NCBI GenBank assembly: GCA_021299695.1
Contig: JAJTEK010000074.1
Coordinates: forward strand, 1-33,845
DNA length: 33,845 nt
DNA from: Pirellula sp.
GTDB taxonomy: Bacteria > Planctomycetota > Planctomycetia > Pirellulales > Pirellulaceae
Reading direction: 5' to 3'
Part shown: positions 1 to 33,845 of the stretch, piece by piece
Position numbering within the stretch: position 1 is the first letter of the stretch
Layout: each line of letters begins with the position of its first letter
Notes under the pieces: generated by a model
What the model was told of the DNA's origin: nothing
What the model saw: only the letters and a program-made list of their open reading frames with translations
Database searches by the model: none
Program-made: the position numbers and the translations under genes

Positions 1-395
1 GGATCTGGGACTCGATCGAAGACCCGATGGACCACCAATTCGGCTGCTTTAGACACCTGAAAAACAACCCTTTGCACCCGAGCTAAAAAATCCCAATCGA
101 GCGATCCGTCCGCAACGCATGCGCCGACGGCCACACCGTCGGCCCCGAGTCTGATCGCTTCTCGAGCCTGTTCGAGCATCCTATCAAGTTCCTCGGGAGT
201 GTAACGGAAATCCCCTTCTCGACATCGTACCAAAACGATCAACGCCTCAGAAATTTCGGCCCGCGTTGACTTGATCAAGTCCATCGAAGGGGTGACTCCT
301 CCGACGCTCAAATTCTCGCTCAGTTCGATTCGCTGGGCTCCAGCGTCGATGGCTTGGCGGACGGCTTCGAGGCGATCGACACAAACTTCCAACAT
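1..395 (-). CDS. cutC: CutC family protein (copper homeostasis), N-terminal part, runs off the window
   Basis: The first 131 codons of a minus-strand gene are present, and its 3' end lies outside the window. The translation starts MLEVCVDRLEAVRQAI and contains the family pattern GA-x-RIEL near residue 20, GGVTPS near 38, the R-x-x-x-GDF-x-Y loop near 65 and V-x-HRVFD near 125. These match the TIM-barrel of CutC (E. coli has TPS, RPRGGDFCY and FHRAFD at the same places). CutC was linked genetically to copper tolerance, but its biochemical activity is not settled. The ATG at 395 follows the stop of the upstream CRTAC1-like gene by 13 bp, so the two are probably co-transcribed with the cytochrome gene before them. 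The family call is firm; the copper role is only family knowledge. Confidence 0.88.
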   Translation of the reverse strand, partial: MLEVCVDRLEAVRQAIDAGAQRIELSENLSVGGVTPSMDLIKSTRAEISEALIVLVRCREGDFRYTPEELDRMLEQAREAIRLGADGVAVGACVADGSLDWDFLARVQRVVFQVSKAAELVVHRVFDRVPD

Positions 396-408
396 ACCCG
401 GAGTCCCT

Positions 409-2307
409 CTAAGTCCCTTGTTCGACGAGCATTTCCTGATCGAGCTTTTCGATCAGTACCTTTTGCTCGGAACCGTCGGGCCATCGGATCTTCATCTCTT
501 TGGGTTCGCGATTCCCGAGCCCGAACGTCGCTGTCAGTTCCGTCTGGGATAGATAGCTGCGGGTAGTTGAGATGGTCCTCTGCATTTTCTCATCGCTGCC
601 GAACTCTAGTTGGATCGTAGCTCCTAACGCATCTGTTTTGGATTTGTCTTTGAGCCTGACCCTTAACCAATGGTTGCCTAGTTTCTGGTCGTTACGCAAC
701 AAGCGAGCCTTGCCCCCATTGGCGACCAAGAGCACATCCAAATCTCCGTCTCCATCGATATCAGCAACTGTGGCGCTTCGTCCTACCATGGGTTTCTGGA
801 AATCTGAACCGGTCTTCTCTGTATTCAACGCGACAAACTGAGTCGGTTGCTTCTTGCCTGCGTTCCAGAACAATTGGCTCGGTTGCTCGTACTGCTGGGT
901 TGGGAAGACCTTTTGAATCTCGGGTTCCAAATGGCCGTTGGAGCATAGGATATCGAGCCTGCCATCGAGATCCATATCGGCAAACAGAGTACCGAAGGTC
1001 AATCGAATCCGCGTCTGAGGGCCAAACCCGGTTGTCGGAGCCACATCGGTGAAGCTGGCTTTAAGACCGTCGCTGAGGTACAAACTCGATTGCTCGTTGG
1101 CGAAGTTTCCAATCACGATCCCACAGCAGTCGTCATTGCGAAAGTTCGCCGCGTCGATTCCCATCGCTCCGGTGGCTTGGCCGTCTCGGGTCAAAGCGAC
1201 CCCCATGGTGACCCCTTGATCCTCAAACGTCCCATCCTTCTTGTTGATGAACAGAAAGTTCTTGACCGTATCGTTCGCTACGCACACATCCATCCAACCA
1301 TCGTGGTTTGCATCGAGCAAGGCGATCCCAAGGGTCTTGGCTTCTGGAACCTGTGTCGCAGGATTGAGCACATGCAATCCTGCCTCTTTGCCAACCTCTT
1401 TAAAAACCCCACCACCTTCGTTGTGATAAAGGTACATGTGGACGCCGTCGAAGTTGGTCGGTTGGCCATAGGATCGCTCCAAACCGACGAGGGTTGAGGC
1501 GAGTGACAAATCGATTTCGCGACTCCATGCAACGTAGTTGCCGACGATCAAATCGAGCTTGCCATCCCGGTCGTAGTCGAACCACATCGCCGGGCAACTC
1601 CACTGGGTTGCGATCCCACCGACCCCTGCCGATTCGGTCACCTCGATGAACTTGCCGTGGTCGTTTCGGAAAAGGTGATTTTTACCGACAGCTGTGATGA
1701 ACACATCGACCCAGCCATCGTTGTCGTAATCTCCGAAGGCAGGTCCCATGCCGTAGAAGGTAACATCGAGTCCGGAAGCTTGGGTCACATCTTTGAAGTT
1801 CCCTTTGCCATCGTTTTGGTACAGACACATCGTCGGAGTCGCTTGGCTCGCGTCCCGTTGGTTCCACGGCCAATCGCATGAGTTGACCAATAGGATGTCT
1901 TGGTCTCCGTCGTTGTCATAATCCAGGAATCCACTTCCCCCCCCCATGGTTTCAGGGAGCAAGCGCTCACCTTTCTTGCCGTCGTAATGGGTAAACTGAA
2001 TACCGGCTTGCTCTGTGATATCGGTAAAGGGGATTGTTGGGATTTCGACGGTCGCGGCCTTGCGTTCTTGGGGCAGAGCCGTCTGCGTTTTCTTCTCGAC
2101 AAACTTTTGCTTTTCGGGTCGGTTGAGGGCATAGATAGCCCAACCGATCAGGGCCACGCTGGCGATTAGCCCGAGGGATCTCCAAAACATCCTGCCGATA
2201 ACCGAATCGTCCTCGGCATCCTGGAGAGAGGTTCGCGAGCGGTTGGGGGTCTGCGAAGCCCTGCGCTGAATGTCCCGTTTTGAGGGCTTCTTATCCGGAG
2301 AGGTCAT
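409..2307 (-). CDS. CRTAC1-like FG-GAP repeat protein with ASPIC/UnbV domain
   Basis: A 632-residue protein. After a basic N-terminal tail it has one membrane-spanning segment (about residues 42-62, SLGLIASVALIGWAIYAL), so most of it is extracytoplasmic and anchored. Calcium-binding FG-GAP/VCBS-type blades follow, with DYDNDGDQD, DYDNDGWVD, DYDRDGKLD, DANHDGWMD, DMDLDGRLD and DIDGDGDLD motifs spread over residues 125-530, which predicts a beta-propeller. The C-terminal 90 residues match the ASPIC/UnbV domain (GNHWLRVRL, then IRWPDGSEQ near the end). This architecture is common in planctomycetes, often next to TPR or multiheme proteins; its biochemical role is unknown. It lies 33 bp after the multiheme cytochrome gene and 13 bp before cutC. 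Whether it binds or scaffolds the cytochrome is inference from position only. Confidence 0.88.
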   Translation of the reverse strand: MTSPDKKPSKRDIQRRASQTPNRSRTSLQDAEDDSVIGRMFWRSLGLIASVALIGWAIYALNRPEKQKFVEKKTQTALPQERKAATVEIPTIPFTDITEQAGIQFTHYDGKKGERLLPETMGGGSGFLDYDNDGDQDILLVNSCDWPWNQRDASQATPTMCLYQNDGKGNFKDVTQASGLDVTFYGMGPAFGDYDNDGWVDVFITAVGKNHLFRNDHGKFIEVTESAGVGGIATQWSCPAMWFDYDRDGKLDLIVGNYVAWSREIDLSLASTLVGLERSYGQPTNFDGVHMYLYHNEGGGVFKEVGKEAGLHVLNPATQVPEAKTLGIALLDANHDGWMDVCVANDTVKNFLFINKKDGTFEDQGVTMGVALTRDGQATGAMGIDAANFRNDDCCGIVIGNFANEQSSLYLSDGLKASFTDVAPTTGFGPQTRIRLTFGTLFADMDLDGRLDILCSNGHLEPEIQKVFPTQQYEQPSQLFWNAGKKQPTQFVALNTEKTGSDFQKPMVGRSATVADIDGDGDLDVLLVANGGKARLLRNDQKLGNHWLRVRLKDKSKTDALGATIQLEFGSDEKMQRTISTTRSYLSQTELTATFGLGNREPKEMKIRWPDGSEQKVLIEKLDQEMLVEQGT

Positions 2308-2340
2308 AGAAAAGCTCAGTATTGGTCTGGGATGAGTTTC

Positions 2341-5295
2341 TTAAGGTTGATCGACAAGCGAGACGGATTGCGAGGGCGCATCGGGTGGCAATCCTGGAGC
2401 ACCGGTCCGTTGCATAGGATAGATCACGATCGCCTCGGCAGCACGATTGGCCGCCGGGTACTTTTGCCTTGCTGGGCGGCGAGCCAGATTGCTGGCGTTG
2501 TCGTCGGGTTTGTATCTCAAGTTCGCTTCGCGATGGAATTGGGCTTTGTCCTCGGCGCCTAACCGTTCGAAGACGGTGACCAAGTTGGCATGAGCCATGA
2601 GGTTTTCGCTATCGATTTCCAGCACGCGTTGGAACTCGCTGCGAGCCAATTCCAAGTACCGAGTTTTCGCATCGGTATCGTCGGAGCTTGCAGCCGCAAG
2701 GGCCAGGTCCAAGTAGGCAGAACCGAGTCCATTTCGAACTACGTAATCGAGTGAGAAATCGAATCGGCGTTGGTTGCGTTCTTCGGTTTGATCGTAAAGC
2801 ACGCTCTTGAAGTTCTCGACCGCGACATCGAACTGCCCTTGCTGTCTGGCGATTTCACCCGAGAGCCAAGCCGAGGTCCAAGCTGGTGGTTTTGGATCCA
2901 TCGAAACGGCGCGGCCTAGGGCTTCGGTCGCTCCATCGAGGTTTCCTTCGGCGAAGAAAACGCGAGCGATGTTCAAAGGACCGTCGTAACGCCCTGCCCT
3001 TTCGACGCTGGCAAAGGCTTCAGCGGCCTGCTTAAGCTGCGCCGTGCCGGTCAACAGCAATCCGATTCCGTAATCGTTCCAACGTTGCCAAGTCGGTTCG
3101 ATCGCTTTTTTGCTCTCTCCTTGGACCTCAACACGTGTGCCGTCGGCAAGAACCACCGGCAGGATCAATTTGTCTTCGGCAATGACGGTTATCGGCAGAG
3201 GATTCAATCCTGTGTTTCGCTCGGCATAATCTCGATCACCCGGTTCGAAGGCTTTGTCCATGAACTCGATGTAACCACGATCGAACTTGCGGTAGTTGAG
3301 TTTTACGGTGATCTCGATCGGTGCGAGGATGTCCTTGGGCACATCGAGCCGATAGTGGACGGTCTGTCCGGCCCCAGGAGGGATCTGGTGATCGTACAGG
3401 GCGATGAAGATATCCTGAGCGTTTCGTCGGGCGATGCGATCGCCGTTTTTGTCGATGACAAAGTTATTGACGAAGTGGGACCATTCGTCGACTTGGCCAT
3501 CCTGAGTTCGACCGCCGCTGATACCGATGACACGGCCAGCCGATTTGGCCTCGATCTCGAGCCACAGCTCGTTCGAATCGACGGTCCCTTGGGTCAGATG
3601 ATGTCCAACCTTGAGGGTACGGATGACCGTTTCGAGCAGATACGCTTGGCCGGCCTCAAGGGCAGGGACTTCCGGTCGCAAAGGAGCGATGAGCTCACCC
3701 TCGAGGGTCCCCCCTTTGCGCACACCGAAGATATCGACGCGGGCGCAGTCTTTGAGGATTGCTTGGGCCTTCTCGATGACCTCGTGATCGCCTCGCCAGA
3801 AAGGCAGTGCGGTGTTTCCGCCAGGGAAGTAGTGGTTATGCACGACGTTCTTGCCGGTTTCGGGATGCGGCTTGGAGGCCAAGTCGTTGGACTCTCGGTA
3901 GGGCATGTGACAGCCGTTGCAATCGGTCTGGGCTTTTTCTGGGTAATAGAAACTCCGAGCCCCATGGCCGGCAACACCGCTGAGCAGGAAAGAATCGTAG
4001 TGGTTTTGACCTCGGACCCAATCTTTGTATTTGGTCAGATTGCCTGGCAAGTGGACCTTGTGACAAGTGCTGCAGAACTCTGCGGATTTGAGGGCTGGTT
4101 TGAGCATTTCGCTCTTGTGGAACGCAGGCTTGGCCTTGACCATCAGCATGTTGATTTGCTGGAGCAGGAAATTTTCGCTGTAGGCAAACGGGTAGTGCTG
4201 TGGTTCTTCGATGATGTAATCGGCATTGCCTCGCGTCGATTCGACTTCGGTAATCGCATGGCAGACCGAGCAGGTGATCCCAGCTTGACTCGTAGGGTCG
4301 TTGACATCGTCATAGTGCGGGTTGTCAAAAGCTCCGGAGAAAAAGGGGACCGGGTCGTGGCAACCGGCGCAAAAGCGTGCCGCATGGACGTTTCCATCGC
4401 GTTCGAGGGAAACTTTGCGCGTCTCGCGAACGGCGTAGAGGTAGGCAGGATTGTTGAACGAGCTGAAGTGGTGGGCGCTGTGAAACCAATCGTCGTAGAC
4501 GTCCTGATGGCACTTCTTGCAGTAATCGTCGTTCATCAGCACCCGCTTGGGTATGAAGTTTCCATCCCGGGTGCTAGCCAGCGAGTTTTCGAAGTACTTT
4601 TGCCCGTCGGTCGGTGCCTTCTTATTCCATTTGCGGGGGTCCTGGGTCTGAACGATGAGCATCGCACCGACGGCCAGGGCCGTTGCGATACCGACGCGTT
4701 GGGCGATGACCCAACGGATGCGGGTACCGACGAGCCGGTGGAGCCAATAAAGCCACATTGCGCCGAGCGGAGCGAGGATGTGGGCCCAGTAGACGACGCG
4801 TTTACTCGTCGGGCCACGCATGAATTCAAATGTCCCGAACTTGATCAACAGCACGCCGCTGACGAGGACCACAATCCCTGCAGCCAGCAGTGCATAACCG
4901 ATCCGAACCGCACGGCGATTGCGTCGCTTGTGAGACGCTTTCCAATGGAAGAATCCGAAGGCCAGGAACGGGACGATCAAGACCAGTCCGAGCACCAGAT
5001 GGAGCAGGAACATGTAATGGTAGAACAGATCTTGAAACGTCCGCTGAAAGTACCACTCCGAGAAGGTCACTCCGGAGAGGTACATCCCGTTGGCCAGAAG
5101 GATCGAGAACAGAGCCAAGACGGCCAGGAGAAGTTTCCGGGTCCTCGGAGTGACGGTCAAGTTCGGCCTGTTGCCAGTCGGCCTCTTACCAGTCGACTCT
5201 GGCAAATGCGACCGATCCTCGGGGCGTGGTGAAGCCCCGGATGATGGCCCGGATGACGATTCAGATGACGATTCGGATAATGGATCGGTGGACAT
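2341..5295 (-). CDS. Membrane-anchored pentaheme cytochrome c (c554-like) with C-terminal TPR region
   Basis: A 984-residue protein in three parts. After a Ser/Pro-rich tail, residues 53-217 hold about five hydrophobic helices with histidines inside or at their ends (H93, H99, H117, H172, H186; the last two are 14 apart). Residues 259-463 hold five CxxCH heme c motifs: CKKCH 259, CAGCH 309, CSVCH 342, CSTCH 408 and CNGCH 459, with extra histidines (H272, H275, H276, H329) that could be distal ligands, as in cytochrome c554-type proteins. A beta-rich stretch follows, then TPR-like helical pairs from about 725 to 935. It is first in a tight series with the CRTAC1-like gene and cutC. The likely role is electron transfer at the membrane; the donor, the acceptor and any b-type heme in the membrane part cannot be read from the sequence. 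Confidence 0.87.
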   Translation of the reverse strand: MSTDPLSESSSESSSGPSSGASPRPEDRSHLPESTGKRPTGNRPNLTVTPRTRKLLLAVLALFSILLANGMYLSGVTFSEWYFQRTFQDLFYHYMFLLHLVLGLVLIVPFLAFGFFHWKASHKRRNRRAVRIGYALLAAGIVVLVSGVLLIKFGTFEFMRGPTSKRVVYWAHILAPLGAMWLYWLHRLVGTRIRWVIAQRVGIATALAVGAMLIVQTQDPRKWNKKAPTDGQKYFENSLASTRDGNFIPKRVLMNDDYCKKCHQDVYDDWFHSAHHFSSFNNPAYLYAVRETRKVSLERDGNVHAARFCAGCHDPVPFFSGAFDNPHYDDVNDPTSQAGITCSVCHAITEVESTRGNADYIIEEPQHYPFAYSENFLLQQINMLMVKAKPAFHKSEMLKPALKSAEFCSTCHKVHLPGNLTKYKDWVRGQNHYDSFLLSGVAGHGARSFYYPEKAQTDCNGCHMPYRESNDLASKPHPETGKNVVHNHYFPGGNTALPFWRGDHEVIEKAQAILKDCARVDIFGVRKGGTLEGELIAPLRPEVPALEAGQAYLLETVIRTLKVGHHLTQGTVDSNELWLEIEAKSAGRVIGISGGRTQDGQVDEWSHFVNNFVIDKNGDRIARRNAQDIFIALYDHQIPPGAGQTVHYRLDVPKDILAPIEITVKLNYRKFDRGYIEFMDKAFEPGDRDYAERNTGLNPLPITVIAEDKLILPVVLADGTRVEVQGESKKAIEPTWQRWNDYGIGLLLTGTAQLKQAAEAFASVERAGRYDGPLNIARVFFAEGNLDGATEALGRAVSMDPKPPAWTSAWLSGEIARQQGQFDVAVENFKSVLYDQTEERNQRRFDFSLDYVVRNGLGSAYLDLALAAASSDDTDAKTRYLELARSEFQRVLEIDSENLMAHANLVTVFERLGAEDKAQFHREANLRYKPDDNASNLARRPARQKYPAANRAAEAIVIYPMQRTGAPGLPPDAPSQSVSLVDQP

Positions 5296-5439
5296 CGGAG
5301 ATGCCTAGGGTTTATAGCAGGAGGAGAATTTGGGAAGCTCAGGAACATCGAACCGGCTCGGGGGGACGGGTCGTGTCGGAGCACATCGAACTGCAGCGGC
5401 GCAGCATCGGGCACACGGGTGCAGAGATTCGTGCGCTAT

Positions 5440-5898
5440 TTAGAGAGTCGCTCTGGGAGGTGGCTCTTGGACATCGAGCCCACCTCGAGGCGCATACTGC
5501 GAGAAGCTCGGAGCAAGCCTGGCTTGGCTCGGATCCTGAGGATCCCATTGCAACCAGGATATGTCTGCTTGGGCAGGAACGATTCTCGAGCCACCGAGGG
5601 GCAGGATCGTCGGTTCCATCGTCGATTTGGTTCGGCAGCTAGGACCATGGCATGGTTGGATCGGCCGTTCGAGCGTGAAGCTCAGCGTTCCGTGTTCATA
5701 GCGAACGTAGAGAGCCAGGGTCAATTGACCAGCCACGGGAGCCTTGGAGTCCGCCCAGCGGGTTGGCTCAACGTCCGAGCCTGAGCAGCCGGCTTGGACA
5801 TTCCCGATCGACCCCAGGCATAGGATCAGCACGAGCAGGGGCCAAAGCCATCTGCTTGGTGTTTTTCGATCTGCGGCTGGGGGGACCGAGGGGCACAT
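5440..5898 (-). CDS. Small exported hypothetical protein
   Basis: A 152-residue protein of unknown function. From ATG 5898 the translation has a short basic start and a hydrophobic stretch (residues 19-35, WPLLVLILCLGSIGNVQA) ending in a signal-peptidase-like VQA, so it is probably exported. The mature part includes ERPIQPCHGPSCR, a Cys-rich motif of the style seen in small planctomycete exported proteins. The frame stays open upstream to 6090, but that part contains a 19-bp tandem repeat whose length is not a multiple of three, has no signal-like features and looks non-coding, so 5898 is preferred. The gene lies 145 bp upstream of the cytochrome gene and about 200 bp after the membrane-protein gene. 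I recognise no domain. Confidence 0.6.
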   Translation of the reverse strand: MCPSVPPAADRKTPSRWLWPLLVLILCLGSIGNVQAGCSGSDVEPTRWADSKAPVAGQLTLALYVRYEHGTLSFTLERPIQPCHGPSCRTKSTMEPTILPLGGSRIVPAQADISWLQWDPQDPSQARLAPSFSQYAPRGGLDVQEPPPRATL

Positions 5899-5911
5899 TG
5901 TTTCGGTGTTT

Positions 5912-5949
5912 GCCGGTGATTGACCTGTTTGCCGGTGATTGACCTGTTT
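5912..5949. repeat. 19-bp perfect tandem duplication in a 5' leader
   Basis: The unit GCCGGTGATTGACCTGTTT occurs twice head to tail (5912-5930 and 5931-5949), followed by a partial third start (GCCGG). It sits 14 bp upstream of the preferred start codon at 5898 of the minus-strand gene, so it would lie in that gene's leader. The unit length is not a multiple of three. Confidence 0.9.
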
Positions 5950-6100
5950 GCCGGGTGGGTCGGCATCGCGAAGGAGTTCTTGGGGGTGATCGATTTCATT
6001 TTCGGGCGCACGTTCGGGAAATCCAAGGTAAACCGCTAGGATTTGTGCCAAATTAACCGTAATGATTCTCCCGCGTCGGGAAATCCGCAAGAAATGGTGC

Positions 6101-7405
6101 TTAGGAGGAGCCCTCAGGGGCTGGATCCTGGGTTTTCGGGGTGAGTTCTGGGCTTTTAGGGACCTGGTCGGGGCTCTCGGGTAGCTTTGGTAGGGGCTTT
6201 GCAGGAAGGGTCGAGTCCATATCGATCAGGTCGAATTCGGCTCGGTCGACGTCTTTGCGAAGCACGAGGTAGATCGCCGTCGATGCGGTCCAAAAGAAGC
6301 TGAAACCAAAGGCGGTCGTCAGCAGCGGCACGATAGCTCCAAAGCACCCATCGAGCCACGAATCCATCCCGCCCAGGGTGCCCGTCGAGCCCATCGCGAA
6401 GGCTTGAGCGATGGTGTTGTAGCCGGTGTTCAGAACGATCGAAACGATCGAGCCGCCAAAGTGTCCGATCCACTCGGCGACCAGTACAGCCAGGAACAGC
6501 GTGGCTGGTCGTTGGAACACGTAAGCCGAGGCTCGCGACATTCCGTCAAATGCGTCGGCTTGTTTCTCCGTGACGATTGAAACCGTCGCGAGTGAAAAAC
6601 CGAACAGGGCGATGCCTGCGATCCAGCCGACCCCGAGTGCCATCAGGGATACTGGTAGCATCAGTCCTAGGGCCAGAGGTTGGCCCAGGACCGGAATGTT
6701 CGAGATCCATCCCAAAACGAGAGGTACAAGACAAAACAGCAGGACCAGAGCCAGCGGCATGGCGACCGACCAGACGATCGATTGCCAGCGTGCGGCGACC
6801 CATCGCAGGGTGTTGAACCAAGGCGAGGTGACATGCATACCGAGTTCTTGGACGCTGCGTCGAGCTAGGCACCCGCCGACGAAAGCCCACAGGGCGAGGA
6901 TCCCAAGGGTATTGAGGAGGAAGTAAGCCGACTTGCGGAACGTCGGGGTATCCATGGCATGGAAAGGATACGAGACGTAGCGCCGCCATACATGGATAAA
7001 CGAATCGGGAGCAGGATGAAACCACACGATCGGCTGCCGACTTACCGTGGCGGTTTTCCCGGTGGGATTTAAAGTGGGATCCTCGGGACGGGAACCCTCG
7101 GCACTGAAGGCTTCAAGCCAATGGTTTGGATTAAGGGTCCAGGGCTTCATGGCTTCGGTGCGCGATTCGGGCGTTAACCACCAGGAGGAGGCTTGGTTGG
7201 TTTCGGGTGCAAAGAGCCAACCGGAGAATCCGATCAAGGCCTGGGTGGCCAAAAGCGCCAGGGCGCAGAGTCCCAGGTGCGAGGCGCGCCAGGAGATGGC
7301 CAGCGAGTGGGAGATCAGTCTCCACCAAGGTGTTGAGCGGTACCAATCGATCGATACCTTGGGGACCACAGCGATCTTCGACGATGAATCATTCATGGGA
7401 GTCAA
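6101..7405 (-). CDS. Conserved polytopic membrane protein, function unknown
   Basis: A 434-residue integral membrane protein. Hydrophobic segments appear near residues 42-64, 162-182, 208-235 (two in series with a short loop), 245-275, 300-330 and 365-385, with an extracytoplasmic loop from about 70 to 155 and a Pro-rich cytoplasmic tail (PKLPESPDQVPKSPELTPK). The segment EKQADAFDGMSRASAYVFQRP before a late helix is a pattern I associate with conserved planctomycete membrane proteins of no known function. It starts 24 bp after yacG and is probably in the same transcript. ATG 7396 is an alternative start. It has no ATPase, protease or transporter motif that I can name. Confidence 0.72.
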   Translation of the reverse strand: MTPMNDSSSKIAVVPKVSIDWYRSTPWWRLISHSLAISWRASHLGLCALALLATQALIGFSGWLFAPETNQASSWWLTPESRTEAMKPWTLNPNHWLEAFSAEGSRPEDPTLNPTGKTATVSRQPIVWFHPAPDSFIHVWRRYVSYPFHAMDTPTFRKSAYFLLNTLGILALWAFVGGCLARRSVQELGMHVTSPWFNTLRWVAARWQSIVWSVAMPLALVLLFCLVPLVLGWISNIPVLGQPLALGLMLPVSLMALGVGWIAGIALFGFSLATVSIVTEKQADAFDGMSRASAYVFQRPATLFLAVLVAEWIGHFGGSIVSIVLNTGYNTIAQAFAMGSTGTLGGMDSWLDGCFGAIVPLLTTAFGFSFFWTASTAIYLVLRKDVDRAEFDLIDMDSTLPAKPLPKLPESPDQVPKSPELTPKTQDPAPEGSS

Positions 7406-7429
7406 CGGATTGCGTTCAGGGGTTGCCGA

Positions 7430-7651
7430 TCAGTCGAATCGCCACTCTTTGGGTGAGCTCGGCGGCTGAGGTTCGTCTTCTTGTTCGGGATCATCGCAGG
7501 TATGAGCCGGCAAACCGATCTCCTCGGTGAACCATTGGTTCAGGTCGACCATTTTGCAGCGCATCGAGCAAAAGGGCATCGTCGGTGCCTGGATATCGGC
7601 TGGGAAGTGTTTCCGGCAGGTCGGACATTGGATTTCGGGTAGTGAAGCCAT
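7430..7651 (-). CDS. yacG: DNA gyrase inhibitor YacG-type zinc protein
   Basis: A 73-residue protein. It has CPTC at residues 9-12 and CSMRC at 28-32, the four-cysteine zinc site of the YacG family, followed by the family signature K-x-VDLNQWFTEE and an acidic Pro-rich tail. In E. coli YacG binds GyrB and inhibits gyrase. The start at ATG 7651 gives the usual family length; the frame continues upstream to 7954, but those extra residues are not part of the family and that sequence looks intergenic. The neighbouring membrane protein follows after 24 bp. In proteobacteria yacG lies beside coaE; that is not the case here. Confidence 0.87.
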   Translation of the reverse strand: MASLPEIQCPTCRKHFPADIQAPTMPFCSMRCKMVDLNQWFTEEIGLPAHTCDDPEQEDEPQPPSSPKEWRFD

Positions 7652-7945
7652 AGATGCATGGGTACAGCGTAAGATGGGGATTTGTCTGAATGGCGTGGAG
7701 CAATGGTGGTTTTTTGGGCGTAGTTCCAACCTCGGCGCAGGTGGATTTGAATCTATTCGATCTGGCCAACTCACGCAACGTTCGGTCATGCATCGGCTGG
7801 CCGAATGCAGCTTTTTTCTCGCGTTGCCAGGAGCGATCCAAGAGGGGTTGTATAGCCAAGCGTAAGGGGGAGCGGGCGTTGCCGCGCAACGCACCATCGA
7901 GCACGGAGAATCGCTTGGCCGGAATCCGATTTTTCGAAAATCTGC
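7652..7945. other. Intergenic region between divergent yacG and the GntR operon
   Basis: About 290 bp without a convincing gene. Open frames on both strands are short and have no recognisable family signature. The only signals I see are at its right edge, where the promoter and operator of the plus-strand GntR operon begin. It must also contain the promoter for the minus-strand yacG series, which I could not place. Confidence 0.6.
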
Positions 7946-7974
7946 TTGACACATCTTTCGAGGGCTCCTACTGT
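7946..7974 (+). promoter_or_regulatory. Likely sigma70-type promoter of the GntR-ABC operon
   Basis: A perfect -35 hexamer TTGACA (7946-7951) is followed after 17 bp by TACTGT (7969-7974), a weak -10. The spacing is ideal, and the site lies about 40 bp upstream of the GntR start codon. An alternative -10, TATTAT at 7974-7979, would need a 22-bp spacer and is less likely. Confidence 0.55.
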
Positions 7975-7994
7975 ATTATCTGTTGCAGTACAGT
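7970..7994. promoter_or_regulatory. Dyad operator, probably for the YtrA-type GntR repressor
   Basis: Inverted repeat with arms ACTGTA (7970-7975) and TACAGT (7989-7994), 13 bp apart, with further partial symmetry outside the arms. It overlaps the predicted -10 and the likely transcription start, so a bound protein would block transcription. The first gene downstream encodes a GntR regulator, and autoregulation from such dyads is usual in the YtrA subfamily. The assignment to this regulator is inference. Confidence 0.6.
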
Positions 7995-8012
7995 TAATCT
8001 AGCGAGGTTGAA

Positions 8013-8411
8013 ATGCGAATCCGAATTGTCGCTGGTAGCAGTGCTCCGATCTACAAACAGATTGTCGATGCGATCCGTCGTACGATCGCCACCGGTGAGT
8101 TGGCCGTTGGAGAAACGCTTCCTAGCGTCAGGCAGCTTGCCAAAGAACTGGTGATCAATCCCAACACGGTCGCGAAAGCTTATGCGGAGTTGGTTCAATC
8201 CGGACTGGTGGAGACACAAGCTGGACGGGGTTTTTTCGTTACCAGACGCAGGTGTGTGTATTCCAAAACCGAACGGATGCGACGGCTAGATGAGTCGATT
8301 CAAAGTTTGATTGGGCAAGCGATTGCGATGGATTTTACGCCCGACGAAGCTCTTGACCGAGTTCGCGAACTCTTTGAAAAAGCGCTTCGCAATCCATCGC
8401 ATTCGAACTGA
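8013..8411 (+). CDS. GntR-family transcriptional regulator, YtrA subfamily
   Basis: A 132-residue protein. The N-terminal winged helix-turn-helix covers about residues 10-78 and shows the GntR pattern: PIYKQIVDAIRRTIATGEL, then G-x-x-LPSVRQLAKEL, NPNTVAKAYAELVQSGLVET and GRGFFV. The C-terminal part is only about 50 residues of helix (ERMRRLDESIQSLIGQA to the end), the short effector or dimer region typical of YtrA-type regulators rather than of the FadR or HutC types. It is the first gene of an operon with an ABC ATPase and a permease, the standard YtrA arrangement, where the regulator represses its own operon until cell-envelope stress or a ligand releases it. The inducer is unknown here. 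Confidence 0.9.
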   Translation: MRIRIVAGSSAPIYKQIVDAIRRTIATGELAVGETLPSVRQLAKELVINPNTVAKAYAELVQSGLVETQAGRGFFVTRRRCVYSKTERMRRLDESIQSLIGQAIAMDFTPDEALDRVRELFEKALRNPSHSN

Positions 8412-8442
8412 TTGGTTTCCGTTTAACATTTTTCCTCTAAGC

Positions 8443-9384
8443 ATGGGGAGGCCCTCGATTATTAAGAGCGAAATTGCAATCGAAGCGTCCGGTTTGACGC
8501 GTTACTACGGCAGCAAACCGATCGTCAGACAAATCGACTTTGCTGTCCCGCGCGGGTCGGTCACCGGATTGCTGGGGCTTAATGGGACTGGCAAAACGAC
8601 AACGATTCGGATGCTGGTCGGATTGCTTGCCCCGACCCGAGGCCGATCGGCTGTGCTAGGAATTGATTCGCAGCAGCTATCGCCAAGCGATCGAGCTCGG
8701 ATCGGCTTTGCCGTCGAAGGTCATTTTCTCTACAACTGGATGAGCGTCGCGGCATGCGAGAGATTTCAATCGGGGACTTTTCCTAGATGGGACTCAAGAC
8801 TGTTTCGAGACACGATCGATCGCTTTGGTATTTCGCTCGATGCCAAAGTCAGTCAACTGAGTCGCGGTCAACGCGCAGGTGTCTCGCTTGCCTTGACCTT
8901 GTCGAGTTTGCCCGAGCTTTTGATTCTCGATGATCCCGCGCTGGGTCTTGATCCGGTCAATCGACGCGCACTCAATGAGACGATCCTCGAGTTTGTTCAA
9001 TCGGGAGATCGCACTGCGTTGCTCAGCAGTCATCTGCTCGATGATGTCGAACGCATTGCTGACCGGATCTTGATCATGGTCAATGGTCGGATCGCTGTCG
9101 ATTGCCCTTTGGAGTCACTGGTCGATCGGGTCTCGTGCTGCACCGTGGAGTTGGACGACGATACGACCAAGCTTGGACAGATACCGAGACTGATTCATGC
9201 CAGACGCGTAGGTAAGCGATGCGTTTTGACGCTGGTCGATTTCGATTCCCAGACGCAGGACGCACTGCAAAGGATCGGCGGTGAGAATCTGTCTCGAAAT
9301 CCTGCTGCTTTTGACGAAGCCGCCATCGCTTATCTGTCTCGATCTCGCGGCAGCGAGTCGTTTTTCACTCCCTCGCAACCCTGA
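8443..9384 (+). CDS. ABC transporter ATP-binding protein (YtrB/ABC-2 type)
   Basis: A 313-residue ABC ATPase. From ATG 8443 the Walker A motif GLNGTGKT is at residues 45-52, the signature LSRGQ at 139-143, Walker B LLILDD at 159-164, the D-loop GLD at 168-170 and the switch histidine at 197. The Q-loop position reads VEGHFLY (Glu instead of Gln), which is common in ABC-2 exporters. The residue after the Walker B aspartate is Asp rather than the usual catalytic Glu. A C-terminal extension of about 90 residues follows the nucleotide-binding domain. The frame is open back to 8311 inside the gntR gene, but that part shows no family similarity, so 8443 is preferred. It would energise the permease encoded 41 bp downstream. 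Confidence 0.9.
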   Translation: MGRPSIIKSEIAIEASGLTRYYGSKPIVRQIDFAVPRGSVTGLLGLNGTGKTTTIRMLVGLLAPTRGRSAVLGIDSQQLSPSDRARIGFAVEGHFLYNWMSVAACERFQSGTFPRWDSRLFRDTIDRFGISLDAKVSQLSRGQRAGVSLALTLSSLPELLILDDPALGLDPVNRRALNETILEFVQSGDRTALLSSHLLDDVERIADRILIMVNGRIAVDCPLESLVDRVSCCTVELDDDTTKLGQIPRLIHARRVGKRCVLTLVDFDSQTQDALQRIGGENLSRNPAAFDEAAIAYLSRSRGSESFFTPSQP

Positions 9385-9425
9385 TCTACCCAACTGAACC
9401 CAACCTATCCATGAGGTAGAATTCG

Positions 9426-11588
9426 ATGAACGCATATCTCTTTAAAGAACTTCGTGAAACGGCGCGTTGGTTACCCCTGGCATGGCTCATCTTCGCTGGT
9501 CTGCTCTATGTAGCTCTGCCACAGATGTCGAATCTTTATTTAACACAAGGCCTTGCAGATAGGTTAGTTTTTCAAACCGCCATCGGCGGTAGCTTGGTTG
9601 CCTTCGGACTCGGGCTCGCACAATTCATGCTCGATCAGCGAAGCTCTGCGAGGGCATTTCTCGTCCATCGCAGTTTGACGCCATCGCAACTGTTTCGCGG
9701 CAAACTCCTCGTAGGCCTAGGAATCTATGCACTGGGCGTTGGCGGTCCATTGATGCTGCTGACACTCTACCTAAGTTGGATTTCCGATCGATTTCCGTGC
9801 ACTCCTTTTCAAACGATCCCAGCATGGGTCATTTCCATCTTTTGCACTGCTTTTTATTTTGCAGCGTGCCTAGTTTCTTGTAGCAACGCGCGATGGTTCG
9901 GTACGCGTTGCTTTCCAATCGTCGGCTCGATTTTGATCGTATCGGGAGCTTGTGTGATTCTGGCGCCAGAGCTTCTATGGATCGTTGCGTTGATTCTATG
10001 TCTCCCCGCTTTTGGACTCATCGCTATGATTCGCGCTGCGTCCGAGAGCTTTGTCTTCGCTTCGTCAGCACCTTCGCCGACCGCTAACGTTCCGATTGGT
10101 TGGGAGCGTAGATTCATCCTGACGATTACCAGTATTGCCATCGTGGCCGCAATCGGTGGCACATTTAGATCGTTGCTTACACAGCAGTCGCGAACCCTAT
10201 CCACCTACTACGATCTCAAGATAGATCCAAGTGGTGATCCGAATCTCGTTGTGTATCAAAACACTCCGGACATCAATGAACCAAGGAAGCTAGTTCAGTC
10301 GATTCGTTACACGATGGAAAATGGCCAATTGCTTTCGGAAGAAAGCACGAAACCTAATGCGAAGCTAAACGATCGCTCGTGTTACTTTATCAACCGTCCG
10401 AAAGGCTACGCGGAGTTGATTTTCCAATGGAACCCGAACTACTTGGGACAGAGATCGGGACAGAATTACTTTCAAATGAACAACGGCTTTGTTCATTCGT
10501 ACGGATTGTCCTTCCAAGGATGGAGACTAGACCATGTAATCGGTGCAAACGGCATGACGGAGAATGGTCGATATCCAAGCGAGCCGTTTTCCGGTCGAGT
10601 CCGACAGATCATTGATTACGGGAATCATGCCAACGGTCCTCAGCCAGAGAATCCTTCGACCAATGCCATTCCTCGAATGCACATTGTCGATGGTGATGGT
10701 ATCGTCGAGATCGAGCTGGATAAAAAGCAAGTGCGTCGCATTGGCAATCTACCCGGGAGTCAGTGGGGTTGGGGTACCTCCAGTCCCTCTTTATTTCAGG
10801 GGCATCAGGCACCAAGGTATCTCTATTTCTTTTTAGATCAGCAAATACATGTCTATGCATCTACAGCGCGGCAAGGTGACATCGAGTCGGTCCAAGATGA
10901 ATTGCCAACCTACAAGTTCGATTCCAAAATCGATGTTCCGTCGGAGTTCAAATCGGGTGTATTCCAGTTTTGGTTCGGAGCAACTGGCCATTACACATTC
11001 TTTGAAAACATGTTGATCCAGGTGGAGAACGAGCCGAAGCGGCCTGGATATCGAATCGCAAGTTCCAGTCCCGGGAACTCCAAACTCAAGTCCTATGAGT
11101 TTCCCATTCCAAAGTCCTTGATCACCAAGGATACGGAAGTGAGTCCCATCGGGATCGGTCTATTGGGTGCGATCGTACCACCTGTTGCCATGTTTCCATA
11201 TGCTGTCTTCCTTCCCTTTTTGGGTGTGTTTCCCTACCCGTACTACTCCATACCAGACCATATCGGATGGTTGGTCGGGGCGCTGGTCTTGCAAATCGCC
11301 ATCGCAATGATCCTGGCCTATCTCGCGGCACAACAGCGTGGTCTATCGGCTCGATCAAGAACCCTATGGCTGATTTTGTCTGCGTTGCTTGGCCCCGCAA
11401 GCTCGCTTGCTATCCTCGCCATCTACCCCGAATGCTTCCGCGAACCTTGCCCGAGATGCGATAAGCGCCGGCGGGTGGAGAATGAGCTATGCGAACACTG
11501 CGGCAAAGCTTGGGATAAACCCGCCGATGAAGGCATCGAAATTATCGAGACGAGTTCGAATGCGATCAACGAAGCCGTCCTGGCTTAG
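9426..11588 (+). CDS. ABC-2-like permease with large extracytoplasmic domain and C-terminal zinc ribbon
   Basis: A 720-residue membrane protein. About six hydrophobic segments lie in the first 210 residues (WLPLAWLIFAGLLYVALP is the first), with another near 235-255. Then comes a soluble stretch of roughly 320 residues (about 255-575), rich in Asn, Gln, Tyr and Ser, which must face outside if the topology is right. Three more helices span about 575-665. The tail holds CPRC (675-678) and CEHC (689-692), a four-cysteine zinc-ribbon-like module, presumably cytoplasmic. It follows the ATPase gene by 41 bp and should be its membrane partner. Neither the large outer domain nor the zinc ribbon is part of a minimal ABC-2 permease. 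The substrate is unknown. Base composition here is visibly more AT-rich than in the yacG or gnd regions. Confidence 0.8.
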   Translation: MNAYLFKELRETARWLPLAWLIFAGLLYVALPQMSNLYLTQGLADRLVFQTAIGGSLVAFGLGLAQFMLDQRSSARAFLVHRSLTPSQLFRGKLLVGLGIYALGVGGPLMLLTLYLSWISDRFPCTPFQTIPAWVISIFCTAFYFAACLVSCSNARWFGTRCFPIVGSILIVSGACVILAPELLWIVALILCLPAFGLIAMIRAASESFVFASSAPSPTANVPIGWERRFILTITSIAIVAAIGGTFRSLLTQQSRTLSTYYDLKIDPSGDPNLVVYQNTPDINEPRKLVQSIRYTMENGQLLSEESTKPNAKLNDRSCYFINRPKGYAELIFQWNPNYLGQRSGQNYFQMNNGFVHSYGLSFQGWRLDHVIGANGMTENGRYPSEPFSGRVRQIIDYGNHANGPQPENPSTNAIPRMHIVDGDGIVEIELDKKQVRRIGNLPGSQWGWGTSSPSLFQGHQAPRYLYFFLDQQIHVYASTARQGDIESVQDELPTYKFDSKIDVPSEFKSGVFQFWFGATGHYTFFENMLIQVENEPKRPGYRIASSSPGNSKLKSYEFPIPKSLITKDTEVSPIGIGLLGAIVPPVAMFPYAVFLPFLGVFPYPYYSIPDHIGWLVGALVLQIAIAMILAYLAAQQRGLSARSRTLWLILSALLGPASSLAILAIYPECFREPCPRCDKRRRVENELCEHCGKAWDKPADEGIEIIETSSNAINEAVLA

Positions 11589-11624
11589 GAGATGGCGGAA
11601 AACCCGACGAGAGTTCCCAGGTTC

Positions 11625-12455
11625 TCAGTTGACGTTCAATTGGCCATGTTTTCGCTTTGCCGACGCAAGCCCAGCAAGTCCAAACAAAAGGACCGTCAAG
11701 GTGGCTGAGGCAGGCTCGGGAACCGCACCATTATCAGATCCATTGTGCAACCTCACGAAGTAATTGTCGATACCACTCTCAGTTGCCTTAAAAACCCCAA
11801 GAGATCCGTGACTAACCCCGTTTGCGTATCCGAGAGTAATCTCACCACCAGTTGATGAAAAATCTGGATGCGAACCGATGATCTGCAATCCGGTTGTCAT
11901 ATTGATCTGATTAAAATCAGATGATGTCAAATTGTTTCGCGTGACGGAAACCCATTGCTTATTCTGTGACGTACTGGCAGCCTCAATCATGGAGATATAG
12001 AAATTGCCACCTTGAACCAAGAGCAAGTTATATCCAACCGCTCCGCCAATTGCAGGTGTGTTCGGAGCAGGATCGAAGTAGTTGGTCATAACTATGTGGA
12101 ACGAGTAGTCGACAAAGCCAAATGCTCCTTGGGTCGAAGGATTCCATCTGAAGGCGGTTCCAGCAACATCTCGCAGATGCGATACTCTCAACAAACCTTC
12201 TCTCAATGTTAGCAAAGCTTGCTGATAACTGCCAGGGATTCCACCGCTCGAGATGGTGGTGGTCACAAAAGAGGCTCCTTGCCCTGGCGTCGTATCAATG
12301 AATTTCGCGGATGTCCAAACAGACGGATTGAAATTTGCGTCCTGAAAGGAAACTACTGTTCCGAAGACATACTGGAAGCTCGTAATACTAAACAGAAACA
12401 TCGTCACGAATTGGAAAACACCACGACGAATGATTGACACCTTGATAGCTCGCAT
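11625..12455 (-). CDS. PEP-CTERM sorting-domain protein
   Basis: A 276-residue exported protein. The start at ATG 12455 is set by a strong Shine-Dalgarno (GGGAGG, 7 bp before the ATG); the frame is open to 12515 but that part lacks such support. Residues 1-35 form a basic then hydrophobic signal peptide. The C-terminus shows the full PEP-CTERM tripartite signal: VPEPAS, a hydrophobic helix (ATLTVLLFGLAGLAS) and a basic end (AKRKHG). Such proteins are cut and anchored or released by exosortase, which is not encoded in this window. The middle part is Ser/Thr/Asn/Gly-rich with no domain that I recognise. It converges on the permease gene with a 36-bp gap and is lower in GC than the housekeeping genes nearby. 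Confidence 0.85.
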   Translation of the reverse strand: MRAIKVSIIRRGVFQFVTMFLFSITSFQYVFGTVVSFQDANFNPSVWTSAKFIDTTPGQGASFVTTTISSGGIPGSYQQALLTLREGLLRVSHLRDVAGTAFRWNPSTQGAFGFVDYSFHIVMTNYFDPAPNTPAIGGAVGYNLLLVQGGNFYISMIEAASTSQNKQWVSVTRNNLTSSDFNQINMTTGLQIIGSHPDFSSTGGEITLGYANGVSHGSLGVFKATESGIDNYFVRLHNGSDNGAVPEPASATLTVLLFGLAGLASAKRKHGQLNVN

Positions 12456-12662
12456 AGAAAACCTCCCTGTTAGAAAAATTGAATCTGGCTGGGTAAACCA
12501 TTCCATGAAAGCCAAAACGATTCAGCTTTTGCATCTGCCTGTGGTTAACTGCCAAATCAGACTACGACCAGTAGTCGGACGCAAATGCTATATACAATCA
12601 TCGCAAAGATCCCGAGTGTGATTAATTCTGTTTTGACGGTTGAATCGGTTGAATCGCCCGGT
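12456..12662. other. Leader and promoter region of the PEP-CTERM gene
   Basis: AT-rich non-coding DNA upstream of the minus-strand PEP-CTERM gene. It contains the Shine-Dalgarno just after 12455 and a dyad GACTAC-5 bp-GTAGTC (12560-12576) about 105 bp upstream of the start codon that could be an operator. No gene is visible on either strand. Confidence 0.45.
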
Positions 12663-12763
12663 CCGGTGGCTTACGCACACCGGCAGAGAAGTTCCGCCCT
12701 CCGGGCTAAAACCAAACAGCCGGATCTCTACGGGAGATCCACTATGTGCGGGCCCTTAGGCCC
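12663..12763. repeat. Cluster of four short GC-rich hairpins, probable dispersed intergenic repeat
   Basis: Four consecutive stem-loops lie in 101 bp: CCGGTG/CACCGG with a 9-nt loop (12663-12683), GCCC/GGGC with a 3-nt loop (12696-12706), GGATCTC/GAGATCC with loop TACGG (12722-12740) and GGGCC/GGCCC with loop CTTA (12750-12763). It lies just downstream of tmk on the minus strand. Hairpins of the GTGGCTTACGCAC and CCCTCCGGGC kind resemble repeats I recall from planctomycete intergenic regions. They may also help end transcription of the tmk series, although none has a U-tract. Confidence 0.7.
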
Positions 12764-12778
12764 ACGCTAGGCGATGGG

Positions 12779-13420
12779 TTATCGGCTGCGGAGGACTTGG
12801 GAAGATCGAAAATCGATCTCCTCTTTTACAATCGCAATGATCTCTCGATGGATCGCCTGGATGTCTTGATTCGCTTCGACAATGGCCGTCCGACCTGGGC
12901 AACATGGAAGCTGCGCGAGGAATCCGTCGCGGACCTTCTCGAAGTATTCGATCCCCCGTTTCTCGAGTCGGTCCTGGCCCCGTTGGATTCGCGAGGCTGC
13001 GATCGCAGGATCGATGTCGAGCACGATCGTTACGTCGGGCAAGCACCCTGCCGTGGCGATCTTACCGACCTGCCAGAGCGCTTCGACATCGAGCCCACCG
13101 GCGGAACCTTGGTAGACGACGTTGGCAAGCAGAAATCGATCGCAAACGATTGTCCAACCCGCTTCGAGTGCTGGCCGGATATTCTCCGCGACGAGTTGGG
13201 CTCGGGCAGCCATGTACAAGAGCATCTCGGTGGTGTTGGCAAGCGGGATATCTTCGCGATGCAAGAGGATCTCACGAACCGCCGTGCCGAGCTTGGTCGA
13301 TCCGGGATCTCGGTGGGTCTGGACTTTGTGGCCTTGGGCGGTAAGCCACTGGGCAAGGAGTTCGATTTGGGTGGACTTGCCTCCACCGTCGATGCCGTCG
13401 AGGGTGATGAACATAGGCAT
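12779..13420 (-). CDS. tmk: Thymidylate kinase
   Basis: A 213-residue dTMP kinase, which phosphorylates dTMP to dTDP for DNA synthesis. The P-loop is GIDGGGKST near residues 9-17. The substrate-site motif RDPGSTKLG stands where REPGGT-x-x-G is usual. The DR motif is in CDRFLLANVVYQG near 110, and the LID region RIQRGQDRLEKRG follows. Length is normal for the family. The ATG at 13420 overlaps the stop of the EF-G fragment upstream (TAATG); a second ATG two codons later (13414) is equally possible. The frame is open further upstream inside the EF-G gene, but that part is not tmk-like. It is the last gene of the long minus-strand series. Confidence 0.93.
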   Translation of the reverse strand: MPMFITLDGIDGGGKSTQIELLAQWLTAQGHKVQTHRDPGSTKLGTAVREILLHREDIPLANTTEMLLYMAARAQLVAENIRPALEAGWTIVCDRFLLANVVYQGSAGGLDVEALWQVGKIATAGCLPDVTIVLDIDPAIAASRIQRGQDRLEKRGIEYFEKVRDGFLAQLPCCPGRTAIVEANQDIQAIHREIIAIVKEEIDFRSSQVLRSR

Positions 13421-14964
13421 TACATCGCGAACGATTCCATGTCTTCCTTCGGCGCGATCTGGTACCCCTGGGGTTCCATGGAGCATCCTGCGCGGCCTTG
13501 GCTAAGGGACCGAATGGCGCTGGAGTAACCGAAGAGTTCTTTCAAAGGTGCTAGCGCGGTGACTTGGGTGATCCCACCACGGGCTTCGGTCTTCTCGATA
13601 AGCCCTCGGCGTTGTTGCAGATCGCCGACGATTTCGCCGAGGTAATCGGCCGGGGTGGTGATTTCCATGCGCATCATGGGCTCAAGAAGCGCTGGCCCGC
13701 CGGCCTTTAAACCTTCATCGAAGGCATCGTTGGCCGCGATTCGGAATGCGACTTCGTCGGAGCCGATTTCGGCAAGCTCGGCGCCGAGGATGCTGATACG
13801 CATCCCGGCAAGCGGGAATGAGCCGACCAATCCACCCCCTTCGGCTCGGTTTTTGAGTTCCTCTAAGGCGACTTGGCGAAGATTCTCCGGGAGCATTTTT
13901 TCCGGCGGTGTGCGGTCTAGAACGATGACTTTGGCGGCGAGTTCCTCAAGGGGCTCAAAACGCACTCTCAGGCGAGCAAAGAGGTTCTGAGATCCGACTT
14001 GGCGATTGCACTGTCCGGTGACTTCGGCTGGACCGTGAATGGTTTCTCGGTAAGAGACGCGCGGTTTGTAGAATTTGACGTTGAGGTGGTAGTCTCGCAC
14101 AAGGCGATTTTTGATCACTTCGAGGTGGAGTTCCCCCATGCCAGAGATGATGGTCTGGCCCGATTCGGGGCTTTCGCTGGCGTGGAAGGTCGGATCCTGT
14201 CGCTTGAGCATATCGAGGACTTCGGCGAGTTTTTTGCGCTCGGTGGTATTTTCTGGCTCGATCGCCATGGAGATAACCGACTGGGCGAACTGGATCGATG
14301 GCAACTGGACCATCTCTCGGGTATCGCAGAGCGTATCGCCGGTGATTGAATCACGAGGTCCGATCGCGCAAGCGATATCGCCGCATTCGAGGGTATCGAT
14401 TTGCCCCTGACGGTCCCTTTTTGAGGCGTGGATTTGCCAGAGCTGTGCGACGTTCTCTTTCTTGTCGCGATTGGGATTGTAGACACGGGAGTTCGATTCG
14501 AGTTTGCCTGAATAAACACGGATCCAAAACATATCGCCGGTTTTGGCGGGAAGGATTTTGAAGACCAGGGCGCAGAATGGGTCGTTCGGATCGGGTTTGC
14601 GGAGGAGCTTTTTATCGGCTTTCTTCGGATCGCAGCCTTCGACCGCAGGACGATCCAGGGGGCAAGGCAAGTAAGCAGCGACGCCATCGAGGAGCGGTTG
14701 GACCCCCACACCGTGCAGGGCTGAGCCGCACAGGACGGGCTGGATCGCTTGGCTGATGCAAGCTTCCCGAACCGCTTTTCGAATCAGATCCGCGGGGATG
14801 GGTTTTTCGTCCATCGCCAATTGCATCAACTCTTCGTTGAGCGAGTAGAGCTTTTCGAGCATGACATTTCGCCAATCGCGAGCGTCGGCCAGGAGCTCCT
14901 CGGGGATGTCTTGGACCATGACGGTCCTTCCTGCGTCTTCGGTGCTGAAGCTCAGGAGTTTCAT
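13420..14964 (-). CDS. Elongation factor G paralogue, C-terminal fragment (domains II-V) of an interrupted gene
   Basis: A 514-residue reading frame equal to EF-G after the first part of the G domain. It includes the G5 motif in CGSALHGVGVQPLLD, domain II (DPFCALVFKI), domain III (ISGMGELHLEV), domain IV and domain V (MEITTPADYLGEIVGDL, then GYSSAIRSLSQGRA). Directly upstream in another frame lies the N-terminal part of the same protein. In frame with this fragment, just before its ATG, the sequence reads R-A-I-I-D-L-I-D, which is normal EF-G, so coding similarity continues past the ATG and the ATG is an internal Met. The gene was therefore one reading frame that lost about 25 or 28 nt (length 1 mod 3). 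Apart from that break it looks intact. A sequencing or assembly error is possible. Confidence 0.85.
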   Translation of the reverse strand: MKLLSFSTEDAGRTVMVQDIPEELLADARDWRNVMLEKLYSLNEELMQLAMDEKPIPADLIRKAVREACISQAIQPVLCGSALHGVGVQPLLDGVAAYLPCPLDRPAVEGCDPKKADKKLLRKPDPNDPFCALVFKILPAKTGDMFWIRVYSGKLESNSRVYNPNRDKKENVAQLWQIHASKRDRQGQIDTLECGDIACAIGPRDSITGDTLCDTREMVQLPSIQFAQSVISMAIEPENTTERKKLAEVLDMLKRQDPTFHASESPESGQTIISGMGELHLEVIKNRLVRDYHLNVKFYKPRVSYRETIHGPAEVTGQCNRQVGSQNLFARLRVRFEPLEELAAKVIVLDRTPPEKMLPENLRQVALEELKNRAEGGGLVGSFPLAGMRISILGAELAEIGSDEVAFRIAANDAFDEGLKAGGPALLEPMMRMEITTPADYLGEIVGDLQQRRGLIEKTEARGGITQVTALAPLKELFGYSSAIRSLSQGRAGCSMEPQGYQIAPKEDMESFAM

Positions 14965-14969
14965 ATCGA

Positions 14970-15470
14970 TCAGATCGATGATCGCGCGGGAATCGCGACG
15001 GGTTCGGCCCCTAGCCTAGGTCCAATCTCTTCGAGAACTCGGTAAAAGTCGGCACCTTCGCGATCGAGTTTGTTGATAAAGACGATCCGAGGAACGCCGT
15101 ACTTGTTGGCTTGCCGCCAAACCGTTTCGCTTTGGGCTTCGACCCCTTCGCGGGCGCTGAACACGACGACGGCCCCGTCGAGGACACGCAGGCACCGTTC
15201 GACTTCGGCAGTGAAGTCGACGTGGCCTGGGGTATCGAGGAGGTTGACCGAGCAGTCTTTCCAACGGAACGTGACGCAAGCGGCAAAGATGGTGATGCCG
15301 CGTTGCTGTTCTTCCGGATCGTCATCGGTTTCCGTGGTCCCTGAGTCGACGGCTCCAGCTCGGTGCTTGGCACCGCTCATGTAGAGCATCTGCTCGGTGA
15401 CGGTCGTTTTCCCCGCATCGATATGGGCGATGATACCGATATTTCGGATGGTCTTTAGCTCGCGAGCCAT
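14970..15470 (-). CDS. Elongation factor G paralogue, N-terminal GTPase fragment of an interrupted gene
   Basis: A 166-residue frame with most of the EF-G GTPase domain: G1 AHIDAGKTT near residues 15-23, the switch I region with the G2 threonine (RGITI), G3 DTPGHVDF near 79-86 and G4 NKLD near 133-136. It reads [10 protein letters not shown] as expected and then switches to the unrelated ARSSI and a stop, while the expected continuation (about nine residues and then R-A-I-I-D-L-I-D-M) resumes in another frame. The lost residues belong to the G' region between G4 and G5. Because translation GTPases need the whole G domain plus domains II-V, neither fragment should work as an elongation factor by itself. 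Planctomycetes usually carry EF-G paralogues, so the cell may have an intact copy elsewhere. Confidence 0.85.
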
Positions 15471-15540
15471 ACGTTGGTTTGCCGATGCTTTCCACGATGA
15501 GTAAACGAAAAATCAAGTCGATCGCTTGAACTTGGTGGTC

Positions 15541-17016
15541 TTAGCTCGGTTCCTTGCGCAGGTCGAGCCACTCGCTGTGGAATACACCTTGGCGATCGAG
15601 CCGTTGGTAGGTGTGGGCACCGAAGTAATCCCTTTGGGCCTGGAGCAGGTTCGACGGGAGCCGGGCTAGCCGATAGCTATCGAAGTACCCCAAGGCGGTG
15701 GTGAAAGCTGGGACAGGGAGGCCAAGATGGCTTGCGGCCATGACGACTGCTCGCCACGATTCCTGAGCATTGTCGATCGCTTTTTTGAAGTAGGGATGAA
15801 GCAAGAGGTTCTCGAGGTTCGGATCGGCGTCGAAGGCCTCTTTGATGCGATCGAGGAACTGGGCGCGGATGATGCAACCGCCGCGCCAGAGCAAGGCGCA
15901 GTCGCCGTAGTTGAGCCCCCAGTCGAGTTCTTTGCTGGCCTCTTGCAATTGCACGAAGCCTTGGGCATACGAACAAATCTTCGATGCATAGAGCGCCTGG
16001 CGAACCGCTTCGATGAACTTCTTGCGGTCGGAAACCAACTCCTTGACGGCCTTATCAAAGGCTGGGTTGTGCGAAGGGACTGGAGCCGAAAGGACCTTGC
16101 TGGCTCTCACGCGAGCTTCCTTCATCGCAGCCAAGCATCTGGCGTACACGGCGGTGGTCACCAGGGTGCTTGGGACCCCTAGGTCGAGCGCCAGTTGGCT
16201 CATCCATTTCCCAGTGCCTTTGGCTCCGGCGACATCGAGGATTTGGTCGACAAGGTATCCATTGCCACCTTGGTCATCGCGGACACTGAAAATATCTCGG
16301 CTGATTTCGATCAGGTAGCTTTGAAGTTCTCCACGATTCCAATCTTCAAACACACCGTAGAGTTCGTCGTTGGATAGACCGGCCGCTTCTTTGAGCAACA
16401 GATAGGCTTCGCAGATCAACTGCATATCGCCATACTCGATGCCGTTGTGGACCATTTTGACGTAATGTCCAGCACCGCGTGGCCCGACCCATTCGCAACA
16501 AGGGATGTCGTTGTTGGGTCCGACCTTGGCCGAGATCGCTTGGAAGATCGGTTTGATGGCAGGCCATGCCGCTTTGCTGCCGCCGGGCATAAGGCTCGGT
16601 CCCTTGAGCGCTCCTTCTTCTCCACCCGAAACGCCCGATCCGACGAACAGGAGCCCTTTGCTTTCGACCTGCTTGGTCCGACGTTCGGTATCGACGTAAT
16701 GGGTATTGCCACCGTCGATGAGAATGTCGCCCGGCTCAAGGTGGGGTGTCAACTGATCGATCAGGTCGTCGACGGCTGGCCCCGCCTTGACGAGCATCAT
16801 CACCACCCGAGGTCGCTTGAGGTTCTTGACCATCTCAGGGATCGAGTGGCAGCCGACAAAGTTCTTGCCCTTGGCTCGCGTTGCCATCAACTCGTCGACC
16901 TTTTCGGTGGTGCGATTAAAGACCGCCACGCGGTAGCCACGGCTCTCGACGTTCAGAGCGAGGTTCTCGCCCATAACAGCCAAACCAATCAATCCGAAAT
17001 CGCACAAGTCGCTCAT
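15541..17016 (-). CDS. gnd: 6-phosphogluconate dehydrogenase, decarboxylating
   Basis: A 491-residue enzyme converting 6-phosphogluconate and NADP+ to ribulose 5-phosphate, CO2 and NADPH in the oxidative pentose phosphate pathway. The N-terminal Rossmann motif is GLIGLAVMGENLALN (residues 8-22), and the NRTTEK segment that contacts the cofactor phosphate is at 34-39. The substrate site is visible as DGGNTHY, GSGVSGGEEGA and GAGHYVKMVHNGIEYGDMQLI, with the catalytic Lys and nearby Asn. The C-terminal all-helical dimer domain ends in AHTYQRLDRQGVFHSEWL, as in other Gnd proteins. Length is normal. It lies 70 bp upstream of the interrupted EF-G gene and about 175 bp downstream of the LarA-family gene, whose possible sugar-acid substrate may connect the two. 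Confidence 0.95.
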   Translation of the reverse strand: MSDLCDFGLIGLAVMGENLALNVESRGYRVAVFNRTTEKVDELMATRAKGKNFVGCHSIPEMVKNLKRPRVVMMLVKAGPAVDDLIDQLTPHLEPGDILIDGGNTHYVDTERRTKQVESKGLLFVGSGVSGGEEGALKGPSLMPGGSKAAWPAIKPIFQAISAKVGPNNDIPCCEWVGPRGAGHYVKMVHNGIEYGDMQLICEAYLLLKEAAGLSNDELYGVFEDWNRGELQSYLIEISRDIFSVRDDQGGNGYLVDQILDVAGAKGTGKWMSQLALDLGVPSTLVTTAVYARCLAAMKEARVRASKVLSAPVPSHNPAFDKAVKELVSDRKKFIEAVRQALYASKICSYAQGFVQLQEASKELDWGLNYGDCALLWRGGCIIRAQFLDRIKEAFDADPNLENLLLHPYFKKAIDNAQESWRAVVMAASHLGLPVPAFTTALGYFDSYRLARLPSNLLQAQRDYFGAHTYQRLDRQGVFHSEWLDLRKEPS

Positions 17017-17174
17017 TTGGGGATCCTGAATTATTTTCTATCCTGGGGTTGCACAGATCTGATCGCGTAAGGGCCGTATTCTATCCTCAATTCTCTGATG
17101 CGACAATCAAGAAGCTCGGCTATCGGATCGCCCGCATTGGCAAATCCTAGGCGAATATGGCGGATATCGCCGAC

Positions 17175-17202
17175 CTATTCGAAAGCGTTACTATTCGAAA
17201 GC
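17175..17202. repeat. 12-bp direct repeat at the larA-gnd junction
   Basis: CTATTCGAAAGC occurs at 17175-17186 and again at 17191-17202 (16-bp period). The second copy contains the stop codon and final codons of the LarA-family gene, and the first lies in the gap before gnd. It may be a simple duplication around the gene end. Confidence 0.7.
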
Positions 17203-18492
17203 ATGACGGTGGCCGCGGTGCATCCATAATCCTAATCCAGGATTGCGTACGAAGTAGAACTCCTGGCCGTCAGTGCTGGTGTGCCAGCCGTCACAAAGCC
17301 CCTCGATTCGATACTTCTGCATGGCCTCTTGCCAATCTCCGTAGCGGAAGCAGACCCCTTCGATCTCCTCCTTGCTCAACCCACCTGGGCAATACTCGAC
17401 CTCAAACCGCCCGTCGGGGGACCCGTGGATCAAATGCGCAGCGATCGATAAGTTTTTCGACAAGGCCTCATCGCTTCGGGTCCGATCGAGGATTTCTTGG
17501 GTTGTCCTATATCCATGTTGGCGAATGAGGGCATCTCCATCGGCATGCTCGCCGAATCGATCCACTCCCGGTGCGACGACGACGATGGTGCCACCATCGG
17601 CCACGGCCATGCGGGTTCGATAGATGGCTTTGTTTCCAACCCAAGTCTTTTTGTACTTGGTCGGATCCATCCAAACAACGAGTTTCTCTGGAGCGCGATC
17701 GAGTCGAAAGCAATTGACTTTGGCCGACAACTCCCCGGCTTGGAAAAACACCGAGTGGTCGTCTCCGATAAAGATTCCTCGCACGACAGGACCTGCATCC
17801 GGGGTCGCTTCGACGACGGTAAGAACGTAGAGGATAGGGAAAGGAGTTAAAAACATTTCGGCACCGCGATTGAGGATTCGGCGCAGCGGGTTATCGCATC
17901 GGCCCATGACCCGTTCGCAGCCGTAGAGGGCACTGAGGTAGTGGCTATCGTCGATGCCGGCATTCCCTCCAGTTCCGACGAAGATGTTCTTGGTGTAGTT
18001 GGCCATTCCGATCACTTCGTGGGGGACGACTTGTCCGATCGACAGGATCAGATCGTGTCCCCCCTGGGAGATGATGCGATTGACTTGGGCTGGCCAAGGT
18101 TTCGTGTAGATCCCTTCGGTCGCTTGCGTCACAAATTCTTGATCGACATAACCGAGGGTATCGACATCGGTGCGGAATCGATGGACGCGGATCAGGTCCC
18201 TAGGTAGGTCACCGAACATCTTGTTGAGCTCGGGCTCTTTCATCGCTTCATGGGTCCCGAGTGCGGGCATGACGTCGGTCAATCGATCGCCGAGGAGTTG
18301 CCAAGCGGCTCGCGTGATCGGACCTGCTTGGGAATCCATGCGTGTGTGATCCGGTGGGATCGCAAGTACCCGCTCGGGGCTGCTCTGTCCTCGGGCTTTG
18401 CAGAACGCCTCGATCGATACCTGCAGTGCCTCGGTGAAATCCTCCATGCCCAACGCATGATTGGGCCCGCCGACTTGGTAGTAAATGGTCAT
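17191..18492 (-). CDS. LarA-family (lactate racemase-like) hydroxyacid or sugar-acid epimerase
   Basis: A 433-residue protein of the nickel-pincer LarA superfamily (DUF2088 and its C-terminal domain). The N-terminal half contains DHTR (48-51) and LGTHEAMKEPE (79-89). The Lactobacillus LarA residues H108, H174, K184 and H200 appear to correspond to H81, H158, K168 and H184 here: the spacings 158 to 168 to 184 equal 174 to 184 to 200 exactly. The lysine carries the cofactor and H200 binds nickel in LarA. Family members racemise lactate, malate and other 2-hydroxyacids or epimerise gluconate at C2. The neighbour gnd makes a sugar-acid substrate plausible but unproven. The maturation genes larB, larC and larE are not in the window. 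It starts 23 bp after the UbiC-like gene. Confidence 0.82.
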   Translation of the reverse strand: MTIYYQVGGPNHALGMEDFTEALQVSIEAFCKARGQSSPERVLAIPPDHTRMDSQAGPITRAAWQLLGDRLTDVMPALGTHEAMKEPELNKMFGDLPRDLIRVHRFRTDVDTLGYVDQEFVTQATEGIYTKPWPAQVNRIISQGGHDLILSIGQVVPHEVIGMANYTKNIFVGTGGNAGIDDSHYLSALYGCERVMGRCDNPLRRILNRGAEMFLTPFPILYVLTVVEATPDAGPVVRGIFIGDDHSVFFQAGELSAKVNCFRLDRAPEKLVVWMDPTKYKKTWVGNKAIYRTRMAVADGGTIVVVAPGVDRFGEHADGDALIRQHGYRTTQEILDRTRSDEALSKNLSIAAHLIHGSPDGRFEVEYCPGGLSKEEIEGVCFRYGDWQEAMQKYRIEGLCDGWHTSTDGQEFYFVRNPGLGLWMHRGHRHAFE

Positions 18493-18515
18493 GTCACAGG
18501 TGCTTTATACTGAAG

Positions 18516-19100
18516 TCAATTGGTTTTCGTAGATGAGGCAACGGGTGCAACAGGTGCAACGATTTCGAGCAATTCGATCGCGGGCTCTTGATTGCAGTGG
18601 ATCAAGGCTGTGCGACCATACGTTAAGGTACCTTGTGGTACCTCCAGCAACTCCGAGAGGGTGGGTCCACAAGCGATTCGGAACAGATCGAACAGTTCAA
18701 CCTCTCGCAAGATTTGGCGCTCGATGAGTACCCTCCCCAATGGCTTGGACTCTGCCAAGATTTCCGAACGGGCCGGCTCGGGTATCAGATCCAGATGAAG
18801 CCTTACGATTCCATACTGGACGATTTTTGCATCGCGGTGGGTAGAAAGGAGTATCTCCCTACAGTAGTCTCTTTGCTTGAATTGCGACCGAAGCACTCGC
18901 ACATCGACGGTGTCTTGATAGTACTCTTCGACCGTTACGGTCATGTGGGAAGTATGATTGAGCAGACGCGCATAAGGCTCAGGCACTTGATCGGCGGGAG
19001 ACTTTTGAAACGTCGCAAGTTTGGTATGCTCCGAATAAAAAATCGCAAGAAGCGATTCGATCGACACATCGTTTGGCAAGTGTGGTTTGGGTTCAGGCAT
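18516..19100 (-). CDS. Chorismate pyruvate-lyase-like (UbiC/DUF98 fold) protein
   Basis: A 194-residue protein that lines up with the UbiC superfamily. HMTVTVEEYY (52-61) corresponds to the early Met-containing strand. REILLSTHRDAKIVQYG (81-97) corresponds to the E. coli REILL segment, whose Arg contacts the product. KPLGRVLIER (119-128) matches TPLGRYLF, and AIELLEIVAP (174-183) matches the LLTELFLP segment with the active-site Glu (E179 here). UbiC makes 4-hydroxybenzoate from chorismate for ubiquinone in proteobacteria. Planctomycetes use menaquinone, so another role (a different aromatic product, or only ligand binding) is likely. It sits 9 bp after the PhnP-like hydrolase gene and 23 bp before the LarA-family gene. 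Confidence 0.65.
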   Translation of the reverse strand: MPEPKPHLPNDVSIESLLAIFYSEHTKLATFQKSPADQVPEPYARLLNHTSHMTVTVEEYYQDTVDVRVLRSQFKQRDYCREILLSTHRDAKIVQYGIVRLHLDLIPEPARSEILAESKPLGRVLIERQILREVELFDLFRIACGPTLSELLEVPQGTLTYGRTALIHCNQEPAIELLEIVAPVAPVASSTKTN

Positions 19101-19109
19101 CGCCGATTT

Positions 19110-19907
19110 TCAGGTCAGTGGAATGCGAAGCCCATCGTACGCCAGAGCGACGTGCTCGGGCAACTCGCGATGGAATGTCATGTAGTCGAGCTCGTGCGAA
19201 AGATGAGTTAAATAGGCTTTCTTTGGCTCTAGGCGCTCGATGACATCGAGCGCCTCGCCAACGGAAAAATGGGTCGCGTGCTTTGTGGTCCTCAGGGCAT
19301 CGAGGACCAAGACATCGAGACCTTCGAGCAACTCCATACTCGCGGGTTCTATCCGATTGGTATCGGTGCAGTAAGCGACGTTCCCAATTCGGTATCCATA
19401 CACGTTGCAGTAGGGTCCATGAATAAGGGGGATCGGGGTCAGTACCGACCCGAGGATTTCCAAGGGCTGATCATCGACTCGGCGCAACTGCATGCTCGGG
19501 ACCGCTCCGGCATGGGTCAGATCTCGCTTTTCAAACGCATAGTCAAAAACTTTACGTATTCGGGCCTCGACGATCTCGGATGCGTAGATCGGTATGGGAT
19601 GGCCAAGCATGAATGGGAAAAGCCGAACGTCATCGAGTCCGTGCAGGTGGTCGGCATGCTCGTGGGTGTAGAGCACCGCATGGACCAACGGTATTTTTTC
19701 TCGCAATAACTGCATGCGCAGATCCGGTGGCGTATCGATCAGCAAGTTGCCTTGGGGCAAGCCCAGAATCGCACTCGAACGGGTCCTTTGATTGCGAGGA
19801 TGACCACCGGTGCACACCGTACAATCGCAACCGATGCACGGAACGCCTACACTCGTGCCGGTCCCGAGCAGCACCAAGGAACCTTGGATATCGCTTGCAA
19901 TACTCAT
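19110..19907 (-). CDS. PhnP-like metallo-beta-lactamase-fold phosphodiesterase
   Basis: A 265-residue metallohydrolase. It opens with LLGTGTSVGVP and the GCDCTVC cluster (26-32), the cysteine-based structural zinc motif of the PhnP group. The catalytic metal motif THEHADH is at 81-87, followed by GLDDVR. Further ligands are in LIHGPYC (near 170), CTDTNRI and the late THLSHELD. PhnP of E. coli hydrolyses phosphoribosyl cyclic phosphate in phosphonate breakdown, but many relatives outside phn operons have other cyclic phosphodiester substrates; no phn gene is nearby. It is cytoplasmic (no signal peptide). It starts 15 bp after the DUF1854 gene and ends 9 bp before the UbiC-like gene. Confidence 0.82.
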   Translation of the reverse strand: MSIASDIQGSLVLLGTGTSVGVPCIGCDCTVCTGGHPRNQRTRSSAILGLPQGNLLIDTPPDLRMQLLREKIPLVHAVLYTHEHADHLHGLDDVRLFPFMLGHPIPIYASEIVEARIRKVFDYAFEKRDLTHAGAVPSMQLRRVDDQPLEILGSVLTPIPLIHGPYCNVYGYRIGNVAYCTDTNRIEPASMELLEGLDVLVLDALRTTKHATHFSVGEALDVIERLEPKKAYLTHLSHELDYMTFHRELPEHVALAYDGLRIPLT

Positions 19908-19922
19908 AAATCGAATACCGGC

Positions 19923-20465
19923 CTATACATACCATTCCACATAACTGCGAGAACGACTGTCCAACTTCCGAATGTCATCGACCCGAAATCGGCAACCATG
20001 AGCGTCGGTCAAATGGACAGTCCAAGCGCTCACGCGCCTTACGTCCTCTTCGGAATTGAGCACAAATCGCGTCCTGCCGTGATTCGTCTCGACATCCCAC
20101 TCGCAGGGCTCCTGGGTTCCCGAAACCCAATGAACTTTAAGGATCTGCGGAACGAACTCGCGAAGCGATAACTCCTGCTCGATCGCTTGGCGATCGGCAA
20201 GTTCCAGAGCATCGAGATTCTTCAAACAGACGAGTTCCTCAGAGTCTTTGGACAAAATCGATACCCACTCCTTGGGAGCCTCGACCGGGTACATCGGAAC
20301 GACCAAGACCTCGCTGTAGACGGTGCCCTGCGCATCGGTCAAACGAAGGTGCTTCCAAGCATCTCGATCGAGCTTGAACGTCCAACGGCCCTCGGGCGAT
20401 CGAAGGGCTTGCGTTCGGGCGAACTCTCCGCTGACGCCAAGTCCGCTTTGGGAAGTTTCGCTCAT
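19923..20465 (-). CDS. DUF1854 family protein
   Basis: A 180-residue soluble protein. The pattern is that of DUF1854: a vP-x-YPVEAPKEWVSI stretch near the middle, then EELVCLKNLDALELADRQAIEQELSLR, the strand REFVPQILKVHW, CEWDVETNHGRTRFVL and HLTDAHGCRFRVDDIRKLD towards the end. The family is often annotated as associated with cyanophycin metabolism because of gene neighbourhoods, but its function is unknown and no cyanophycin gene is here. ATG 20465 is preferred; a TTG at 20486 would add seven residues without ribosome-binding support. It lies between the sugar-binding lipoprotein and the PhnP-like gene. Confidence 0.75.
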   Translation of the reverse strand: MSETSQSGLGVSGEFARTQALRSPEGRWTFKLDRDAWKHLRLTDAQGTVYSEVLVVPMYPVEAPKEWVSILSKDSEELVCLKNLDALELADRQAIEQELSLREFVPQILKVHWVSGTQEPCEWDVETNHGRTRFVLNSEEDVRRVSAWTVHLTDAHGCRFRVDDIRKLDSRSRSYVEWYV

Positions 20466-20531
20466 GGCTATTCCAGGTGTTCCCAAGGAAGGGGGTTCGT
20501 TAAGTGACTCGGGGTATTGCGATGGGAGTCC

Positions 20532-21563
20532 TCAAAGGGATGCATCGGACTTCGCATCAGCTTGCCGATACAGTTCGGTCGGAATGAGAATCTCGCTTGG
20601 GACATCCTCACCATTGAGGTACTTGAGGATTACAGCGAGCGTCTCTTGCCCGATCCGAACAGGAAACTGAATCGGGTCGGCATAGATTTTTCCGTCTCGG
20701 ATCGCCCTCTTTCCATCGATCTGTCCATCGAATCCGATGATCTTGATTTTGTCGGCCATATTGGCATTTTCCAACGCTGCATAGCAACCTAGAGCCGAAG
20801 GATCGTTGATCGCAAAGATCCCTTGCAGGTCCGGATGGCTCTGGAGCAGGTCCTGAGTCGCTTTGTAGCTTTTGTCCTTGGCTCCGTCTCCGGGCAAGAG
20901 CCCGACAATTTGAATCGCAACCCCATTGGATTTTGTTTGCTCTTCGAGTTCGTCCCGGAAACCTTTGGTTCGGAGCATCACGCTCTCGACTTGAGGGAAG
21001 TCCAAGATGGCGACTTTGCCTTTTCCACCCAAGGCTTCGATCATGGCGATAGCCGCTTGCCTGCCCCCGGAGTAGTTATCCGTCGCGACATGCGTGACGA
21101 CCTTGGCCCCTGCGGCGATCGATGCGATGTCGGCAGTAAAGACAGGAATCCCCGCTGCGTTGGCTTCCTGAATCGCCGTCCCGACGGCTCGGCTATCGCA
21201 AGGGGTCAGAATGATCGCAGCTACCCTCTGGACGATGAAATCCTTGACCTGGTTTTGCTGCTTGTTCGAGTCGTATTCACCACTGACGCTGACAAGTTCG
21301 TAACCGGCCTTGAGAGCCTCTTGCTTGACGGCCTCAGAGATCTCGACAAAGAATGGATTGGCCGTCGTCAAGATCGAGATACCGATAAGCTTCGTCGGTC
21401 CTTTGCCCGGCGCGTTAGCCGGTACTTGATCCAGTGCGTTTTTCTCTGACGCGCCCTTTCTGGGTTCAGGTTTGCTTGCCGAGGGGGTGCATCCACCTGC
21501 CGAGCCAAAGCAGACCAGTAAACAGATAAGGAAGTGAAGAAGACTCAATGAACGCGACGACAT
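20532..21563 (-). CDS. Sugar-binding (RbsB-like, Peripla_BP_4) lipoprotein
   Basis: A 343-residue periplasmic binding protein. A hydrophobic signal (residues 6-20) runs into SAGGC with C25, a near-consensus lipobox, so it is probably a lipoprotein. The mature protein has the two-lobed type 1 fold: KLIGISILTTANPFFVEISEAVKQEA, then the DSNKQQNQVKDFIVQRVAAIILTP strand, VATDNYSGGRQAA, FAINDPSALGCYAAL and IIGFDGQIDGKRAIRDGKIYA. This is the ribose/galactose/autoinducer-2 binding group. No ABC permease or ATPase for it is in the window, so it either feeds a transporter encoded elsewhere or serves as a sensor. It is 33 bp downstream of yidC. Confidence 0.85.
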   Translation of the reverse strand: MSSRSLSLLHFLICLLVCFGSAGGCTPSASKPEPRKGASEKNALDQVPANAPGKGPTKLIGISILTTANPFFVEISEAVKQEALKAGYELVSVSGEYDSNKQQNQVKDFIVQRVAAIILTPCDSRAVGTAIQEANAAGIPVFTADIASIAAGAKVVTHVATDNYSGGRQAAIAMIEALGGKGKVAILDFPQVESVMLRTKGFRDELEEQTKSNGVAIQIVGLLPGDGAKDKSYKATQDLLQSHPDLQGIFAINDPSALGCYAALENANMADKIKIIGFDGQIDGKRAIRDGKIYADPIQFPVRIGQETLAVILKYLNGEDVPSEILIPTELYRQADAKSDASL

Positions 21564-21596
21564 GGCTGGACCCCTGTGGCTCTGGTAATGCCGGTT

Positions 21597-24260
21597 TTAT
21601 TTGGATTTCTTCTTGTTGCTATTGGGCGGGTTTCGCACCGGTCGAGCTCGATCCGGAGGGGCAGAGCCGGATTTGGTTTTCTGGTTTGAGGAGTCGTCTG
21701 AAGCCCCCCCTTGAGGTTGCTTTTTCCTGAAGAACGGCTCGAACAACTCAGCCAAGGTCTCAGGTGGCTTGGTGTTTTTGAGCTTGGGCTTGTCGGACTT
21801 CGGTCCGGTGGGCAGTGCCGGACGCTTGCCCGGTGCGGTGTTGGAAACGGCCGAGAGGATTTCGTTGACGGTGCCTTCGGGCAAACTGGCCAGCTCGGTC
21901 TGTGGTGTGTATTTCTTGATCAGGAAGCGTTCGATCAGCGACCAGGTCGAGGAGGTGATGAAATAGATGCAAAGACCGGCTGGGACACGGAAGAACAACA
22001 CCCCCATCATGATAGTCATGATCATCATCATCTGCTGGGCCAAACGCGTTTGCTCGTCGGTCGCTTTGGGCATGAGGATTTTTTGCTGGACGATAAAAAG
22101 CGTGATGGTAATCAGGGGCAGGATGTTGAGATAAGGCCCGAACCAACCTGGTCCTTTTCCTGCAATGAACTCGGGCATCCACTGTTGCCAATCCATGAAC
22201 ATGTCTGGACCGGCCAAATTCGAGCACCATTCCAGGCCCGGGATCAGTGGCTGTTGGCGCAGTGCCACGTCGACCGACACGCACCTGTAGAGCCCGATGA
22301 CGATCGGCAACTGGATCATGGCTGGCAAGCAACCGGCGAGTTGATTGATGCCCGCTTTTTTCATCAGCATCTGCTGAGCGGCCATCATCTTGGTCGGCTC
22401 GTCCTTGAGAGCCTCCTTGAGCTTGGCCATCTCGGGCTGAACCCGCTGCATCTTTTGCGCATTGAGAGCCATTCGGCGGCTGACGGGGAACATCAGCGAA
22501 CGGACCAATACGGTGAGCATCATGATGGCCAATCCGTAGTTGCCGATGATGTAATAGAAGAAGTGCAGGATCCATCCGAGTCGAACGGCGAAAAAGCCAA
22601 AGATGTCCCAGCCATATTCGATCGCTTCATCGAGCTTGTAAGCCGACAAAAGCGATGGTGATTTCGGTCCGGCGAAAATTCGATAAGCCGAGGTGTGTTG
22701 TCCCATCGGTTCAATAGTGCTCGTGGGGGTGACAAACCAGAAGCCGGTGTTGTAGGCCTGCTGTCGCTGGGAATCAAATTTGGCGGGATCCAAATACTGA
22801 TCGTTCAATACCGTCGCTTTGGCTTTGTTCAAATTTTTCATCGACTCGGGGGCCGCAGGAGATGGAACCATCGCGGCGGCGAACACCTGGGTGTCGAGTC
22901 CTATGTACTGAATGTCCCGCTTGGTCGCTTCGTCTTGAGGACCGAACAAAAGCGTGTCGGGATCGGTCGGAAACTTTTTGCCATGATCGACTAAGGCTCG
23001 AGTCATCGATATGGAATTGCTATTGGCAGTGGTCCCAAAGATCACGTCCCGCGCCCCAGGAGCCGAGAAGAAATAAGGGGATAGTTTGGTCGGATACCAC
23101 CAACCCTCGAGGGAAATGCCATTGAGACCCTCTTGCCGCAAGGCGACTTCGTGGGGCTTGTCGTCGAGATTTCGAACGATTATCGTGAGCTCCAAGTGGT
23201 ACTGCCATTCGTCGGCAGAAACCGGGGACTTGGTCGCTTCGGGTGCTTTGAGCAGTCGGTATTGTTTGACCAACTCAAGTTGGGCATCGATTCCAGCGAA
23301 CTTCAATTCCGCGCTCAGTGGCAAACGGAATTCGACCCCCATGCCTCCCTGGACCTCCAACGGCGCTGCTTGCCAGGTCCCTCGCAGAGTCGACTCGAGC
23401 CCCAAAATCGACTCGTCCCCTTCGACGATCTCCTTGCCGTCGATCTTGGCAAAGGTCACAGCACAGGAGCCGCGAGATGAATTGCCCAGCACTCCCTCGA
23501 TGGGAAAATCGTCTTCAGATCGAAGGACTGCGACGGGTTCTTGAGTCAGTTGGGCGATAAGGGTCTGACGCTTCGATGCGTCCCCCTGGCGTTCGACCTC
23601 CAGACGCAGTTCATCGCCAGGCTTGGCCGACGATAACTTTTTTGTGAGTTGATAGACCGATGCAGGGCCCTCGAGACCATCCCAGCCGACAAGCACATCG
23701 CCAGGCACTAGAGACTCGACCGAACCCTGGCCGGGCTCAGAGCTCGAAACCTTGGCCAAAGCTGCCGCCGAGCCTTGAGGCACCGAATGGACGATCACCC
23801 CGCCTCCGGAACGGTCTTCAGGGGCAAGGTACCCGAGATAACCACCGATGTTCTTCGTCTGGAGCGATCGGTAAGCGAAATGACCGGCTTTGGTTTGCTC
23901 AACCAACTCGATCCTTTCGATCGCAGCGCCGAGATTATCAAGCGTCACGAGGAATCGGTAACCGTCGGCCGCATCCATCGTTCCTAGGGTCCAGCGTTGG
24001 CGCGGTTGGCTCTCAGGCAACTTCACCTCAGGATGCTCAGCAGCGAACTTCTCGGCAAAGGCCTTAGTCTCCTCGAGCCGTTTGGATTTCGTACTCGAAA
24101 TGTCCTGAAGCTTGGTCCGCTCCTGCTGTTCGCGCAGAGCCTGCTGCTGCCTCATGCTCGAGATCAAGAAAAAGATCGCCGTGCCCAAAAGCAACCAAGG
24201 AAGAAACCTGTTGTTTCGTTCGCCTCGGGGCGATTCGGATGAAGTTGTCGAGGTGTTCAA
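21597..24260 (-). CDS. yidC: Membrane protein insertase YidC with a PDZ domain
   Basis: An 887-residue insertase, far longer than the E. coli protein (548). From the start chosen (TTG 24260), TM1 covers residues 20-36. A coiled or charged linker follows, then a PDZ domain at about 138-230 (GGYLGYL, GVIVHSVPQGSAAALAK, LVPGDVLVGWDG, KPGDELRLEVERQG). The periplasmic beta-domain runs to about 550. The conserved 60KD_IMP core contains LTVLVRSLMFPVSRR, with the Arg of the hydrophilic groove, and ends in the last helix before a long basic Lys/Pro-rich tail, usual for ribosome contact. The frame is open to ATG 24434, but that extra part reads like non-coding sequence. YidC inserts membrane proteins with or after SecYEG. 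The gene opens the long minus-strand series. Confidence 0.9.
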   Translation of the reverse strand: MNTSTTSSESPRGERNNRFLPWLLLGTAIFFLISSMRQQQALREQQERTKLQDISSTKSKRLEETKAFAEKFAAEHPEVKLPESQPRQRWTLGTMDAADGYRFLVTLDNLGAAIERIELVEQTKAGHFAYRSLQTKNIGGYLGYLAPEDRSGGGVIVHSVPQGSAAALAKVSSSEPGQGSVESLVPGDVLVGWDGLEGPASVYQLTKKLSSAKPGDELRLEVERQGDASKRQTLIAQLTQEPVAVLRSEDDFPIEGVLGNSSRGSCAVTFAKIDGKEIVEGDESILGLESTLRGTWQAAPLEVQGGMGVEFRLPLSAELKFAGIDAQLELVKQYRLLKAPEATKSPVSADEWQYHLELTIIVRNLDDKPHEVALRQEGLNGISLEGWWYPTKLSPYFFSAPGARDVIFGTTANSNSISMTRALVDHGKKFPTDPDTLLFGPQDEATKRDIQYIGLDTQVFAAAMVPSPAAPESMKNLNKAKATVLNDQYLDPAKFDSQRQQAYNTGFWFVTPTSTIEPMGQHTSAYRIFAGPKSPSLLSAYKLDEAIEYGWDIFGFFAVRLGWILHFFYYIIGNYGLAIMMLTVLVRSLMFPVSRRMALNAQKMQRVQPEMAKLKEALKDEPTKMMAAQQMLMKKAGINQLAGCLPAMIQLPIVIGLYRCVSVDVALRQQPLIPGLEWCSNLAGPDMFMDWQQWMPEFIAGKGPGWFGPYLNILPLITITLFIVQQKILMPKATDEQTRLAQQMMMIMTIMMGVLFFRVPAGLCIYFITSSTWSLIERFLIKKYTPQTELASLPEGTVNEILSAVSNTAPGKRPALPTGPKSDKPKLKNTKPPETLAELFEPFFRKKQPQGGASDDSSNQKTKSGSAPPDRARPVRNPPNSNKKKSK

Positions 24261-24613
24261 GGGGAGTCTGCTCGTTGCGGAAGTCGGCCTAAAGATTCTC
24301 GGTAATTGTCTTGCCAGGGTCTCGGTTTGCCTAGGGCAATTATGAATACCAGAGCGAGCCAGCACAAACACGCAAATCCAGAAGCGGCAATTATTTAGGG
24401 AGTTTTGTTGCCTGTGCGGCGACCGCCGTGCCACCTGGAGTTTATGGCCGAGCTCGAAGAATCGTCATAACCTGGACTTTCGTCAAAACCCCTAAACTTT
24501 AACAACCCGCAATCCGATACACCCCGAATAAGGGACCGAAACGGAGCGCTCGATCCGCCCGAATTGAATCGAGTTTTGCTAGCTGAACTCAAGCTGTTTT
24601 TGCGGGGTGTAGG
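24261..24613. other. Divergent intergenic region between yidC and the pilus-domain gene
   Basis: About 350 bp that must hold the promoters of both divergent series. The part next to yidC stays open in the yidC frame to 24434 but lacks coding character. No dyad, RNA gene or clear sigma70 hexamer pair stood out. A purine-rich GGGGTGTAGG lies immediately before the ATG at 24614 and may serve as ribosome-binding sequence. Confidence 0.5.
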
Positions 24614-26320
24614 ATGAAATCGAATCAAAAGTCTGGCCGTGCTTGGGTTCGCCGTGTTCTTCGGCAAGCCACCCTCTTCGGAGGACTCGCAGGTGCCGTT
24701 TGCATCCATGCTGGACTGACCTCGGCTCAAGACACTCTTCGGCCAATGCCGCCGAAAGCTTGGAAAAGCGCTGGACCTTGGCGAGCGATCGGCATCTCGC
24801 CTCGAAAACCCGTACAGTCCGTACAGGAGATAAGCCTCGCGGCGGCTCAGGAATCTCCGAACCTATCTACAAGCCCACAGGCCGGTGGGGTCGTCAACGC
24901 CATCGCGACGGACCAAACCAAGCAGCCTAGCTTGGTCAAAGTCCCCTCGATCAAAATCGACCAGCCCGAAGTGAGCTCAATCACCTCGAATCTACCGAAT
25001 CTACCGAACGCTTCTTTGCCGACCGAATCGGAAACCTCGCGCAGCATCGGAGCCAAAGTCCGACTCAGTGCAAGCTCGATCAGCCAAGTGCCCAGCCAGG
25101 GGGTCGCTTTGGAGTCCCCGAGCACCAACGCAGCCAATCTCAAGGTCACGCGCTCGGGTGACATCACGGCCGAAACACCCGTCAAAGTGAACTTTAACCA
25201 GGAACGCATCCTGGCACTCCCGGCTCTTCCGAGCGCCAGCAGCCCATTTGCCGAAACGGGTATCGAAATCCCTGTACGCGTCGAAGCCGTCGCCGAAACG
25301 GTTCAAACGATCCTCGAATCCCAACCCCAGATCGTCGAACTGCCCGCCACGGGTATCGTGCCTGTTACGCCGTTGGATATTCCGACACGGAATTTGCCAC
25401 CTGAGCTTCAAGCACCCGAGCTCGAAATGCCTAAGCTCGAAATGCCTAAGCACGAAGCACCTGAACTTCAGGCGCCTGAGCTCGAGATACCTGAGATCCA
25501 AGCACCTAGTCTTGAAGCACCTCAGCTTGAGATACCTAAGCTTGAGGCACCTGAGATCGAGGCACCTGAGATCGAGGCACCTGAGATCGGGGCACCTGAG
25601 ATCGGGGCACCTGAGACCGAGGCACCTGAGATCGACGATAGAGAGGTGACACTGGCGAATCCAGCCGTGGCTGCCAACCGAACGATCGGTCCGGTAAGCG
25701 CTGCGTCTTCCATCGTCCCATTGCCCAGGATCGATGCGACCTCCGAGGAGATCGAAGCGATCTCGAAGCTGGCTCGCTCGACAAAGCCCAGCAGCGATAA
25801 GGCCATGACCGAGGGTGTCCTTAGCCAACCGGGCGATGAGATCTTGATCACTTCGGGACCTTTGTCCAGGCTCATCGATAGCGAAGCCGCCGAGTCGGTG
25901 ATGCTCGAGCCTCACGCGATACGGGCGGTTCAGGTTCCAGGACCTATCTCGCGGCTGCATGTCGTCGACAGTTCGGTTTGCCAAGTGGTTTGCAATGGCA
26001 ATCGATTGTTCATCGTTGCTGACCAACCCGGCCAGACGATCATCGAAGCGAACATGGGCAAACATCAAAAACCACTGCACATGAAGGTCGTTGTCGAGAG
26101 GCCATGGGCTCGCGGCAAGTCTGCTAGCGTCAACCTCGATCAAATGCAGGCGATCGTAAGTCACCTTGCACCGACCGCCGAAATCACAGTACAACCCTCG
26201 GACGAAGGAAGCTTGGTTGTCACTGGCTTTGTCCAGAACAATCAGCAAGCCAAGAAGGTGCTCGAAGCGATCCGCAAAATGGTCCTAGTGCCTGTGGTCG
26301 ACCAAGTAGAGGTTCGATAG
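24614..26320 (+). CDS. Exported protein with secretin/pilus N-terminal domain, BON-like end and Pro-Glu pentapeptide repeats
   Basis: A 568-residue protein. Residues 12-39 form a signal peptide ending in LTSAQ. A low-complexity Ser/Pro/Ala region leads to sixteen pentapeptides of the form [A/M/I]-P-[E/K]-[L/I]-[E/Q/G] at 262-341, probably an extended stalk. From about 405 on it matches the T2SS/T3SS pilus N-domain found at the front of CpaC/RcpA secretins (LITSGPLSRLIDS, AIRAVQVPGPISRLHVVDSSV, NRLFIVADQPGQTIIEA). The last 75 residues resemble a BON domain (AEITVQPSDEGSLVVTGFV, KKVLEAIRKM). The secretin pore itself is missing. The barrel-protein gene follows after 29 bp, so both probably act at the outer membrane. 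The precise role is unknown. Confidence 0.78.
   Translation: MKSNQKSGRAWVRRVLRQATLFGGLAGAVCIHAGLTSAQDTLRPMPPKAWKSAGPWRAIGISPRKPVQSVQEISLAAAQESPNLSTSPQAGGVVNAIATDQTKQPSLVKVPSIKIDQPEVSSITSNLPNLPNASLPTESETSRSIGAKVRLSASSISQVPSQGVALESPSTNAANLKVTRSGDITAETPVKVNFNQERILALPALPSASSPFAETGIEIPVRVEAVAETVQTILESQPQIVELPATGIVPVTPLDIPTRNLPPELQAPELEMPKLEMPKHEAPELQAPELEIPEIQAPSLEAPQLEIPKLEAPEIEAPEIEAPEIGAPEIGAPETEAPEIDDREVTLANPAVAANRTIGPVSAASSIVPLPRIDATSEEIEAISKLARSTKPSSDKAMTEGVLSQPGDEILITSGPLSRLIDSEAAESVMLEPHAIRAVQVPGPISRLHVVDSSVCQVVCNGNRLFIVADQPGQTIIEANMGKHQKPLHMKVVVERPWARGKSASVNLDQMQAIVSHLAPTAEITVQPSDEGSLVVTGFVQNNQQAKKVLEAIRKMVLVPVVDQVEVR
25397..25636 (+). repeat. 15-bp tandem repeat array encoding Pro-Glu pentapeptides
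   Basis: Sixteen 15-bp units encode pentapeptides such as APELE, MPKLE and APEIE. The last six units (25546-25635) are almost identical at the DNA level (GGCACCTGAGATCGA with one or two changes), pointing to recent expansion by slippage, whereas the first ten have diverged. The reading frame is kept through the array. Confidence 0.92.
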
Positions 26321-26349
26321 TTGCTCTGCTTTGACACTAGATTTGCCAG

Positions 26350-27879
26350 ATGATTTGGTTGGGGGACTTGGGAGTTGCCGTGCTGATCAATCGAAATCGT
26401 CTCGAATCGATGGCAACCCGTACACTGATGGTCTCGGCAGTGCTATTCGGAACCACTGCGGACCTCAGGGGCCAAACTCCCAGCTCGCCAGAACCCAATG
26501 CCCTGACCTCCAAGGACTACCTGAGGTTGATGGAAGAGGCGAACTTGGCCGCTGGCATCGCCCCTGTAGGAGGGAGATTCGTCGGTGCCAAGCCTCGACC
26601 CAACGGAAGCTTGCCCACACCCCCACCTGCCACTCCCCCATCGGCCGCTCCCCCATCGGCCGCATTTCCATCCGCTGCTTCTTCATCCGTAGCTGCCCCG
26701 TCCGCAGGGTTTCCGTCCGCAGGGTTTCCGCCAGCAGGGTTTCCGCCCCCTTCGTCGCCGTTTACAGGGATGCCGACCTCGACGTTGCCCATGGAAGCGA
26801 CAATGCCCAAGCCCGATGCGTCGCGTTCAATGCGATTGCCACCGTACCCACAGGCCGCACCGTACCCACAGGCCGCACCGTACCCACAGGCCGCTGAGGC
26901 TCCTTGGAGCATACCGTCGATGGAAGCTGCCCCGGAAGTCGCAGCTTCCCCTCAAGGCCTTTTTGCTCCCCAAACGCCACTTCCCCAAATCCCCCAAACT
27001 TACCAAGCCGTCGATCGCCCCTTGGAAAACACGCGTTGGACGGGTCCTCGGTGGGTTGGACGTTATGCTTCGATCGGTATGCGGCGTCCTGGGGACGAGA
27101 GCTTGACCTATTCTCAAGCCGGTCCGTTGGGCACCTTCGGCTCAGACCTAGCCAGCGAAATTTCGGTCGGCTATCTGACCAACCCGATGGATTGCTATGA
27201 ATTCAGTTACTTAGGTTCGCTCCATTGGAACCGTGACAACGAGTCGACCGGGCCGGTCAGTTCCTCGCTCAGCTCGGCGGATCCTCAATGGCTGGTCCCT
27301 TTCCAGAATGCGGATTTGCACCAGCAGCATCATTCGGCTGAGTATCGGCAGTATGGACTAGCGAGGCGGTGGTTGACCGACGACATCGGGAATAGCACGC
27401 TAGGAATGCGAGTGATCGACTACAGCGAGCAGTATCGCCTCAGGTCCCTTGCCTCCTCTGGTAGCGAGGGCCGCTACGAATTGGATGCAGGCAACTTGCT
27501 CGTCGGAATCGCAAGCGGCATGGAGCTATGGCGACCGATGAGCCAAAGGTTGGCCTTGGGTGGCGCGATCGATGGTGGGCTGTACGCGAATTTCGCAGAT
27601 GCTCGCAATCAGGCAAGCGACGGCAATGGCCGCGATGCTTGGGTGCAGGACAAGGATCTATCGCTCGCGGCGTCCTTGGGATTGCACCTGCGGGCTCGTT
27701 ATCAATTGCGGAGTTGGGCTGGTCTTTACGGTGGTTATCGCTGGATGCTGCTGACGGGAGTTGCGACCGTCGATGATCAAGCGCCTAGTCCGCTAGCCGA
27801 TACGCTTGGGCTCTCGACAAGCTCGGACGCGTCGCTTTTGTTCCATGGATTTGACGCGGGACTAGAGTTCAAGTTCTAG
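26350..27879 (+). CDS. Outer-membrane beta-barrel protein, BBP7-like, with proline-rich N-terminal region
   Basis: A 509-residue protein. A signal-like hydrophobic stretch (MATRTLMVSAVLFGTTADLRGQ) begins at residue 21, so the true start may be ATG 26410 or a GTG in between; the longest frame is given. Residues 85-180 are very rich in Pro, Ala and Ser with FPSAG and PYPQAA repeats. From about 225 the pattern is alternating aromatic and glycine strands (WVGRYASIGMRRPG, EISVGYLTNPMDCYEFSYLGSLHW, LGMRVIDYSEQYRL) and the chain ends in FDAGLEFKF with a terminal Phe, a classic outer-membrane barrel end. I assign it to the planctomycete BBP7-type barrels with moderate certainty. It follows the pilus-domain gene by 29 bp and converges on the Gfo/Idh/MocA gene. 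Confidence 0.75.
   Translation: MIWLGDLGVAVLINRNRLESMATRTLMVSAVLFGTTADLRGQTPSSPEPNALTSKDYLRLMEEANLAAGIAPVGGRFVGAKPRPNGSLPTPPPATPPSAAPPSAAFPSAASSSVAAPSAGFPSAGFPPAGFPPPSSPFTGMPTSTLPMEATMPKPDASRSMRLPPYPQAAPYPQAAPYPQAAEAPWSIPSMEAAPEVAASPQGLFAPQTPLPQIPQTYQAVDRPLENTRWTGPRWVGRYASIGMRRPGDESLTYSQAGPLGTFGSDLASEISVGYLTNPMDCYEFSYLGSLHWNRDNESTGPVSSSLSSADPQWLVPFQNADLHQQHHSAEYRQYGLARRWLTDDIGNSTLGMRVIDYSEQYRLRSLASSGSEGRYELDAGNLLVGIASGMELWRPMSQRLALGGAIDGGLYANFADARNQASDGNGRDAWVQDKDLSLAASLGLHLRARYQLRSWAGLYGGYRWMLLTGVATVDDQAPSPLADTLGLSTSSDASLLFHGFDAGLEFKF
26842..26895 (+). repeat. Three 18-bp units encoding PYPQAA
   Basis: CCGTACCCACAGGCCGCA repeats three times in frame (26842-26859, 26860-26877, 26878-26895 with a final T), encoding PYPQAA three times. 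Slightly upstream (about 26698-26750) the unit TCCGCAGGGTTTCCG recurs as FPSAG/FPPAG. Both arrays lie in the proline-rich linker ahead of the barrel. Confidence 0.9.
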
Positions 27880-27895
27880 CGAGCAGGCCGAGTCT

Positions 27896-28939
27896 TTAGG
27901 CGGCTCGACGGACCACTCGCAAGGACCTTTGCGAGATCTGGTCGGTAATTTCGCATGCGACCTCAAGCGATCTGATCGCGGCCAGTCCATTGACCCTCGG
28001 TTGGGATCCGGTCCGGATTGACGTCAAAAAGTCCGTATGTTCGGCTGCGATGGCATTACCGGCCTGAGGAGTGATCTCCATTCGTTCGAGCCAACGTCCA
28101 AAGAGTTCGTCCTTGACTTTGGCTCGCTCGGTGGGATCCAGCCGGTCTGCCTGGAGATCACCGCATTCGACGGCTGCCGACGCGCGGGTCGCGGTCCAAG
28201 AGTTGGTTGCGAAATCCAAATCGTACCATTCGGAGTCGGCGTGGATTTCCATCGTACGCTCTGCAGCCGAACTGATCCGTGAGGCTCGCAAATGGGCTCT
28301 AGCACCGTTTTGAAACTCCAAATCGGCGATGGCTAGATCCTCGTGCTGGCCCAAAACGCGACGTCCACTTGCGCGAATATTCGTGATAGGCGAATCGATC
28401 AAACTCAGGATTAAATCCAGGTCGTGGATCATGAGGTCCAAGACAATTCCGATATCGGTCGAGCGTCCGGTGTAGACACCCTCGCGACGGCTTTCGATGT
28501 AGTGCACGCTCGAAGGTTGAATCCGTGCGAGCATCGACTCCCAGACGGGATTGAAGCGTTCGACATGGCCGACTTGGAGGATCGCTTGGTTTTTCGTCGC
28601 GCACCGATGCAATTCTCTGGCTTGATCGACTCGATTGGCGATGGGTTTTTCGATCAAGGTATGGATGCCTTGCTCGAGGGCCCATTTGCCGACTCGGTGG
28701 TGGTGTTCGGTCGGGGTCGCCAGGACGATCGCATCGACTTGGTCGACCAGCTCGGAGAAATCGCTGAAACTGGCGACGCTTAGATTCTGCTCGACCCATT
28801 CGCGGGACGAAGCGATCGGATCGCACACACCGACTAGCGTGCAGTCGGGTCGAGCGGCAAGAAGTTTGGCGTGGATGCGTCCGAGATGGCCTGCGCCGAT
28901 GACGGCGAGTTTGGGTTTCGTCGAAGTGTGGAGGTCCAT
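27896..28939 (-). CDS. Gfo/Idh/MocA family oxidoreductase, possibly GnnA-type UDP-GlcNAc 3-dehydrogenase
   Basis: A 347-residue NAD(P)-dependent dehydrogenase. The Rossmann motif is VIGAGHLGRIHAK (13-25), the family lysine motif EKPIA is at 97-101, GHVERFNP at 124-131 and the IHDLDLI active-site segment at 171-177. ATG 28939 is chosen because the frame upstream runs into lpxA and shows no family residues. It follows lpxA by 49 bp. In Acidithiobacillus, gnnA (this family) and gnnB (aminotransferase) lie between lpxA and lpxB and make the 3-amino sugar for amide-linked lipid A. Position and the ERFNP motif make that role attractive, but no gnnB is seen here, so the substrate remains open. Confidence 0.82.
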   Translation of the reverse strand: MDLHTSTKPKLAVIGAGHLGRIHAKLLAARPDCTLVGVCDPIASSREWVEQNLSVASFSDFSELVDQVDAIVLATPTEHHHRVGKWALEQGIHTLIEKPIANRVDQARELHRCATKNQAILQVGHVERFNPVWESMLARIQPSSVHYIESRREGVYTGRSTDIGIVLDLMIHDLDLILSLIDSPITNIRASGRRVLGQHEDLAIADLEFQNGARAHLRASRISSAAERTMEIHADSEWYDLDFATNSWTATRASAAVECGDLQADRLDPTERAKVKDELFGRWLERMEITPQAGNAIAAEHTDFLTSIRTGSQPRVNGLAAIRSLEVACEITDQISQRSLRVVRRAA

Positions 28940-28988
28940 GTTCGCTTGGATTGGGTGAGAGATTGAACCTCGGGAATTCACGGACCGA

Positions 28989-29798
28989 TCAGGCGGCTGC
29001 GGCTCGGCGATCTCGACCTCGACCGTGGCGACCTTCGGAGGAATTCTCGATGAATTCAAAAAGGGTTTCGAGTTCGGGAGTGAGGATTCCATCCCCTTGG
29101 AGGATCTCTCTGGCATGCTTGATACCGACCTTGGACCTATACAAAAGCTTGTGGGCTTCGCCGATGGCTCGGATCGCAGCGGTGGTAAAGTTCTTTCGTT
29201 TCAGAGCCACGACATTCACGCAGCGAGGCCTTGCCGGGAAACCTTCGGCAAGCATGTAGGGCGGGACATCTTGAAGGACTCGCGAAAGGCCGCTGACAAA
29301 GCTGTAGCAACCGATCGATGCGAAGTGGTGGACAGCGACCCCGCCGCTGAGAGTTGCATCATGTTCGACTCGAACGTGACCACCGAGCATGACGTTGTTG
29401 GCGGTGATCACTCGGTCTTCGATCACGCAGTCGTGCGCGATATGGGAGGTGGCCATAAAATAGCACTGGCTGCCGATCGAGGTGACCCCTTGGTCTTTTT
29501 CGGTTCCTCGATTGACGGTGGTGCATTCCCGAAAAACGTTGCAGTCGCCGATGACGACCTGCGTCGGGGATCCTTGGTAAGAAAGGTCCTGAGGCTCTCC
29601 GCCGATGACACAGCCGGTAAAGAATCGGTTATCGCGTCCGATGGAGGTGTTGCCTACGATGGTCACACCGTTTTCCAAACGTGTTCCGCGGCCGATCCGC
29701 ACGTTGGGACCGATCATGCAATGATGTCCGATCCGAACGTCTTCATCCAATTCAGCTCGGGGGTCCACCACGGCGGTATGAGCGATGATCGTTGACAT
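28989..29798 (-). CDS. lpxA: UDP-N-acetylglucosamine O-acyltransferase (LpxA)
   Basis: A 269-residue enzyme for the first step of lipid A synthesis, transfer of a 3-hydroxyacyl chain from ACP to UDP-GlcNAc. The first 190 residues are left-handed beta-helix hexapeptides (VRIGHHCMIGPNVRIG and so on). The catalytic histidine lies in SHIAHDC, followed by ANNVMLGGHV (H144 in E. coli), AVHHF (H160) and FVSGLSRV, where the glycine matching E. coli G173, the chain-length ruler position, is kept. DVPPYMLAEG and the C-terminal helices (ALKRKNFTTAAIRAIGEAHKLLYR) are typical. It lies between lpxC (70-bp gap) and the Gfo/Idh/MocA gene (49-bp gap). Its presence indicates that this planctomycete makes lipid A. 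Confidence 0.95.
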   Translation of the reverse strand: MSTIIAHTAVVDPRAELDEDVRIGHHCMIGPNVRIGRGTRLENGVTIVGNTSIGRDNRFFTGCVIGGEPQDLSYQGSPTQVVIGDCNVFRECTTVNRGTEKDQGVTSIGSQCYFMATSHIAHDCVIEDRVITANNVMLGGHVRVEHDATLSGGVAVHHFASIGCYSFVSGLSRVLQDVPPYMLAEGFPARPRCVNVVALKRKNFTTAAIRAIGEAHKLLYRSKVGIKHAREILQGDGILTPELETLFEFIENSSEGRHGRGRDRRAAAA

Positions 29799-29867
29799 GT
29801 CCTGGGTCCGCTTTCTATCGTTCGACAGTTGCTCGCACGGATGCGTTGTATGTTGTTGGGGGGAAAC

Positions 29868-30764
29868 CTAAGCTGCTTTGGTCAGCGCGTCGTTGGTCAC
29901 GCTGCTGTGGTTTGGAATCTGTTCGGCTAGTCGTCCATTGAGGTTATGGCCGCTGCGGTAGGCAAAAACACTCCCGTCGATCCAATGTCCGCACAGCGCC
30001 AAATCACCGATCAGGTCAAGGAGTTTGTGCCGGGAGCATTCGTCGGGAAATCGCAATTGGTTGTCGATCGGTCCGCTGGGACCAAAGATCACCAAGTCGC
30101 GGTGGGTCACGTGCTGTGCAAGTCCACTGTCTTGAAGTTTGACCGCATCGCTCTGGGTCAGGAAGGTCCTAGCCGGTGCGATCGACCAGAGGAACTCCTC
30201 AGGGCTCAGCAAGCAGCTCGTCGAGGTCGAAGGGATAGGACTCTCGGGTCCGTAGTCCAGATGGTAGACCAAGGTCAGGCCCGGGCAGCTCGAAGGACTG
30301 GCTTCGACGTAAGCCTCAGCGTTCCCAATCCGGATTGGTTTTTCGATCCGACAGAGTTTGGCTGGCCGATCGCTCGTCAAGCGGCCCGCTTGGTGGATCG
30401 CCAGGGCTATCGCATAAGCACTGCCGTCCATACCGGGCATTTCGGCTCCATCGCATTGGATGATGCAGTTATCGATCCCCATCCCGTAGAGAGCCGCCAT
30501 GACATGTTCGACCATCTCGACGCTCGCGTCGCGATAGACCAACTTGGTACGCAACGGTGCATCGGTGCGATGGGCGGCCAAGGCCGGAATCATCGGTTGA
30601 TCGACTAGGTCCATGCGGCGGAACACGATTCCCGTGTCAGGCTCGGCCGGTAGGAACGTCAAAGAGACGTTCTTTCCGGTCCAGTAACCGCGCCCGCTGA
30701 CATGAGCCACATGAGCGATCGTTCTTTGAAGGGGTCCCTGCATCATCTTCGTCAGAAAATCCAT
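29868..30764 (-). CDS. lpxC: UDP-3-O-acyl-N-acetylglucosamine deacetylase (LpxC)
   Basis: A 298-residue zinc deacetylase, the committed step of lipid A synthesis. The characteristic QRTIA start is at residues 13-17. The zinc and catalytic residues are visible: VEHVMAAL with E86 and H87, MDGSA at 112-116, SRHKLLDLIGDL with H246 and D250 (E. coli H238 and D242), and SGHNLN with H273 (E. coli H265). It is a stand-alone LpxC; the LpxC-FabZ fusion seen in some bacteria is absent. ATG 30764 is given although M7 or M8 (nearer the usual family start) are possible; none has a clear Shine-Dalgarno. It lies 26 bp after the ompH-like gene. Confidence 0.95.
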   Translation of the reverse strand: MDFLTKMMQGPLQRTIAHVAHVSGRGYWTGKNVSLTFLPAEPDTGIVFRRMDLVDQPMIPALAAHRTDAPLRTKLVYRDASVEMVEHVMAALYGMGIDNCIIQCDGAEMPGMDGSAYAIALAIHQAGRLTSDRPAKLCRIEKPIRIGNAEAYVEASPSSCPGLTLVYHLDYGPESPIPSTSTSCLLSPEEFLWSIAPARTFLTQSDAVKLQDSGLAQHVTHRDLVIFGPSGPIDNQLRFPDECSRHKLLDLIGDLALCGHWIDGSVFAYRSGHNLNGRLAEQIPNHSSVTNDALTKAA

Positions 30765-30790
30765 TTTCTATCGACTAGGCGATCGGCGGT

Positions 30791-31498
30791 TTACTTGCGA
30801 TTCGGGCCACCGGGTGGATTGGCCAAAAGCGGATTCTTGCCACCAGCATTGTTCGTCGCTGGAGCAGCAGGATTGACCGCCGTAGCGGCAGCAGGAATGT
30901 CTCGCTTGAGAATTCCGATGACCGGCTCGGTCAAGTCATTATCTGGATTGAAGTAGATTACTTCGCGATCGGCACCGTAGAGAACCGACTGGGGCTTCTT
31001 AGGATTCATCTGGGTGGTTTGTTTGCGATTGTAACGCACGACCAAGTCGAATTTGTAGTACCGAGCCGCAAGGGTCACGCCCGAGACGATCTGGTTGTAG
31101 GTATCGAGCATGAGCCTTGCTTGACGCTCATCGAATTCCTCTTGCTTATTTTTCGCGTCGAGGCGGAGCTTGCTCTCTTGGCTGACGATCGCTTCTTCCC
31201 GCTGCTTGAACTCCGGGGAGTCCGAGTTGAGTTGGGATTGCAACTGCTGGATCGACTCGGAAATCTTTTTGCGACGGTCTTCGAAGTCCTTCATCGTCAT
31301 CTGGAATTCGGCCTTCATCGCTTCCATTTGGGCGGTGAAGGTTGGGTGGTTGTCGAGCACATGTTCCATGTCGACGACCGCTACGGGTGTCATTTTTGGC
31401 TGTGGCTCTTGGGCGAAACCGGTCGGACTTGCAACCAGGGTCGCAAGAGCAAACCCGGCCAAGCGGACATTAGAAAGCTTGTTAATACGGAACAGCAC
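30791..31498 (-). CDS. OmpH/Skp-like periplasmic chaperone
   Basis: A 235-residue exported protein from GTG 31498. That start is fixed by a strong Shine-Dalgarno (AAGGAG, 8 bp upstream) and gives a signal peptide ending in SPTGFAQ; the frame is open to 31690 but the extra part is not signal-like. The mature N-terminus TPVAVVDMEHVLDNHPTF is the Skp/OmpH opening strand. Next comes a long charged coiled coil (MKAEFQMTMKDFEDRRKKISE through SKLRLDAKNKQEEFDER) and the returning strand VTLAARYYKFDLVVRYN. An Ala/Pro/Asn-rich tail follows. Skp-type chaperones hold unfolded outer-membrane proteins on the way to BamA. Genes of this type often lie beside lpx genes, as here. Confidence 0.87.
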   Translation of the reverse strand: MLFRINKLSNVRLAGFALATLVASPTGFAQEPQPKMTPVAVVDMEHVLDNHPTFTAQMEAMKAEFQMTMKDFEDRRKKISESIQQLQSQLNSDSPEFKQREEAIVSQESKLRLDAKNKQEEFDERQARLMLDTYNQIVSGVTLAARYYKFDLVVRYNRKQTTQMNPKKPQSVLYGADREVIYFNPDNDLTEPVIGILKRDIPAAATAVNPAAPATNNAGGKNPLLANPPGGPNRK

Positions 31499-32046
31499 GT
31501 TTTGCACTCCTTGCGTTCGATGGTTGTCGCTGCTTGGTGGATTTGCAAAATCCGATGGCAAAGCAGCGCGTTTCGCTGGTTCCTTCCAGAGCGAATCGGG
31601 GGCATTCTGCCCGAAACGATTCCCCCGCGTAAATACCGATCCGAGGAAACTCCGATTTTTTGTCGTCGGCAAAATGCAAGGATCGAGCATAACGAAGGCA
31701 CTCGGGATAGGCTTCCAGCCATTTTATACCCCACAGGCCATTTGATGAAAGGCAGCGTACGCTTCGACGATCGCGTCGAAACGGCTCATCCCTCGCCCCT
31801 AGGGCTTTGACTCGCGGGAGAGCGTATGGGGACGGGGGGTGAGTCTCACCGCAAAGGCACAAAGGTCGCAAAGGAAACAGCCAAGGGAGAAAATCGCTGC
31901 CAGTGATCGATAGGCTCTGGTTCCGATCCTTCGGCGAACTCAAGGCGCACTAGCCACCTGTCGCCAGACGGTGGAAGCGTTACTCACGCCGCTTGGCCAC
32001 CGCTTGGCAGCGGATGGCTACGGGAAAAGAGCCAAAGGAAAAAGTG
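31499..32046. other. Intergenic region with short hairpins and a CAAAGG cluster
   Basis: About 550 bp upstream of the ompH-like gene and downstream of the second PEP-CTERM gene, both on the minus strand. No family-supported gene is visible. It holds three CAAAGG boxes at 31852, 31860 and 31869, a bulged hairpin CCACC...GGTGG (31954-31974) and a small hairpin CCGCT/AGCGG (32000-32013), the last close behind the PEP-CTERM stop codon and perhaps part of its transcript end. The ompH promoter must lie in the left part but was not identified with confidence. Confidence 0.55.
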
Positions 32047-32970
32047 CTACTTCTTCCGACGCCTCTTAGCCACAAGCCCACCTATACCAAACAATGTCCC
32101 TATCACCATCATGCTCGGCTCAGGCACTGCAGGTGTACCTTCAGTACCTTCAATCAGGAACGGGAAGTCCTGAGGCGTAGATCCGTCCAGAGCGTTGGCG
32201 AAAGTGCCTGCGGCACCCACGCGTTGCTGTCCATTACCAGTGGTCAACCCAGTTGCTCCCAGCGGAGTGAGTCCAGGGACAAATGGTCCACTAGACAACG
32301 AGCCAGTAAAGCCCCAATCGAGCGAATATGATCCCGGACCAATGTTCCAGTTGAGACCGGCAACGTCCACAAACTGAATCCGCCGAGTCGTTCCGGAGGT
32401 ATCGGTATTAAGGGTGCGGTAGATGTTGGAGAGCGATGTCGACGTCATCACATTGGTTGTCTCGTCGCCGAAAAGCAGGGTACCGGTACCGGCAGCACCC
32501 GACCACAACCGAAGAGTGACACCCGTGATGGTGCTTGCAGTTGCGTTAGTCTGGTAGGTGTAGAGCCGAATGCTGTTGATGGTCCACGAGTTGCCTGCAT
32601 TGAAATCATCGGCAAGCCGTTTTGAAGAACCGTTTTCCGCAGTGTAGCCAAAGGTGGAACCGCCAACGCCAATCGCACTTCGGTCGGCTCCGGCGACAGC
32701 GCCAGTCATACCGCCGGGATGGGTGACGAGTACGCCACCGAGGCCATTGTTGACCTCATTGTTCCAAAGAACGGCAGCCTGAGCAGATCCGCCGATTAGG
32801 GCGATCGCGACGCCCAGAACTTTTACAAGTGTATGCTTCAAATGCCCAGTGCCAAAGCTCACGACTGCGGTTTGCACAGCGGAAACCATACTGGCAGCGA
32901 ACATCGAAACCGCTGCGACAAAATGAAATAATGTTCGTCTCACGATACTGTTCTCCAAATAAGCGATCAA
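32047..32970 (-). CDS. PEP-CTERM sorting-domain protein
   Basis: A protein of up to 307 residues. The C-terminus has the full PEP-CTERM signal: VPEPSM, hydrophobic MVIGTLFGIGGLVA and KRRRKK. The body is rich in Gly, Ser, Thr and Asn with a beta-type pattern (WTINSIRLYTYQTN, VTLRLWSG) and is probably an extracellular jelly-roll-like domain; no enzyme motif is seen. The start is uncertain. TTG 32970 has AAGGAG 9 bp before it, GTG 32943 has GGAG 9 bp before it and would begin with an RR-type signal peptide, and a later TTG would begin MKHTLVKVLG and end in AQA. Two signal-like hydrophobic stretches are therefore present in tandem. Exosortase is not in the window. Confidence 0.8.
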   Translation of the reverse strand: MIAYLENSIVRRTLFHFVAAVSMFAASMVSAVQTAVVSFGTGHLKHTLVKVLGVAIALIGGSAQAAVLWNNEVNNGLGGVLVTHPGGMTGAVAGADRSAIGVGGSTFGYTAENGSSKRLADDFNAGNSWTINSIRLYTYQTNATASTITGVTLRLWSGAAGTGTLLFGDETTNVMTSTSLSNIYRTLNTDTSGTTRRIQFVDVAGLNWNIGPGSYSLDWGFTGSLSSGPFVPGLTPLGATGLTTGNGQQRVGAAGTFANALDGSTPQDFPFLIEGTEGTPAVPEPSMMVIGTLFGIGGLVAKRRRKK

Positions 32971-33153
32971 GAACTCATACTCCTTGGCAAATAGCCAAAA
33001 GAGAACAAATCATCGGTTCGCATCATGCAAGAGAAAAACCGAGCAACCTTGCTCAGTGTACAAGTCGGCTCGGTGCTCCTCGAAGCCTGGGAAGTCCGAG
33101 AAGTACCTTACCGAGTCGCCATTAAAACGATCGTTGCATGCATTGCAAGAAAA
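32971..33153. other. Left part of the divergent intergenic region before the response regulator
   Basis: Non-coding leader and promoter region of the minus-strand PEP-CTERM gene. It contains AAGGAG just outside the gene and an interrupted dyad TTGCA-5 bp-TGCAA (33134-33148). The open frames on the plus strand here are compositionally unlike genes and lack homology signs. Confidence 0.5.
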
Positions 33154-33179
33154 CAATTGTCACAAGTTTGTGACAATTG
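33154..33179. promoter_or_regulatory. Perfect 12+2+12 bp palindrome of the AATTGTCAC box
   Basis: CAATTGTCACAA (33154-33165), GT, then the exact inverse TTGTGACAATTG (33168-33179). It contains two inverted copies of the nonamer AATTGTCAC that recurs as direct repeats 70-160 bp to the right. A binding site for a dimeric regulator is the simplest reading; a transcribed hairpin is the alternative. Confidence 0.8.
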
Positions 33180-33244
33180 CATCCTGGCGAGCAGGAATCG
33201 GGAGCTTGCAGCATAAGCAACCGCCTCTGGTGCATAAGTCAATG

Positions 33245-33265
33245 CAATTGTCACTGAATTGTCAC
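33245..33265. promoter_or_regulatory. Pho-box-like tandem repeat 1 (11-bp period)
   Basis: CAATTGTCACTGAATTGTCAC: two AATTGTCAC nonamers starting 11 bp apart, so both face the same side of the helix. The core, two TTGTCAC heptamers with a 4-bp spacer, has the geometry of sites for OmpR/PhoB-family regulators. Confidence 0.7.
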
Positions 33266-33318
33266 AAGCCTGAATGGTCGAAACCCATGGTTTTTCCCTG
33301 TTTATCTATTAGCTAAAG

Positions 33319-33354
33319 CAATTGTCACTGAATTGTCACTAAAAATCTTATATA
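33319..33354 (+). promoter_or_regulatory. Pho-box-like tandem repeat 2 with adjoining -10 element
   Basis: The same 21-bp sequence as repeat 1 (33319-33339), followed after 9 bp by TATATA (33349-33354). In promoters activated by PhoB-type regulators the box replaces the -35 element and ends about 10 bp before the -10, as it does here. The predicted transcript would start near 33361, about 165 nt upstream of the response regulator. A link to that regulator is inference. Confidence 0.6.
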
Positions 33355-33446
33355 GCTAATTATGTAGTTTAGCGAATACAGGAATTTTCAAAAGATTTTT
33401 CCATCGAAGGCAAACCCGAGGCACCCGTGCGGCGGTTGCCACCTGT

Positions 33447-33475
33447 TTGTTCGGTAACGAGTTTCGTTGTATCAT
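33447..33475 (+). promoter_or_regulatory. Second possible sigma70 promoter of the response regulator
   Basis: TTGTTC (33447-33452), a 17-bp spacer and TATCAT (33470-33475), about 50 bp upstream of the start codon. Both hexamers are imperfect, but the spacing is ideal. It could give basal expression beside the box-dependent promoter upstream. Confidence 0.4.
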
Positions 33476-33524
33476 TGGAGCTCGTCCCTCCAGTTCACAG
33501 GCCTCCGACACGCAACCTATCGAA

Positions 33525-33845
33525 ATGCAGACCGTACTATTGGTCGAAGATGATTTGAAGCTTGCCAAGATCATGCGCGCGTTTCTGCAGGAGAACGACT
33601 TCCGCGTGGAAATCGAAGGGCATGGCGATCGAGCTGTCGATCGAATCCTTGGTTTCCAACCCGATGCGGTGGTGCTTGATATCAATTTGCCAGGCTCGAA
33701 CGGTTTTACTATCTGTCGACAAGTACGGCCCTATTATCAGGGTGCGATCCTCATCTTGACCGCCCGCAATGAAGAACTCGACGAAGTGCTCGGTTTGGAG
33801 GTTGGGGCCGACGATTTTTTATCCAAGCCTGTGCGGCCGATGGCG
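33525..33845 (+). CDS. Response regulator receiver domain, RstA/OmpR-like, N-terminal part
   Basis: The first 107 codons of a gene that continues beyond the window. The receiver fold is complete up to its fifth strand: acidic pair in VLLVEDD (D9, D10), phospho-acceptor D52 in VVLDINLPG, T79 in LILTAR and K101 in FLSKP. The wording ICRQVRPYYQGAILILTAR and LGLEVGADDFL resembles RstA and other OmpR-type regulators, which predicts a winged-helix DNA-binding domain beyond the edge, but this cannot be seen. A sensor kinase gene would be expected downstream. The upstream region has six AATTGTCAC boxes, suggesting autoregulation. ATG 33525 has no clear Shine-Dalgarno. Confidence 0.88.
   Translation, partial: MQTVLLVEDDLKLAKIMRAFLQENDFRVEIEGHGDRAVDRILGFQPDAVVLDINLPGSNGFTICRQVRPYYQGAILILTARNEELDEVLGLEVGADDFLSKPVRPMA

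Follow-up and report, generated by a model that had tools for sequence, protein, structure and literature searches.

OmpR-class response regulators frequently recognise direct repeats of 6–7 bp with a 4-bp spacer (PMC10609481, excerpt), and several described systems of this kind invite comparison with the locus studied here. RstA, of the RstA/RstB systems of E. coli and Klebsiella, binds tandem operators head to tail, at a box given as TACATNTNGTTACA, and Val203, Arg207 and Arg199 in a helix of the Klebsiella protein contact bases (PMC4117788, excerpt). The E. coli Pho box, bound by PhoB, is a 7+4+7 direct repeat with a TGTCA core and the consensus CTGTCAT-A(AT)A(TA)-CTGT(CA)A(CT), and the phoA site, CTGTCATAAAGTTGTCAC, has TTGTCAC as its second half (PMC3465305, excerpt); two PhoB sites have been reported upstream of phoB itself (PMC10294691, excerpt). 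For MtrA of Mycobacterium, the motif GTCACAgcg has been reported (PMC2945938, excerpt). For response regulators of planctomycetes, our literature search turned up no operator that has been mapped, a statement that, given the limited extent of the search, stands on a thin basis.

How does the present locus compare with these systems? The window, by which we mean the whole stretch of DNA analysed, comprises 33,845 nucleotides and is the entire contig C9 of an assembly of 5.49 Mb in 229 contigs. Towards its end, repeats of TTGTCAC precede the genes of a response regulator and a histidine kinase, and RstA/RstB is the best NCBIfam match of both products: RstA ranks first of 86 families for the regulator (181 bits, below the NF007977 cut-off of 330) and RstB first for the kinase (183 bits, far under the cut-off of 478), with MtrB much lower. 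MtrA is the second match of the regulator (178 bits, below the cut-off of 300), PhoB (TIGR02154) reaches 149 bits (below the cut-off of 296), and the family models place the protein nearer RstA than PhoB. Among PDB entries, the whole regulator is best matched by MtrA (2gwr) and its DNA-binding domain alone by an RstA (2naz); for that domain, Klebsiella RstA with DNA (4nhj) ranks below RegX3, VicR and MtrA. The likeness to RstA is limited by scores far below the cut-offs, by the word—TTGTCAC at an 11-bp period, not the RstA box—and by the helix, which reads DMHVLRLR here and DVAISRLR in the Klebsiella protein. MtrA also carries a His in its helix (VNVHVQRLR), but the partner kinase is closest to RstB and much less close to MtrB. 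The arrangement is most likely ordinary in kind, that of an autoregulated OmpR-class pair with tandem operators, and unusual in its binding word, which appears to be private to the locus. We regard the locus as a solid comparative case; of most interest in it are the putatively private operator word and the connection that this may have with an altered helix.

The gene pair and the sites upstream of it

33154–33179 (no strand): site P, a perfect 12+2+12 palindrome, CAATTGTCACAA-GT-TTGTGACAATTG
33180–33243 (no strand): block between P and T1
33244–33265 (+): site T1, GCAATTGTCACTGAATTGTCAC, TTGTCAC-N4-TTGTCAC with an 11-bp period
33318–33339 (+): site T2, the 22 bp of T1 again, 74 bp downstream of T1
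33525–33845 (+): the first 107 codons of the response regulator gene, coding for the receiver domain and truncated by the contig end at 33845
C56:2141–3760 (−): histidine kinase gene, 540 aa, directly after the regulator gene and overlapping its stop

Although the regulator gene is truncated in the window, a point absent from the first reading, another contig of the same genome, C56, has the last 103 bp in common exactly and continues the regulator frame. The join between C9 and C56 is supported by relatives in which the order of regulator and kinase is uninterrupted (G010, G014, G013 and G011). Completed in this way, the regulator is 229 aa long and consists of a receiver (PF00072) and a winged-helix Trans_reg_C domain (PF00486), both above cut-off; the latter domain, whose lack had been named in the first-pass annotation as a result that would refute its reading, puts the protein in the OmpR/PhoB class. 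The kinase contains HAMP, HisKA and HATPase_c domains according to profile search, and its gene overlaps the regulator stop in four relatives as well as here (538 aa in G011). Upstream of the ATG at 33525, the regulator frame stays open as far as a TTG at 33447 (33447–33524), both in the window and in relatives; we prefer the ATG as start because the receiver domain begins there.

About 185–370 bp upstream of this ATG lie P, T1 and T2, which together hold six copies of AATTGTCAC, at 33155–33163 (+), 33170–33178 (−), 33246–33254, 33257–33265, 33320–33328 and 33331–33339 (the last four all on the plus strand). All six had been listed at these places in the first reading of the sequence, as had the perfect palindrome at P; the two tandems, described there as identical over 21 bp, are indeed identical, but over 22 bp. 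Site P can also be read as TTGTCAC-N4-TTGTGAC on either strand, at the same 11-bp period and one mismatch away from the tandem. P, T1 and T2 can therefore be taken for sites of a single type, of which P may be read in either direction. Such a density is not due to chance: TTGTCAC occurs 11 times in the window compared with 3.6 expected, a count of at least 11 being reached in 0 of 100 shuffles, and 6 of the 21 genomic copies of AATTGTCAC are found here, where the other 15 predict 0.0005 per 201 bp.

Conservation and confinement of the sites

Full-length kinase orthologs, taken at a minimum of 70% identity, are present in 6 of the 27 genomes of our genus set (G000, G010, G014, G013, G011 and G001). 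In G001, whose kinase is 70% identical, the contig begins inside the regulator gene, and in G018 just the last 113 kinase residues (72% identical) are left at a contig end. The upstream region is readable in five genomes, that of the window included, and P, T1 and T2 are present in every one of them; conservation in relatives had been named beforehand as a test of the sites. T1 is identical throughout, T2 is kept with a single change (one TTGTCAT in G013), and P is kept except for its inner base 33169, again in G013, where the minus-strand reading is still intact. In the alignment of all five, invariant columns number 53 of 54 in the half-sites as compared to 203 of 309 elsewhere in the intergenic region (33180–33524), with a Fisher p of 6e-8 that should be read as indicative because neither columns nor genomes are independent. 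The P–T1 and T1–T2 spacers are free of gaps in 5/5 genomes, small gaps occurring only farther downstream, and the spacing between the sites, 74 bp in the latter case, is thus fixed. The three sites are not the sole constrained part of the region, since 56 of 66 columns are likewise invariant over 33180–33245; further proteins may bind this block between P and T1. The block also contains a direct repeat of GCATAAG (33211–33217 and 33232–33238, 21 bp apart), the second copy of which is kept in all five genomes and the first altered in G014 and G013.

Where else does the word occur? A genome search for TTGTCAC-N4-TTGTCAC, proposed along with the first-pass annotation, locates the exact form at the focal locus only, and this holds genus-wide: among the 27 genomes there are 9 matches, all 9 at the focal locus, and none in the reversed control. 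The assembled parts of G001 and G018, where contigs end inside the gene pair, lack the exact tandem. Across the family (241 genomes), 20 exact matches were obtained in 15 genomes; 9 of them are the focal loci, and the remaining 11, spread across 10 genomes, are near chance given 7 matches in the control. With up to two mismatches allowed, the genome of the window yields 17 matches, of which 4 belong to the locus and 13 lie in other places. As the reversed control yields 12, no second home of the tandem word is visible in this genome and no regulon can be claimed. Two candidates for further sites were discarded: a pair of AATTGTCAC copies 18 bp apart on C138, by eye a coding repeat, and a stretch of G011 (C828, L097, about 6090–6285, minus strand), which is a rearranged copy of the leader and looks decayed: it retains a single tandem whose half-sites carry two changes, and no regulator gene is seen behind it.

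Careful retention of a word at a single locus suggests the regulator encoded at that locus as its reader. We therefore consider it probable that P, T1 and T2 are operators of the response regulator encoded just downstream, that is, that the pair is autoregulated. This reading, already put forward tentatively in the first-pass annotation for the regulator at 33525, is the best one on account of the OmpR-type domain, the retention of the boxes in 5/5 genomes and the absence of the exact form elsewhere in the genus. The regulator, once phosphorylated by its partner kinase, would dock as head-to-tail dimers on the TTGTCAC repeats with their 11-bp period, T1 and T2 facing the regulator's own operon and P being able to face the divergent secreted-protein gene. 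Given the invariant spacing of the sites, the bound dimers could form one regulatory block, which would set the expression of the regulator–kinase operon and probably that of the divergent gene, too. What the data show directly is the repeats, how well they are kept, their restriction to one locus, the regulator's OmpR-type domain and its operon with the kinase; that this regulator is the binder, which promoters serve the two genes and whether the divergent one is controlled are inferred, and autoregulation may be positive, as proposed in the first-pass annotation, or negative.

The main rival of autoregulation is the organism's PhoB, because the Pho box, too, is built as 7+4+7 and TTGTCAC forms part of the phoA site. 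Relative to the consensus in PMC3465305 (excerpt), the focal tandem differs at 1/7 positions in its second half, 2/7 in its first half and 2/4 in the spacer, and the geometry fits. The genome does encode a PhoB-like regulator, with PhoB as its top NCBIfam family (238 bits, under the cut-off of 296); its gene stands behind one that is PhoU-like by eye, and its helix, DVHIRALR, is similar to the focal one and shares the His, so that such sites could suit this protein. If they were Pho boxes that place the pair under phosphate control, one would expect the word elsewhere, since a global regulator's word should not be limited to a single locus. However, at 13 PstS-type loci from five genomes (13 of 17 matches, one over and three under the cut-off having been left out), there is no TTGTCAC or CTGTCAT tandem with up to two mismatches, the best having 3 to 6, nor is there one at the PhoU–PhoB locus of the same genome (best 3). 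We judge control by PhoB to be quite improbable.

Could the sites instead belong to a non-cognate, locus-specific transcription factor, such as a dedicated repressor for which P would be the symmetric operator? The perfect palindrome would be accounted for, as OmpR-class regulators do not require such symmetry, and so would the conservation of the P–T1 block. On the other hand, head-to-tail pairs of half-sites with an 11-bp period are the OmpR-class form, which P holds on both strands, and visual inspection of the listed flanks brings out no other regulator gene. We regard this explanation as unlikely. It is highly improbable that the palindrome acts as RNA, be it as the terminator of a minus-strand transcript or as a leader hairpin. 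P does score as terminator-like on the minus strand, with a 12-bp stem followed by TTTTCTT, and folds with z-scores of −6.0 (minus strand) and −3.3 (plus strand); yet any perfect DNA palindrome folds well by itself, the stem has only 4 G-C pairs, the half-site recurs in T1 and T2, which fold no better than chance (33235–33345, z 0.6), and no Rfam match was obtained within 32000–33845 at E up to 1.

Promoter candidates and the divergent gene

33445–33490 (+): candidate operon promoter stretch in the leader, 41/46 columns invariant, about 90 bp beyond TATATA
33142–33153 (−): conserved flank of P, 12/12 columns invariant in the four genomes showing it
32047–32970 (−): divergent gene of uncertain start, whose product looks secreted and PEP-CTERM-like (C-terminus PAVPEPSMMVIGTLFGIGGLVAKRRRKK)

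In a Pho-type promoter, the −10 element stands about 10 bp after the box. A TATATA 9 bp past the second tandem had accordingly been taken for a −10 of this type in the first reading; its position is correct (33349–33354, 9 bp after T2), but the assignment is not supported, as 0/6 columns are invariant among the five genomes and the hexamer is altered in all four relatives (TATATG in G014, CGTATA in G010, CATAAC in G013 and CAACAC in G011). G010 has a TATAGC 2 bp beyond its CGTATA. A likelier promoter of the regulator–kinase operon, judging from conservation, is the stretch at 33445–33490, which ends about 50 bp before the ATG and contains, at 33447–33475, a TTGTTC-17-TATCAT arrangement with both hexamers identical in 5/5 genomes. 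A promoter consensus scan did not report this arrangement; planctomycete promoters may differ from the consensus. With 105 bp between the end of T2 and the promoter-like stretch, and sites that lie about 185–370 bp from the ATG, the layout does not readily suggest that the operon is activated in a simple Pho-type manner.

On the other side of P, a minus-strand TGCAAT (33147–33142) follows at 11 bp, a Pho-like spacing toward the divergent gene. We note it as a lead, a candidate −10 of that gene that the consensus scan did not report. The adjoining 33078–33130 is invariant at just 18 of 53 columns, mainly since G013 departs there. Control of the divergent gene by the sites is plausible because the P flank is invariant at 12/12 columns and because, in the same four genomes, a secreted-looking protein starts there (as judged by eye). 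The protein itself differs. In G014, it is a different one with an FGE-sulfatase domain and a tail nearly the same as that encoded in the window; in G010, it corresponds to the N-terminal part of a relative of the G014 protein; and G013 has yet another start, with a signal-like stretch, truncated by the contig end. In G011, the contig begins at P and shows no divergent side. Hence, the neighbour gene beside the sites changes among genomes and the sites stay.

The divergent-gene product of the window has no match in Pfam or NCBIfam and no profile called it PEP-CTERM, so this label refers to a motif recognised by eye. Also by eye, two signal-peptide-like stretches follow one another in 32047–32970 (minus strand), as though an earlier secreted-protein gene had been exchanged for a newer one, with the old leader left in place. 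The presumed leader of the gene includes a terminator-like hairpin followed by a T run (33038–33057, minus strand), which is identical in G010, changed in its loop in G014 and absent in G013, and which could be an attenuator. Further copies of the 3′ portion of the gene and of the DNA that follows it (31951–32136) occur in the same genome at C209 and C60, with 92% identity, and in relatives at about 79–93%.

RstA-like relatives and a possible change of helix and word

Is the word shared by regulators of the same kind? We assembled 24 RstA-like rows from genus and family (below 80% identity, at least 100 nt of upstream DNA), found beside similar kinases or by similarity of the regulator, with identical proteins counted once and two rows without upstream DNA left out. 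A TTGTCAC tandem with up to three mismatches was found upstream of 0/24 (0.25 expected). Like the focal regulator, however, many of these relatives have tandem hexamers upstream of their own gene: TGTATC-N4-TGTATC, with up to two mismatches and within 400 nt, precedes 12 of the 24, compared with 0.4 expected from shuffles that preserve base composition only, not dinucleotides. This is as expected if self-control is common in the group. The tandem was detected in 10/13 rows from the genus, which do not form a held-out set because the word was first spotted there by eye, and in 2/11 rows from outside it, which do; TGTATC as the word of these regulators thus has good support in the genus and weak support beyond it. 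The RstA box, when read on the opposite strand, resembles this TGTATC tandem, which comes nearer to it than the focal word does (PMC4117788, excerpt).

The relatives differ from the focal clade in the 10-bp period of their tandem and in their recognition helix. In the tree, the focal clade forms one group with full support and has the helix DMHVLRLR in 6/6 members, as opposed to DLR(I/V)(S/C)RLR in 22/22 readable rows outside it (two rows in which the helix is truncated went into the class 'other'). Aligned to Klebsiella RstA, the focal regulator has Met at 203, His at 204 and Leu at 206, a numbering obtained by fitting the residues named in PMC4117788 (excerpt) to the DNA-binding-domain alignment. 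The His recurs in MtrA and in the PhoB-like protein of this genome, and words with GTCAC or TGTCA have been reported for MtrA and E. coli PhoB. By itself, the His does not determine the word, since another regulator of the same genome, outside the group, has it in the helix EVHINRLR and is preceded by no tandem of this kind. That helix and word switched jointly is a reasonable interpretation, based on a correlation in one clade.

Extending this reading, we tentatively suggest, as a scenario that we consider rather less likely than not, that one clade of autoregulators acting on TGTATC tandems (10 bp) switched to TTGTCAC (11 bp) together with a change of helix from DLR-I/V-S to DMHVL, arriving at a PhoB/MtrA-like word that, in its exact form, the rest of the genome lacks. 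A duplicated pair would thereby have become insulated at the DNA level, with its own locus and an exchangeable surface-protein gene as its private target. At the level of signalling, reconstruction has been used to study how duplicated pairs become insulated (PMC9208753, excerpt). If the assignment is right, a regulator has been paired with its operator word without any experiment, and the contrast with the TGTATC-type relatives would provide a small natural data set on how helix and word change together in the OmpR class after duplication. TGTATC/TGTAAC-N4-TGTATC-like tandems are seen upstream of the regulator at L082–L085, L089, L091–L093, L096, L142 and others, and in a few RstA-like relatives such a tandem stands, by eye, directly at the start codon.
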